57,877 nucleotides of DNA, taken from assembly GCA_012032285.1 (NCBI GenBank), contig JAAURJ010000012.1:1-57877 (forward strand). Reading direction: 5' to 3'. Shown here piece after piece: positions 1 through 57,877 of the stretch (position 1 is the first letter of the stretch; each line of letters opens with the position of its first letter). This DNA is from Sphingomonadales bacterium. GTDB lineage: Bacteria; Pseudomonadota; Alphaproteobacteria; Sphingomonadales; Sphingomonadaceae. Under the pieces are notes generated by a model that made no database searches, was not told where the DNA came from, and was given only the letters and a program-made list of their open reading frames with translations. The translations under genes and the position numbers were made by a program.

Positions 1-217
1 CGGGATATTTTTTCGATATTTTTCACCGCCTTGGCTTCTGCTAACGCATCACTAATATCGCGCGTTTTGCATTTTCAGCAATCATTGCTTCTTTTACAGC
101 ATCTTCATCCACCATCGGCGCGACACCATCCAATTTCAGCCCTACAGATTGTAACATGGATAAACGTGCCGCGCTTTTAGAAGCCAAAATCAAATCCTTG
201 GCAATAACCGGGTTCAT
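1..217 (-). CDS. maf: Maf-family nucleoside triphosphate pyrophosphatase, N-terminal part, frameshifted
   Basis: The N-terminal part of a Maf/YhdE-type nucleotide pyrophosphatase, which hydrolyses non-canonical or excess NTPs in the cytoplasm. The rest lies beyond the left edge. The protein starts MNPVIAKDLILASKSAARL, containing the family's 'LASxSxxR' phosphate-binding start. The reading frame breaks at the T4 run at 65-68 (A4 on the coding strand). Adding one base restores the Maf-like continuation TRDISDALAEAKAV. Its ATG overlaps the ppsR stop (ATGA), so the two genes are probably translationally coupled. The position next to ppsR and the origin is typical of alphaproteobacteria. The frameshift is probably a read error. 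Confidence 0.72.
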
Positions 218-1031
218 ATATTGGCCCTTTCGTTAAACAGGGTGATGATCGCCGCCGCGCTTTCCTCAATCGAACGGCGGGTGACGTCAATGACCGGCCA
301 ATCATTATCGGAAAACATCCGCCGGGCAAAGGCTACCTCTGACTTTACCCGTTCGGCATCGACATAATCGGTATCGGGCGCTTGATTGAGCGACAAGAGC
401 CGGTTACGGCGCACCTGAATCAATCTATCCGGATTGGTGATCAACCCGACGACCATCGGATTTTTAAGGGTATAAAGACTTTCAGGGGGCGGTGATTCCG
501 GAACAATTGGGATATTGGCGGTTTTATAACCGCGATTGGCAAGATAAATGCTGGTCGGTGTTTTTGATGTCCGCGATACACCGGCCAGAACAATGTCGGC
601 TTCCTCCCAATTATGCGCATTTATACCGTCATCATGCGCAATGGTAAACTGGATTGCCTCCACCCGCGCAAATAGGCGGCATCCATTAAATGCTGCCGCC
701 CCGGCCTTGCTTTTGCCTGTTGCCCCAGCATATTGGACAAAGCATCGGTAACCGTGTCGAGCGCCGCAATAGCAGGCAGATTGAGCGCACGGCAGCGTTG
801 TTCCAGCTTTCGTCTTGTGTCACGATTAACCAGTGTAAACAGCACCATTCCGGGATTATTGGCGACGTCATCCAATATCCGGTCCAAATGGGTTTCGGAA
901 CGCACCATGGGCCAAAAATGCTTTACCACATCATCGGTGCCATCAAATTGCGCCAGCGCCGCCTTAGCAATATTTTCCAATGTCTCGCCGGTGGAATCCG
1001 ATAAGAGATGAAGATGGAATTTCTGCGCCAT
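214..1031 (-). CDS. ppsR: PEP synthase/PPDK regulatory protein (DUF299), frameshifted
   Basis: A bifunctional serine/threonine kinase and phosphotransferase that switches phosphoenolpyruvate synthase or pyruvate phosphate dikinase off and on. The composite product is about 272 residues, the usual family length. It begins MAQKFHLHLLSDSTGETLEN, typical of DUF299; I chose the ATG at 1031 for this reason although the frame is open further upstream. A P-loop-like GVSRTSKTPTS lies in the second half. One base is missing near 663-668: the frame runs to DAAYLRGW, and restoring a T gives DAAYFARVEAIQF, which joins the second half. It is divergent from hemE across the origin, as in many alphaproteobacteria. 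Confidence 0.9.
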
Positions 1032-1053
1032 AATGACAGCTTTGTGGGCTTGT

Positions 1054-1273
1054 TGTGGATAAATCAAGGGACAAAATCTGCGCTGTTCTTTTGTCCCCGA
1101 TACAAGTTTTTTCCGGCCCGATTCGGCCACATACTATCCACAAGCAAAATCGCTTTCTCACAGGCTGTGGATAACAGGGATAAGTTTTGCGAATCCGAGA
1201 ATCTTTGACGCTTATTTATGCGTCAAGTTGTTGGCAAATTCCGCAAAAGCGCTTAATGGCCGCTTTGTCCACA
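1054..1273. promoter_or_regulatory. DnaA-box cluster
   Basis: Boxes at 1054-1062 (-, perfect), 1134-1142 (+, one mismatch), 1166-1174 (-, perfect) and 1265-1273 (+, one mismatch). The two perfect boxes share one orientation and the imperfect ones the other. This density in about 220 bp is not expected by chance. Confidence 0.8.
1205..1226. repeat. Inverted repeat TTGACGC-N8-GCGTCAA in the origin
   Basis: A perfect 7-bp inverted repeat with an 8-base AT-rich spacer (TTATTTAT), lying between the DnaA boxes and the AT-rich stretch before hemE. It could bind a dimeric regulator or mark the edge of the origin. I do not recognise the motif. Confidence 0.6.
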
Positions 1274-1333
1274 TTACCATCATCTTTCATCATTCTATTT
1301 ATAAATATTATATTGATTGGTCTTTAATCCGAT

Positions 1334-2362
1334 ATGTCTGCTCTATCGCCGAAAAAATTGCTTAATGTCCTTCGCGGGCAAAAAGAGGTTATTCCTCCTG
1401 TCTGGCTCATGCGGCAGGCCGGGCGGTATCTGCCTGAATATCGGGCGTTGCGTGCCGAAAAAGGAGGGTTTCTGGAACTGGTCTATGATAGCGATGCTGC
1501 TGCCGAAGTGACCTTACAGCCGATACGCCGTTTCGACTTTGACGGGTCGATCCTATTTTCCGATATATTGATCATCCCCTATGCCATGGGGCAGGATTTA
1601 TGGTTCGAAGCGGGCGAGGGACCAAGGCTCGCCCCGCGTATAGCCGATACTCCCGTTGAATGCCTAACATCTGATATAAGCCGTCTAGAAGCGATTTATG
1701 CCACCGTACGCAAGGTTGCGTCGGCATTACCACCAGAGGTTACCTTTTTAGGCTTTGCAGGCAGCCCATGGACGATAGCAACCTATATGGTGAACGGCCA
1801 AGGATCAAAAGATCAAAGCGAAACGCGGCGCATGGCCTATATGGAATCAGATCGGTTTGGCGCGTTGATCAATGCGATTGCTGATATGACGGTCGACTAT
1901 CTTTCGGGACAGATTGAAGCGGGCGTTGATGCGGTGCAGTTATTTGATAGCTGGGCCGGTTCCTTATCACCGCAGCAATTTGAACAATGGGTTATCGCGC
2001 CCAATGCCAAAATCGTCAAAGCCTTAAAGGCGCGGCATGAAGATGTGCCGATTATCGGTTTTCCCAAAGGTGCAGGCGGCAAGCTTGTGGCATATGCAGA
2101 GCGGACCGGTGTTGATGCTATTGGTATTGATGAAACGGTTGATCCTTTTTGGGCGAACCAAGTGCTGCCTTTGGGGATGCCGGTTCAGGGCAATTTGGAT
2201 CCTCTTGTCCTGATTGCCGGAGGAGAGGCTCTGGAACAGGCGGTATCGAATATTAAGGCGGCATTTGCAGGCCGGCCGCATATTTTTAATCTGGGACATG
2301 GCATTCAACAAGACACGCCTATTGACCATGTCGAAAAGCTGCTTAGCTTGGTTAGAGGATAA
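1334..2362 (+). CDS. hemE: Uroporphyrinogen decarboxylase
   Basis: Decarboxylates the four acetate side chains of uroporphyrinogen III to give coproporphyrinogen III in haem synthesis; cytoplasmic. The 342 residues match the family length. The first signature PPVWLMRQAGRYLPEYRALR sits at residues 21-40 with its substrate-binding Arg. The second, GFAGSPWTIATYMVNG, lies near residues 139-154. It is immediately followed by hemJ (4-bp gap), giving a haem operon transcribed away from the origin. The promoter must lie inside the AT-rich right edge of the origin. Confidence 0.97.
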   Translation: MSALSPKKLLNVLRGQKEVIPPVWLMRQAGRYLPEYRALRAEKGGFLELVYDSDAAAEVTLQPIRRFDFDGSILFSDILIIPYAMGQDLWFEAGEGPRLAPRIADTPVECLTSDISRLEAIYATVRKVASALPPEVTFLGFAGSPWTIATYMVNGQGSKDQSETRRMAYMESDRFGALINAIADMTVDYLSGQIEAGVDAVQLFDSWAGSLSPQQFEQWVIAPNAKIVKALKARHEDVPIIGFPKGAGGKLVAYAERTGVDAIGIDETVDPFWANQVLPLGMPVQGNLDPLVLIAGGEALEQAVSNIKAAFAGRPHIFNLGHGIQQDTPIDHVEKLLSLVRG

Positions 2363-2365
2363 ATT

Positions 2366-2809
2366 ATGACGGATATTTTCTCTTTGTTATATCTTTGGCT
2401 AAAATCGGCGCATTTGATTTTTGTGATTTTCTGGATGGCGGGGCTGTTTATGCTGCCGCGTTTCTTTGTCTATCATCAGGAATCGGCTCCGGGCAGCGCC
2501 GAAAATGATCTTTGGATCGAACGCGAACGGCGGCTCATTAAAATCATTCTCAATCCGTCGATGATCATTGTTTGGATATTGGGCCTTTATATTGCTTATG
2601 AAATCAGCGCCTATAAGGAAGGCTGGTTCCATGCGAAGATGCTTTTTGTTCTGGCGTTATCGGCTTATCATGGCTGGATGAGCGCCTATGCAAAGAAGCT
2701 TGCCCGCGGCGAACGCACGCTGGAGGGTAAAAAGCTGAGACTATTGAATGAGGTTCCCGGCGTTGCCGCAGCGGTGATTGTTATATTGGTGATCGTTAAG
2801 CCGTTTTGA
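2366..2809 (+). CDS. hemJ: Protoporphyrinogen oxidase HemJ
   Basis: A small integral membrane enzyme of 147 residues that oxidises protoporphyrinogen IX to protoporphyrin IX, two to three steps after HemE. Four hydrophobic helices are visible. A His lies in the first (LWLKSAHLIF) and a Lys-rich cytoplasmic stretch follows (AKKLARGERTLEGKKLR). The motif NPSMIIVWILG is typical of the family. It starts 4 bp after hemE and is surely co-transcribed. The gene order hemE-hemJ-rho next to the origin is characteristic of alphaproteobacteria. Confidence 0.93.
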   Translation: MTDIFSLLYLWLKSAHLIFVIFWMAGLFMLPRFFVYHQESAPGSAENDLWIERERRLIKIILNPSMIIVWILGLYIAYEISAYKEGWFHAKMLFVLALSAYHGWMSAYAKKLARGERTLEGKKLRLLNEVPGVAAAVIVILVIVKPF

Positions 2810-2984
2810 ACTTCGGTTCAGTTTGCTTGTCATTGATTGACAGGAGGATGATGGACGACTAATTGAAGGTCCAAGCCCGTCCGGGCATGAGGCGCTGTTT
2901 TTACCACATAATGCGCCATCAAACTTCTCTCCCTATATCCAGCCTGTTTATGTCTGGACCCTAATATTAGCGAATGGTTACCCC

Positions 2985-4241
2985 ATGCATTTGAAAGATT
3001 TGAAAGATAAAAAGCCCGCCGAGCTCGTCGCAATGGCCGAGGAATTGGACATTGAAGGCGCATCGACCTTGCGCAAACAGGATTTGATGTTTGCGATCCT
3101 GAAAGAAGTGGCGGATGATGGCGAAGAAATCATGGGGCTTGGCACGATTGAGGTGTTGCCGGATTCGTTTGGATTTTTGCGCTCACCAGAGGCCAATTAC
3201 CTTGCCGGGCCGGATGATATATATGTTTCGCCGAATATGGTGCGCCAATATGGCCTGCGCACCGGCGATACGGTGGAAGGCGAAATCCGTGCGCCTAGGG
3301 ACGGCGAGCGTTATTTTGCGCTCACAAAGCTGACAAGTATCAATTTCGATGATCCCGATGTTGTTCGCCACCGGGTGAATTTTGACAATCTGACGCCGCT
3401 TTATCCTGATCAGAAACTGACACTCGACAGCAATGATCCCACGGTGAAGGACAAATCGGCCCGGGTGATTGATATTATTTCGCCGCAAGGCAAAGGTCAG
3501 CGTGCCTTGATCGTTGCGCCGCCGCGCACGGGTAAGACAGTATTGCTGCAAAATATTGCCAGGGCGATTACCGACAATCATCCAGAGGTTTTCCTGATCG
3601 TCCTGCTGATCGATGAACGCCCCGAAGAGGTGACCGATATGCAGCGCAGCGTGAAAGGCGAAGTGGTATCCTCCACATTTGACGAACCCGCCACCCGCCA
3701 TGTGCAGGTCGCCGAGATGGTGATTGAAAAAGCCAAACGGCTGGTAGAACATAAACATGACGTGGTGATATTGCTTGATTCTATCACACGGTTAGGCCGG
3801 GCTTACAACACGGTGGTGCCAAGTTCCGGCAAGGTTTTAACCGGCGGTGTCGATGCCAATGCATTGCAGCGCCCCAAACGGTTCTTTGGTGCCGCACGCA
3901 ATATTGAGGAAGGCGGGTCGCTCTCCATCATTGCAACCGCGCTGATCGATACCGGCAGCCGCATGGACGAAGTGATCTTTGAAGAATTCAAAGGAACCGG
4001 CAACTCCGAAATCGTGCTTGACCGCAAGGTTGCCGACAAACGCATATTCCCCGCGCTCGATGTCGGCAAATCGGGCACGCGCAAGGAAGAGATACTTGTC
4101 GAAACAGACAAGCTCAAGAAAATGTGGGTGCTGCGCCGCATCCTTATGCAAATGGGCACGGTCGATGCGATGGAGTTCCTGCTCGACAAAATGAAAGATT
4201 CAAAAACCAACGAAGATTTCTTCGACAGCATGAATCAGTAA
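2985..4241 (+). CDS. rho: Transcription termination factor Rho
   Basis: A hexameric RNA-dependent ATPase that ends transcription at Rho-dependent sites. The product has 418 residues. The N-terminal helical domain begins [20 protein letters not shown]. The cold-shock-like RNA-binding domain ([20 protein letters not shown]) follows at about residues 50-120. The P-loop APPRTGKT lies near residues 178-185, with Walker [18 protein letters not shown] 175-bp leader upstream contains short GC-rich inverted repeats, which might support autoregulation, but nothing there is conclusive. The next gene starts 1 bp after its stop. Confidence 0.98.
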
Positions 4242-4242
4242 G

Positions 4243-4737
4243 ATGGCGGATGTCATCCTTGTTGTCGGCGGCACGGGGGCTGGAAAGACGACCTATGCCC
4301 GCAGTTTAGCCAATGAAATAGGGGCGTTGCGCTTTTCGATTGACGATTGGATGACGACGCTATTCTGGATGGATAGCCCGCAGCCCATAGAGTTTGAATG
4401 GACGCTTGAGCGGATTGGCCGCTGTGAGGCAATGATCCTGTCGATGGTGCAGCAAGCGGCATCACGCGGTTTGGCTTCGATACTCGATTTAGGTTTTACC
4501 AAGCGTGAACACCGCGGTAGCGTTCGCCATATTTGTGCCCGGCACGGACTTTCCAGTCAAATCCACTTTGTCGATGTGGATAGCGAAGTGCGCTGGGCCA
4601 GGGTGGAGCAGCGCAACCGGGAACAGGGCGAAACCTTTGCGATGCCGGTTGACCGTGCGATGTTCGATTTTATGGAAAATATGTGGGAAGCGCCGAAGGA
4701 AGAGGAACTTTCTGGCGGCAAGGTGGTTTGTGTATGA
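4243..4737 (+). CDS. AAA/zeta-toxin-like P-loop kinase
   Basis: A 164-residue ATP-binding protein with a Walker A at its very start (GGTGAGKT, residues 9-16), followed by FSIDDWM and, later, an Arg-rich WARVEQRNREQGE segment. This is the layout of small AAA_33/zeta-toxin-like kinases that phosphorylate small molecules or nucleotides. The substrate is unknown. It begins 1 bp after rho, and its stop overlaps the next gene's start (ATGA at 4734-4737). That suggests a translationally coupled set with rho, the monooxygenase-like gene and terC. No antitoxin partner is visible, so a toxin role is not supported. Confidence 0.75.
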   Translation: MADVILVVGGTGAGKTTYARSLANEIGALRFSIDDWMTTLFWMDSPQPIEFEWTLERIGRCEAMILSMVQQAASRGLASILDLGFTKREHRGSVRHICARHGLSSQIHFVDVDSEVRWARVEQRNREQGETFAMPVDRAMFDFMENMWEAPKEEELSGGKVVCV

Positions 4738-5030
4738 TTGTAGAGCACGCGCTGTTGCAGGTGAAAACGGGTCATGAAACTGCTTTTGAAAAGGCCATGA
4801 CACAGGGACGCCCCTTGATCGCTGCTTCCCATGGTTTTCATAGTATAGAAGTCCACCCTTGTGCCGATAGGTAGGGGCTATATCTGTTGCTTGTGCGCTG
4901 GGATAGTATAGAGGATCACCGTGACGGCTTTCGCAATTCGGATCGCTATGCAAAGTGGCGCGAATTGCTGCACGGCTTTTATGATCCGATGCCCGATGTC
5001 ATTTATTTTGAGGAACCGGTAATTTCATGA
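4734..5030 (+). pseudogene. Antibiotic biosynthesis monooxygenase (ABM) domain protein interrupted by TAG
   Basis: A 98-codon reading frame for a dimeric ferredoxin-like ABM domain protein. It starts MIVEHALLQVKTGHETAFEK and ends with a conserved DPMPDVIYFEEPVIS. An in-frame TAG at 4872-4874 interrupts it after HPCADR. The frame continues intact as GLYLLLVRWDSIEDH, just as the family reads across this point. Both ends are coupled: the start overlaps the kinase stop and the stop overlaps the terC start (ATGA). The context suggests a functional gene, so the stop is either a recent nonsense mutation or a base error. The gene's role is unknown. Confidence 0.7.
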
Positions 5031-5752
5031 TCGACTATCTGACAATTTTTGCCAGTGTTGCGGCGCAAGGCTTCGGCGGTCCAGCTGATATGTGGGACGC
5101 CATCGTCAAGGATTTCAGCAACATTACCCAGCCTTCTGCCTTTTGGGCTTTCCTTCAGGTGCTGGCGATTGATCTGGTACTGGCGGGTGATAATGCGATT
5201 GTAGTGGGTGCATTGGCCGCCGGTCTGCCGCCGGAACAGCGGCGCAAGGTAATCATGATCGGGGTTTTGGCCGCGCTGGTGCTGCGCATCGCCTTTGCGC
5301 TTGTGGTCACGCAATTGATGCAGATTATCGGGCTGATTTTTATCGGTGGGTTGCTGCTTATCTGGGTTGCCTGGAAAATGTGGCGCGAGCTGCGTCATGA
5401 CGGGATAAGCCCCGGATCGCCGGAAGTAGCAGGCGACGAGCATTCGGGCCTGCGCCCCGCCAAAAGCTTTGCAGGAGCCGCTTGGGCAGTCGCGGTTGCC
5501 GATGTGTCGATGAGCCTAGACAATGTGCTTGCCGTCGCAGGCGCAGCACGTGAACATCCCGGAATCCTGATCGTCGGCCTGATTTTCGCGGTCGCGCTTA
5601 TGGGTGTTGCCGCGAATATCATCGCCAAATATATCGAACGTTATAAATGGATCGCCTATATCGGCCTTGCCGTGATCCTCTATGTCGCGGTCAAAATGAT
5701 CTACCAAGGCTGGGTCGACCCGCAAGTCGGTCTGGGGATGTTATTGGGGTGA
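5027..5752 (+). CDS. TerC/YjbE-family integral membrane protein
   Basis: A 241-residue protein with about seven hydrophobic segments and the family's two Asp-containing repeats: DLVLAGDNAIVVG near residues 47-59 and DVSMSLDNVLAVAG near residues 158-171. TerC family members are membrane proteins linked to tellurium resistance and manganese export. YjbE-type members without CBS domains are the closest match by length. The N-terminus has an extra stretch before the first helix. Its start overlaps the preceding stop. Metal specificity cannot be read from the sequence. Confidence 0.88.
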   Translation: MIDYLTIFASVAAQGFGGPADMWDAIVKDFSNITQPSAFWAFLQVLAIDLVLAGDNAIVVGALAAGLPPEQRRKVIMIGVLAALVLRIAFALVVTQLMQIIGLIFIGGLLLIWVAWKMWRELRHDGISPGSPEVAGDEHSGLRPAKSFAGAAWAVAVADVSMSLDNVLAVAGAAREHPGILIVGLIFAVALMGVAANIIAKYIERYKWIAYIGLAVILYVAVKMIYQGWVDPQVGLGMLLG

Positions 5753-5989
5753 GTGTATATTGATCTTTTCCTTTAGATTTGGGAACAAGATGACTCTATC
5801 AATATAGATGAAATCTAAGGATTTCATTTTAGAACAATGACATCGTTTGAGTTGTTAGTAGCTTTTCAGATCATGTCTATCGGCAATCAGTGATATTATT
5901 TGTCTGCTTAGCGCTTGCCGCCTATAAGTGCAGCGATCAGGATTGAGATAATAAACCAGCCCCAAGGCCAAGCAAAAGGGATAGAGCCG

Positions 5990-6244
5990 ATGAAAATGAA
6001 TATAGAAGTAGACTGCACCCCCGAAGAAGCCCGGACTTTATTGGGGCTTCCCGATGTGACCAAAGCGAATGAGGCCTATGTCGAAAATATCACCAAATTG
6101 ATGCAGGGTGCAGGCGGCATTGAACAGCTGCAGGAACTTGGCAAGCAAATTGCGCCCATGGGTCAAATGGGCCTGCAACTGTTCCAGCAATTGATCGAAA
6201 CCGGTGCGAAGGCTGCGTTTTCGGCCGGTAAGGATAAAAAATAA
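5990..6244 (+). CDS. DUF6489-family small protein
   Basis: An 84-residue, probably soluble protein starting MKMNIEVDCTPEEARTLLGL, with a Met/Gln/Gly-rich helical centre. I recognise this as the small family DUF6489, found in Sphingomonadales and relatives. Function unknown. I chose the ATG at 5990 because the homologous start lies there and a purine-rich AAGGGA lies about 10 bases upstream. The frame is open back to 5915 without similarity. It sits between terC and mnmE and may be co-transcribed with mnmE (24-bp gap). Confidence 0.82.
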   Translation: MKMNIEVDCTPEEARTLLGLPDVTKANEAYVENITKLMQGAGGIEQLQELGKQIAPMGQMGLQLFQQLIETGAKAAFSAGKDKK

Positions 6245-6268
6245 TACGCTATTATTGATCCCTTTCCG

Positions 6269-7562
6269 ATGAAGACATCTGATACGATTTTTGCGCTGTC
6301 GAGCGGCGCGCCGCCATCTGCTATAGCTATTATTAGGATCAGCGGACCCGCAGCCTTTAATGCGGTCATGCAGCTGGCGGGACGTATACCCGCTATACGC
6401 AAGCCGTCGCTGGCCAAGCTATATGATCCGGCGAGCGGGCAAATGTTGGATGAGGCGCTGTTGCTGCTGTTCGCGGCGCCCAATAGCGCAACCGGTGAGG
6501 ATCTGGCGGAACTTCACCTGCACGGCGGCAAGGCTGTCATCCGCGCGGTGCAAAGGGCACTAGAAACGATGGAGGGTTTAAGGCCAGCCGAGGCAGGGGA
6601 GTTTACCCGCCGTGCTTTCTTAAATGGCCGGATGGATTTGAACGAGGCGGAAGGGCTTTCCGACTTGCTTTTAGCAGAGACTGAGAGGCAAAGGCAGGCG
6701 GCCGCCAAAATGATGGGCGGGGCATTTAGCCGTGCGATAGAAGAGTGGCGCGGAGAATTGCTGCATATATCGGCGCTGACCGAGGCGGAGTTGGACCTGT
6801 CCGACGAAGATGATGTACTAGATCAAAATATCTATATGATATCAGATGCTTGTGAGAATCTTCGCAATAAAATCGATCTGATATTAGCGCAGCCGCCTGC
6901 GGAAAACTGCGTGACGGTCTGCGCGTTGTATTGGCCGGTCCGCCCAATAGCGGCAAGTCAACCCTGCTAAATGCTTTGGTGCAGCGCGATGCCGCCATAG
7001 TTTCTGATATAGCGGGCACCACGCGCGATGTGATCGAAGTAGCAGTGGCGATCGATGCTATGGCCTTTATCTTTACCGATACAGCAGGCGTGCGCAGCAA
7101 CAGCGACGATGTGATCGAGAATATTGGTATCGAGCGGGCGCATAATGCCTTTGCCGCTGCTGATATCCTTTTATGGCTGGGCGATGAAGGCGAAGCGCCA
7201 AAGCATCCAAACTGTATTGAGGTGGAAACCAAATCTGATATTTCGGCGCGCCAAAAAAATCGGCCAAGGCATTTTGGCTTTCGGGTCAAAGTGGAGCGGG
7301 GATTTCGCTGTTGATGGCGGAAATAGCAAAGCGAGGCAAAATGCTCCTGCCGCCAGAAGACAGCTATGCAGTGAATAGCCGCCAAAGGAAATTACTCGCC
7401 ACTGCCTCACAAGCATTGGCGCAGGTGGACGGTGTCAGTGACTGGTTGATTATCGCCGAGCAATTGCGTTTGACCCGGCTCGCGCTTGATGCGCTGACCG
7501 GGCGCACGCATACTGAAGATTTGCTTGATGTGGTATTCGGGACATTTTGCGTCGGCAAATGA
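6269..7562 (+). CDS. mnmE: tRNA uridine-5-carboxymethylaminomethyl modification GTPase MnmE, two frameshifts
   Basis: With MnmG this GTPase makes the cmnm5 modification of wobble U34 in tRNA. The composite product is about 431 residues. It has an N-terminal folate-binding domain (FALSSGAPPSAIAIIRISG), helical domain, and G domain with G1 GPPNSGKST, G2 DIAGTTRD, G3 DTAG and G4 TKSD. The C-terminal CVGK holds the conserved Cys. Two single-base deletions break it. In the A4 run 6903-6906, adding an A joins PPAE to KLRDGLRVVLAG. In the A7 run 7253-7259, adding an A joins ISARQK to KSAKAFWLSGQSGAG. All motifs survive, so both look like read errors. Confidence 0.93.
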
Positions 7563-7580
7563 TACGGGATTTCGCCGCGA

Positions 7581-7595
7581 TGTTTCACGTGAACA
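7581..7595. promoter_or_regulatory. parS: parS-like site, one base short
   Basis: TGTTTCACGTGAACA between mnmE and mnmG. The consensus ParB site is TGTTTCACGTGAAACA, and this copy lacks one A of the AAA run. Given the many single-base losses in this sequence, it may be a perfect parS in reality. Confidence 0.75.
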
Positions 7596-7642
7596 TTCAA
7601 AGCGCCTTTGACCGGGACGCGGGCCTGCGCTAAAGGGCGGGC

Positions 7643-9531
7643 ATGAATCATCGCGCTGCCCATCATTTGATATTGCCGTCATTGGCGGTGGCCATGCTGG
7701 CTGTGAAGCGGCTGCGGCGGCAGCGCGTATGGGCCTTTCCGTTGCTTTGGTCAGCTTCGACAAGTCGATGATCGGTGCCATGTCTTGCAACCCCGCTATT
7801 GGGGGGCTGGGTAAAGGCCATCTGGTCCGCGAAGTGGATGCGTTTGACGGCATTATCGCCCGCGCCGCCGACGATGCCGCCATCCATTACCGTATGCTCA
7901 ATGCCTCTAAAGGTGCGGCGGTGCAGGGGCCGCGCATCCAGGCGGACCGACGGCTGTTCAAGGCGTCTGTGCAGCGTCAATTGGCCGCCTATGACAATCT
8001 GACCATCATCGAGGGCGAAGCTGCGGCTTTGCTGTTTGATGATTGCAATGATAGCCGCATAAGCGGGTTGCTGCTGGCTGATGATAGCGCAATCAGATCG
8101 CGAGCGGTTATTTTGGCGACCGGAACCTTTTTGGGCGGGAAATTATTTCGCGGAGAGGAGCGGTTGGAAGGCGGCCGGATTGGCGAAAATAGCGCCCTGA
8201 AATTGGCCCAGCAAATACGGTCTGCGGGGCTGCCGATGGCGCGGTTGAAAACAGGCACGCCGCCGCGGCTTGACGGACGCACGATCAATTGGGCTGGCTT
8301 GGATGAGCAGCCATCGGACGATGGTAATTGGACAATGTCTGCAATGACAAGCCGCCGTTACATACCGCAGACATTTTGCGCCGTAACGCGCACCAATACA
8401 CGCACGCATGATATCATCCGTTCCGGGCTTGACCGGTCCCCGCTCTTTGGCGGTGACATTCAGGGGCAGGGACCGCGATATTGCCCGTCGATTGAGGATA
8501 AGATATTCCGCTTTGGCGACCGTGACGGGCATCAGATTTTTTTGGAACCGGAAGGGTTGGATAGCCATTTGATCTATCCCAATGGTATTTCGACATCATT
8601 ACCCAGCGATATTCAAGAGGCCATGGTCCGGTCCATGGCGGGTTTGGAACAGTGTGAAATTATCTTGCCGGGCTATGCTGTGGAATATGACCATATTGAT
8701 CCCCGCGCACTGGATCGCAGCCTGGCCGTTGCTGGGTTTGAAGGGCTATATTGTGCGGGGCAAATTAATGGCACCACCGGTTATGAAGAGGCGGCGGCGC
8801 AAGGGTTGGTCGCTGGCATAGGGGCAGCGTGCAAGATAATGGAACGTGATATGCCTGCTATCGACCGGTCCAATAGCTATATTGCAGTCATGGTTGATGA
8901 TCTGGTGCTGCAAGGGGTCACCGAACCCTATCGTATGCTCACCGCCCGGGCCGAATACAGGCTTCGTTTGCGAGCCGATAATGCAGGAACCAGGCTGACA
9001 CCATTGGGAATTTCTGTTGGTCTTGTCGGGAATGAACGGCGTACTGCTTATGCACAGCGGGCCAAGCAGCGGCAAAGGATTGAAGCACAATTATCAGAAT
9101 CCGCAACCGCCGACCAATTGATAAAAGCGGGTATGAAGGTCAAGGCGGATGCAGGACGGATGCCGCTTGCTGAATGGCTTCGTTTTCCCTCTGTGACGGC
9201 CAAAGAGCTTTTGAATGTTTCACGTGGAACAGATGATTATCCAGATGAGTTGATCGGGGAAATCGAACAGGATGGCAGATATGCTCCTTACATGGCGCGT
9301 CAGGAAGCAGAGATTGCCGCGCTGTCCAGTAATGAACGGATCAAGTTACCCGAAAGCTTTGACTATCGCTCCATTGCTGGTCTGTCGAATGAGATGATTG
9401 AACGGCTCAGCCTTGCCCGGCCCGAAACATTGGCTGCGGCGGCGCGGGTGCGAGGGGTTACGCCAGCGGCGTTGGCGGCGATTTTAGTCCATGCCAAGCG
9501 TGCGGTTGCATCTGAAACAAAAGCGGCATGA
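7643..9531 (+). CDS. mnmG: tRNA uridine-5-carboxymethylaminomethyl modification enzyme MnmG, frameshifted at N-terminus
   Basis: The FAD-dependent partner of MnmE in modification of tRNA wobble U34. The composite length is about 629 residues, normal for the family. The start at 7643 (MNHRAAHH) is preceded by an AAAGGG ribosome-binding site. One base is missing in the T run at 7666-7668. Restoring it gives [16 protein letters not shown], the dinucleotide-binding motif of the family. Later landmarks are [29 protein letters not shown] and [16 protein letters not shown] parS site is embedded in its coding sequence. The next gene, rsmG, overlaps its stop by 4 bp. Confidence 0.94.
9216..9231. promoter_or_regulatory. 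parS: parS site within mnmG
   Basis: TGTTTCACGTGGAACA, one mismatch to the 16-bp ParB-binding consensus, inside mnmG where it encodes NVSRGT. It lies about 1 kb from parA. Confidence 0.88.
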
Positions 9532-10196
9532 CAGAGGCGGAGGCCAAGGCCTGGCTGGTGTCGCATTTCCATGTTTCACGTGAAACAATGGCCCGGCTTG
9601 AGGCCTTCATCCATTTTCTGCGGAGCGAATCGCAAAATCAAAATTTGATCGCCGCATCGACTTTGGAGCATATCTGGGTTCGGCATATTGTCGATAGTGC
9701 GCAGCTGTTGGTCCATTTGCCAGACAATATGCGGGAGGGAAAACGCTGGCTTGACCTCGGTTCAGGAGCGGGTTTTCCCGGCATCATTGCGGCTCTATTG
9801 TCCAATCACAGGATAACATTGGTCGAATCACGGGCGCGGCGAATTGATTATCTGGAGCGAGCAGCAAAATTGCTCAATTTTGGGACACAGGTTGAAATAG
9901 CAGGGGCAACCCTCGAAAAGCTGGAAACCGAGAAATATGATATAATTAGCGCCCGTGCCTTTGCGCCGTTGCCCCGTTTGCTGTCGGGTGCGGCGCGATT
10001 TTCCACAGAAAACACTTTCTGGCTATTACCAAAGGGCCGAAATGCGGTTAAGGAAATGAAAGAGGTGAAAGATAACTGGCATACGGACTTTCGGGCCGTG
10101 CCCAGCATCACCGATGCCGATGCCGGAATATTGATCGGGCACTTGCAAGGGAATGGCAGCCGCAAAGGCTCAAAAAAAGCGAGGATGAAATCATGA
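9528..10196 (+). CDS. rsmG: 16S rRNA (guanine-527-N7)-methyltransferase RsmG
   Basis: An S-adenosylmethionine-dependent methyltransferase modifying G527 of 16S rRNA. It has 222 residues with SAM-binding [11 protein letters not shown] and the family motifs [19 protein letters not shown] and [10 protein letters not shown]. The C-terminus is basic ([13 protein letters not shown]). It overlaps mnmG and parA by 4 bp each, so the four-gene set is translationally coupled. A perfect parS lies near its start and encodes HVSRET. Confidence 0.95.
9572..9587. promoter_or_regulatory. parS: Perfect parS site within rsmG
   Basis: TGTTTCACGTGAAACA, an exact 16-bp palindrome matching the ParB consensus, in the 5' part of rsmG. 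It lies about 600 bp before parA. Confidence 0.95.
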
Positions 10197-10975
10197 TCCG
10201 AATAGCGATTGCAAACCAAAAGGGCGGGGTAGGCAAGACAACCACCGCCATAAATATGGCAACGGCAATGGCGGCAAGCGGATGGAAATGCTTGCTCATC
10301 GATCTTGATCCACAGGGTAATGCCTCAACCGGCCTTGGTGTGAAACAGGCGGACCGGGTGCATAGCAGCTATGATTTATTATTCGGCGAGGCAGGAATAG
10401 AGGAATCGGCGATTGCGACGATCATACCGGGGCTTGATATCATACCGGCGACGGTGGACCTGTCAGGTGCAGAGATCGAACTGGTTGAATTTGAAGACCG
10501 GACCCACAGGCTGAAAAGCGCTTTCGATGCCGCGGCAGAACGGTGGGACATCGTCCTGATTGACTGCCCACCTTCTTTGGGCCTGCTCACCATCAATGCG
10601 CTGGTTGCGGTGGATTCGATCATTGTCCCGTTGCAATGTGAATTTTTTGCGTTAGAAGGATTAAGTCAGCTTTTACAAACAGTTGAGCGCATACAAAAAC
10701 GCTTTAACCCCGATTTGGCGATCATGGGCGTGGTGCTTACCATGTATGATCGGCGCAACCGGTTGACCGATCAGGTTGAAGAAGATGTGCGCAGCTGCTT
10801 GAGCGGCTTGGTGTTTGACACCGTCATCCCGCGCAATGTCCGTCTGTCCGAAGCGCCTAGCCACGGCCTTCCGGCCTTGGTCTACGACCATCGGTGCAGC
10901 GGTTCGGAAGCCTATATGGCGCTGGCCCGTGAATTAATTGGCCGCCTGCCTGCGAAAGAGGAATTAGCCGCATGA
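10193..10975 (+). CDS. parA: Chromosome-partitioning ATPase ParA
   Basis: A Walker-type ATPase that drives segregation of the origin region with ParB-parS. It has 260 residues with the deviant Walker A KGGVGKTT at residues 10-17, Walker A' LIDLDPQGNAST and Walker B VLIDCPPSLG. No N-terminal DNA-binding extension is present, as usual for chromosomal ParA. It overlaps rsmG upstream and parB downstream by 4 bp. The position about 9 kb from the origin matches its role. Confidence 0.97.
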   Translation: MIRIAIANQKGGVGKTTTAINMATAMAASGWKCLLIDLDPQGNASTGLGVKQADRVHSSYDLLFGEAGIEESAIATIIPGLDIIPATVDLSGAEIELVEFEDRTHRLKSAFDAAAERWDIVLIDCPPSLGLLTINALVAVDSIIVPLQCEFFALEGLSQLLQTVERIQKRFNPDLAIMGVVLTMYDRRNRLTDQVEEDVRSCLSGLVFDTVIPRNVRLSEAPSHGLPALVYDHRCSGSEAYMALARELIGRLPAKEELAA

Positions 10976-11922
10976 GCGATCCAAAAGAAAAAGCCGCGCC
11001 GCGCAAAATGGGGTTGGGACGCGGACTCGATGCTTTATTGGGGGAGGCGATAAGAGAAAAGCCCGCCGCGCCGGATGGAGCGGCCGATAATTCGGTGACC
11101 TCCAATAGCAAGGCACGAGCCATTGCCGCCGGAATTGCAACGATCAATATAAGCGATATCAGCCCCAATCCCGCCCAGCCCCGCCGCTATTTTGCCGAAG
11201 AGGCGCTGGAGGAATTGGCGCAAAGCCTGTCGCGGCACGGCATTGTGCAGCCGATTGTGGTGCGGCCTTTTGGCAAAGGATATCAGATTGTAGCCGGTGA
11301 ACGGCGCTGGCGTGCGGCGCAAAAAGCGCAAATCCATACTGTCCCGGCGATCGTCCGCGATTTCAACGATGCGGAAACGCTGGAAATTGCCATTATCGAA
11401 AATATCCAAAGGCAGGATCTGAACCCTATAGAGGAGGCAGAGGCCTATAAAAGGCTTTCCGATGAATTTGGCCATAGCCAAGCAGCGCTGGCGCAGATTG
11501 TCGATAAATCACGCAGCCATGTCGCCAATATGATGCGGCTTTTAGATTTGCCGCAAACGCTGCGTGATCTGGTTATTGAAGGCAAATTGCAAATGGGCCA
11601 TGCCCGTGCGCTTCTTGGCAGCGAGCAAGCGGTGGAACTGGCCGCAATTGTGATCAAAAAAGGTCTTTCTGTTCGGGCAACAGAAGCGCTGGTTCGCAAA
11701 AACAAGCCCGGTGCCATGTTATCTTCTGCAAAAAGGAAAATCACAGATGCTAGCGCCGATGCCGATATTCGCGCGGTGGAAAGCCATTTGGGAGATTTAC
11801 TAGGTCTCAAAGTCTTGATCAAACAAGAAAGCAGCGGCGGGGCAGGATCGGTGACTTTTCAATATGGCAGTTTGGACCAGCTCGATATGCTGTGCCAGCG
11901 TCTGACCGGCGAGACTTTTTAA
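10972..11922 (+). CDS. parB: Chromosome-partitioning protein ParB
   Basis: A parS-binding CTPase of 316 residues. The N-terminus carries the ParA-contacting GLGRGLDALLGE motif at about residues 14-25. The ParB/Spo0J nuclease-like domain follows, with IVQPIVVRP and the CTP-binding box GERRWRAAQ near residue 108, then ENIQRQDLNPIEEA. A helix-turn-helix lies at SQAALAQIVDKSRSHVANMM, and a C-terminal dimerisation segment ends the protein. Three parS-like sites lie upstream in the same gene cluster. A weak hairpin (CCGCAAA/TTTGCGG, 11937-11968) follows the stop. Confidence 0.97.
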   Translation: MSDPKEKAAPRKMGLGRGLDALLGEAIREKPAAPDGAADNSVTSNSKARAIAAGIATINISDISPNPAQPRRYFAEEALEELAQSLSRHGIVQPIVVRPFGKGYQIVAGERRWRAAQKAQIHTVPAIVRDFNDAETLEIAIIENIQRQDLNPIEEAEAYKRLSDEFGHSQAALAQIVDKSRSHVANMMRLLDLPQTLRDLVIEGKLQMGHARALLGSEQAVELAAIVIKKGLSVRATEALVRKNKPGAMLSSAKRKITDASADADIRAVESHLGDLLGLKVLIKQESSGGAGSVTFQYGSLDQLDMLCQRLTGETF

Positions 11923-12036
11923 GACCGGGTGCCAATCCGCAAAAAGTAGAATTTTTGAAAATTTGCGGGCTGAAAGCAGATGTAAAATCCTGTCAATGTT
12001 AACAATTCGCCGTTGGCAATTTGACTTTTTCTCCCG

Positions 12037-12103
12037 TTAATATGCATTAAGTCTATGATATATAATGTTTATTGTGGTGTAATCATTAAGATCGGTTAAC
12101 CAT
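12037..12103. promoter_or_regulatory. TTAA-rich upstream region of the fibre genes, possible CtrA-type sites
   Basis: The 276 bases between parB and the DUF4402 gene hold two TTAA-N6-TTAA arrangements (12037-12050 and 12086-12099) and a TTAACCAT (12096-12103). The CtrA consensus is TTAA-N7-TTAA, and TTAACCAT resembles a half-site. The spacing is one base short, so this is tentative. It might reflect a lost base, or not be CtrA at all. Confidence 0.3.
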
Positions 12104-12121
12104 AGCATTTGGGGAGTCTTT

Positions 12122-12169
12122 ATGATTCGTTCTGCAAAAGGGGACATGGATGCAGTGGGGCATTCCTGA
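12122..12169 (+). CDS. Possible 15-codon leader ORF
   Basis: MIRSAKGDMDAVGHS, preceded by GGGGAG six bases before the ATG. It ends 29 bases before the DUF4402 start. No similarity is recognised. It could be a leader peptide or a chance ORF. Confidence 0.2.
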   Translation: MIRSAKGDMDAVGHS

Positions 12170-12198
12170 AATTGCACTTTGTCGCAAGAGGACTAAAT

Positions 12199-12696
12199 AT
12201 GTTAAACAAAATGAAAATCGTACTGGCTGGCACAATTGCCGCCGCTTCTTTGGTTTCCGGTGCTGCTAACGCAGCCACTCAAACTGCAAATGCTGAAGCT
12301 GAAATTTTGACTCCGGTCGCTTTGTCAGCTGTAACCGATCTGGACTTTGGTTTGATCGCAGGTGACGCGGATGGCGGCACCGTAGAATTGCCAGTTCTTT
12401 CGAACACGCGCACTTGCACAGGCGTAATCTGCGTCGGTACTGCCGCTCGTGCATCGTTCCAAGTAACACAGGCGAGCCAAAGCCAAGTTGTTGCGCTTTC
12501 GGTTCCAACCACCGGTGTTGCATTGACCGGCCCGGGCGCAAATATGCCTGTTTCACTGGCACTTTCCAGCTCTTCGATCACATTTGACTCGAATGCTTTG
12601 GAAACTGTATTTATCGGCGGCACGCTGACAGTTGGTGCGAACCAGGCCGCAGGCGTATATAGCACAACTTTTAATGTTACTGCTGATTATCAGTAA
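12199..12696 (+). CDS. Secreted DUF4402-domain protein (putative pilin-like subunit)
   Basis: A 165-residue secreted protein. The start at 12199 (MLNKMKIVLAG) follows an AGAGGAC ribosome-binding site and gives a clear Sec signal peptide ending SGAANA, with mature ATQTANAEAEILTPVALS. The DUF4402 beta-sandwich contains LDFGLIAGDADGGTVELP, a Cys pair (TRTCTGVICVG) and ends with NVTADYQ, like a fimbrial subunit's C-terminal strand. It is followed by a strong terminator, then the chaperone and usher-like genes. That order suggests it is the abundant subunit of a surface fibre. The role is inferred. Confidence 0.85.
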   Translation: MLNKMKIVLAGTIAAASLVSGAANAATQTANAEAEILTPVALSAVTDLDFGLIAGDADGGTVELPVLSNTRTCTGVICVGTAARASFQVTQASQSQVVALSVPTTGVALTGPGANMPVSLALSSSSITFDSNALETVFIGGTLTVGANQAAGVYSTTFNVTADYQ

Positions 12697-12731
12697 TAGC
12701 TTTGCCGCAACGCATTGCGGAATATAAAGAT

Positions 12732-12767
12732 AAGCCCCCGGCTGGTACGCACCATCCGGGGGCTTTT
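12732..12767 (+). terminator. Intrinsic terminator after the DUF4402 gene
   Basis: A perfect 10-bp stem (AAGCCCCCGG paired with CCGGGGGCTT), a 14-base loop that can itself pair GGT/ACC, and a TTTT tail. It separates the subunit gene from the assembly genes, which would let the subunit be made in excess. Confidence 0.88.
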
Positions 12768-12887
12768 GCTATTATATCTCGATAATTTAAGCGGTATATT
12801 AGGCTGTTGGTAACCATATTCTGGCATTTATCATCTCATGGACTGCGCGCTTTGTCGCTCCCGCGCCTTAACTGAGGATAAAATTGA

Positions 12888-13730
12888 ATGTTCGCAAAAT
12901 TCACCCGTAATTTAAGCCCTTTGGCATTGGCTCTGACAAGCGTGATCGCTGCACCTTTGATCATGACAGCGCCCGCCCACGCGGCAGGTGACCTGCTGGT
13001 CGCGCCCACTCGTGTTGTGTTGGATGGCCGCCGGGGCACAGAGGTGATCCTCAACAATATTGGCGATGAAGAGGCGACCTATCGTATCAGCCTTGAGCTG
13101 CGCCGTATGAATGAAGTGGGCCGTTTAGAAGAGGTTAGCGAAGAAGCAGCCAATGAAAAAGAGCAAGCGGTGCAGCGAATCATCCGTTATGCGCCGCGCC
13201 GCGTAACACTTCCGCCCAACCAGCCGCAATCCATCCGGATTGGCTTGGGCCAAATGCAGGATTTGCCCGATGGCGAATATCGCGCCCATATGCTGTTCCG
13301 CGCCATTCCAAAAACCGCTGCCGTTACCGAGGCTCAAGATGAGGGAGACGGCGTGCAGATTCAGCTGATCCCGGTTTATGGCGTGACCATTCCGATCATC
13401 GTGCGCAAGGGACAGTTACAGGCTCAGGCTGCTTTGGCCAATCCGCGTGTCGAACAAACGGTCGATGGCCCCGCTTTGGCATTTGATCTTAGCCGCAAAG
13501 GCGATGCGTCGGTTTTTGGTGAAATACGGGTATCAAAACCCGGCGTCGCCGAACCCATGATGGTTGCACGCGGCATTGCCATCTACCCTGAGCTGGAATC
13601 GCGCATTGTAACCTTGCCGGTCAATGAAGAAGTTTTGGCGGCGCTCAAAGGTCCGGTCACTATCGGCTATTATGAAGCGATTGAAAATGGCGGTGCACTG
13701 ATAGCAGAAGTGAAATCGGTCCTGAACTAA
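12888..13730 (+). CDS. PapD-like periplasmic pilus chaperone
   Basis: A 280-residue secreted protein. A signal peptide (LALTSVIAAPLIMTAPAHAA) is followed by two immunoglobulin-like domains. The first holds VAPTRVVLDGRRGTEVILNN, YRISLELRRMNE and a proline-rich APRRVTLPPNQPQSIRIGLG. These match periplasmic chaperones of fimbrial assembly. The motif PPNQPQSIR corresponds to the conserved G1 strand region. It would hold subunits before delivery to the usher-like protein encoded 28 bp downstream. Partner identity is inferred from context. Confidence 0.82.
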   Translation: MFAKFTRNLSPLALALTSVIAAPLIMTAPAHAAGDLLVAPTRVVLDGRRGTEVILNNIGDEEATYRISLELRRMNEVGRLEEVSEEAANEKEQAVQRIIRYAPRRVTLPPNQPQSIRIGLGQMQDLPDGEYRAHMLFRAIPKTAAVTEAQDEGDGVQIQLIPVYGVTIPIIVRKGQLQAQAALANPRVEQTVDGPALAFDLSRKGDASVFGEIRVSKPGVAEPMMVARGIAIYPELESRIVTLPVNEEVLAALKGPVTIGYYEAIENGGALIAEVKSVLN

Positions 13731-13758
13731 GGCCTGGGCTTTCTGTGTAAGAAACACT

Positions 13759-16488
13759 GTGCGTCAATATTTCCCATCCTTGCGTAAAACGCTGGCCGTC
13801 TTGGCTCTTGCAGTCGGAACCCTATCGGTTCCGGCTGCGCCTGCATTTGCGGCGGACGGCGGGGGATGGAAAGCCAAAAATGATGACGCATTATTATTAG
13901 ATGTGCGTTCGGGTCAATGGCGCGTTGGCGATGGCGTTAGAGGGTATCAAACCGATAAGGGTGTATGCGTCGATTTCGGTGATGTGATTCTGGCGCTCGA
14001 TCTGCCGGTGCGGCTCGATAAAAAGTCGCGCCGCGCGACTGGCTGGTTGTTTAAGGAAAGCCGGGTCATAACCCTCGACCGTGACCTTGGTGTAGTACAA
14101 ATCGTGAACAATGAAAGCCGCATCAATCCTGGCGATATTTATGACACGCCAGAGGGTTGGTGCGTTGATACACAGATTTTGTCGAAATGGCTTGCGATCG
14201 AAGTGACACCCGATCTTTCCAATTCGCTTCTGGTTTTAGAATCAAAGGAAAAACTGCCTTTTGAACTGGCAGAAGAGCGCAAGGCCCGGGCGGGCAAGGT
14301 AAGGCCGCCACAGACATTTGACCTTTCTTCCTTGCCGCAAGCCGATGACACTTATCGATTCTGGCGAACGCCGTCGGTTGACGTTGTGGCGTCAACCGGG
14401 GTGCGCAAGGATAAATTGCGCGGCGCAACTTTTGATGCCCGTTATGAGGTTTATGCTAGTGGTGAAGTGGCCGGTGCCTCTTTTGACGCCCGCCTGTCCT
14501 CTGATAATGAAGGCGTGCCCGAAAGACTTCGTTTCCGGGCCTATCGCACAGATCCCGAGGGTAAGCTATTAGGGCCGCTTGCGGCCACGCATTTTGCGTT
14601 AGGAGATGTATCGACAGTATCGACCACGCTCGGGCCGCAGGGCAGCGCAGGGCGCGGCGCCTATGTCACCAACCGGCCGACAGAACGCCCTGATAGTTTT
14701 GACCGGACCACTTTCCGCGGGGAGCTTCCCGATGGATGGGATGCCGAATTATACCGCAATGATCAGCTGATCGGTTATGTCCAAAGCCGGGGGGACGGGC
14801 GCTATGAATTTCTGGATGTGCCCCTGCTATTTGGACAAAACAGCTTTGAAGTGGTGCTTTATGGACCGCAAGGACAAGTGCGCCGTGATAGCCGTTTGAT
14901 TCCGGTCGGTCTCGATTCTATTCCGCCGCGTGAGACTTATTATTGGGCGGGGATACAGGATGCGGGCAAGGATTTAATCAATGTCGGACTGGATGACCCC
15001 GCCGATACCGACGGCTGGCGCGGCGGTTTTGGACTGGAACGCGGCCTTGACGCCAGAACGTCGATCGGCGCTGCATTCACCAGTTCACAATTTAAAGGGA
15101 CAAGGCGCAATTATCTGGAAGGATCGGTGCGCCGTGCCTTGGGACCAGCGCTTTTGGAGGTATCGGCGGCGAGCGATTTTGGCTCCGGCTATGCCCTGCG
15201 CGGACAGGCGCTGGCCCAATTTGGCGAAACATCGGTCAGCGCCGAAGCCGCCTTGTTCCAAAATGGCTATCAAAGCGAGCGTTATGAGCTTGATCTACAG
15301 CGGCTATTGGCATTGTCGCTCGATCATAGTGTCCGCCTGTTTGGTGAAAAAATTCCGGTCCATGTCGAAGCACGGCACCGGAGGCGAACAAGCGGCGATG
15401 AATCATTGGAGATGATTGGGCGTTTATCATTTAATATCAATAGAATAAATGCAAGCACCGAGATAAAATGGGAACAGGAAAAGCGGATATTTGGCAATGA
15501 TCCTCCATCGCGGCTTGATGCGTTGTTTCGGTTATCCGGGCGTATCGGGCGGGTGCGTTTGCGCGGTGAAAGCGAATTCGGGTTATCGGGCGATAATCGC
15601 GGGTTTCGTGAATCGAGGTTGGTCGCTGATTACCGGGCGGGTGACCGTTCGGAATATCGTTTGGAGTTGGGTTATAATGCTGCTGGCTCGCGCGGGCGTG
15701 TGGCCGCAGGATATACGCGCCGTTTTGACAAATTCGCTCTTACTGGCCAATTGGAGGCTGCCAGTGACGGTTCGGTAGCCGCCGGGGTCAATCTGGCCTT
15801 CAGCTTCGGCCCTGATCCGCGAGGGGGTTTTCGCGTGGCATCGGAAAAACTTGCGGCCACAGGACAGGCTTTGGCGATTGTCTATACCGACGAAAATGGC
15901 GACGGTATCCGGCAACCGGATGAAACTTTGCATAAAGAGGTAGAGCTGACCGCCGGTCTGAGCGGGCGCGGACAGCCGACCGATGCAAAAGGCGCGACGA
16001 TGATTGACGGGCTGCAACCCTTTCAACCGATATTGATTGGCATTGACGAATCGAGTCTGCCCGACCCCTTTGTTCAGCCCGCAACCAAAGGCATTGTCGT
16101 CACCCCGCGCCCCGGCATTCCCTTTGTGGTCGAGCTGCCATTGGTCGCTGCCGGTGAAATAGCCGGAACCTTGCAAAAAGAAGGCGGCCGGATATTGAGC
16201 GGCGTGGACATTGACCTGATCGACAGCAAGGGCAATATCGTGAAAACAACACGCAGCGAATATGATGGCTTCTTTTTGTTTGAAGGTGTGCCTTATGGCA
16301 AATACCGCCTTCAAATATCTCCGCTCGCCGCCAATATTGTTGGTGTCGACATCCGCCTGCAAGCCAGTGCCGAATTGAACAAAGCGCGTCCGATGGTGGA
16401 ATTGGGAATTGTCACGGCTACATCCGCTGCGCGGATTGCCGATGCCAGGAACAACACAGGCGGTGAACTGGATGCGGCGGATAAATAG
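13759..16488 (+). CDS. Large usher-like outer-membrane protein with SdrD/Cna-type end
   Basis: A 909-residue protein with a GTG start and a signal peptide (LAVLALAVGTLSVPAAPAFA). Residues of about 30-160 form an N-terminal domain. Further on, a usher-like block reads AELYRNDQLIGYVQSRGDGR then DVPLLFGQNSFEVVLYGPQG. Many alternating beta strands follow (YELDLQRLLALSLDHSVRLF and similar), fitting an outer-membrane barrel. The end has a calcium-type EF-like YTDENGDGIRQPDE motif and a carboxypeptidase-regulatory-like domain (GVDIDLIDSKGNIVKTTRSE). It is not a canonical FimD by my reading. It is probably the translocation pore for the DUF4402 fibre. Confidence 0.72.
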   Translation: MRQYFPSLRKTLAVLALAVGTLSVPAAPAFAADGGGWKAKNDDALLLDVRSGQWRVGDGVRGYQTDKGVCVDFGDVILALDLPVRLDKKSRRATGWLFKESRVITLDRDLGVVQIVNNESRINPGDIYDTPEGWCVDTQILSKWLAIEVTPDLSNSLLVLESKEKLPFELAEERKARAGKVRPPQTFDLSSLPQADDTYRFWRTPSVDVVASTGVRKDKLRGATFDARYEVYASGEVAGASFDARLSSDNEGVPERLRFRAYRTDPEGKLLGPLAATHFALGDVSTVSTTLGPQGSAGRGAYVTNRPTERPDSFDRTTFRGELPDGWDAELYRNDQLIGYVQSRGDGRYEFLDVPLLFGQNSFEVVLYGPQGQVRRDSRLIPVGLDSIPPRETYYWAGIQDAGKDLINVGLDDPADTDGWRGGFGLERGLDARTSIGAAFTSSQFKGTRRNYLEGSVRRALGPALLEVSAASDFGSGYALRGQALAQFGETSVSAEAALFQNGYQSERYELDLQRLLALSLDHSVRLFGEKIPVHVEARHRRRTSGDESLEMIGRLSFNINRINASTEIKWEQEKRIFGNDPPSRLDALFRLSGRIGRVRLRGESEFGLSGDNRGFRESRLVADYRAGDRSEYRLELGYNAAGSRGRVAAGYTRRFDKFALTGQLEAASDGSVAAGVNLAFSFGPDPRGGFRVASEKLAATGQALAIVYTDENGDGIRQPDETLHKEVELTAGLSGRGQPTDAKGATMIDGLQPFQPILIGIDESSLPDPFVQPATKGIVVTPRPGIPFVVELPLVAAGEIAGTLQKEGGRILSGVDIDLIDSKGNIVKTTRSEYDGFFLFEGVPYGKYRLQISPLAANIVGVDIRLQASAELNKARPMVELGIVTATSAARIADARNNTGGELDAADK

Positions 16489-16691
16489 TGAGCCTGCTCC
16501 CTAGGTGTTTAGTCCCGGCATTTGATGCCTCGAATGGGTATTTAATAGGGCCTGACCCTAAGTCCACTCCCTCATTTTCAAGTAACAATCCCGCATTGCA
16601 GGCCGAATATAGCCGTGCAGGTTCGGTCCGGGCCTGTTATGCTATACTCGGATGGGTCAGCTAAATAGAGGAGCGAAGGGGATAAAATCAA

Positions 16692-17504
16692 ATGCCGATT
16701 GATAAACCAAAGCCTGCCCCTGTCCGCCACCCCTTATCTGTTCGATTATGGCATTGGACCAATGCAGCGGCTTTGCTGATATTGTTGATGAGCGGACTGA
16801 TGATTTTTAACGCCCATCCGCGGCTTTATTGGGGGCAATTTGGAGCCAATGCGGATCCCGCATGGTTGGAAATAGGCGACGAGGATGGCCGCGGCTATGT
16901 GCAATTGGGAGAACGGCGTTTCGATACAACGGGTGTCTTGGGCGTGTATCAAGGTGCCGATGGCAGCCAGAAAACCCACGCCTTCCCTTATTGGGCCACC
17001 ATTCCGTCCGAATATAGCCTGGCCGATGCCCGGCTGTGGCATTTGGCCTTTGCCTGGATTTTCAGCCTTGGCTTATCTGTCTATATGCTTGCCGGATTAT
17101 GGCGGGGGCATATTCGCGCCCGGCTGCATATCACCCGCGAACAATGGGCACCCCGTTTTATCTGGCAAGATGTAAAAGATCATTTGCGGCTGCGTTTTCC
17201 CAAGGGCAATGAAGCACATGACTATAATATATTACAAAAATTCAGTTATATTGCAGTAATATTCCTGCTGTTGCCGCTCATGATATTAACGGGGCTAACC
17301 ATGTCGCCAGCGATGAATGCGGCTTGGCCGTGGTTGCTTGATATATTTGGTGGACGGCAATCAGCGCGGTCGCTGCATTTTCTGATCAGTTTTGCCCTGA
17401 CTGCATTTTTCATGCTGCACATGGTGATGTTGCTTTTGGCGGGGCCGGTGCCGCATATCCGCGCGATGATCACCGGACGCCTGGCCCGCAGGAATGACCT
17501 ATGA
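16692..17504 (+). CDS. Cytochrome b561-type membrane subunit
   Basis: A 270-residue integral membrane protein with four hydrophobic helices and an inserted periplasmic loop. Likely haem-ligand His residues occur in VRLWHWTNAA, DARLWHLAFAW, ARSLHFLISF and FFMLHMVMLL, the pattern of a di-haem cytochrome b. It overlaps the next gene, a Tat-exported molybdopterin lipoprotein, by 4 bp. Together they look like a two-part quinone-linked oxidoreductase resembling MsrPQ or YedYZ by arrangement, though this b-type subunit is not MsrQ-like in length. The upstream 203-bp gap includes the extended -10-like TATGCTATACT near 16639. Confidence 0.85.
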   Translation: MPIDKPKPAPVRHPLSVRLWHWTNAAALLILLMSGLMIFNAHPRLYWGQFGANADPAWLEIGDEDGRGYVQLGERRFDTTGVLGVYQGADGSQKTHAFPYWATIPSEYSLADARLWHLAFAWIFSLGLSVYMLAGLWRGHIRARLHITREQWAPRFIWQDVKDHLRLRFPKGNEAHDYNILQKFSYIAVIFLLLPLMILTGLTMSPAMNAAWPWLLDIFGGRQSARSLHFLISFALTAFFMLHMVMLLLAGPVPHIRAMITGRLARRNDL

Positions 17505-18277
17505 CGAAAAACGCAAAAATCATATTGCCGCGCCGCCGTTTATTAAAGCTTGCGGGTGCGTCGGCGGGCGCTCTGTTACTCGGTGGATGCGATGCGCTTA
17601 ACAAGAATAAGGATGTGCGCAATATCCTGAGCAGCGCGGAAACACTGCATAAGCGTGCACAGCGCTTGATCATGGACCGCAACGCCCTTGCCCGTGAATT
17701 TGGAGAGAGCGATATGTCGCCCCATTTCCGGATGAACGGTTCCATCACTGGCGATACGGCGGAATATAAGCGGCATTTGGCGGAACATTTTGCCAATTGG
17801 AAGCTTCGGGTTGACGGCATGGTTGCCCGCCCCGCCGCATATTCGCTTGCCCAGTTAATGGCTATGCCCTCACGCGAACAAATTACCCGGCATGACTGTG
17901 TCGAAGGATGGAGCGCAATTGGCAAATGGCGCGGTCCGCAGCTTGGCCCGATATTGGACCGCAGCCGCCTTTTGCCTGCTGCCCGCTATATCATCTTTCA
18001 CTGCGCCGACCGTTTTGGGCCGGACCCTTATTATGAAAGCATAGATTTGATCGATGCCTATCACCCGCAAACCATATTAGCTTGGGGTATGAACGGGGAA
18101 ATACTCCCCACAGGTCATGGCGCCCCGATCCGGCTCCGCACCGAAAGGCAACTGGGCTATAAACAGGCCAAATTTATCATGCGGATAGAGGCTACGGATG
18201 ATTACAATAAATTTGGTAAGGGCAAGGGCGGTTATTGGGAGGATGTCGCTGACTATGCTTGGTATGCCGGGATATGA
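17501..18277 (+). CDS. Tat-exported molybdopterin-dependent oxidoreductase, lipoprotein
   Basis: A 258-residue protein of the sulfite oxidase/YedY molybdopterin fold. The N-terminus has a twin-arginine motif (RRRLLKLAG) and a lipobox LLGGC, so it should be exported folded and lipid-anchored. The Mo-ligand region reads TRHDCVEGWSAIGKWRG, with the Cys near residue 132. Later motifs are IDLIDAYHPQTILAWGMNG and GHGAPIRLRTERQLGYKQAK. It partners the cytochrome b overlapping upstream. The substrate is unknown; sulfite, sulfoxides or oxidised methionine are family precedents. Confidence 0.86.
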   Translation: MTKNAKIILPRRRLLKLAGASAGALLLGGCDALNKNKDVRNILSSAETLHKRAQRLIMDRNALAREFGESDMSPHFRMNGSITGDTAEYKRHLAEHFANWKLRVDGMVARPAAYSLAQLMAMPSREQITRHDCVEGWSAIGKWRGPQLGPILDRSRLLPAARYIIFHCADRFGPDPYYESIDLIDAYHPQTILAWGMNGEILPTGHGAPIRLRTERQLGYKQAKFIMRIEATDDYNKFGKGKGGYWEDVADYAWYAGI

Positions 18278-18342
18278 CAATGCACACGCCGCGCGGAGCA
18301 ATAGCATAGCTTCACTCGGCGCAATTATCAGTTATAGCGGGA

Positions 18343-20111
18343 TTGATGATCACGCATGATGCTCCCTTTATCTTCTTTGACGACGCCCGGGCGGACAATC
18401 CAGCGCCATCAAGGCTATACCAGCGGCCAGCGAAGATTATCACCGCGAACAGCTTAGATGAGCTGCCCGCATTTTTTGCCGCTCTACGTCAGGGGCAGAT
18501 GGGCGGCTATCATATCGCTGGCTTTTTGGGATATGAGGCAGGTTATGGCCTGCAAAATAAAGCCTTTCAGCATATAAAAACCAATCAACAACCTTTGGCA
18601 TGGTTTGGCTTTTTTGAAGAATATCAGATAGTGGATAGCGCCGCCGTGGCGTCATATCTTCCGGATCCCGCCGGTGCCTATCTGTCGCCTTTTCAAAGTG
18701 ATACAGGCCCGATCGAATATCGCGCAGCCTTTGACCGGGTACAGGATTATATTCGCGCAGGCGATATATATCAGGCGAATTTGACCTTTCGCGCAACCGC
18801 CCGCTATGCGGGCAATCCTTTGGCGCTTTATGCCGCGATCCGGCGTAATGCAGCGGCGGGCTACGGCGCGGCGCTATGGACTGGTGCGCAATGGATATTG
18901 TCCTTTTCGCCAGAGCTGTTTTTTTCCGCCCGCAAGGGCCAAGTGACGACACGGCCGATGAAGGGAACCGCATCCCGCCTGCCTGATGCGGACAAGGACC
19001 AGGCGGCGGCGGAAATATTGCGCAGTGACCCTAAACAGCGGGCAGAAAATTTGATGATCGTTGATCTATTGCGCAATGATTTGTCACGCATTTGTGAAGC
19101 GGGATCGGTTCGGGTGCCAAGCTTGTTCCATGTCGAAAGCTACCCCACTGTGCATCAAATGACCTCAACCGTCACTGGACAGCTGAAAAAGGGCTGCGGC
19201 GCTGTTGATTTGATCGAGGCGATATTTCCTTGCGGTTCGATAACCGGCGCTCCCAAAATCCGGGCCATGGAAATTATCTCCGAAATAGAGCATAGTCCGC
19301 GCGGCGTCTATTGCGGCTCTATAGGCCGGATTGATAAGGATGGTGATGCGGCATTCAATGTTGCCATCCGCACATTTTCGTTGAATGAAGAGGTGAAAGA
19401 GATTTCATTGGGCTTGGGTTCCGGCGTGGTGGCGGATTCCGCATTTGGGGATGAATGGGCCGAATGTCTGGCAAAGGGGGAATTTGCAAAAATGGGTGGT
19501 TATGGCTTCGATTTGATTGAAACCATGCGGTTTGAACCTGCTGATGGCTTGTTGCGGCTGGAAAATCATCTGGAACGGATGAAGGAAAGCGCCCGGGCGT
19601 TGGGGTTTGAATTTGATCGTCATGCCGCGCGCAATCAACTCCATGCCGTCACTTTCCATCTCGAAAAACTAGTAAAGTGCGGATGCTATTATCGCGTAAC
19701 GGTAGGGTTGCGATTGAAGTGCGCCCCGCTCCGCCGCCGCCGCAATCGGATTGGCAAGTTGCGATCACCCCCCTGCCTGTGGAACGCGATGATTTCCGTC
19801 TAGCCCATAAATGCAGTGACCGAGCATTTTATGACGATGCCCGTAACAAAGCCGCGCCTGCCGATGAAGTGCTGTTTACCGATGCCGATGGTTATTTGAC
19901 CGAGGGCAGCTTCACCGCATTATTTGTTGAACGGGAGGCGCAGCTTCTCACTCCGCCCTTGTCGCGCGGATTATTGCCTTCAATATTGCGCCGCGAATTG
20001 ATCGCAACCGGTCGCGCGATTGAAGCGGATTTGCGCCCTTGTGATTTGAAAGACGGGTTTTTTGTGGGCAACAGCCTGCGCGGTCTCATTCCGGCGCGAT
20101 TGGCCTGTTAG
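18343..20111 (+). CDS. pabBC: Bifunctional aminodeoxychorismate synthase I / 4-amino-4-deoxychorismate lyase, frameshifted
   Basis: A fusion of PabB (chorismate to aminodeoxychorismate) and PabC (PLP lyase giving p-aminobenzoate) for folate synthesis. The composite is about 589 residues. PabB landmarks: GDIYQANLTFR, FSPELFF, MKGTASR, ESYPTVHQMTSTVTG and PCGSITGAPKIRAMEII. The PabC half shows LAHKCSDRAFYDDA with the likely PLP lysine, then FTDADGYLTEGSFTALFV. One A is missing at 19674-19676; restoring it joins LEKLVK to VRMLLSRNGRVAIEV. No pabA is nearby, so the glutaminase is elsewhere. It is probably a functional gene with a read error. Confidence 0.92.
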
Positions 20112-20148
20112 GGCCTGACCTTAAAGCTATTGCGAAATTTTCCACTAG

Positions 20149-21405
<1,257 letters not shown>

Positions 21406-21432
21406 TCGCAAATCGGGCTTGTTTTTCTGCTG

Positions 21433-21447
21433 TTAAGCCGGGCTTAA
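21433..21447. promoter_or_regulatory. Perfect TTAA-N7-TTAA, candidate CtrA box
   Basis: TTAAGCCGGGCTTAA, inside a longer palindrome GTTAAGCC-G-GGCTTAAC (21432-21448), about 92 bp before the start at 21539. It exactly matches the CtrA consensus spacing. A rho-independent terminator is less likely because no T run follows. Confidence 0.5.
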
Positions 21448-21538
21448 CGGTTGCCATCGCATGACAAATTATCGCGCAAAGACGGTAACCATTGCTGACT
21501 ATGCACCGAATAATGCCTGTTAGATTTGGAAAAAACAT

Positions 21539-21736
21539 ATGAACCGTCTTATCGACTTTATCCGTTCCGATCTGTTTTTAAGCCTTGTGGGCGGGTTCGC
21601 ACTGGGCCTTGCGGGCATTGCGTTCATTAAACCGGCAAGCGCAGGCAGCAATCAGGATGTAGTAAAGTCTGTGACGGTGGAGGCACCGGCCTATGGCGAA
21701 AACGGACATACGCAAAACAAATACAGTAATAATTAA
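21539..21736 (+). CDS. Small single-span membrane protein
   Basis: A 65-residue protein, MNRLIDFIRSDLFLSLVGGF, with one hydrophobic segment (LFLSLVGGFALGLAGIAFI) and then a polar tail. No family is recognised. Its last 44 bp overlap msrA in another frame, so the genes are probably co-translated. The tail after PASAG is exposed on one side of the membrane. It might act with MsrA, but no direct evidence exists. Confidence 0.6.
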   Translation: MNRLIDFIRSDLFLSLVGGFALGLAGIAFIKPASAGSNQDVVKSVTVEAPAYGENGHTQNKYSNN

Positions 21737-22409
21737 CGCAAGGCTTGCCGCCATAGCGGCTATTCCATGTGTGCTTTTGATAGCATTTTATGCGAGTCAG
21801 AACGCACTTGCACCCACTGTGCTGGCCGCAGAAGGCGTAAAAATTGCGGCACCTAAAGCCGCCATATCCGAACCATCGGGCCTACAGGTCGCCATTTTTG
21901 CGGGCGGATGTTTCTGGGGCGTGGAAGGGGTATATGAACATAGCAAAGGCGTGACCCGCGTTGAATCTGGCTATGCAGGCGGCAGCAAGGCCGATGCCAG
22001 TTATGACAAAGTCAGCGGCGGACGGACCGGCCATGCCGAGGCGGTGCGCCTAGTCTATGACCCTAAGAAAATCAGCTATAATCAATTGCTACATATCTTT
22101 TTTTCGGTGGTGCACGATCCGACGCAACTCAACCGCCAAGGGCCGGATAAAGGCCAGCAATATCGCAGCGCCATATTTCCGGTTACCGCCGCTCAGAAAA
22201 AAGCGGCCAGCGCCTATATCGAGCAATTATCAGTGCGCAGCCCATGGGGTGCAAAGCCGGTTACCCGGATTGAAAGCGGCACATTCTACGCGGCTGAAAA
22301 CTATCATCAGGACTATATGCGTAAAAATCCCAAAGATGCCTATATCCGCACCTATGACGCGCCTAAGCTGATAAGTTTAAAGCGCCTGTTTCCGGGGGTT
22401 TATAAGTAA
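21693..22409 (+). CDS. msrA: Peptide-methionine (S)-S-oxide reductase MsrA, envelope-targeted
   Basis: Reduces S-epimer methionine sulfoxide in proteins. It has 238 residues with catalytic FAGGCFWGVEGVYEHSKGV (Cys near residue 73), then GYAGG, RTGHAEAVRLVYDP, GPDKGQQYRSAIF and ENYHQDY. A hydrophobic N-terminus (LAAIAAIPCVLLIAFYASQ) suggests a signal peptide or anchor, so it acts outside the cytoplasm. I see no Cys after the catalytic one, so the usual resolving cysteines appear absent and regeneration must use another route. It overlaps the upstream small membrane gene and is convergent with the TRIC gene. Confidence 0.93.
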   Translation: MAKTDIRKTNTVIINARLAAIAAIPCVLLIAFYASQNALAPTVLAAEGVKIAAPKAAISEPSGLQVAIFAGGCFWGVEGVYEHSKGVTRVESGYAGGSKADASYDKVSGGRTGHAEAVRLVYDPKKISYNQLLHIFFSVVHDPTQLNRQGPDKGQQYRSAIFPVTAAQKKAASAYIEQLSVRSPWGAKPVTRIESGTFYAAENYHQDYMRKNPKDAYIRTYDAPKLISLKRLFPGVYK

Positions 22410-22424
22410 AAGGACGAGAATGGA

Positions 22425-23042
22425 CTATTCGCCTTTGCCATAGACGGGCAAGCCAATATGCCAGTATATAGCAGCGCCGCGCAAGGCGAAACCAGCGCCA
22501 GCGGCAATCATCGCCGCCCAGATATTAGGCAGGTTGAGCGTGGTCAAAGCTGCGAAAGAAACTGCGGACAAAAATGCTGCGGTTACATAAAGTTCTGGCC
22601 GGATGATGATCGAAGGCAATCCGGCCAGCACATCGCGTATTATTCCGCTAACACAAGCGGTAATCACGCCCATTACAATTGCGGGAAAGGGCGGTATCCC
22701 ATAGGCCAGTGCCTTGGCCGTACCAAATACCGCATAGGCCGCAAGCCCCAGAGCATCAAAATATTCGAGCAGATTTCCGGCCCACCATTTTTCCGGCGTA
22801 AACCATATCAAAAATCCGATGCCCACACATAAGGCCGCAACCCAGCTATCATGCACCCAGTAAACCGGCGCTCCGATTAACAGATCACGAACGCTGCCAC
22901 CACCAACCCCCGTCAGCAAAGCAAAAAATGCGAAAGTCACGAGCGTCTGCCGCTGCCGCGCGGCCATTAACGCCCCCGATATAGCAAAAACTGCGATGCC
23001 GACATAATCGAGCAATTTCAGCCAAAAACCAATGTCGCTCAT
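22425..23042 (-). CDS. TRIC-type cation channel / UPF0126 membrane protein
   Basis: A 205-residue protein with about seven hydrophobic segments in two repeats. The family's glycine-rich motifs are GGGSVRDLLIG and SGIIRDVLAG, with AISGALMAARQ in the first repeat. The UPF0126/YicG family has been linked to trimeric intracellular cation channels. I chose the ATG at 23042 because it overlaps the upstream gene's stop (ATGA). An earlier in-frame ATG at 23072 has no homologous residues. Substrate unknown. Confidence 0.9.
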   Translation of the reverse strand: MSDIGFWLKLLDYVGIAVFAISGALMAARQRQTLVTFAFFALLTGVGGGSVRDLLIGAPVYWVHDSWVAALCVGIGFLIWFTPEKWWAGNLLEYFDALGLAAYAVFGTAKALAYGIPPFPAIVMGVITACVSGIIRDVLAGLPSIIIRPELYVTAAFLSAVSFAALTTLNLPNIWAAMIAAGAGFALRGAAIYWHIGLPVYGKGE

Positions 23043-23542
23043 GGCGCAGGAACAAAGTTGATATGCGCCCAAAAGTCACTAATTTTGGCGGTAACGTCAG
23101 TTACGCCGTCTAGGCTTGCCATGGTATCTGTAAACAGAAAACGGGCGCTATTTGTGTGGGCAGTATGGCGGGAATGGGCTTTGACAAGGGCGTGCGGGAT
23201 AATAGCCGCGCGCAAAATATCATAGTCTTCACCGAACAAGATTACCGCCAGATAGTCGAATTTTTTTGCTTCCAGATTACGGATTGCACTTAGCTGGCGG
23301 GATTTATTTCCAGCAGAAATGCGGCGGGCTTTGATTTGATAGCGCGTGTCAGCCGATAGCGCGTCAAAACCGGACTGCGAATTGCCCGCTATTTCCCAGC
23401 CAAAACACTGGCAAAACAAATATTCGGCAACATCACCCAAAGGCGCATTGCCCGTGCGGATAATCGCCCGCCTTTTAAGCTCCATTGCCGCCAAAGCGGT
23501 CATTTGTAACAAGTGTTGCGGCGATTGGCTTGTCAGGTCCAT
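23039..23542 (-). CDS. Conserved hypothetical protein, nuclease-like motif
   Basis: A 167-residue protein starting MDLTSQSPQHLLQMTALAAM. The ATG at 23542 overlaps the lpdA stop, which is why I chose it over the frame's longer N-terminus, which lies inside lpdA. A central GDVAEYLFCQCFGWE, SGFDALSADTRYQIKARRI resembles the D...(E/Q)xK core of restriction-like endonuclease folds. It may belong to a DUF6998-like family; that is uncertain. Neighbours are lpdA and the TRIC channel, both overlapping, so it is in the same transcript. No methyltransferase partner is seen. Confidence 0.65.
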   Translation of the reverse strand: MDLTSQSPQHLLQMTALAAMELKRRAIIRTGNAPLGDVAEYLFCQCFGWEIAGNSQSGFDALSADTRYQIKARRISAGNKSRQLSAIRNLEAKKFDYLAVILFGEDYDILRAAIIPHALVKAHSRHTAHTNSARFLFTDTMASLDGVTDVTAKISDFWAHINFVPAP

Positions 23543-24936
23543 CACATATGGATCGGCTTGCCCTGCACCGCCATCGCAGCTTCTTTCAACGCTTCGGCAT
23601 GGGTGGGATGCGCGTGGCAGGTATAGGCTATGTCTTCGCTGCACGCACCGAATTCCATCGCCTGTGTCGCCTGTGCAATCAAGGTTCCGGCAAGCGATGA
23701 GATGATGTGAACGCCGACGACGCGGTCGGTGTCCGCTTCGGCAATGACTTTGACGAAGCCATCGGTGTCGCGGTTTGCCTTGGCACGGCTATTGGCGGCG
23801 AAGGGGAATTTACCGACCTTGATAGCGCCCCGCTCCCTCGCCTCTTCTTCGGTGAGGCCAATGCTGGCGATTTCGGGATGGGTATAGACCACGCCGGGGA
23901 TCAGGTCATGATTCACAATGCCCGTCATCCCGGCAATAAATTCCGCAGCAGCAATGCCTTCATCCTCCGCCTTATGCGCGAGCATGGGGCCGGGAACGCA
24001 GTCGCCAATGGCATAAATACCGGGCACGCTGGTCTGGAAATCATGGCCGATTGCAATCTGTCCGCGGTTATTGGGGGTGATGCCAGCCTTATCCAGCGCC
24101 AGCCCGTCTGTATTGGGGCGGCGGCCGATGGACACGAGCACAGCGTCGGCCTCTATCGTGGAAACTTCGCCGCCCGCTGCCGGTTCCACGCTCAATATGG
24201 CTTTCTTGCCTTTCACCGCTACACCGGTCACTTTGGTGCCGGTTTGAATGTCAAAGCCCTGCTTTTTGAAAATCTTGGCTGATTCTTTGCGGATTTCGCC
24301 GTCCATACCGGGCAGGATCTGATCAAGATATTCCACCACCGTCACCTTTGCGCCCAGACGGCGCCAAACGCTGCCCAGCTCCAACCCGATGACGCCGCCG
24401 CCGATAACAACCAAATGTTCGGGAACTTTGGACAATTCCAAAGCGCCAGTGCTGTCCACGACCACGCCTTTACTATTGTCGATTTCGACACCAGGAAGCG
24501 GAGTGACGGAGGATCCTGCCGCGATGATGAAATTTTTGGCGGCATAGCTTTTGCCGTCGACGATGATCGAAGAAGCGCTCTCAAAGGCGGCATGGCCTTT
24601 TATCCAATCGACCTTATTCTTCTTAAACAGAAATTCGATCCCGCCGGTCAGCTCGCCGACTGCTTTTTCCTTTTCCGCCATCATCGCTTTTAAGTCGAGC
24701 GATGCACCTTTGAGATTGATGCCGAATTTTTCGAGCGCGCCCGAATGGGCTTCTTCGTATAATTCCGACGCATGGAGCAACGCCTTGGATGGAATACAAC
24801 CGACATTGAGACAGGTTCCCCCCAATGTGTCGCGGCTTTCCACGCAGGCGGTTTTCAGCCCAAGCTGCGCCGCGCGGATGGCCGCAACATAGCCGCCAGG
24901 GCCAGCGCCGATAACGATAAGGTCATAATCAGCCAT
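23542..24936 (-). CDS. lpdA: Dihydrolipoyl dehydrogenase (E3)
   Basis: The flavoprotein that reoxidises dihydrolipoamide for the 2-oxoglutarate dehydrogenase complex. It has 464 residues with FAD-binding VIGAGPGGYVAAIRAAQLG, redox disulfide GGTCLNVGCIPSKALL, NAD-binding VIGGGVIGLELGSVWRRLG and the C-terminal catalytic TCHAHPTHAE. It is encoded downstream of sucA and sucB in the same direction. Start context and length are normal. Its stop codon overlaps the next gene's ATG. Confidence 0.97.
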   Translation of the reverse strand: MADYDLIVIGAGPGGYVAAIRAAQLGLKTACVESRDTLGGTCLNVGCIPSKALLHASELYEEAHSGALEKFGINLKGASLDLKAMMAEKEKAVGELTGGIEFLFKKNKVDWIKGHAAFESASSIIVDGKSYAAKNFIIAAGSSVTPLPGVEIDNSKGVVVDSTGALELSKVPEHLVVIGGGVIGLELGSVWRRLGAKVTVVEYLDQILPGMDGEIRKESAKIFKKQGFDIQTGTKVTGVAVKGKKAILSVEPAAGGEVSTIEADAVLVSIGRRPNTDGLALDKAGITPNNRGQIAIGHDFQTSVPGIYAIGDCVPGPMLAHKAEDEGIAAAEFIAGMTGIVNHDLIPGVVYTHPEIASIGLTEEEARERGAIKVGKFPFAANSRAKANRDTDGFVKVIAEADTDRVVGVHIISSLAGTLIAQATQAMEFGACSEDIAYTCHAHPTHAEALKEAAMAVQGKPIHM

Positions 24937-24947
24937 TTTTCGGCTCC

Positions 24948-26162
24948 TTATAAATCAATCAACAAACGGGCGGGATCTTCAATGGCTTCCTTGATGGTTT
25001 TCAAGAAAGTTACTGCCTCTCGGCCATCGATCAGGCGGTGGTCATAGGATAGCGCCATATACATCATCGGGCGGATAACAACCTGGCCATTGATGGCGAC
25101 CGGACGGTCTTCAATCCGGTGCAGGCCAAGCACGGCCGATTGGGGCGGGTTGATGATCGGGGTTGACATGAGCGATCCGAACACGCCGCCGTTGGAAATG
25201 GTGAAGGTGCCGCCTTCCATATCGGCCATGGTTAGCGAACCGTCTTTCGCCCGTTTGCCAAAGTCGCCAATGGTTTTTTCAATCTCGGCAAAGCTCATCG
25301 CCTCTGCATTGCGGATCACCGGCACGACAAGGCCATTGGGCGCACTGACCGCAACCGAAACATCCAGATAGTTGAAATAGACAATCTCGTCGCCTTGTAT
25401 CTGTGCATTGACCGCAGGGACATCGCGGGCGGCAAGCGCCACCGCTTTGGTGAAAAAGCCCATAAAGCCAAGCCGCACGCCATGTTTCTTCTCAAACAGG
25501 TCTTTATATTTGGCGCGGGTTTCGATGACCGCGCTCATATCCACATCGTTAAATGTGGTCAGCAGAGCGGCGGTATCCTGTGCGCTTTTCAGGCGCTTTG
25601 CCACCGTCTGGCGCAGGCGGGTCATACGAACACGTTCCTCAGCCCGGTTGCCTGTCACAGACTGCACCGCCGCTTCGGCCGCAACAGGGACCGATGATGT
25701 TTCCGGGGCCGCTTTGGAATAAGCGATCACATCTTCCTTGGTCAATCGGCCATCTTTTCCAGTGCCGGAAACTTTGGTCGGATCAACGCCCAGTTCAAGG
25801 ACAAGGCGGCGAACGGCGGGCGATAAGGGCAAATCAGTTGCGGTGGGCGCAGCAGCCGCAGGGGCCGCAGGCGCGTCCTGTTTTGGCGTATTGTCCGCAG
25901 ACATTTTGGGTGCAGCGGCTGCGGAGCCGGCCTCAATCGAAGCGATGACCGCGCCGACATTGACCGTATCACCGGCCGCTACCGCATAATCGCCCATTAC
26001 GCCGGCAACGGGGGCGGGAACCTCAATTGCGACTTTATCGGTTTCAAGGCTGGCAATGGGTTCATCCTGTGCCACCGCTTCGCCGGGTTTTTTCAACCAT
26101 TCACCCAGCGTGGCTTCGGTGATTGATTCGCCAAGGGCAGGGACTTTAACTTCGGTGCTCAT
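24948..26162 (-). CDS. sucB: 2-oxoglutarate dehydrogenase E2 (dihydrolipoyl succinyltransferase)
   Basis: Transfers succinyl from E1 to CoA via lipoamide. It has 404 residues. The N-terminal lipoyl domain carries the lipoyl-Lys in [12 protein letters not shown]. An Ala/Pro-rich linker precedes the E1/E3-binding domain ([29 protein letters not shown]). The catalytic domain has the conserved [13 protein letters not shown]. It follows sucA by 7 bp. This is the OGDH type rather than pyruvate dehydrogenase, by neighbourhood and the single lipoyl domain. Confidence 0.97.
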
Positions 26163-26169
26163 CGGTCAG

Positions 26170-28971
26170 TTATCCTTTTCTCTGACGGCGTATTTCGGTG
26201 CGCACATTATGACCCAGCGCATGGGCGATTAATGCCGCTTGTTCGGCCTGATGGCGGCTGGCCAATCCGGTTGCGGTAGATGCGCTTGCATTGCGTCCGG
26301 CATAGCTTGCCCTGCTTGGTCCGACTTTTGCTTGCGCCAGACAATCTTCGAGCAACGGTTCGACAAAGAACCAAGCGCCGTTATTTTTCGGCTCTTCCTG
26401 CGTCCAGATTACCTCTTTTAGGTTTTTCATGCGCTTTAGCCGCACCACCAGCGGTTCGCCGGGAAAGGGATAAAGCTGTTCAATACGGACGATGGCGGTG
26501 TTTTTATCCCCCGCCGCATTACGCGCCTCCATCAGGTCATAGCTAACCTTGCCGCTGCACAGCACCAGCCGCTCAATATCCTCATCGACAGGTGCCCATG
26601 GATCGGACAGGATGCGCATAAAATGGCTGTCGCCCATGAAATCATCGGCACTCGATACGGCCAGCTTGTGCCGCAGCAGCGATTTTGGCGTCATGACAAT
26701 CAACGGTTTGCGGAAGCTTCTTTGCATCTGGCGGCGCAAAAGATGGAAATAATTGGCGGGCGTGGTGCAATTGGCGACTTGGATATTATCTTCGGCGCAT
26801 AGTTGCAGGAAACGTTCGAGGCGGGCGCTGCTATGCTCTGGTCCTTGCCCTTCATAACCGTGGGGGAGCAGCATGACGAGGCCGTTTGCACGCAGCCATT
26901 TGCTTTCGCCGCTGGCGATAAACTGATCAATGATGGTTTGCGCCCCGTTGACGAAATCGCCAAATTGCCCTTCCCACATCACCAGCGCTTTAGGCTCTGC
27001 ACCGGCAAAGCCATATTCATAGCCCAGCACGCCAAATTCGGATAGCGGGCTGTCATGCACTTCAAACCGGCCATGCGGGACGGTGGATAGAGGCACATAT
27101 TTTTCCTCACTTTTTTGATCCACCCAAACGGCGTGTCGTTGGCTGAATGTGCCTCGGCCCGAATCCTGACCTGACAGCCGCACACCAAAACCTTCGGACA
27201 ATAGCGAACCAAAGGCCAAGGCTTCTCCGGTTGCCCAGTCGAAATTCTCTCCGCTTGTGAACATATCCGCTTTTGCCTTCAAAACGCGCTTCAAGGTTGG
27301 GTGGATGTTCAGATCATCGGGAATAGTGGTCAGCGTGCGGCCAAGCGCATCGAGTAGTTTTTTGGCGATACCGGTTTCGACATTGCGCCGCGCGGTTTCG
27401 GGATCAGCAGGCTTGGAAAGACCGCTCCAACGACCGCCAAACCAGTCGGCTTCATTGGGCTTATAATCCTGCCCCGCCTGAAACTCTTCTTCGAGCAGCG
27501 CTATAAATTGTGCGCTATGCTCATCGGCCCATTTGCTGTCGATAACGCCCTCTTCTTCCAGCCGTTTGGAATAGAGGCTGCCGACGCCCGGATGCTGTTT
27601 GATCGTTTGATACATGAGCGGTTGGGTAAAGCCAGGTTCATCCCCTTCATTATGGCCAAAGCGGCGATAGCACCACATATCAATGACAATATCGCGGTGG
27701 AAACGCTGACGGAATTCGATCGCCATTTTGCAGGCAAAGGTAACCGCTTCGGGATCATCGCCATTCACATGGAAAATCGGGGCTTGCACACCTTTTGCGA
27801 CATCCGACGGATAGGGCGAGGATCGCGCGAATTTGGGTGACGTCGTGAAGCCAACCTGATTGTTGACGATGAAATGGATACAGCCGCCGGTATTATAGCC
27901 TGGAACGCCCGAAAACCCTAGGCATTCCCAAACAATGCCCTGGCCGGCAAAGGCAGCATCGCCGTGCAGCAGGACAGGCAGCACCTGATCATGATCAACC
28001 AGATCTTCGCGCATGGTCTGGTTGGCCCGAACCTTACCCAGCACAACAGGGTTTACCGCCTCCAGATGCGATGGATTGGGGACCAGAGACATATGGACTT
28101 TAATTCCGTCAAATTCACGGTCGGTGCTGGTGCCGAGATGATATTTCACATCGCCCGACCCGCCGACATCATCGGGACTGGAGCTGCCGCCTGAAAATTC
28201 ATGGAAAATGGTGCGATAGGGTTTGCCCATCACATTGGCGAGCACATTCAGCCGTCCGCGGTGCGGCATACCATAAACGATTTCGCGCACGCCCAGTTGC
28301 CCGCCATATTTGATGATGCTTTCCAGCGCGGGGATCATTGCCTCCCCGCCATCAAGGCCAAAGCGTTTGGTCCCTACATATTTGCGGCCCAGAAACTTCT
28401 CATACTGCTCCGCCTCAATCACCTTGGCGAGAATGGCCATTTTGCCTTCTGATGTGAATTGGACCGCAGCCTCTTTCCCTTCCATCCGGTCTTGCAGGAA
28501 ACGGCGTTCCTCAATGTCGGAAATATGCATATATTCCAAGCCAACAGGCCCGCAATAATTGGCGCGCAATATATCCACCAGCTCGCGCACCGTTGTCCAT
28601 TCCAACCCCAAATTGCCGCCGACATAGACTTTCTTGTCCAGATCGGCACCGACAAAACCATGATATTCGGGCGTCAGATCAGCGGGTATGTCCTGCTTGG
28701 TCAGGCCCAGCGGATCAAGGTTGGCGGCCAAATGCCCGCGCACACGGTAAGTGCGGATAAGCAGCATGGCGCGGATCGAATCGCCCGCCGCTGCCTCAAT
28801 ATCGCCTGCCGCCATCGGCTTGCCTGCCGCCTGAGCCGCCTGCTTTACGGCGATTTGCATCTGCGTCGGATCCAGCGCCGCCGTTAGATCATCGTCCATT
28901 CCGAGTGGCCAACCGGACCGTGCCCAGCTTGGCCCCTGTTCGGCTTCAAATTCCTGACCTTCTACACCCAT
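26170..28971 (-). CDS. sucA: 2-oxoglutarate dehydrogenase E1
   Basis: The thiamine-diphosphate decarboxylase subunit, 933 residues. N-terminal GPSWARSGWPL is typical of alphaproteobacterial SucA. Central motifs include GMPHRGRLNVLANVMGKPY, DVKYHLGTS and VHGDAAFAG (in the form LHGDAAFAGQGIVWE). The C-terminal half contains QRHAVWVDQ and LLPHGYEGQGPEHSS. It lies between sucD and sucB in one leftward transcript. Confidence 0.97.
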   Translation of the reverse strand: MGVEGQEFEAEQGPSWARSGWPLGMDDDLTAALDPTQMQIAVKQAAQAAGKPMAAGDIEAAAGDSIRAMLLIRTYRVRGHLAANLDPLGLTKQDIPADLTPEYHGFVGADLDKKVYVGGNLGLEWTTVRELVDILRANYCGPVGLEYMHISDIEERRFLQDRMEGKEAAVQFTSEGKMAILAKVIEAEQYEKFLGRKYVGTKRFGLDGGEAMIPALESIIKYGGQLGVREIVYGMPHRGRLNVLANVMGKPYRTIFHEFSGGSSSPDDVGGSGDVKYHLGTSTDREFDGIKVHMSLVPNPSHLEAVNPVVLGKVRANQTMREDLVDHDQVLPVLLHGDAAFAGQGIVWECLGFSGVPGYNTGGCIHFIVNNQVGFTTSPKFARSSPYPSDVAKGVQAPIFHVNGDDPEAVTFACKMAIEFRQRFHRDIVIDMWCYRRFGHNEGDEPGFTQPLMYQTIKQHPGVGSLYSKRLEEEGVIDSKWADEHSAQFIALLEEEFQAGQDYKPNEADWFGGRWSGLSKPADPETARRNVETGIAKKLLDALGRTLTTIPDDLNIHPTLKRVLKAKADMFTSGENFDWATGEALAFGSLLSEGFGVRLSGQDSGRGTFSQRHAVWVDQKSEEKYVPLSTVPHGRFEVHDSPLSEFGVLGYEYGFAGAEPKALVMWEGQFGDFVNGAQTIIDQFIASGESKWLRANGLVMLLPHGYEGQGPEHSSARLERFLQLCAEDNIQVANCTTPANYFHLLRRQMQRSFRKPLIVMTPKSLLRHKLAVSSADDFMGDSHFMRILSDPWAPVDEDIERLVLCSGKVSYDLMEARNAAGDKNTAIVRIEQLYPFPGEPLVVRLKRMKNLKEVIWTQEEPKNNGAWFFVEPLLEDCLAQAKVGPSRASYAGRNASASTATGLASRHQAEQAALIAHALGHNVRTEIRRQRKG

Positions 28972-29007
28972 TATTTTGCCTTTCGGGAGGGAGGGAATTG
29001 CCGGGCC

Positions 29008-29892
29008 TTAGCCCTTAAGCACCTCAACCAAAGTCGATCCGAGTTCAGACGGGCTAGCCGCCACGCGAATGCCCGCCGCTTCCATCGCGGCAATCTTGCT
29101 TTCCGCATCGCCCTTGCCGCCTGATACGATCGCCCCTGCATGGCCCATGCGGCGGCCGGGAGGCGCGGTGCGCCCGGCGATAAAGCCCGCCATCGGCTTT
29201 TTGCGGCCCTTTTTGGCTTCATCAATAAGGAACTGCGCGGCCTGCTCTTCGGCGTCACCGCCAATTTCACCGATCATGATAATCGATTCGGTGGCATCAT
29301 CGGCGAGGAACAGCTCGAGCACGTCGATAAAATTGGTACCGTTGACGGGATCGCCGCCAATACCGACAGCCGTCGTCTGGCCCAGCCCTTCGGCGGTGGT
29401 TTGGAACACCGCCTCATAGGTCAGCGTGCCGCTGCGCGATACCACGCCGACGCTGCCCTTGGAAAAAATGCTGCCGGGCATGATGCCAATCTTGCACTCA
29501 CCGGGGGTCAGCACGCCGGGGCAGTTGGGGCCGATTAGGCGCGATTTGGAACCGGAAAGCGCCCGTTTCACCTTCACCATATCGAGCACCGGAATGCCCT
29601 CTGTGATGCAGACGATCAGCGGGATTTCCGCGTCGATTGCCTCAAGGATGGAATCGGCGGCAAAGGGCGGCGGCACATAGACAACGGATGCATCCGCGCC
29701 GGTTGCTTCCTTGGCGCCCGCAACAGTATCAAACATAGGCAGACCCAGATGCGTCGTCCCACCCTTGCCGGGGGTAACGCCGCCCACCATTTGCGTGCCG
29801 TAAGCCAGCGCCTGTTCGGTATGAAAGGTGCCGGTGGCGCCCGTCATCCCCTGCGTGATGACCTTGGTATTCTTGTTGATTAGGATGGACAT
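29008..29892 (-). CDS. sucD: Succinate-CoA ligase alpha subunit
   Basis: The CoA-binding, phosphohistidine-bearing subunit that with SucC converts succinyl-CoA to succinate and a nucleoside triphosphate. It has 294 residues with [18 protein letters not shown] (CoA fold), [20 protein letters not shown] and the active-site His in [15 protein letters not shown]. The beta subunit gene sucC is not adjacent; a small membrane protein gene lies between this gene and mdh instead. The start overlaps that small gene by 13 bp. Confidence 0.97.
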
Positions 29893-30175
29893 TGAATATC
29901 TCCGTTAATGACGTTTTTGCGCGTCTTTCCGCGCAATACGGCAAGAGCTAAACTTGAAATTGAAACTAAAATCACAACTGCCGCTAGGCCCGCCGATATG
30001 ATCGCTGCACCAACCCCTCCCTCCGTTTGCGCTGACGCAGCAATGATTAGGAAAAGGAATGCGGATAATAGCATCGCGGCTATTGCCATCACAAAGAGCC
30101 GATTATCATTCCGCCATGACCGATACAGAACAGGAAGCGAAATAATGGCAGAAATGATGACGAGTAGCGACAGCA

Positions 30176-30176
<1 letters not shown>
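29880..30176 (-). CDS. Small membrane protein between mdh and sucD
   Basis: A 98-residue protein, [20 protein letters not shown], with three hydrophobic segments. The ATG at 30176 overlaps the mdh stop, and its end overlaps the sucD start, so it is fully embedded in the TCA transcript. No family is recognised. It occupies the place where many alphaproteobacteria have sucC. Either it is a local insertion or sucC was relocated. Confidence 0.65.
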
Positions 30177-31255
<1,079 letters not shown>

Positions 31256-31336
31256 TTATCTTTGCAATTGGTTCGCAATATCAATTAACTGGGATTCGGT
31301 TCAGATTTCTCACCCTAAAGCATCGGATTGGCGCGA

Positions 31337-32473
31337 TTAAGCGGCACGCGGATCGTCCGCCGGGTCGGTGCCATGGCCAAGGGCGAGATAATCATCGGAT
31401 TGCATTTCCAGCAAGCGGGAGACGGTGCGGTCAAATTCAAATTTTCCGTCACCTTCGGGATAAAGATCATCGGGCCGGGCATCCGCGCTCGCGAGCAATT
31501 TGACCCGATATTCATAAAGCGCATCTATCAAGGTGACAAAACGGGCGGCTTCATTGCGGTTTTGCGGTCCCAATACCGGTATGCCAACCAAAAAAACGGT
31601 GTGATAAGAGCGCGCAATAGCCAAATAGTCCGCCGCACCGCGGGCATGGGAACATAGCCGTTTGAAAGAGAAAACGGCCACGCCCTTTAAGGATTTGGGA
31701 ACGTGCAGCGTGCGCCCGCCTGCGACTGTCAATTCTGCGCTGGGCACATGGATGCTGTCTTCGGGGGGATAATCGGTCAGCCGGAAAAAGCTTTGTGACA
31801 AGGACGCGGTCGCCGCCTGCCCATTGGGAGTTAGCCATGTCTTTGCCCCCCCAAGCCGGTCGCGGCGATAATCGGTTGCCCCGTTCAATGCCATGACGTC
31901 AAGGCTTTGTTCTATCAATCTGATAAATGGCAAGAAAAGCTGACGGTTCAGCCCATCCTTATACAGGTCAGCCGGCACGCGGTTGGATGTGGTGATAAGG
32001 GTAACGCCCGCTTTGATCAGTCCGGTGAACAGCCGGGACATGATGGCCGCATCGGCCATATTGTTCACTACCATTTCATCAAAGCATAAAAGCCGCGCTT
32101 CATCAGCCAATTGGGCGACCACTGGCGGGATCGGATCACCTTTTTCCTTTTGCCGTTCCTGGCGCAGCCGCGCATGGACATCGAGCATGAATTCATGAAA
32201 ATGCACTCGCCGTTTTCGCCTGATATGGGTGCTGTCAAAAAACAAATCCATCAGCATGGATTTACCGCGCCCCACGCCGCCCCACATATACAGACCGCGC
32301 ACTGGTTCTGGTTTTTTGCCGAATAGACGCCATAATGTGCTGCCGCGTGGCGGGCTGGCCTCCAACTGCTTTTGTATGGTATAAAGCGCGGCCACCGCGC
32401 CCGCCTGGTCGGCATCGACCGACAGCTCGCCAGCGTCCAATAAGGCCGCATAGCGATCGGCCATATTCTTCAT
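31337..32473 (-). CDS. zapE: Cell-division protein ZapE (AFG1-like ATPase)
   Basis: A 378-residue P-loop ATPase: Walker A GGVGRGKSML preceded by RGLYMWG, HFHEFMLDVHARL, Walker B LLCFDEMVV, and SNRVPADLYKDGLNRQLFLP. These define the AFG1/ZapE family, which affects Z-ring stability or, in mitochondria, protein quality control. It begins inside the preceding thioesterase stop (4-bp overlap). It is conserved near sdhB and mdh in Sphingomonadales. MKNMADRY and MADRY are both possible starts. Confidence 0.92.
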   Translation of the reverse strand: MKNMADRYAALLDAGELSVDADQAGAVAALYTIQKQLEASPPRGSTLWRLFGKKPEPVRGLYMWGGVGRGKSMLMDLFFDSTHIRRKRRVHFHEFMLDVHARLRQERQKEKGDPIPPVVAQLADEARLLCFDEMVVNNMADAAIMSRLFTGLIKAGVTLITTSNRVPADLYKDGLNRQLFLPFIRLIEQSLDVMALNGATDYRRDRLGGAKTWLTPNGQAATASLSQSFFRLTDYPPEDSIHVPSAELTVAGGRTLHVPKSLKGVAVFSFKRLCSHARGAADYLAIARSYHTVFLVGIPVLGPQNRNEAARFVTLIDALYEYRVKLLASADARPDDLYPEGDGKFEFDRTVSRLLEMQSDDYLALGHGTDPADDPRAA

Positions 32474-32953
32474 GCCGCTATTTTTCCCTTTTTCAACAAA
32501 CCGGTAAAATTCGCAACGATGCATTGGTCCTGATCCGGCGAATGTTGAACCATTTGCCCGCGCAAAAACACCATTTTGTAGGTTTCACGGACCAGATAAA
32601 CCTCCGCGATGAGCCAGCGTCCGATCTGACCAGCACCTGTAAACTGGCATTGCACATCCAAAGTGACCGGACCAACGCCCAGATCAATGTCATGCCCCCG
32701 GCATCCAGCGAACAGCACAATGTCGAGGAAAGCGAGCGTGGCCCCGCCGTGCAGATTATTTTGTAAGTTGCTGTGGCGATGCTGCGGCATCATGCGCACC
32801 AAAGCAGGACCATTCGTTTCGGCCATTTTCATCTGCAAATTGCCAAGCAAAGCATTGAAGCGGCTATCGTCGTGCAAATTCCAATAGTGCCAACCGGGCG
32901 CGTCCGGAACCGGATCATGGGCAAAAAACGCTATCTGCGTGCGTATCGGGCAC
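32470..32953 (-). CDS. PaaI-family hotdog thioesterase, apparent one-base insertion
   Basis: A hotdog-fold acyl-CoA thioesterase. The core reads RHSNLQNNLHGGATLAFLDI with the catalytic loop. The frame alone would begin with TTG at 32877, missing the conserved family start (PGWHYWNLHDDSRFN). A GTG at 32953 with GGAG six bases upstream gives the better start, but it is one base out. Removing one T from the T6 run at 32923-32928 (A on the given strand) gives PDTHADSVFAHDPVPDAPGW, which resembles the family. It is the only apparent insertion in the window. Confidence 0.75.
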
Positions 32954-32970
32954 GGCGTGCTCCAGCGGCC

Positions 32971-33750
32971 CTAAATCTGACGCTCGGCAACCATTTTCTT
33001 GGTTTCTGCAATCGCCTTGGCCGGGCTTAAACCCTTGGGGCAGGCGTTTGAACAGTTCATAATTGTATGGCAGCGATAGAGGCGGAAAGGATCTTCCAGC
33101 TCGTCGAGCCGCTCGCCTGTCATTTCATCACGGCTGTCGGCGAGCCAGCGATAAGCCTGTAGCAAAATGGCAGGCCCCAAAAACTTATCGCTATTCCACC
33201 AATAGGATGGACAACTGGTCGAGCAACAGGCGCATAAAATACATTCATACAGACCGTCCAACTTGTCGCGGTCTTCGGGGGATTGCAATCTTTCCTTACC
33301 CGACGGCTCCGGCGTTACCGTTTGCAACCAGGGTTTGATAGACGCATATTGCGCATAAAAATGGGTGAAGTCGGGAACCAGATCCTTAATCACCTCCATA
33401 TGCGGCAAAGGCGTAATGGTAACGGCGCCCTTGCAATCCTCAATCGCAGTGGTGCAGGCTAGGCCATTTTTTCCGTTGATGTTCATCGAACAAGACCCGC
33501 AAATCCCCTCCCTGCAGGACCGGCGGAATGTGAGCGAAGGATCCTGCTCGCTTTTCATTTTGATCAGCGCATCCAGCACCATCGGGCCGCAATCGTCGGT
33601 ATCAATCTCGAATGTATCATAGCGCGGATTTTGGCCGCTATCGGGGTCATAACGATAGACTTTGAAATTGCGTTTCGTGCCCCCGGTCGCAGTCTCGTGT
33701 TTTTTCCCGGTTTTCACCTTGCTGTTTTTGGGAAGAGTGAAAGTCGCCAT
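32971..33750 (-). CDS. sdhB: Succinate dehydrogenase iron-sulfur subunit
   Basis: The electron-transfer subunit of complex II, 259 residues. The N-terminal plant-type ferredoxin 2Fe-2S region reads CREGICGSC with a further Cys in GLACT. The C-terminal 4Fe-4S and 3Fe-4S ligands sit in [15 protein letters not shown] and [15 protein letters not shown]. It is unusual that sdhA, sdhC and sdhD do not lie upstream. The next gene in that direction is a nucleotidyltransferase. The flavoprotein and anchors must be elsewhere, or beyond the adjoining glycan genes. Confidence 0.97.
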
Positions 33751-33811
33751 TGTCTTGCAAACCCTGTTTCAAAAAAATTCAATCATTGCCGTTAGCGCTA
33801 CGCAGATATAA

Positions 33812-34585
33812 TCACAAGGCTTTCCGACTTGCAATTATTTGCATGGCAAGTGCGTGATCCGCAGCTTTATCGACATCAATTGCAGCAACAGGATCGGACA
33901 GGGCGATAAGATGCGCGGACAGGCCTAGTCTTTTTCCGGCCATTTTGAACGCGCCATCAAGCTCGATTGTGCGGGTCAGCGCACGCAGGGCAAGCAGCGG
34001 TCCGAAATGCAGAAAAAGCTTCCAAGCTTTTTTCCGATCCTGTTCCGCCGCCGCCCATAAATCCAGTGCGGCGGTGACTTTATCGCTGGAAAAAGCGAAT
34101 AAATTTGCTCCGGACCACGACCCGTCTGCAAAATTAAGCCAAGTGCGTTTTGATTCGGGAAAGCGGGCAAGCATGACCTGTTTTTCGACCATGCCAACCG
34201 ATAAGTCGCCCTGCGTATTGGCCAGAAATTCACGCACCATTGCGGGTGTAAGCAGCGGATGGTCCGCCGTGGTCACCAGCCATGGCAAAGGCACATCGCC
34301 GCTTGCAAGGAGTGAGAGCAGGCTTTTTGAAATGCCGTCATGGCTCGGACGCAGCTCTCCGCCCCCCCCGGCCTGTGCCGCCAATGCCAATGCGCCGGGC
34401 TGCTGCCCCAATATCACTATCCGGCCAACCTCCTCGCATTGGTGAAGGCTGCGGACCACATGGGTCAGCATCGCCTCGCCGTCTAATGGCACCAACGCCT
34501 TATATTCCATTCCGAAATGCGCGGCGAGCGGATCGGTTCCGGGCCTTTGCCCGGCCAAAATAATCGCCGTCCATTGCATCGCCAT
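33812..34585 (-). CDS. MobA-like nucleotidyltransferase
   Basis: An NTP transferase of about 257 residues. The nucleotide-binding start reads AIILAGQRPGTDPLA, a variant of LAGGxGxRL, followed by KALVPLDGEAML. A metal-binding aspartate sits in TTADHPLL. The fold is that of sugar- or cofactor-activating enzymes. The HAD phosphatase gene is divergent, 59 bp away, and the glycan genes follow. A role in priming a glycan or lipid head group is inferred. Nothing indicates molybdenum-cofactor substrate. Confidence 0.72.
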   Translation of the reverse strand: MAMQWTAIILAGQRPGTDPLAAHFGMEYKALVPLDGEAMLTHVVRSLHQCEEVGRIVILGQQPGALALAAQAGGGGELRPSHDGISKSLLSLLASGDVPLPWLVTTADHPLLTPAMVREFLANTQGDLSVGMVEKQVMLARFPESKRTWLNFADGSWSGANLFAFSSDKVTAALDLWAAAEQDRKKAWKLFLHFGPLLALRALTRTIELDGAFKMAGKRLGLSAHLIALSDPVAAIDVDKAADHALAMQIIASRKAL

Positions 34586-34644
34586 TGCCAACCCCGTCAG
34601 CCGCCCATAAGGCAGAAGTCATAAAAATAGCGCGTTGGAACCTT

Positions 34645-35330
34645 ATGCAGCGAATTGCAATATATGATCTGGACCGGACAATCGTAAAAACGCCGACATT
34701 TACGGCCTTTCTGTTCTTTGCGGCCCAACATCTAAACCGTGCCTTATGGTGGCGCATACCGCTTTGGGCCGCGGCAATGGCCGGCTATGCGCTGAAGCTT
34801 TATGGCCGCAAGGCGATGAAGCAATTTGGCATCCGCCTTTTTATCGGCCATCAAATGCCCGCAAATAGGGCGGAGGGATTGGCCCGCACCTTTGCCGAAA
34901 CATAATCGCCTCCGACGTACAGCCAGGAGCTGCCAAAGCCATCGCGCGCGACCGGGCGGAAGGAAGCCGGATGGTAATTGCCACCGCCGCGCCAGATTTT
35001 TATGCCAGCATAATCGGTCAATTGCTCTCATTCGATGAAGTGATTGCAACCCGGCACGCGATATTGCCGGACGGCGCGATTAGCAACCGGATCGAGGGTG
35101 AAAATTGTTATGGCGGCGAAAAACTGGCGCGTGTGGAATCATGGCTGGCAAACCAATCTTTGGATCGCAGCCAATACCATATTATATGCTATAGCGACCA
35201 TCCGAGCGACGCCCCCATGCTTGATTGGGCGGATGAAGGCATTTTGGTAACGGAGAATGCCAAACTGAAGCCATTGGCGCAAAAACATGGTTGGCAAATT
35301 GCCGATTTTTCGGCCACTCCGCCTTTCTGA
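34645..35330 (+). CDS. HAD-family phosphatase (HAD-IB), frameshifted
   Basis: A haloacid dehalogenase phosphatase. The nucleophile motif YDLDRTIVKTPTF is at its start (residues of about 6-18), a helical cap follows, and motif II is VIATAAPDFYA. The final motif region has CYSDHPSDAPML. One base is missing near 34900-34902. Restoring it replaces the false TAA with IIASDVQPGAAKAIARDRAE and keeps a 228-residue product. HAD-IB members dephosphorylate phosphoserine or phospholipid-like substrates. It is divergent from the nucleotidyltransferase and convergent with the glycerophosphotransferase. Confidence 0.82.
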
Positions 35331-35352
35331 TCACCGCACCTCGTAGATAGAG

Positions 35353-36536
35353 CTATTGAAATCGGCCAATCTTGTCCGCACTGATCTGCAATGCCACAGC
35401 ACCGCGTTCGGCCGCCGAATGATCTGGGTCTACGCTGACTGTATAATTAAAAAGCCGTTTTTGTTCGCTGCGATATTCCTCGCCAATTTCTCGCCAGTTT
35501 GCGATGAGCGGAAATAGCGCTTCGGCACTGCGTACTACAGGGCCATTGCGCCAGAATTCATAGGCCGGCTCTCCTTCTGGTGCGCCGCTATGCACATCAA
35601 TGAAATAACAAGGGCGGGGGGCATAAAGAAACTCGTAAACTTGGCTGCTGACATCACCAATATAGGCATCTGCAGCGCGTATATAGCTCATGTCAAATAA
35701 TCGCTCACTATCGGTATCAATAAGGATATTGGCCGCACAGCGATATTTTTCTGCTATATCTGGGCGCTGTTTTGCGACTTTATATTCGGGAGAAATATGC
35801 AGTTTTTGTAAAACAGCATAACGTGCGGAGCGAAGATCAGATTATATTCCGGGTGATGGTAAAAATATTCCAATATCGCCTCGCCTTCCTTATACCAGCT
35901 TGACATATGCGGATCGAAATGCGGGTTGAACAGAAAAACCGGATTGTCATTTGAAAAATATTTTTCAGGTGATCGCCCGCGCAATATATCAAATTTTGGA
36001 TATCCGATAATTCGGCATTTTTCAGCTACCGTTATCCCGGCACCGACAATCTGATCGACGACTTTCTGACCGCTGAGAAGGAATAGGTCAAAATCCTTCA
36101 GCGCCGGGTGCATAGCAACATTTCGGTCGCCCGAGCCATGGGGGATATAAGCAAAAACCGGGCATATCCCGCTCCGCCAGCCGCGTTTGAGCATGAGGCA
36201 AGTGCGTTCCGTGGATACAATCATCGCCATGCTTCGCAACATTTTCCTTGCCCAATAAAGCCTCATGATCCGACGCGCCGGAACAAAACGGTTGAGCGGT
36301 GCTAGCATCCAGCCTGTCCAAATTGGCAAAGTCAGGTCCAGCCATTGCAAGGCAGTAATTTGCTCGGGCGACAACAGCTTACATATCTGCGCCTTGATAG
36401 CGGCGCTGCCATAAGCGGCGATAACCGGCCTGTTTTTACAACGCAGTGCCAGCTCGCCTAATATGCCTGCGCTATGGGCGACCTGATGCGCGGCGTCATG
36501 ATTGTAAAGAAACAATATGGGCGCTTCTTTTGTCAT
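35353..36536 (-). CDS. CDP-glycerol glycerophosphotransferase-like protein, frameshifted
   Basis: A composite of about 394 residues. It resembles the TagB/TagF family that adds glycerol or ribitol phosphate to glycans. Landmarks include HGSGDRNVAMHPAL, GYPKFD, FNPHFDPHMSSWYKEGEAIL and, after the break, DSERLFDMSYIRAADAYIGD, VSSQVYEFLY. One base is missing near 35809-35813 (T run on the coding strand). Restoring it joins FAPHVMLF to QKLHISPEYKVAKQ. The next gene on the same strand is a GT2 whose stop overlaps this start region. A wall-teichoic-like glycan modification is inferred. Confidence 0.8.
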
Positions 36537-37627
36537 TATCGCTGGGAATTTGCCATTTTAACTGCCCGCGTCAGAGCGAGGTAATTCCAAAACTGCCCGC
36601 GCCGCAAATAATCTTGGGCAAGCGCTTCGAAGCTCATTGGACTTGCCCTCTGCATTTGTAGCATAAGCGATAGCAATAAAGCGTAGCTTTCAGTTTTGTT
36701 TATAGATTCACCACTTTGCGTAACGGCCAGATTTCCTCTGCGCACAGCATCACCGTAGCGTTTGGCCATCTTCACATATTCTTTGCCGATAAAATGCGCG
36801 ACATGATAAGAAAGCTTTGGATCAACGAGACCTATTTTATCGCACAGCGCATCAGCCAAACCATCCAAAGCCAGAGCCATGTCGCGATTTTTGTCAATGT
36901 CAAAATGATTCTCAGCCCGTGTTACCGACGACATAATACTGCCAGGACGAATGCGGTAATAAAGCCATGAAGAGGCCGCATAATAATAGCTGGATGTGCG
37001 CATTAACAAATGCGGCGTTGTCGCTATATCTTCAAAACAGTGGCCAACAGGAAATTGTAGGTCATTCCAAATGGAGCGGCGGACAATTTTAAGCCAAGCA
37101 TACATTTTGCGGTAGCGAAATACCCCAGATATCAGATCGTTTCGGTTGGTTTCACATTTGCCGCCACTGCCGGGGAAGGATTTTTTGAACAAAGACCGGC
37201 GTTTGCGATAATCGCAAATCACCATATCGGGAAAGTGGCGATCGATAATGATTTTAAGACTTTGGACGGCGTTGTTGATAAGGTAATCGTCTGAATCAAT
37301 AAACCAGATATACTCCCCCTCCGCTTGTTCCAGCAAATGGTTGCGCGCCGCACTTAAACCCTGATTATGGCTATGCTGCAATAATCGGACTTGCGACGGA
37401 TATTGTTCGGAAAGCTGGCGGCAAATGGCTAGCGAATCATCGGTCGAACAATCATCGAGAAGTACTATTTCAACGCCTTCATCTGCGCCGTTTTGAATCA
37501 CCGACTCTACACATTGGCGCAAATAAGGCGCGACATTGTAAACGGGTATCAATATGCTGATCCAAGGCGATTCAGGTCCGCGCACTGCCAAAGGCGCGGT
37601 TTCATTCTTTTCGGCTGGATCAAGCAT
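36536..37627 (-). CDS. Family 2 glycosyltransferase
   Basis: A 363-residue GT-A glycosyltransferase. The N-terminal ISILIPVYNVAPYLRQCVES, LLDDCSTDDS and DSDDYLINN carry the nucleotide-sugar and metal-binding Asp residues. The C-terminal half is helical with no predicted membrane span. It is divergent from the flippase and is followed directly by the glycerophosphotransferase. These form a surface polysaccharide locus. The sugar is unknown. Confidence 0.9.
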   Translation of the reverse strand: MLDPAEKNETAPLAVRGPESPWISILIPVYNVAPYLRQCVESVIQNGADEGVEIVLLDDCSTDDSLAICRQLSEQYPSQVRLLQHSHNQGLSAARNHLLEQAEGEYIWFIDSDDYLINNAVQSLKIIIDRHFPDMVICDYRKRRSLFKKSFPGSGGKCETNRNDLISGVFRYRKMYAWLKIVRRSIWNDLQFPVGHCFEDIATTPHLLMRTSSYYYAASSWLYYRIRPGSIMSSVTRAENHFDIDKNRDMALALDGLADALCDKIGLVDPKLSYHVAHFIGKEYVKMAKRYGDAVRRGNLAVTQSGESINKTESYALLLSLMLQMQRASPMSFEALAQDYLRRGQFWNYLALTRAVKMANSQR

Positions 37628-37729
37628 GAAGGTCAGTTTTTCGAGCTGGTATAGGCTTGCTAGCCCCTAGACAATTTATAGGACCTGTGCAAAGCGAAAG
37701 TCGATGATGGCAATAACCCCCGCCCTGAT

Positions 37730-39043
37730 ATGACCACACCGAAACAGAGCAGCGGGCGCAATATATTGAAAAATGGCGGCTGGTTGCTCGGTGGGAAAAC
37801 TGTCGGGGCATTATTGTCGATTGTCTATCTGGCGATGATCACCCGCAATTTGGGGCCGGAAAATTTTGGCAAATTTGCCCTTATTTTCAGTTTTGCCCAA
37901 GCGATAGCCGGGATCATCTCATTTCAGACATGGCAAATTATCGTCCGCTATGGAACCCGATATGTTCTGGAAAAAGCGAAGGATGATTTTGCTCAGTTGA
38001 TCCTTTTATGCCTTATGCTTGATGTGCTGGGCATCGCTTTGGGCGCGCTTTTAACATTAACCGCAGTCTTCGGCCTTGCAGGATATTTGGGCTGGGACAC
38101 CGCGTATAGCCTTAAAATTAGCCTATTTACCATTGTTATACTATTGTCTACCCGCGGCACCGCCATCGGAATATTACGGGTGCATGACCGGTTCCGCGAT
38201 GCCGCACTTGCCGACAGCCTCGTGCCCATCATACGTTTTTTAGGTGTGGGAATTGTCGTGATTATTGGCGGAAATATTGATCGTTTCCTTTTCGTCTGGG
38301 CCTTTTCCGAAATAGCCGCAACGATCATCATGTGGATCATTATCCTGCGCAGCTTGCCTTTGCATATAGGACGGCAAAATTGGCGTCATATGCCGCTTTA
38401 TTATCGCAAATACCCTGATCTTACCCGCTTTGCCGCATTCATCAATATAGGTTCTAGCCTGCGCTTGATGAACCAGCAGCTTATTGTCTTGATCGTCGGT
38501 TTTTATACTGGACCAGCGGCGGCTGGCTTCTTTCGTCTGGGTCATCAATTGGGTCAGGTAGTGGCGCGGATTGCCGACGGGATTTCCTTTGCGATTTTCA
38601 CGGAGTATAGCCGCCTTAACCAATCATCGGGAAGCGGCGCTGCCCGTTCGATGATCGGGCGCACGATGCGGGCAACAGCGCTTAGCGCGGGGCTTTTGCT
38701 TGTGATGTTGCTGCTCGGTGGAAAACCGGCCATCATATTGATTTTTGGTGCAGATTATGCCCCCGCCTATCCGTTAGTGCTTTTGTTGGGCGGTGCGGCT
38801 GCGGTGCAGGTTGCTACTATGGCGTTGGAGCCGGTTTTGATGACTCATGGCAGGGCGGGATGGGTGCTTATTGGCAATGCAGTTGGAGTTTGTTCAATGG
38901 CGCTGATGTTGCCTCTGTTAATGCCATCCTATGATACCATAGGCGCGGCTTCTGCAGTCTTTGCAGGTACGGTTATAACCGCAATTACGCTTGCCTACGC
39001 CTATCGATTATTGGTAAAGAATGAGATGCAGGACGAAGGCTAA
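37730..39043 (+). CDS. Oligosaccharide flippase (Wzx/polysaccharide exporter family)
   Basis: A 437-residue integral membrane protein with about twelve hydrophobic helices. It begins TPKQSSGRNILKNGGWLLGG and contains NLGPENFGKFALIFSF, typical of the MATE-like polysaccharide flippases. It is divergent from the GT2 gene across a 102-bp gap. It would move a lipid-linked glycan built by the neighbouring transferases to the outer face of the inner membrane. No polymerase gene is visible, so a short glycan is possible. Confidence 0.88.
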   Translation: MTTPKQSSGRNILKNGGWLLGGKTVGALLSIVYLAMITRNLGPENFGKFALIFSFAQAIAGIISFQTWQIIVRYGTRYVLEKAKDDFAQLILLCLMLDVLGIALGALLTLTAVFGLAGYLGWDTAYSLKISLFTIVILLSTRGTAIGILRVHDRFRDAALADSLVPIIRFLGVGIVVIIGGNIDRFLFVWAFSEIAATIIMWIIILRSLPLHIGRQNWRHMPLYYRKYPDLTRFAAFINIGSSLRLMNQQLIVLIVGFYTGPAAAGFFRLGHQLGQVVARIADGISFAIFTEYSRLNQSSGSGAARSMIGRTMRATALSAGLLLVMLLLGGKPAIILIFGADYAPAYPLVLLLGGAAAVQVATMALEPVLMTHGRAGWVLIGNAVGVCSMALMLPLLMPSYDTIGAASAVFAGTVITAITLAYAYRLLVKNEMQDEG

Positions 39044-39047
39044 GGCT

Positions 39048-39947
39048 TTATTTTTTCTTATTTTTATGTATGAACTCCACACTATCATCAACCACTGGCG
39101 CTTTATTGCGGAACGGGCGCGCAATTGCCATGATGATGTCGGTATGATCCACACCGGGATAGATTTTGCTTTCCGATACGCCGCCCGCTTTCATAATGGC
39201 GTCGTTGAGGGCGCGGCTGTTGCGCGGCTTTACCGTTGTGTCTTGGTCGCCGGTTAGCAGCAAGAGCGGCGGAGTGTCTGCACGGGCATAGGTAATGGGC
39301 TGTGTCTCTTCTGGTTTCTTCCATTGTCCCAGCGCATATTCCGCCGCCGATCCGCTATCAAAGGGCAGGAAATCATAGGGTCCGGCAAGGCCGATTACGC
39401 CTTTGACCACATCTGTTTTCATACCATTGCGGGCGAGCCACTGCGGATCAAGCGCCGCCATCATTGCAATATGGGCACCCGCGCTATGCCCCATAACGAA
39501 AATTTGATCCGGATCGCCGCCATATTGGCCAATGTTCCGGGCGGTCCAGCTGATCGCATCAGCGCTATCTTCGACAAAGGCGGGAAAGCGGACAGCGGGG
39601 ATTTTACGGTAATCGGCAATCACGGTGACAAAGCCGCGGGCGGCAAAGGCGCGGCCCAAAAAGGCATAGCCCGCCCGTTCACCATCACGCCATGATCCGC
39701 CATGGAAGAATATCAGCACCGCCGCAGGCTTTGCATTCGCCGCTGCCTTTACGGGCGTATAAATATCCAGCTTCTGCCGGTCATCCTTGCCATAGGGCAG
39801 GCCGGTTTTGGCTCGAGAGGGCGCTTGTCTGCTGCCGAAATAGAGGCGGTCGGCTAAATCCAGCTTTTGCGGGCCTGTTAGAAAGTAAAAATAAAGGCCA
39901 AAAGCCGCGATTGCGGCCAATAAAGCCAGAAGAAGATATTTCAGCAT
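39048..39947 (-). CDS. Alpha/beta hydrolase (carboxylesterase, HSL-like)
   Basis: A 299-residue protein with an N-terminal hydrophobic anchor (LLLALLAAIAAFGLYFYFL). The oxyanion motif FFHGGSW, the nucleophile elbow GHSAGAH, the acid region TGDQDTTVKP and a catalytic-His region PGVDHTDI are all present. It resembles the hormone-sensitive-lipase family of esterases. It would be anchored at the membrane or exported. It is convergent with the flippase gene (4-bp gap). The substrate is unknown. Confidence 0.88.
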   Translation of the reverse strand: MLKYLLLALLAAIAAFGLYFYFLTGPQKLDLADRLYFGSRQAPSRAKTGLPYGKDDRQKLDIYTPVKAAANAKPAAVLIFFHGGSWRDGERAGYAFLGRAFAARGFVTVIADYRKIPAVRFPAFVEDSADAISWTARNIGQYGGDPDQIFVMGHSAGAHIAMMAALDPQWLARNGMKTDVVKGVIGLAGPYDFLPFDSGSAAEYALGQWKKPEETQPITYARADTPPLLLLTGDQDTTVKPRNSRALNDAIMKAGGVSESKIYPGVDHTDIIMAIARPFRNKAPVVDDSVEFIHKNKKK

Positions 39948-39983
39948 CGCCTGTCCCTATGGCAAAAGCCGGTTTTTGCAATG

Positions 39984-40015
39984 AAAAAGGCCCCGCATCG
40001 CTGCAGGGCCTTTTT
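39984..40015 (-). terminator. Terminator after rplM-rpsI
   Basis: A 10-bp stem (AAAAAGGCCC paired with GGGCCTTTTT) with a 12-base loop, flanked by A and T runs on both sides. It can act in either direction but lies 20 bp past the rpsI stop, where it ends the leftward ribosomal-protein transcript. Confidence 0.88.
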
Positions 40016-40034
40016 GCTAAGCTTGAAAAGCGGA

Positions 40035-40541
40035 TTAACGCTTCGAGAATTGGAAACTACGGCGCGCTTTTGCCCGGCCATATTTCTTACGCTCGACAAC
40101 GCGGCTGTCGCGGGTCAGGAAGCCAGCGGCCTTTACCGCGGAGCGCAGCGCGGGTTCATAGCGGGTCAACGCTTGGCTGATGCCATGCTTGACTGCACCG
40201 GCCTGTCCCGAAAGACCGCCGCCTTTTACCGTGGCGATAATGTCATATTGCCCGCGGCGTTCGGTGATGTCGAACACTTGGTTGATCACAAGGCGGAGCG
40301 TCGGACGTGCGAAATAAACGTCCTGATCACGGCCATTAACAGTGATTTTGCCGGTGCCGGGTTTCAGCCATACGCGGGCAATAGCATCCTTGCGGCGGCC
40401 AGTTGCATAGGCGCGGCCATGCGCGTCCAATTCCTGTTCACGCAGCGGCGTTGCAGGCGCAGCCGGAGCTTCGGTGGTTGTGCCAGCGACCTGACCCAGA
40501 TCGGCGAGCGAGCTTGCGCTGTTGTTATCGGTGTCTGACAT
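40035..40541 (-). CDS. rpsI: 30S ribosomal protein S9
   Basis: A small-subunit protein of 168 residues. The first 40 residues are an Ala/Thr/Pro-rich extension, usual in alphaproteobacteria. The core reads [19 protein letters not shown] and [20 protein letters not shown], and the tail ends FQFSKR. It overlaps the rplM stop by one base, the usual rplM-rpsI pair. Confidence 0.97.
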
Positions 40542-41020
40542 TATACACGCACCTTATTCTTGCTGTTCATGGAAGCGACGTCGAGCAGGGTCGGCTTTTG
40601 GCCATCATAAGGATGCTCTGTGCCTGCGAATACGTGAAGCGAGCGCATCTGTGCGCGCCCCAATGGGCCGCGTGGCACCATGCGTTCCACCGCCTTGATC
40701 ATAACGCGCTCAGGGAATTTGCCTTCGAGTATCTTCTCGGGGCTGGTTTCCTTGATGCCGCCCGGGTGACCGGTGTGGCGGTAATAGCGTTTATCTTTAG
40801 CCTTATTGCCGGTGAAGCGAACTTTTTCGGCATTGATGACGATGACATGGTCACCGCAATCGACATGAGGGGTATAGCTTGGTTTGGTCTTGCCGCGCAG
40901 GATATTGGCGATGAGGCTGGCGACGCGGCCAACCACCAAGCCTTCGGCGTCGATAAGGATCCAGCCCTTTTCGACATCCTGCGGACGGACCGATTTTGTT
41001 TGTTTAGACAGCGTTTTCAT
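40541..41020 (-). CDS. rplM: 50S ribosomal protein L13
   Basis: A large-subunit assembly protein of 159 residues. It begins [20 protein letters not shown] and includes [20 protein letters not shown] and [15 protein letters not shown], all typical. It is first gene of the leftward rplM-rpsI operon. A 218-bp gap separates it from the ArsR-type gene; the promoter must lie there. No other gene is evident in that gap. Confidence 0.97.
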
Positions 41021-41238
41021 GAGGAGCGCCTAATCGAACCTTTCGGATAGTTTGAGAATCAGGGTGCGGCCCATGCCGGTCCCCATCGAAGCGGCGCTAA
41101 TGACGATCTATATGCCGACAGTCAAGTAAATAAGGCGGTTTTAGGGCGGGTAAAATAATACCCTAAGACATATCCACGCAGTTTGTTACAAATCCAGTAT
41201 CATTTTTATGGCTAGAACAAGACCCTTATGCCTGTGCT

Positions 41239-41646
41239 TTAGGGTATCATACGGGCAAACCCCGCCACCCCAGAATTTTCAGCTTGGCTCGAATCATTCC
41301 CAATTAAGCGGGCCGGGTTTTTGGTTATTAGCGCATCAATCGACGGGTTATCGCCGGTCATCATCTGAATACAGCGGATGCAGATTTCTACGCCCTCGTC
41401 GGCTAGACTGTAGTAGATTTGGGTTCCTTCACGGCGAGTGCTAACCAGCTCTGCTTTGCGCAGCGCGGCCAATTGCTGGCTGAGCGCGGGCTGGCCGATC
41501 GCGGTTGCCCCGTCAATTTCACTGACATTGCGTTCGCCGCCCAGCAAAAAACTTAATATCATCAACCGTTGAGCTTGGGCAAAATGCTTGAGTTTGTTGG
41601 CCGCCATTTCTGCCTGTGTGCGATGCTTAAATAGCTCGGCCATCAT
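41239..41646 (-). CDS. ArsR-family repressor, BigR/SqrR-like, with CxxC in the last helix
   Basis: A 135-residue winged-helix repressor. The DNA-recognition segment reads GQPALSQQLAALRKAELV and the wing TRREGTQIYYSL. This resembles BigR and SqrR, sulfide/persulfide sensors that use two distant cysteines. Here the N-terminal position has Ser (LSFLLGG, about residue 32), while two cysteines sit together as CIRC at residues 89-92. It overlaps the peroxiredoxin stop (ATGA at 41643-41646). Divergent sulfur genes make a reactive-sulfur sensor the likely role. The sensing chemistry would differ from BigR. Confidence 0.85.
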   Translation of the reverse strand: MMAELFKHRTQAEMAANKLKHFAQAQRLMILSFLLGGERNVSEIDGATAIGQPALSQQLAALRKAELVSTRREGTQIYYSLADEGVEICIRCIQMMTGDNPSIDALITKNPARLIGNDSSQAENSGVAGFARMIP

Positions 41647-42269
41647 GGATGCTCCGCATAGGCAAACCAGTCAACAGTGGCAGCGCCATGTTCCAGACTT
41701 TCGGGTGGAGGCTGAAGCAGCCTGCCGGTGCCGTCCCATCCTTCGGGGACCAGAAGGCCGGTTTCATCGACCTTCTGCAACCCGCGCAGCAGGCGAAGCA
41801 TTTCTTCAACATTGCGGCCGACATTATGGGGATAGGAGGTAATGGCGCGAATAAACCCTTTGGGATCAATATAATAAACCGACCGCATCGCAGCGCTATC
41901 GCGTGAATTTTCATCAATCATGCCATAGGCACGGCCAATCGCCATGGAAGGATCTTCCAGTATCGGAAAATCAATGCTGACGTCGAAGCGCTTTTTGATT
42001 TCGGCAAGCCAGGCGATATGCGAAAAAAGACTGTCCACCGACAATCCAATTAAAGCACATTTCGCTTGTGCAAACGCATCACTGGCCTTTGCGAGGCCAA
42101 TAAATTCCGATGTGCATACCGGGGTAAAATCGGCCGGATGGGAGAAGAAGATTACCCATTGACCGCGGTAGATGGAAAGCTCCACCGGCCCTTTTGTAGA
42201 TCGGGCTGAGAAATTAGGGGCCACATCGCCGATCCTGAGAGCGGCTGCGTTTTGCCTGTTTTCATTCAT
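41643..42269 (-). CDS. 1-Cys peroxiredoxin (Prx6 type)
   Basis: A 208-residue thiol peroxidase. The peroxidatic motif HPADFTPVCTSEF includes the P-x-x-x-T-x-x-C signature. The dimer-region ends VGRNVEEMLRLLRGLQ and the C-terminus carries GWDGTGRLLQPPPES, a Prx6 hallmark. Only one other Cys (AKCALIGL) is present, so the 1-Cys mechanism is likely. I chose the ATG at 42269 because family similarity begins there. It heads a leftward two-gene operon with the repressor. It may reduce peroxides or hydropersulfide products. Confidence 0.9.
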   Translation of the reverse strand: MNENRQNAAALRIGDVAPNFSARSTKGPVELSIYRGQWVIFFSHPADFTPVCTSEFIGLAKASDAFAQAKCALIGLSVDSLFSHIAWLAEIKKRFDVSIDFPILEDPSMAIGRAYGMIDENSRDSAAMRSVYYIDPKGFIRAITSYPHNVGRNVEEMLRLLRGLQKVDETGLLVPEGWDGTGRLLQPPPESLEHGAATVDWFAYAEHP

Positions 42270-42311
42270 CCCATAATTTCCTTTCCCAATATGCATGAAA
42301 CGGTTTTCATC

Positions 42312-42351
42312 TTGACGCAAGCGATATACATTATTACATAGTTTATGTAAA
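42312..42351. promoter_or_regulatory. Overlapping divergent promoters with palindromic operator
   Basis: Rightward: -35 TTGACG (42312-42317), 17-bp spacer, -10 TACATA (42335-42340). Leftward: -35 TTTACA (42351-42346), 17-bp spacer, -10 TATATC (42328-42323). A perfect inverted repeat TTACATA-GTT-TATGTAA (42334-42350) covers the rightward -10 and leftward -35. Such a palindrome is typical of an ArsR operator, so binding would block both promoters. Confidence 0.75.
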
Positions 42352-42371
42352 TATAAATTACGGAGCTTGCC

Positions 42372-43289
42372 ATGTCGGACCATGTCCTTGAATTAGCTAC
42401 GAAACAAATCACTCTGGCGCAGCGGAACATACCCGTCATTGAGTCGTTTTTCGACCTGCCCACCAATACGGTCTCTTATATTGTGCATGATCCGGCGACC
42501 CAAAAGGCAGCGATCATCGATAGTGTTTTGGATTATGATCCTGCTTCCGGGCGGACAAGGACGGACTCAGCAGATGCCATTATCGGCTATGTAAAGCAGC
42601 ATGGCCTTGTGACCGAATGGTTGCTGGAAACCCATGCCCATGCCGACCATCTTTCGGCGGCACCCTATATTCAGCAGCATTTGGGCGGGAAAATCGCGAT
42701 TGGCGAGTATATAACCACGGTTCAAAATGTCTTCGGTAAACTGTTCAATGCAGGAAGTGAATTTCAGCGCGATGGTTCTGACTTTGACCGGCTTTGGAAA
42801 GACGGGGATGCGTTTGATATTGGCAATGTTAAAGTCACGGTTCTTCATGTGCCAGGCCATACGCCTGCCTGCATTGCCTATGTGATTGGCGATGCGGTTT
42901 TTGTCGGCGATACCATGTTCATGCCGGATTATGGGACGGCGCGGGCCGATTTCCCCGGCGGTGATGCGCGAACGCTATACCGTTCGTTAAAGCGTATCCT
43001 TTCCTTACCGCCGACAACACGGTTGTTCATGTGTCATGACTATCTGCCACAAGGACGCGATGATTATATCTGGGAAACGACCGTTGCCGAACAACGGGCG
43101 CACAATATCCACGCGCATGACGGTGTGGGCGAAGAAGAATTTGTCGCCATGCGGGAAGCGCGTGATGCGACGCTGGCCATGCCGACATTGATCCTGCCAT
43201 CGGTGCAGGTGAATATGCGTGCCGGACATATGCCGCCCGCCGATGATAATGGTGTCACCTACCTTAAAATTCCGGTGAATGCGGTATGA
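42372..43289 (+). CDS. Persulfide dioxygenase (ETHE1/Blh-like metallo-beta-lactamase fold)
   Basis: A 305-residue iron-dependent dioxygenase that converts glutathione persulfide to glutathione and sulfite. The metal motif THAHADHLSA lies near residues 83-92, followed by HVPGHTPACIAYVIG, VGDTMFMPDYGTARADFPGG and FMCHDYLP. The closest family is ETHE1 and the Blh protein next to BigR. It starts the rightward operon, with GGAG eight bases before the ATG. Regulated by the palindrome 20 bp upstream. Sulfite would leave through SulP, encoded downstream. Confidence 0.93.
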   Translation: MSDHVLELATKQITLAQRNIPVIESFFDLPTNTVSYIVHDPATQKAAIIDSVLDYDPASGRTRTDSADAIIGYVKQHGLVTEWLLETHAHADHLSAAPYIQQHLGGKIAIGEYITTVQNVFGKLFNAGSEFQRDGSDFDRLWKDGDAFDIGNVKVTVLHVPGHTPACIAYVIGDAVFVGDTMFMPDYGTARADFPGGDARTLYRSLKRILSLPPTTRLFMCHDYLPQGRDDYIWETTVAEQRAHNIHAHDGVGEEEFVAMREARDATLAMPTLILPSVQVNMRAGHMPPADDNGVTYLKIPVNAV

Positions 43290-43729
43290 TATTATTAAGC
43301 TTTCCCGATGCGATGCCGGTGGAAGGTTTGATCGGCGGCTTGATGATTGGCGTTGCGGCTGCTGTCATGTTGCTGGGCCTTGGCCGGATTGCTGGAGTCA
43401 GCGGCCTTGCCGCGCGCGCGATCGGACTTGCAGGCAGCGGCCCGCCGCGCGGCCTCGCAATGGCATTCATCATTGGCCTACCATTGGGAGCTTTGCTTGT
43501 TACGCTGTTTTTCGGGCCTGTTGAAAGCCGGTTTGCCGACAATTGGGTAACGCTCATTATCGGCGGGCTGCTTGTCGGTTTTGGCACAAGGCTCGGCTCT
43601 GGTTGCACCAGCGGACATGGTGTGTGCGGTATGTCCCGTCTGTCGCGCCGGTCCATTATCGCCACATCGCTGTTTATGACCGCCGGTTTTGCAACCGTGG
43701 CTTTTATGCGCATCGCCGGACTTTTGTAA
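43286..43729 (+). CDS. YeeE/YedE-family transporter, first half
   Basis: A 147-residue membrane protein with four hydrophobic segments. Characteristic Cys-containing motif: GGLLVGFGTRLGSGCTSGHG followed by VCGMSRLSRRS. YeeE/YedE transporters carry thiosulfate or other sulfur species into the cell. Here the transporter is split in two genes. Overlaps the dioxygenase stop by 4 bp. The second half is encoded 234 bp downstream after a DUF2892 gene. Confidence 0.92.
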   Translation: MILLSFPDAMPVEGLIGGLMIGVAAAVMLLGLGRIAGVSGLAARAIGLAGSGPPRGLAMAFIIGLPLGALLVTLFFGPVESRFADNWVTLIIGGLLVGFGTRLGSGCTSGHGVCGMSRLSRRSIIATSLFMTAGFATVAFMRIAGLL

Positions 43730-43754
43730 TTGTAGCAAAAAAAGGAGAATAGGA

Positions 43755-43958
43755 ATGACAAAGAATATGGGAAGTGCAGACCGGCTATTCCGCCTGCTCG
43801 TGGTGATTGCAATTATTGCCGCTTATTTCACCGGAATGATTTCGGGCACCATTGCCATTATCGCGTTCGTGGCGGCAGGGATATTCCTTCTAACCAGTCT
43901 TATAGGCACCTGTCCGCTTTATCTGCCTTTTGGTCTGTCGACATTGCGAAAGCATTGA
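43755..43958 (+). CDS. DUF2892/YgaP-like membrane protein
   Basis: A 67-residue protein, MTKNMGSADRLFRLLVVIAI, with two hydrophobic helices and a final GTCPLYLPFGLSTLRKH whose Cys is conserved in the family. DUF2892 is the transmembrane part of YgaP-type rhodanese proteins; here no rhodanese domain follows. AGGAGAATAGG provides a ribosome-binding site. It lies between the YeeE/YedE halves and may supply a thiol for sulfur transfer at the membrane. Confidence 0.9.
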   Translation: MTKNMGSADRLFRLLVVIAIIAAYFTGMISGTIAIIAFVAAGIFLLTSLIGTCPLYLPFGLSTLRKH

Positions 43959-43962
43959 AACT

Positions 43963-44373
43963 ATGCGGCAGATTGCGATCGCGTTATTGGCAGGGGGCCT
44001 GTTTGGAGCGGGCCTGACCTATTCAGGAATGGTTGATCCTGCCCGTGTGCAGGGTTTTCTCGACCTGTTTGGAAATTGGGATCCGACGCTGGCCTTTGTC
44101 ATGGGCGGCGCAATGATCCCCATGGCGATTGCGTGGGCGGTTCAAAGGCGGATGAAGGCACCGTTGGCCGATGCGCATTTCACCCTACCTGGCACAACGC
44201 AACTGGACGCAAAGCTGGCAATAGGCGGGCTGTTATTCGGTATTGGCTGGGGCATTAGCGGTCTTTGTCCCGGACCTGCCGTGGTCGGTCTTGTTCTTAA
44301 CCCGTGGCCAGCGTTGATCTTCGTTGCGGCAATGGTTGCGGGCATGGCGGTGGAACGTTTTGCTGTCAAATAA
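43963..44373 (+). CDS. YeeE/YedE-family transporter, second half (DUF6691)
   Basis: A 136-residue membrane protein with four hydrophobic segments. LFGAGLTYSGMVDPARVQGF and GIGWGISGLCPGPAVVGL with its Cys are the family motifs. Together with 43286-43729 it would form the complete YeeE-like channel with both Cys gates. I chose the ATG at 43963, 5 bp after the DUF2892 stop; an upstream alternative overlaps that gene. Confidence 0.9.
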   Translation: MRQIAIALLAGGLFGAGLTYSGMVDPARVQGFLDLFGNWDPTLAFVMGGAMIPMAIAWAVQRRMKAPLADAHFTLPGTTQLDAKLAIGGLLFGIGWGISGLCPGPAVVGLVLNPWPALIFVAAMVAGMAVERFAVK

Positions 44374-44401
44374 TCTGCGGCATAAAAGAAAGGCACGTGC
44401 G

Positions 44402-45988
44402 ATGAATATCAAGCCAGTTACAAGAGACTTCGCCATAACGGCGCAGCTGAAACCCGGCGATTTGAAGCAGGCCGCGCAAAAGGGTTTTCGATCAATTATC
44501 TGCAACCGGCCCGATGGCGAAGCAGCCGATCAACCCTGCTCCGATGTCATGGCAAAGGCTGCGCAGGAAGCCGGGCTTGGCTTTGCCTATATTCCCGTCA
44601 GTCCGAAAGGCGCAACAGCAGCACAGGCGGATGAAATGCGCGGCGCGCTTGCTCATCTTTCGCCGCCTGTGCTGGCTTATTGCCGGTCGGGTGCGCGGTC
44701 AGGGGCCATTCATGCCCTGGCTATACAGCGGGACGAATCCAGTCGCGGCGGCATAACGCGAAATTTCAACATTGCTATTGTCGGGGGCGGTTCGGCGGGG
44801 ATTGCAACAGCAGCCAGTATCCTGAAACGAAACCGCAAAATCAGCCTGGCCATTATCGAACCATCGAATGACCATTATTATCAGCCCGGATGGACAATGG
44901 TGGGCGGCGGTGTATTCTCCAAGGAGTTTACCAAGCGGGATGAAAGCCGCCTGATCCCGGATGGTGCCAATTGGATTCAATCCTCAGTTGCGACATTTGA
45001 ACCGGATGAAAATAAGGTTACGCTATCTGATGGTGCACGCATTGGTTATGACCTGCTGATTATTTGCCCCGGTATAAAACTTGATTGGGGGGCAATTAAA
45101 GGCCTTCCCGAAACGCTGGGTAAAAATGGTGTCACCAGCAATTACAGCTATAATCTCGCGCCCTATACCAACCGTCTGGTCAAAGATATGGCAAAGGGCC
45201 GCGCTCTCTTCACACAGCCGCCCATGCCCATCAAATGCGCAGGCGCTCCGCAAAAGGCAATGTATCTGTCCTGCTCTCGTTGGGAGCGCAACCATGTGCT
45301 TCAGGATATTGATGTTCAATTTCATACTGCAGGTGGCGTGCTATTTGGGGTGGATGCCTATGTCCCTACGCTGATGCAATATATTAAACGCTATAATGCG
45401 CATCTCAATTTCATCAGCAACCTGATTGCCATTGACGGTGAACGGAAAATCGCCACCTTTGAGCAGAAAGATGGAGACAATATAAGGCATATCGAAGAAC
45501 GCTTTGACATGATCCATGTTGTGCCGCCGCAAACCGCACCTGATGTCATCCGTTCCAGCCCGCTCGCCGGTGAAACAGGATTTGTGGCGGTTGATCAGGC
45601 AACTTTACAGCATATCGAATATGCCAATATCTTCTCGCTCGGTGATGCTTGCAGCGCGCCTAATGCAAAAACAGCGGCGGCGGTTCGCAAACAGGCACCG
45701 GTTGTCGCTGTTAATGCACTATCAGTGCTGAATGGGGGTGAACCGGTCGCCGAATATGACGGTTATGGCAGCTGCCCATTGACCGTTGAGCGCGGCAAGA
45801 TTGTTCTTGCCGAATTTGGTTATGGCGGCAAGCTGCTGCCCAGCTTTCCCAACTGGTTGATTGATGGCACGCGGCCTTCGCGTTTGTCCTGGCTTCTCAA
45901 AGATACCATCTTGCCTCCGGTTTACTGGCACGGAATGCTTAAAGGGCACGAGTGGATGGTAAAGCCCAAGATCAAGCGAGCGGTGTGA
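44402..45988 (+). CDS. DUF442 phosphatase-like domain fused to sulfide:quinone oxidoreductase
   Basis: A 528-residue fusion. Residues 1-115 are a DUF442 (Cys phosphatase-like) domain with loop AYCRSGARSG, Cys at 94; the Arg is one place early relative to strict CX5R. Residues of about 120-528 are a type II sulfide:quinone reductase: FAD-binding IVGGGSAGIATAASI, cysteines in IICPGIKLDWG, IKCAGAPQKAMYLSC and GDACSAPNAKTA. It oxidises sulfide to persulfide, feeding electrons to quinone. The DUF442 domain may process the persulfide or phosphate compounds. I chose the ATG at 44402. Confidence 0.93.
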   Translation: MNIKPVTRDFAITAQLKPGDLKQAAQKGFRSIICNRPDGEAADQPCSDVMAKAAQEAGLGFAYIPVSPKGATAAQADEMRGALAHLSPPVLAYCRSGARSGAIHALAIQRDESSRGGITRNFNIAIVGGGSAGIATAASILKRNRKISLAIIEPSNDHYYQPGWTMVGGGVFSKEFTKRDESRLIPDGANWIQSSVATFEPDENKVTLSDGARIGYDLLIICPGIKLDWGAIKGLPETLGKNGVTSNYSYNLAPYTNRLVKDMAKGRALFTQPPMPIKCAGAPQKAMYLSCSRWERNHVLQDIDVQFHTAGGVLFGVDAYVPTLMQYIKRYNAHLNFISNLIAIDGERKIATFEQKDGDNIRHIEERFDMIHVVPPQTAPDVIRSSPLAGETGFVAVDQATLQHIEYANIFSLGDACSAPNAKTAAAVRKQAPVVAVNALSVLNGGEPVAEYDGYGSCPLTVERGKIVLAEFGYGGKLLPSFPNWLIDGTRPSRLSWLLKDTILPPVYWHGMLKGHEWMVKPKIKRAV

Positions 45989-47766
45989 GCGCTAAAAAAA
46001 TGATCCGCAAATTTCTTCCAATCCTAGAATGGGGCAAGGGCTATGGCGGCGCGATGCTGACCAATGATCTGATTGCGGCACTGATCGTCACCATAATGCT
46101 CATCCCGCAAAGTCTGGCCTATGCAATGCTGGCCGGATTACCGCCGGAAATCGGCCTTTATGCGTCGATGCTGCCAATTATCGCTTATGCGCTTTTTGGG
46201 ACAAGCCGAACATTGGCGGTGGGACCAGTGGCGGTGGTATCATTGATGACGTTGGCGGCGGCAGGAAATGTCGGCACACCGGGAAGCGCTGAATTTATTG
46301 CTGCTGCGCTTGTGCTCGCTCTGCTTTCGGGTGTGATACTGCTCGCCATGGGCTTGCTGCGCCTTGGCTTTCTTGCCAATCTGCTTTCTCATCCGGTGGT
46401 ATCCGGTTTCATCACCGCAAGCGGAATTATCATCGCCACCAGCCAGATTAAATCCATTCTGGGGATCAAAGCCAATGGCGAGGCCATGCCCGGCCTATTG
46501 CGGACATTAGCGGAAAATATCGGTGATACCAATGTTCCGACATTGATCATCGGTGTGTTGGCCACGGCTTTTCTCTTTTGGGTGCGCAAGGGGCTGAAGC
46601 CGCTGCTTATGCGTTTCGGAATGGCCGTACGCGCCGCAGACCTGACCGCCAAAGCGGGACCGATCTTCGCGGTTGCCATTTCGACATTGGCGGTATTGAT
46701 GCTCGATTTGGAATCAAGGGGGGTAAAGGTGATTGGCGAAATCCCGCAAAGCCTGCCTCCTATCACCATACCGTTGTTCGACGCAGCGTTATGGCAGTCG
46801 CTGTTTATTCCAGCCCTGCTTATTTCCATCATTGGTTTTGTTGAAAGCGTTTCGGTGGCGCAGACGCTCGCCGCCAAACGGCGTCAGCGTATCAACCCCA
46901 ATCAGGAGCTGATTGGGCTTGGCGCGGCCAATGTCGCCGCAGGGTTTACAGGAGGCTATCCGGTAACAGGCGGCTTTGCACGATCGGTGGTCAATTTTGA
47001 TGCAGGCGCGGAAACACCGGCGGCAGGGGCATTTACGGCAATAGGCATAGCACTTGCCGCGCTTTTTCTCACCCCGCTGCTCTATGCGCTGCCCATCGCT
47101 ACGCTTGCCGCGACGATCATTGTTGCCGTGCTTAGCCTTGTTGATTTCAAAACCCCGCGCGAAATATTCCGCTATTCTAAGCCCGATTTTGCGGCGATGA
47201 CGGCAACGATTATCGTCACGCTTTTGGCAGGCGTTGAACCCGGCGTGATCGCAGGCGTGGGGTTAAGCCTTGCGCTCTATCTTTGGCGTGCCTCGCGGCC
47301 CCATGCCGCGATTGTTGGCCGCGTGCCAGACAGCGAACATTTTCGCAATGTAAAGCGGCATAAAGTGTATACCGATCCGCGCATCCTAACCATCCGCATC
47401 GACGAAAGCCTTACCTATTTCAATGCCCGCTGGCTGGAGGATTATGTGTTGGAACAAGTGGCCCAGCAGCCAAGCGTTCGCCATGTCATATTGATGTGCC
47501 CTGCGGTCAACGCCATCGATGCATCGGCGCTCGAAAGCCTGGAGGCGATTAACCACCGGCTGGAAGACGGCGAAATCCATATGCACCTTTCCGAAGTCAA
47601 AGGCCCGGTGATGGATGCGCTCAAACGGTCTGACTTTCTGCATGAATTATCAGGTAAAGTCTTTCTTTCACAAAATGCAGCTTTTGCAGCGGCAATTGCA
47701 ATTGCTGATGCGGAAGAAAATTTGGATATTGAAGGCGATCCTCTTTTTGCGCGAGGTATGATATGA
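45985..47766 (+). CDS. SulP-family anion transporter with STAS domain
   Basis: A 593-residue membrane protein: about 10-12 helices with IPQSLAYAMLAGLPPEIGLY at the SulP start, VNFDAGAETPAAGAFTA, and a C-terminal STAS domain from about residue 450 (RILTIRIDESLTYFNARWLE). I favour the GTG at 45985, which overlaps the SQR stop; a GTG at 45952 is also in frame. SulP proteins move sulfate or other anions. In this operon an export or exchange of sulfite or sulfate is the natural inference, but direction is not known from sequence. Confidence 0.9.
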   Translation: MSAKKMIRKFLPILEWGKGYGGAMLTNDLIAALIVTIMLIPQSLAYAMLAGLPPEIGLYASMLPIIAYALFGTSRTLAVGPVAVVSLMTLAAAGNVGTPGSAEFIAAALVLALLSGVILLAMGLLRLGFLANLLSHPVVSGFITASGIIIATSQIKSILGIKANGEAMPGLLRTLAENIGDTNVPTLIIGVLATAFLFWVRKGLKPLLMRFGMAVRAADLTAKAGPIFAVAISTLAVLMLDLESRGVKVIGEIPQSLPPITIPLFDAALWQSLFIPALLISIIGFVESVSVAQTLAAKRRQRINPNQELIGLGAANVAAGFTGGYPVTGGFARSVVNFDAGAETPAAGAFTAIGIALAALFLTPLLYALPIATLAATIIVAVLSLVDFKTPREIFRYSKPDFAAMTATIIVTLLAGVEPGVIAGVGLSLALYLWRASRPHAAIVGRVPDSEHFRNVKRHKVYTDPRILTIRIDESLTYFNARWLEDYVLEQVAQQPSVRHVILMCPAVNAIDASALESLEAINHRLEDGEIHMHLSEVKGPVMDALKRSDFLHELSGKVFLSQNAAFAAAIAIADAEENLDIEGDPLFARGMI

Positions 47767-49184
47767 TTGAACAAGAATGGGCAATTCTGCTGGCGCGTAT
47801 CCAGTTTGCTTTTACTGTCAGCTTTCATTTCATCTTCCCCGCCTTCTCCATCGGTCTTGCCAGCTATTTGGCGGTGCTGGAGGGGCTGTGGCTCAAAACC
47901 GGCAAGGGCGTTTACGCCAATCTTTATCGTTATTGGCTCAAGATATTTGCCATCGTCTTTGCGATGGGCGTCGTTTCCGGCATTGTCATGTCCTATCAAT
48001 TCGGTACCAACTGGTCGGCTTTTTCCGACAAGGCAGGGCCGGTCATCGGGCCGTTAATGGCTTATGAGGTGCTGACAGCTTTTTTTCTTGAGGCCGGGTT
48101 TTTGGGTGTCATGCTGTTTGGTATCAACAAGGTTGGCCGCAAACTGCATTTCATTGCAACTTTGATGGTGGCGCTTGGCACCTTCATCTCCGCCAGCTGG
48201 ATTCTAAGCGTCAATAGCTGGATGCAGACGCCGGTGGGTTATGCGATCAATGAAGTGGGGCAATTTGTGCCTGCTGCGGGCTGGTGGGAGATTATCTGGA
48301 ACCCCAGCTTCCCTTACCGTCTTGCCCATACTGTGCTCGCTGCCTATCTGACAACTGCCTTTGCTGTGGGCGCTGTGGGCGCATGGCATTTGTTGAAAGA
48401 CAGCAAAAACCCCGGTGCGCGCAAGATGTTTTCGATGGCCATGTGGATGGCCGCTATTGTTGCTCCTGTCCAGATTTTCATGGGCGATTTGCACGGTCTC
48501 AATACGCTGGAACATCAACCTGCAAAGGTGATGGCCATGGAGGGCCATTATAAAAGCCACCCGAACGGCGCGCCATTGATCCTGTTTGGTATTCCCAATA
48601 GCAAGGAAAAACGGGTTGATTATGCGGTTGAAATTCCCAAAGCGTCTTCGCTGATCCTGAAGCATGATCCCAATGCGCCGCTGGCTGGTCTGGATACTAT
48701 TCCTGATGAGAATGAACCGCCTGTCGCTATCGTCTTCTGGTCTTTCCGTATCATGGTGGGCCTCGGCTTTGCCATGATGGGGCTTGGGCTATGGAGCCTT
48801 TTCGCGCGGTATCGCAAGAAGCTTTATGACTGGCCATTGATGCACAGGGCGGCCCTTGTGATGGGGCCGTCCGGCTTTATCGCTGTTCTTGCCGGATGGG
48901 TGACAACCGAGGTCGGGCGGCAACCCTATACCATATACGGCCTGCTGCGCACCGCCGATAGCGCCTCACCGCTGGATGCGCCTGCTGTCGCCTTTTCGCT
49001 ATTGGCCTTTATTGTCGTCTATTTCACCGTTTTTGGCGCGGGCGTTTGGTATCTGTTCCGTCTTGCGTCCAAGCCGCCCGAAGCGCATGAGCCAGAGCCG
49101 CAGCACGCCCCCATTCGTTCGGCGGGTATCACCCCTGCCCCTGCCATAATTGACGGTGAAATAGAAAAGGGAGACGCACAATGA
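47763..49184 (+). CDS. cioA: Cytochrome bd-type ubiquinol oxidase subunit I (CioA)
   Basis: A quinol oxidase with 473 residues and nine or so helices. Haem-ligand region near the start is ARIQFAFTVSFHFIFPAFSIG. The Q-loop is short, as in cyanide-insensitive oxidases. The C-terminal GRQPYTIYGLLRTADSASPL motif is family-typical. It overlaps the SulP gene and CioB by 4 bp each. It receives electrons from SQR through quinol and is likely resistant to sulfide and cyanide, unlike haem-copper oxidases. Confidence 0.95.
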   Translation: MIEQEWAILLARIQFAFTVSFHFIFPAFSIGLASYLAVLEGLWLKTGKGVYANLYRYWLKIFAIVFAMGVVSGIVMSYQFGTNWSAFSDKAGPVIGPLMAYEVLTAFFLEAGFLGVMLFGINKVGRKLHFIATLMVALGTFISASWILSVNSWMQTPVGYAINEVGQFVPAAGWWEIIWNPSFPYRLAHTVLAAYLTTAFAVGAVGAWHLLKDSKNPGARKMFSMAMWMAAIVAPVQIFMGDLHGLNTLEHQPAKVMAMEGHYKSHPNGAPLILFGIPNSKEKRVDYAVEIPKASSLILKHDPNAPLAGLDTIPDENEPPVAIVFWSFRIMVGLGFAMMGLGLWSLFARYRKKLYDWPLMHRAALVMGPSGFIAVLAGWVTTEVGRQPYTIYGLLRTADSASPLDAPAVAFSLLAFIVVYFTVFGAGVWYLFRLASKPPEAHEPEPQHAPIRSAGITPAPAIIDGEIEKGDAQ

Positions 49185-50185
49185 ACGGCATCGACCTGAC
49201 CGTCATCTGGGCGGGCATTATCGGCTTTGCGATTGTTGTTTATGTTATATTGGATGGATTCGATTTGGGGATTGGTATCCTTTTTCCGAATTTCGCAGTT
49301 GGCCCGGACCGTGACAAGGCGATGAACAGCATAGCACCCGTCTGGGATGGCAATGAAACATGGCTGGTGCTGGGCGGCGGTGGTTTGCTGGCGGCATTTC
49401 CGCTGGCCTATGCGATTATCCTGCCCGCGCTTTACGCCCCGTTGATCGCCATGCTGCTCGGCCTGATTCTGCGCGGCGTGGCATTTGAATTTCGCTGGCG
49501 TGACCCGGCGCACCGGGCGCGTTGGGACTTTGCCTTTACGCTTGGCTCTTGGGTCGCGACCTTTGCGCAAGGGATTACACTGGGCGCTCTTCTTCAAGGC
49601 ATTACGGTCGAGGGCCGCGCCTATGCAGGCGGTTGGTGGGAATGGCTTAGCCCGTTTAGCCTGCTAACAGGCGCGGCGCTATGTGCGGGCTATGCTCTGC
49701 TCGGCAGCTGCTGGCTGGTCATGAAAACCGACGGCGCTTTGCAGCGACAGGCTTATAGCTATGCCGGGCGTACCGGCCTTCTGCTCTTAATTGCTATTGC
49801 AGCCGTCAGTGCGCTCACCCCAACGCTAGAGGCGAAATATTATGAACGCTGGCTCGATTATCCCGGTATCTTGGCCACATCACAGGTACCACTGGCCACA
49901 TTGATAATAGCCTTCTTATTCTTTCGCAGCCTGTCAAAGCGTCAGGAAATTGCGCCCTTTCTATATGCGCTCGGCCTGTTTGGGCTGTGCCTTGTTGGCC
50001 TTGGCATTTCGATCTGGCCTGATGTCATTCCGGGCCGCGTATCGATATGGGCGGCCGCCGCGCCCTATGAAAGCCAGCTCTTCATGCTCATCGGAGCCGT
50101 GATATTGGTCCCCATCATATTGGCCTATACCGCATGGGCTTATTGGGTGTTTCGCGGTAAGGTAGATGAAGCAGGGTATCATTGA
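49181..50185 (+). CDS. cioB: Cytochrome bd-type ubiquinol oxidase subunit II (CioB)
   Basis: A 334-residue integral membrane subunit with eight hydrophobic helices. It begins LTVIWAGIIGFAIVVYVILD and carries GFDLGIGILFPNF and VWDGNETWLVLGGGGLLAAF, typical of CydB/CioB. The membrane partner of CioA in the quinol oxidase. Its stop overlaps the start of the 35-residue gene. Confidence 0.95.
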   Translation: MNGIDLTVIWAGIIGFAIVVYVILDGFDLGIGILFPNFAVGPDRDKAMNSIAPVWDGNETWLVLGGGGLLAAFPLAYAIILPALYAPLIAMLLGLILRGVAFEFRWRDPAHRARWDFAFTLGSWVATFAQGITLGALLQGITVEGRAYAGGWWEWLSPFSLLTGAALCAGYALLGSCWLVMKTDGALQRQAYSYAGRTGLLLLIAIAAVSALTPTLEAKYYERWLDYPGILATSQVPLATLIIAFLFFRSLSKRQEIAPFLYALGLFGLCLVGLGISIWPDVIPGRVSIWAAAAPYESQLFMLIGAVILVPIILAYTAWAYWVFRGKVDEAGYH

Positions 50186-50292
50186 TGCAGGATAATCTGC
50201 GGAAATTGGCTTGGTTCGCAGTGTTATGGGCCGCAGGCGTCGTAACTGTCGGCGTCGCTGCTTACCTTATTAAGTTAATAATCGGCGTTTGA
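50185..50292 (+). CDS. DUF2474-type small subunit of Cio oxidase
   Basis: A 35-residue protein, MQDNLRKLAWFAVLWAAGVV, with a single hydrophobic helix. The ATG overlaps the cioB stop (TGATG). DUF2474 proteins are encoded after cioAB and resemble the CydX subunit of cytochrome bd. Too short to rely on length, but the position and composition fit. It ends the sulfur operon; the next gene is on the other strand. Confidence 0.85.
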   Translation: MQDNLRKLAWFAVLWAAGVVTVGVAAYLIKLIIGV

Positions 50293-50301
50293 ATTGCGGC
50301 C

Positions 50302-50619
50302 TTAAGCAGATTGTTTCAACATCCAGCTGTAAAATTGTGCAGAGACATTGTCCACATCCCAGCTGATAATTGCGGGCGCATCATAGCTGTGTATTTCCTC
50401 TATACGCTTTTTCGCTTCATCACCGGACAGAAGCAGCGTTTTGAACAATATTGGAAATTCTGTTCTGCACTGCATCTCGCCCCGCCATTCAAAATAAGAG
50501 GTGCAAGCCGCGAGCCGGTTGGCGCAGGCGGCGAGTTTTTCGCCCACCAATGTCCGGCACATTTCGTCTGCTTCCTGATCGCTGCCGCATAGCGTGTAGA
50601 TTAAGGTCAGACCAGCCAT
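50302..50619 (-). CDS. cutA: Divalent-cation tolerance protein CutA
   Basis: A 105-residue trimeric ferredoxin-like protein. Motifs: TLVGEKLAACANRL, YFEWRGEMQ and IEEIHSYDAPAIISWDV, all typical. It is associated with copper/divalent-cation tolerance, though biochemical function is unclear. It is 3 bp after ctaA on the same strand, so the two are likely co-transcribed. Its stop is 9 bp from the end of the sulfur operon, so the two transcripts converge. Confidence 0.95.
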   Translation of the reverse strand: MAGLTLIYTLCGSDQEADEMCRTLVGEKLAACANRLAACTSYFEWRGEMQCRTEFPILFKTLLLSGDEAKKRIEEIHSYDAPAIISWDVDNVSAQFYSWMLKQSA

Positions 50620-50622
50620 AGC

Positions 50623-51680
50623 TTATCCTTTTCGAACTTGCCCCAGATGGTGGGCACCCCAGGCCACGCTGCCAACCAGAAGCGCACCGACGGCTTGATG
50701 AAGCACGGCCAATGTTATCGCAAAATTGCTGATATTCACCCCGCTCATCACGGTGGCGATGCCGAGCAATATTTGCGTGCCAAAGGCGATATGAATGGCA
50801 ATCGAAACCGGGCGCGCACCGATTTTCTTCAGCCGCCTTGCCATCAGGATCAGCGCCGCTACCACCACCCAAGCCCACCAACGGTGGATAAAATGGACCA
50901 GAAAGGGATCGTTCAGGACGGCAAAGATCACGCCCCTGTCCCAATCAATACCTTCGGGAACAAAATGGTCGTTCATCAAAGGCCATGTATTGGCGACTTG
51001 TCCGGCATTCATGCCCGCAACATAAGCGCCGAAGAGCAGCTGTATGAACAATATTGCAATGACGGTTAAGGCAAATCCGGTAAGCCGTGCCGGGCGGGCC
51101 TTCCTGTTCGCCGCCAGCGCTTTTAAATCGAGCGCGGTCCAGATCAGCGAGGCAAAGATGAACAAAGCGAGCAGCAAATGCGCGGCAAGCCGGAAATGGC
51201 TGACGTCTGTGCGGCCCGACAGACCGGAAACCACCATCCACCAACCAATCACGCCCTGCAAACCGCCGAGTAGGAATAGCGGAATCAGCCTTGGCATATA
51301 GCCTTTGGGAATCGCGCCCCTGACCAGAAACCATAAAAAAGGAAGCGCAAAGGCGGCGCCGACAAGCCGTGCGAGCAACCGGTGCACCCACTCCCAAAAA
51401 TAAATGAACTGGAACGCTGCCAGGCTCATGCCCGCATTAACCTGCTGATATTCGGTTGTTGCGCGGTATTTTTCAAATTCGGCCAACCAATCGGCCTGGC
51501 TTAGCGGCGGCAGCGCCCCGGTTACCGGTTTCCATTCGGTAATGGAAAGCCCGGATTCGGTCAGCCGCGTGATGCCGCCGACCACGACCATCGCAAACAC
51601 AAGGCTGGCGACAAAAACAGCCAATTGGCCATGGCATTGGGGCGATATTTCGCCTCCCTATGAAGAGCATTATCAACCAT
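50623..51680 (-). CDS. ctaA: Haem A synthase (COX15/CtaA), frameshifted at N-terminus
   Basis: Oxidises haem O to haem A for cytochrome oxidases. The composite is about 352 residues. One T is missing in the A5 run at 51613-51617 (T on the coding strand). Restoring it joins MANWLF to VASLVFAMVVVGGITRLTE. Motifs: GGITRLTESGLSITEWKP, FIYFWEWVHRLLARLVG, DVSHFRLAAHLLLALF and PFLVHFIHRWWAW, with the conserved His ligands. The start at 51680 (MVDNALHREAKYRPN) gives a reasonable hydrophilic N-terminus. Its presence implies a haem-A oxidase elsewhere in the genome, beside the bd oxidase. Confidence 0.9.
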
Positions 51681-51798
51681 AGCCGCTCTATGCCGTTGCT
51701 TAGCGCCGGGATCAACTGTGCTTAGGCGGCAACAAAATTGCACAAATCGCAATCATCGCGCCTAATGATATATTGTAACCTTATACGAATCATGCCAT

Positions 51799-52176
51799 AT
51801 GCCTTATATGACAACCGCATTATGGCAGAAATGGAGCTGGGACGGGCTGGGTTTGGGCCTTGCCGGACTGTGCCTTATGCATTGCCTTGCGACCGCTATT
51901 TTTCTGGTCGCTCTTGCGTCTGCGGGTGGCATATTGCTCGATCCGGTTGTCCACGAAACCGGCCTTGTCCTTGCCATTGGCTTTGGCCTTTTGGCGCTTG
52001 GTAAGGGCATATTACAGCATGGTTTCATCATGCCCGCCGCCATCGGCGCATTGGGTATCGGTGTTATGTCGGGTGCCCTATCCCTGCCGCATGGCGACGG
52101 GGAAATGTTCTACACGGTTTTGGGTGTCATATTGCTGGCGCTTGGCCATGATTTGAATCACCGCGCCGCGCACTGA
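51799..52176 (+). CDS. MerC-domain membrane protein
   Basis: A 125-residue protein with four hydrophobic segments. The Cys pair CLMHCLA lies in the first helix, as in MerC mercury transporters. A His-rich C-terminus ends GHDLNHRAAH. No mer genes are nearby, so a role for other metals is possible. It is divergent from ctaA and precedes zur. A second in-frame ATG lies at 51808. Confidence 0.82.
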   Translation: MPYMTTALWQKWSWDGLGLGLAGLCLMHCLATAIFLVALASAGGILLDPVVHETGLVLAIGFGLLALGKGILQHGFIMPAAIGALGIGVMSGALSLPHGDGEMFYTVLGVILLALGHDLNHRAAH

Positions 52177-52235
52177 TAACAGTCCTATATTACTGCATCA
52201 TTGCTATCCGGGCCAAATAGGCCTATTCTTGCTGC

Positions 52236-52694
52236 ATGACGGACCATCATCATCATGAACATGAAGGCGCATCGCTCGCCGATGCTGCCAAAGCGACCCT
52301 GACCGAAGCGGGCGAGCAATGGACCGATATGCGCGCCGCGATTTTTGAAGTTTTGGCGACATTCGACAAACCGGCTTCTGCCTATGACATTGCCGATCTT
52401 GTATCGCAAAAGCGCGGCAAAAGGGTTGCGCCCAATAGCGTGTACCGGATATTGGACCTGTTTGTTACCACCAATTTGGCGCGCCGCGTGGAAAGCGCCA
52501 ATGCTTATATTGCCAATTCGCATCCCGGATGCCTGCATGATTGTATTTTCCTGATCTGTGACCATTGCGGAAACGCAACACATTTGGATAATGACAAGCT
52601 ATCGGGCAGCGTGCGCGATGCGGCGGGTGCCGCAGGATTTGCCAATGTACGTCCGGTAATCGAGGTGCGCGGCACTTGCGCCGATTGCGATTGA
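52236..52694 (+). CDS. zur: Fur-family regulator, Zur-like
   Basis: A 152-residue metalloregulator. Its start MTDHHHHEHEGAS has a His-rich tail. The DNA-binding domain includes SAYDIADLVSQ and PNSVYRILDLFV. The metal-binding C-terminal half has HPGCLHDCIFLICDHCG and a final CADCD, the two pairs of structural-zinc cysteines. By sequence Zur (zinc) is most likely. The MerC-like gene 59 bp upstream may be regulated by it. Confidence 0.88.
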   Translation: MTDHHHHEHEGASLADAAKATLTEAGEQWTDMRAAIFEVLATFDKPASAYDIADLVSQKRGKRVAPNSVYRILDLFVTTNLARRVESANAYIANSHPGCLHDCIFLICDHCGNATHLDNDKLSGSVRDAAGAAGFANVRPVIEVRGTCADCD

Positions 52695-52774
52695 AGCGCA
52701 TAGCCGGTTTCTGCATGAAAACTGCATGATAAAGTCATTCGACAGCGCTGATTTTAGCGGTTAATGCTACTCTT

Positions 52775-54706
52775 ATGACAGACAAACCGAATACGCCTTT
52801 ACTGGATAACGTGAATATCCCGTCTGATTTGCGCAAGTTGGACGAAAGCGATCTGCGCCAATTTGCCGATGAACTGCGCCAAGAAGTGATCAGCACGGTT
52901 TCGGTGACCGGCGGTCATTTGGGTGCGGGGCTGGGCGTGGTGGAGCTAACCACTGCTATTCATTATGTTTTCAATACACCCGAAGACCGGCTGATCTGGG
53001 ATGTTGGTCACCAATGCTATCCACATAAAATCATCACTGGGCGCAGGGACCGTATCCGCACGCTGCGCCAGGGTGGCGGTCTATCGGGTTTCACCAAACG
53101 CAGCGAAAGCGAATATGATCCGTTTGGCGCGGCGCATAGCTCAACCTCGATCAGCGCGGCTTTGGGCTTTGCTGTTGCCAATAAACTGGCCGGAAAACCG
53201 GGCAAGGCGATTGCGGTTATCGGCGACGGGGCGATGAGCGCGGGCATGGCTTATGAAGCGATGAATAATGCGCAGGCCGCGGGCAACCGGCTGGTTGTGA
53301 TCCTGAATGACAATGATATGTCGATTGCGCCGCCGGTTGGCGGGCTGTCGGGCTATCTCGCCCGGCTGGTTTCCTCCAGCGAATATCTGGGCATCCGTAA
53401 ATTTGCCAGCAAGCTGACCGCGAAATTGTCGCGCCGCGTGCATAATGCAACGGCAAAGGCGGAGGAATATGCCCGCGGCATGGCAATGGGCGGGACATTG
53501 TTTGAGGAACTTGGTTTTTACTATGTCGGCCCGATTGACGGCCATAATCTGGAACAGCTAATCCCCGTGTTGGAAAATGTCCGCGATAATGCCGAAGGTC
53601 CGGTGCTGATCCATGCGGTCACGAAAAAGGGTAAGGGCTACGCCCCCGCCGAAGCGGCCGATGACAAATATCATGGCGTCGCCAAATTTGATGTGATCAG
53701 CGGAAAGCAGGATAAGGGACCAAGCGGCGGGCCGCCCGCATATCAAAATGTCTTTGGCGAAACATTGGCCAAACTTGCAGAGAGCGATCCGCGTATCTGC
53801 GCCATTACCGCCGCGATGCCATCGGGCACTGGCGTTGACAAATTCGCCGCCGCACATCCAGGCCGCAGTTTTGATGTCGGCATTGCCGAACAGCACGCGG
53901 TCACTTTTGCCGCAGGCTTGGCGGCACAAGGTATGCGGCCCTTTGCTGCAATCTATTCGACCTTCCTGCAACGCGCCTATGATCAGGTGGTGCATGATGT
54001 CGCGATTCAGAATTTGCCGGTGCGCTTTGCGATTGACCGGGCCGGGCTGGTCGGTGCGGACGGGTCCACCCATGCGGGCAGCTTTGACATCACCTATCTG
54101 GCGACCCTCCCCAATATGGTGGTGATGTCGCCCAGTGATGAGGCGGAACTGGCCCATATGATCTATACTGCGGCTGAATATGATGATGGGCCGATTGCGG
54201 TGCGCTATCCGCGCGGGAACGGAACCGGCGCGGCTATACCCGAAAGGCTGGAAAAGCTCGCCATCGGTAAGGGCCGGATCGTGCGGGAGGGCAAAAAAGT
54301 CGCCATCCTGTCTTTGGGCACGCGGCTTGCCGAAGCAACGAAAGCGGCGGATATACTGGATAGCAAGGGGCTGAGCACCACCATCGCCGATATGCGCTTT
54401 GCCAAGCCGCTGGACGAAGCGCTGATCCGCCAGCTTATGACCAGCCATGATGTCGTGGTCACCGTGGAAGAAGCCGCTATTGGCGGGCTGGGCGCCCATA
54501 TACTCACATTGGCTAGCGACCTTGGCCTGACCGATGCGGGCCTTAAAATCCGCACGATGCGGCTACCCGATTGGTTTCAAGAGCATGATAATCCGCAAAA
54601 ACAATATGATGAGGCTGGATTGAATGCCCCGCAAATCGTCGATACTGTCTTAAAAGCGCTGCGCCATAACAGCGCCGGTGTCGAAGCGGCCGGCGCACGG
54701 GCTTAA
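52775..54706 (+). CDS. dxs: 1-deoxy-D-xylulose-5-phosphate synthase
   Basis: Condenses pyruvate and glyceraldehyde 3-phosphate, the entry to the MEP isoprenoid pathway. It has 643 residues with TPP-binding [17 protein letters not shown] and [11 protein letters not shown], transketolase motif [15 protein letters not shown], and [15 protein letters not shown]. No adjacent MEP-pathway gene is evident. It is convergent with the ygiC-like gene (13 bp between stops). Confidence 0.97.
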
Positions 54707-54719
54707 GCCCTGATCTGCC

Positions 54720-55903
54720 TTAGCCAATGCCTTGCCCCTCCTCCAAAATCACATGGGGGATATAGAGCGCACTATCGCGGGTGATCGGGCCGCCATCTTC
54801 GCGCACCGAAAGGCCCACCGCATCCTCACCGACGATCCAGCTGCCAATAACAGCATGCCGGTTGCCAAAGCGGGCCAGCGGGGCATAGCCTTGTATAATA
54901 TAACCCTCCGCGCCGTAACCGCCCACAGGGCCCTGCACAGTGCCGCCATCGCCATGCAGTTCAATGTCCCATCCTCGCGCGAAAATAGCGGTTTGCGGAC
55001 ATGATTGGGTCCGACCATGGCCTTGCCAGCGAAATCATCGTCAAAGGCGGCGGGCAATAAATTGGGATGGCCGGGATATTCCGTCCATAACAGCGGCAAT
55101 ATGCCCTTGTTGCTGAGCAGGGCTTTCCAAGCCGGTTCGATAAATTGGGTACCCGACCTGGCGATATTCATGGCAAATTCCTCGCGCAACATATCTTCCC
55201 ATGGATAAAGTTTGAATATCCGGTCGATCAGCATTTGATCCTGATCAACAAAACGGCCATCTATATTCAGGCCGATGGCATCAATGGGCACAAAATGCGG
55301 CTCCAGCCCGGCCTGACGCGCCAAGTCTTCCAAATAAGCAACCGTTTGGCGGTCTTCGATATGGTCCGCGATACTGGCAAAATGGATAACCGATTCGCTG
55401 GGCGCTATATCGGCAAAACGCGCCGCTAGGGCTTCGTGCAACGCATTAAACTGATCCGCACTTTCGGGCAGGCGGCCTTGATCGATCAATTGTTCTAACC
55501 AATGCCATTGGAAAAACCCGGTTTCGTAAATGCTGGTCGGTGTATCGGCATTATATTCGAGCAATTTGGCAGGGCCGCTGCCGTCATAGGCAAAATCGAA
55601 CCGGCCATAGAGCGATGGGTCACGCCTTTTCCATGAATTCGCCACCAGATCGCGGTAGCGTTCCGGAATGGCAAGCCGTTCCATATATTCCTCGCTGCGC
55701 ACAATCTTATCCACCAGCCGCAGGCACATTGAGTGCAGCTCCGCAGAGGGATCTTCTATATCCTCCTCAATCTGGCGCAAGGTGAAGGCATAAGCATAGC
55801 GTTCATCCCAATATCGTTCGCCGTCAATATGGTGGAATGTAAACCCAAATTGCCGCGCGGTATCTTGCCAATCGGGCCGTTCGGCGATGTTTAATCTGCG
55901 CAT
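54720..55903 (-). CDS. Glutathionylspermidine synthase-like ATP-grasp protein (YgiC family), frameshifted
   Basis: A composite of about 394 residues. Motifs include NADTPTSIYETGFFQWHWLE, LWTEYPGHPNLLPA, MVGPNHVRKPLFSRE and, after the break, VQGPVGGYGAEGYIIQGYAP. One G is missing near 54973; restoring it gives KPLFSREGWDIELHGDGGTV, which joins both parts. The domain matches the C-terminal synthetase of glutathionylspermidine synthase; the amidase is absent. Its substrate in YgiC-type proteins is unknown. A YgiB-like gene is divergent from it. Confidence 0.9.
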
Positions 55904-56013
55904 TAAAACCAAATCCTTGCTTTAGGCGGATTATCCCCTGCCCGGTAAAGACAATATTATCCTTTTCATTGCTATAAGGGGGCGGGTAAGTTTTGAAATG
56001 GGGAATTCACAAC

Positions 56014-56664
56014 ATGGCGGGTAAAGCGCTTCTTGTTCATTCGGGCAAAAAACGGTCATTTGCGGTCGGCTTCACCGCATTGGGTTCGGCGTCGATGCTG
56101 GCTGGATGCGGCATAGCAACGCCCGCGGACGAGCAAGCGGCCAATGCCCCCGCTGCGCCGAAAAGCGGCGATAGTGACAAGGTTTACGCCTATCGTAGCG
56201 TCGGCGAATGCGCGGCGGCGAAAATCTATTCCGAACAGAAATGCCAAGAAGCCTATAATGAGGCCGCCAAAGAGAATGAAAAGTCCGCCAAATCCTATGC
56301 GGATAAGCAAGCCTGTGAGGAGCAATATGGCACGGGCAATTGCGAACGGCGCGGACCTCGTTTTTCGGGCGTCATGGCGGGCTATATTATCGCCCGCTCT
56401 CTGGACGGCAATCGCTATGCCTATGGCGGGTTGTATAATGACCGGAAAAGCGGAATGCTATCTACATCCGGTGCGCCGGTTATGCAAAATGGCGAGAAAA
56501 AACCCTATAGCATCGGCGGCGCAGGTTTTGCGAGCCAGAATACGGTTGGAAAAATGCAGGACCAGCGCCGCCGCAGTAGCAGCAGCCTGGCTGCAAGCGG
56601 CGGTTTTGGCGGGCGCAGCATTGCTTCTGCCGCCAAGGTATCGGGCGGATCGCGCGGCGGCTAA
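56014..56664 (+). CDS. DUF1190 (YgiB-like) lipoprotein
   Basis: A 216-residue secreted protein. A signal peptide with lipobox LAGCG precedes an acidic, Cys-containing region (SVGECAAAKIYSEQKCQEAY, DKQACEEQYGTGNCERR) that suggests two disulfides. It ends in a Gly/Ser-rich tail (SSSSLAASGGFGGRS). Start at 56014 follows GGGGA. DUF1190/YgiB proteins are encoded beside YgiC-type synthetases; here the pair is divergent. Function unknown. Confidence 0.85.
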   Translation: MAGKALLVHSGKKRSFAVGFTALGSASMLAGCGIATPADEQAANAPAAPKSGDSDKVYAYRSVGECAAAKIYSEQKCQEAYNEAAKENEKSAKSYADKQACEEQYGTGNCERRGPRFSGVMAGYIIARSLDGNRYAYGGLYNDRKSGMLSTSGAPVMQNGEKKPYSIGGAGFASQNTVGKMQDQRRRSSSSLAASGGFGGRSIASAAKVSGGSRGG

Positions 56665-56802
56665 TGACCGGCGCTACCAGGCTGTGCCAAAACCGTTTCC
56701 AAAATGGCCGCTAAGTTTACAAAGTTTACACCAAGGAAGCCCTTTATTCCGCCCTTTCGGGCCGGAATTGTAGGATAAATCCAACACGGCAAAGGGATAA
56801 TG

Positions 56803-57216
56803 CTAAAGCCCGGGTGCGGCCGCCTGCGCATTTTGGCCGTCCCCTTCGGGCGCAGAGATAATGTCGCGGGTGACGCTGCCTTTGTTTACTGTATTGGTGT
56901 CGGGATCGCCAATCGACGTGCGGATACCGGTTTCGGAGGAGCCCGCATTGCCTGTCACTGATTGCTGGGCGGGGGAGCGCGGAGCCGGGCCGCCGAAAAG
57001 CGCATCGAGCACCTGTTCATTGGCATTGCCCTCTTGCGGGCGCGGGGCGCCGGGTTGCGGCGGGGTGAGCGCAAAATCGGGCGGAACCACGAGGGGAGCG
57101 GCCCGCGAAACGGCAAATTCATCGGGCCGGTTGCGGTCAAAAATTCCGGTCGATCCGCAACCCGATAGCGCCAGCGCCGATACCGCGGCGGCAGATGCCA
57201 ATATATATTTACGCAT
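56803..57216 (-). CDS. bamF: DUF3035 (BamF-like) lipoprotein
   Basis: A 137-residue lipoprotein. Signal peptide and lipobox read SALALSGCG. The mature chain has RNRPDEFAVSRAAPLVVPPD, LTPPQPGAPRP, typical of DUF3035, a subunit of the BAM outer-membrane assembly complex in Alphaproteobacteria. I chose the ATG at 57216 for its GGAG eight bases upstream; the GTG at 57225 is less likely. It follows lspA on the same strand. Confidence 0.88.
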   Translation of the reverse strand: MRKYILASAAAVSALALSGCGSTGIFDRNRPDEFAVSRAAPLVVPPDFALTPPQPGAPRPQEGNANEQVLDALFGGPAPRSPAQQSVTGNAGSSETGIRTSIGDPDTNTVNKGSVTRDIISAPEGDGQNAQAAAPGL

Positions 57217-57269
57217 AAAACTCACTCCATCATGATGCCAATGCGCCGGATAAAGCGCCCGACATGAAC

Positions 57270-57794
57270 TTAATCTGAAACAGCTTCGCCTGTTTTTGAT
57301 GTTTCTTTTTCTTTCTTGCCGATCAGAAAGGCGCGGGCAAGCAATAAAAGCACACCGATGCTAATGCAGGCATCGGCCAGATTGAAAATATAAAAGGGCC
57401 GGAACGCTCCAAAATGCAAATCGGCATAATCGACAACATAACCATAACGCACCCGGTCGACAATATTGCCGAGCGCCCCGCCAAGCACCATGGCGAGCGC
57501 CAATATGTCCCCGCGCAGCTTTTCGCGCATCATCCATATGCTGACGACAAGCGCAATGAGCGCGGTCAGGCCGACAAGCATCCACCGCTGTGTCTCGCTG
57601 CTCGCCTCCAGAAAGCCCATCGAAACCCCGCGATTTTCCGCCCAGCGCAGGTCAAAAAAGGAAATGATATGGATAACCGACCGGCTTTCCAGCGCCAGCG
57701 GCCCAATCATCAGATATTTGACAAATTGGTCGGCAATAAAAATCAGGCTGGCGAGCATAATACCCTGAATGTGGAATTTACGGGTTGTCGTCAT
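57270..57794 (-). CDS. lspA: Lipoprotein signal peptidase (SPase II)
   Basis: An aspartic membrane protease that removes signal peptides from lipoproteins after lipidation. It has 174 residues with four helices: IFIADQFVKYLMIG, GALGNIVDRVRYGYVVDYAD and FYIFNLADACISIGV carry the catalytic Asp pair. An AGGAGG site lies seven bases before the ATG. In this window it has clients such as the DUF3035, DUF1190 and molybdopterin lipoproteins. Confidence 0.97.
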   Translation of the reverse strand: MTTTRKFHIQGIMLASLIFIADQFVKYLMIGPLALESRSVIHIISFFDLRWAENRGVSMGFLEASSETQRWMLVGLTALIALVVSIWMMREKLRGDILALAMVLGGALGNIVDRVRYGYVVDYADLHFGAFRPFYIFNLADACISIGVLLLLARAFLIGKKEKETSKTGEAVSD

Positions 57795-57877
57795 TGGTAA
57801 TCCTCCTGCCTGAGCAGAAACAGGGATAGGGCACGCGGGGCGCGAAGCGGCGGTGAACAGAGATATTAGCCATGCAG

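Follow-up and report, generated by a model that had tools for sequence, protein, structure and literature searches.

A sulfide island of eleven genes in a Sphingomonadales genome has been inserted and conserved as one unit that, as the preliminary description of this DNA had proposed, joins sulfide oxidation, sulfane-sulfur handling and transport to a bd-type oxidase. We lean slightly towards reading it, from its sequence, as a portable unit for sulfide detoxification and respiration, run from a palindromic operator by a switch in which a peroxiredoxin (Prx) and an ArsR-family repressor would act through a docked repressor tail.

Known enzymes in a new arrangement

The window (the whole 57,877-nucleotide stretch that was analyzed) holds the eleven genes in two divergent operons at 41239-50292, each gene where it had been placed before (Table 1). 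The tight rightward spacing that had been claimed is borne out. Overlaps of 4 nt join the persulfide dioxygenase (PDO) gene to YeeE, SulP to CioA and CioA to CioB, as they do Prx and ArsR; CioB and DUF2474 share 1 nt, and each remaining rightward gap is at most 28 nt. Scans for promoters and terminators gave counts about 1 standard deviation above those of shuffles (14 versus 10.2 and 17 versus 13.3) and were set aside.

Table 1. Features of the sulfide island, with positions in the window.
Feature	Position	Strand	Evidence
Inserted block	41164..50301	.	Left junction ~41163/41164; right junction after DUF2474, before cutA
ArsR-family repressor, 135 aa	41239..41646	-	PF01022 E 9e-11, NF033788; SqrR/BigR matches in PDB
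C-terminal tail motif GVAGFAR, ArsR residues 126-132	41251..41271	-	After variable linker; conserved
Prx6-type peroxiredoxin	41643..42269	-	PF00578 E 3.5e-31; NF009668 222 bits (cutoff 211); PDB 5ovq
Operator candidate, perfect palindrome TTACATAGTTTATGTAA	42334..42350	.	Only exact TTACATN5ATGTAA in 2.78-Mb genome
PDO, ETHE1/Blh type, without DUF442	42372..43289	+	Lactamase_B; NF040641 positions 130-422, 388 bits
YeeE/YedE half (Sulf_transp)	43286..43729	+	PF04143 E 8e-10
YgaP-like TM protein (DUF2892; Pfam now YgaP-like_TM)	43755..43958	+	PF11127 E 2e-18
Second YeeE/YedE-like half (DUF6691)	43963..44373	+	PF20398 E 2e-37
DUF442 fused to type II SQR	44402..45988	+	PF04273 residues 4-107; human SQOR (6mp5) E 1e-89, residues 121-516
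SulP-family anion transporter with STAS domain	~46000..47766	+	PF00916 E 9e-103, TIGR00815
CioA, bd-type quinol oxidase subunit I, CIO-like	47763..49184	+	PF01654 E 2e-167; short Q-loop
CioB, bd-type quinol oxidase subunit II	49181..50185	+	PF02322 E 5e-97, TIGR00203
DUF2474 small membrane protein, 35 aa	50185..50292	+	PF10617 E 3.9e-8, 33.6 bits (cutoff 26.6)

The enzymes are known parts, newly arranged. The dioxygenase lacks the two-domain form of Blh: its NF040641 match is confined to positions 130-422, and DUF442 sits on SQR instead. SQR matches human SQOR far better than the best bacterial SQR entry (3hyv, E 3.6e-8), and its cysteines in CAGAPQK and SCPL align with those of human SQOR, which we take to be the catalytic pair, as we take "type II" to be the name of this SQR type. 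In the alignment of CioA with E. coli bd-II, chain residues 318-380 are passed over, which leaves a short Q-loop; with CydA/CydB-type subunits and DUF2474, the oxidase has what are presumably the marks of the CIO type.

Activities and transport direction are predicted. SQR would convert sulfide to persulfide and pass electrons to quinone; its fused DUF442 and the separate Blh-type dioxygenase would transfer sulfane sulfur and oxidize it to sulfite, while the YeeE halves and SulP would transport sulfur anions. The bd-type oxidase, expected to resist sulfide, would re-oxidize the quinol.

A candidate operator between the operons

A palindrome, TTACAT-N5-ATGTAA, lies between the divergent operons and is kept upstream of Prx in many relatives. 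It occurs with at most one mismatch in 38 of 80 Prx upstream regions (0.4 expected); in the other 42 even the best match has at least two mismatches, and in 25 of these at least three, which is the shuffle level, so roughly half of the set has a weak operator, a different one or none that could be found. Across the genome, the exact pattern and a reversed control each occur once, and one-mismatch sites number four versus three. We dropped the palindrome as a genome-wide marker because the control gives nearly equal counts; the meaning of the site at 42334-42350 therefore rests on its place and conservation. Exact copies occur in 11 of 45 genus genomes, in six of them within the Prx/PDO gap. 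We regard the site as a candidate operator, through which Prx6 and ArsR would control both operons.

A peroxiredoxin paired with a tailed repressor

Judged by their genomic neighborhoods, Prx and the repressor are a two-gene module of their own, which had been missed before. The Prx6 assignment follows from an AhpC-TSA fold, a PxxxTxxC site present as PADFTPVC and an NF009668 score above cut-off. The protein has the peroxidatic cysteine in PADFTPVC and one further cysteine. Among matches to this subclass (at least 47% identity), 42 of 45 adjoin an ArsR of the classes studied here. One Prx is without ArsR (L204). The pair also occurs without sulfide genes in the 15 to 16 kb fetched (L152, L154, L157 and L162), with a dioxygenase gene about 8 kb off (L156), and downstream of cydAB on the same strand with a dioxygenase gene about 10 kb off (L158). 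In one genome the module has a COX1-family oxidase and a Crp-family gene nearby.

The repressor is an ArsR-family winged helix-turn-helix protein by PF01022, by SqrR/BigR matches in the PDB and by its AlphaFold core (pLDDT >90); from residue 101 onward, pLDDT is about 53-65 by block. Tail residues G126, A128, F130 and A131 are invariant in all 22 aligned proteins, and R132 is kept in at least 90%, although the linker before the tail varies. Among unique, complete ArsRs, the GxAxFAR tail was found in 69 of the 84 linked to Prx under a strict pattern and in 79 under a relaxed one, versus 0 of 38 unlinked under either. Of the remaining five linked proteins, one carries a GAARFVRM variant and four have PDPYR tails. 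Contig-cut ArsRs and those under 100 aa (L054, L159 and L160) were dropped from the tail and cysteine counts; L159 and L160, both 99-aa partial copies, are the two tail-bearing ArsRs without Prx. In loci fetched after the motif had been seen (L184-L203), the relaxed tail, a pattern set with these loci already in view, occurs in 6/6 linked versus 0/14 unlinked ArsRs, and the strict tail in 2/6 (L184 and L185) versus 0/14. These 20 class-level regions were hand-picked from longer lists because they scored high or extended into the tail columns. Another 20 regions (L164-L183), which served as controls, were likewise hand-picked from longer match lists; one of them, L180, has no ArsR of the profile.

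Within the clade, ArsRs without Prx (L192, L200 and L039/L041) are also tail-less. Supported branches give two independent tail-Prx contrasts, both concordant if either tail type counts and on average 1.5 of 2 if the F-tail alone is counted; the best tree gives four. A sign test cannot reach significance. The association comes mostly from one clade and few independent contrasts.

Absence of the sensor cysteines

The repressor had been described as ArsR/BigR-like, but sensing in the BigR manner is not supported. Both BigR/SqrR sensor cysteines are absent from the window ArsR: Ser32 occupies the SqrR Cys41 column, and the Cys107 position has no cysteine. The protein keeps Cys88 and Cys91 (CIRC) in the final core helix, and these could sense, which speaks against a Prx sensor. 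Among Prx-linked, non-PDPYR ArsRs, Cys41 is kept in 3/76 (versus 27/31 without Prx), a cysteine in the 107 zone in 6/76 (versus 25/31) and both in 2/76 (versus 21/31), while the domain is entirely cysteine-free in 29/76 (versus 0/31); these counts leave out eight ArsRs without a recognized anchor (seven unlinked, one linked).

Tentatively, and with a little less than even confidence, we propose a two-protein redox switch that arose in a clade descended from BigR/SqrR-type ancestors and travels as a portable module. The Prx6 would be its thiol sensor and GxAxFAR its docking peptide: the Prx active-site cysteine would react with persulfide or peroxide on behalf of the repressor, and repression would change as Prx binds the tail or lets it go. 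Both the binding and the signal sensed are inferred. In the history we envisage, tail and Prx were gained first and the sensor cysteines, sometimes all cysteines, were lost later.

A less probable but serious reading is that the same island is controlled by an ArsR sensing directly, via Cys88/Cys91 or a bound ligand, with Prx merely co-regulated to remove peroxide or polysulfide and the tail serving dimerization, stability or as a latch on the repressor itself. CIRC in the core fits this, as do the absence of a Prx-ArsR fusion among the fetched loci and the reported ability of a Prx to use up sulfane sulfur (PMC9426444). In Rhodobacter capsulatus, moreover, the sulfide-induced Prx rcc00528 is under SqrR control, and its mutant keeps the wild-type transcription pattern (PMC9995734). 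Against direct sensing stand the cysteine-free domains of Prx-linked relatives, the lack of the tail in all 38 unlinked ArsRs and the retention of the tail while its linker varies. A search for a residue signature of a docking site in Prx yielded five positions only, with no clear mark. The rcc00528 case counts against sensing by Prx, though R. capsulatus SqrR has both cysteines. In favor of our main reading, Prx and cydAB are induced by sulfide in other bacteria (PMC9995734, PMC7315123).

That this is an ordinary BigR operon, with a persulfide-sensing dithiol repressor of the BigR/SqrR kind and some extra genes, is improbable. The ArsR fold, the adjacent dioxygenase and the BigR model NF040642 as second-best NCBIfam match all suit it, but the missing sensor cysteines already contradict it, and the genus also has BigR-type ArsRs beside a dioxygenase that keep both cysteines and lack the tail and a Prx (L164-L169). 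The window ArsR scores 69.5 bits against NF040642 (cut-off 155). We rejected that cut-off as a test for BigR, since two genus BigR-like proteins with both cysteines (L164 and L165) also fall below it, at just 92-98 bits.

Block insertion and conservation among relatives

In this genome, one insert of about 9.1 kb between rplM and cutA holds the whole set. At 28 of the 29 other loci compared within the genus, rplM is next to COX15, whether or not cutA is there too (the comparison took in 30 of 44 COX15 loci), and nucleotide homology upstream of rplM stops at 41162-41165 in most of 29 relatives. No tRNA genes were found in the window and no convincing repeats flank the block, whose G+C equals that of its surroundings (53.6 versus 53.5%) and whose tetranucleotide distance is at the upper edge, yet inside the range, of other 9-kb stretches. 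With no mobile-element hallmarks, the insertion is visible by comparison only.

Conservation of the neighbors in relatives had been named in advance as a refutation test, and synteny held. The island recurs as one block among Sphingomonadales and in a small number of other alphaproteobacteria; the loci counted below are mostly from Sphingomonadales because the window's own SQR was the query. Gene order is the same across dozens of loci, and at none of the others were the genes that flank the island in the window seen. At SQR loci that have a FAR-tail ArsR no more than 7 kb away, made non-redundant by removing loci that share the SQR end sequence, Prx and PDO are each present in 65/65, YeeE and DUF6691 each in 60/65, DUF442 in 56/65, SulP in 44/62, CioA in 45/58 and CioB in 44/57, smaller totals counting those loci whose contig extends far enough or in which the gene was found. 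The set called complete is thus present here, but CioA is absent from 13/58 and SulP from 18/62 islands with room. In the genus, CioA (at least 78% identity) occurs in 14/18 genomes with SQR versus 0/27 without, a co-occurrence that is not independent because the genes are mostly physically linked. That the genes are chance neighbors or a multi-piece insertion rather than one functional unit is very improbable: the quarter or so of islands without CioA or SulP would allow it, but the shared order, the single clean insertion and the overlapping genes all oppose it.

Significance and comparison with known systems

In the current view of sulfide-responsive ArsR repressors, each works alone as a dithiol sensor. 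That a large clade does without the sensor cysteines, its target genes unchanged, raises the question of what senses, and the tight pairing with one Prx subclass and a conserved tail suggests an answer that can be tested: bacteria may have their own counterpart of signaling by peroxiredoxins. In the eukaryotic pairs Gpx3/Orp1-Yap1 and Tsa1-Pap1, the thiol peroxidase is the sensor and hands a disulfide on to cysteines in the transcription factor that responds to it. Since many Prx-linked repressors are cysteine-free, a binding switch would be needed instead of a disulfide relay; such a Prx-coupled switch, if true, would need no cysteines in the transcription factor. That a single transferable unit unites sulfide oxidation with a bd-type oxidase also bears on aerobic heterotrophs meeting sulfide at low oxygen.

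No account of the whole gene set or of a Prx-ArsR sensor pair was found among the matches listed (open-licence papers), which is weak evidence of novelty. The preliminary description knew of no account of the set as one system, but the set was partly anticipated in Sphingopyxis granuli TFA, in which SGRAN_0596-0593 (sulfur detoxification/transport and alkylhydroperoxide reductase) and 0597-0601 (sulfur detoxification and export) are induced 4- to 22-fold and 4- to 17-fold in anoxia (PMC6472365). By their published labels, rather than by genome comparison, the blocks SGRAN_0593-0601 are probably this island.

Like the bigR operon of Xylella fastidiosa and Agrobacterium tumefaciens (BigR, Blh, TauE), the island sets an ArsR-type repressor beside an ETHE1-type dioxygenase, and the two have in common a DUF442 domain and sulfide detoxification under low oxygen (PMC5823870). 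Unlike that operon as described there, its repressor lacks the BigR Cys42/Cys108 pair and has a tail, its DUF442 is fused to SQR rather than to the dioxygenase, and it adds SulP, the split YeeE, Prx and the bd oxidase. With SqrR of R. capsulatus it shares ArsR-type control of sulfide genes and a peroxiredoxin among the induced genes, but sensing by SqrR runs through a Cys41-Cys107 polysulfide bridge (PMC9995734), for which the island ArsR has neither cysteine, and in the island the Prx gene overlaps the repressor gene. The Staphylococcus cst operon (CstR, CstA, CstB, SQR) likewise co-regulates SQR, dioxygenase and sulfurtransferase, under CstR; Prx or a bd oxidase is not among its genes in the excerpts of PMC7315123 and PMC9995734. 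Finally, the island resembles the sulfide-induced cydAB of E. coli, M. tuberculosis and A. baumannii, in which the bd oxidase is held to sustain respiration; in A. baumannii cydAB is a locus separate from the SQR genes (PMC7315123), whereas the island carries its CIO-type genes within the SQR operon.

Repressor tail and peroxiredoxin linkage

The ArsR repressor of the sulfide island had been called BigR-like. SqrR and BigR sense through a cysteine pair, Cys41/Cys107 and Cys42/Cys108, respectively (PMC9774590 and PMC9995734). This does not carry over to the window ArsR, which has Ser32 in the column of SqrR Cys41 and no cysteine at the second sensing position. Alignment of 22 island ArsRs revealed numerous invariant core residues, then a poorly conserved linker of varying length, and finally a C-terminal tail with invariant G-x-A-x-F-A followed by R or K (the FAR-tail). 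In the AlphaFold model of the window ArsR, the winged helix is confident and the linker and tail have a pLDDT of about 53 to 65.

Possession of a tail tracks the presence of a Prx6-type peroxiredoxin (Prx) gene immediately upstream. The ArsR profile was searched in 148 relatives and, at class level, in 385 genomes, and islands, non-island tail matches, and non-tail controls were picked from its matches. The final table held 84 unique complete ArsRs linked to Prx and 38 unlinked. The strict tail, [GS]xAxFA, was present in 69 of the 84 linked ArsRs and 0 of the 38 unlinked. A relaxed pattern, [AGSTPV]xF[AP]x[VILMAT], which was set after the data (loci L184-L203 included) were in view and has a chance of about 7% per sequence, matched 79/84 and 0/38. 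Among the five linked ArsRs that it missed, one has GAARFVRM and four carry a second tail type, RxRLxPDPYRK (PDPYR), all seven bearers of which lie beside Prx (L037, L040, L042, L043, L046, L048, and L163). Two 99-residue partial tail-ArsRs without Prx, near contig ends of L159 and L160, are broken copies or assembly duplicates.

With PDPYR sequences excluded, Cys41 is kept in 27 of 31 ArsRs without Prx versus 3 of 76 Prx-linked ones, and a cysteine in the Cys107 zone in 25/31 versus 6/76; in 29 of the 76, the domain is cysteine-free. Several members of the genus encode a distinct BigR-type ArsR that has both cysteines and lies next to a dioxygenase, without Prx (L164-L169), and genomes G001 and G027 contain both this system and a tail-ArsR with Prx.

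In a tree of 120 ArsR cores, one group (support 98/87) unites 75 Prx-linked non-PDPYR sequences, the 7 PDPYR sequences, and 4 unlinked ones. On this tree, four changes are required for Prx linkage and four for the tail (of either type); the unlinked in-group ArsRs (L192, L200, and L039/L041) have neither, and their neighbors have both. Because there are only two independent contrasts on supported branches (four on the best tree), a sign test cannot reach significance. Members that keep Cys41 together with tail and Prx (L193, L045, L187, and six of the seven PDPYR sequences) suggest that tail and Prx were gained first and the sensor cysteine was lost later.

A module with a candidate operator

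The Prx-ArsR pair is a module. Across 148 genomes, 42 of 45 matches to this Prx subclass (at least 47% identity) adjoin an ArsR of these classes, as read from coordinates; the exceptions are G074, the second Prx in G131, and G003 (contig ends). Four pairs have no sulfide genes in the fetched stretch: that of L152 has a COX1-family oxidase gene, DUF2189, and a Crp-family gene in its vicinity, that of L154 is near an outer-membrane efflux gene, and those of L157 and L162 are near other genes. L158 comes from a genus member without SQR; here, Prx and tail-ArsR lie downstream of cydA-cydB in the same orientation, and a dioxygenase gene is found ~10 kb away. The L156 pair neighbors an ArsA-type ATPase and is ~8 kb from a dioxygenase gene. 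A BigR-type ArsR and an apparent RND gene adjoin the L158 stretch.

In the window, Prx and ArsR share a 4-nt overlap and are both read leftward, away from a divergent gap that contains a candidate operator. Upstream of 80 Prx genes, this palindrome (spacer 3 to 6) has no mismatches in 21 and one in 17, where local shuffles give 0.05 and 0.35; among the remaining 42, 17 have two mismatches (shuffles, 6.6) and 25 have at least three, no better than chance. It also precedes the pairs of L154 (one mismatch), L156, and L157 (both exact). No exact copy other than the window site occurs in the genome, though a reversed control pattern is likewise present once.

Coordinates of features in the window and in loci of relatives
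Feature	Sequence	Positions	Remark
Sulfide island	window	41239-50292	eleven genes
End of homology to rplM upstream region	window	41162-41165	in most relatives
Divergent gap	window	42270-42371	102 bp
Candidate operator	window	42334-42350	TTACATAGTTTATGTAA
Apparent fimbria-type cluster	window	12109-16488	by-eye assignment; proteins resembling pilins, chaperones, and ushers
Prx, tail-ArsR, and neighbors	L152	3120-7907	
cydA-cydB, Prx, and tail-ArsR	L158	11396-15634	
Partial tail-ArsR	L159	7571-7867	
Partial tail-ArsR	L160	130-426	

Conservation and arrival of the block

All eleven genes listed in the preliminary description were found and assigned via Pfam and NCBIfam. The window spans the whole of contig C16, part of a draft genome of 2.78 Mb, and the rightward island genes overlap or lie at most 28 bases apart. 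That the genes form one unit is supported by their recurrence together across SQR loci and by their position as a block between rplM and cutA. A FAR-tail ArsR lies within 7 kb of SQR in 65 of 113 non-redundant SQR loci, and these 65 include Prx and persulfide dioxygenase without exception, YeeE in 60, DUF6691 in 60, and DUF442 in 56; for SulP, CioA, and CioB, the counts are 44/62, 45/58, and 44/57. Of 45 genus genomes, 18 have SQR, and CioA at ≥78% identity occurs in 14 of these 18 versus 0 of the 27 others; G009 and G032 have more distant homologs (46 and 35% identity).

Many islands contain a second Prx6 in the rightward operon, missing from the window, between SulP and CioA or after SulP (L063, L078, L118, L120, L123, L142, L146, L148, and L185); it is 37 to 41% identical to the first and has one to two cysteines where counted. 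A third Prx type (42 to 51% identical) occurs within the islands of L088, L093, L095, L163, and L193, for instance in Brevundimonas, where it lies between DUF6691 and DUF2892.

The COX15/rplM comparison examined 30 of 44 loci. rplM adjoins COX15 (in some with cutA) in 28 of the 29 other genus loci examined, and the nearest genome by COX15 identity (G029, 82%) has this adjacency and lacks SQR. In the window, the entire block lies between rplM and cutA, and its boundaries in the genus comparison match those originally proposed for the island. The window's flanking genes were not found beside other mapped islands within the sequence stretches around those islands. This absence, the position of the block, and the break in homology together indicate that the block arrived at, or moved to, this site as a single unit.

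Prx as a putative receptor

We propose that Prx would act as the receptor: persulfide or peroxide would react with its peroxidatic cysteine, and whether it holds the repressor tail would depend on the redox state of Prx. The cysteine-free repressors argue for such a binding switch and against a disulfide relay. Published accounts fit: in Rhodobacter capsulatus, a Prx is SqrR-controlled and sulfide-induced, but its mutant shows the wild-type pattern (PMC9995734); in Synechococcus, a Prx consumes sulfane sulfur (PMC9426444); and in several bacteria, cydAB is induced by sulfide (PMC7315123). Alternatively, ArsR could sense directly and Prx serve only as an enzyme, which we regard as the less probable reading, albeit a credible one. 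Among the titles listed from the open-licence literature, we found no tail-bearing, cysteine-poor repressor tied to Prx.

Comparison with known systems

None of the enzyme families is new, but their arrangement in the island is. The window CioA has E. coli bd-II as its closest PDB entry and lacks the bd-II Q-loop insert; DUF2474 follows the Cio genes. The SQR half of the fusion is type II (residues 121 to 516 align with human SQOR, E = 1e-89, both cysteines in place), and DUF442 forms the N-terminal 110 residues. This layout is not rare: 75 of 80 named loci, including Acinetobacter, Pseudomonas, Pandoraea, and Paracoccus, match the query starting within its first 17 residues, a count favored by one of the six search peptides lying in DUF442. 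The dioxygenase is of the Blh type without DUF442 (NF040641 positions 130 to 422). DUF442 of Blh was shown to be a sulfurtransferase (PMC5823870). Blh carries this domain on the dioxygenase; in the window it is part of the SQR protein. Unlike SqrR and BigR with their sensing cysteine pair, the window ArsR has neither cysteine.
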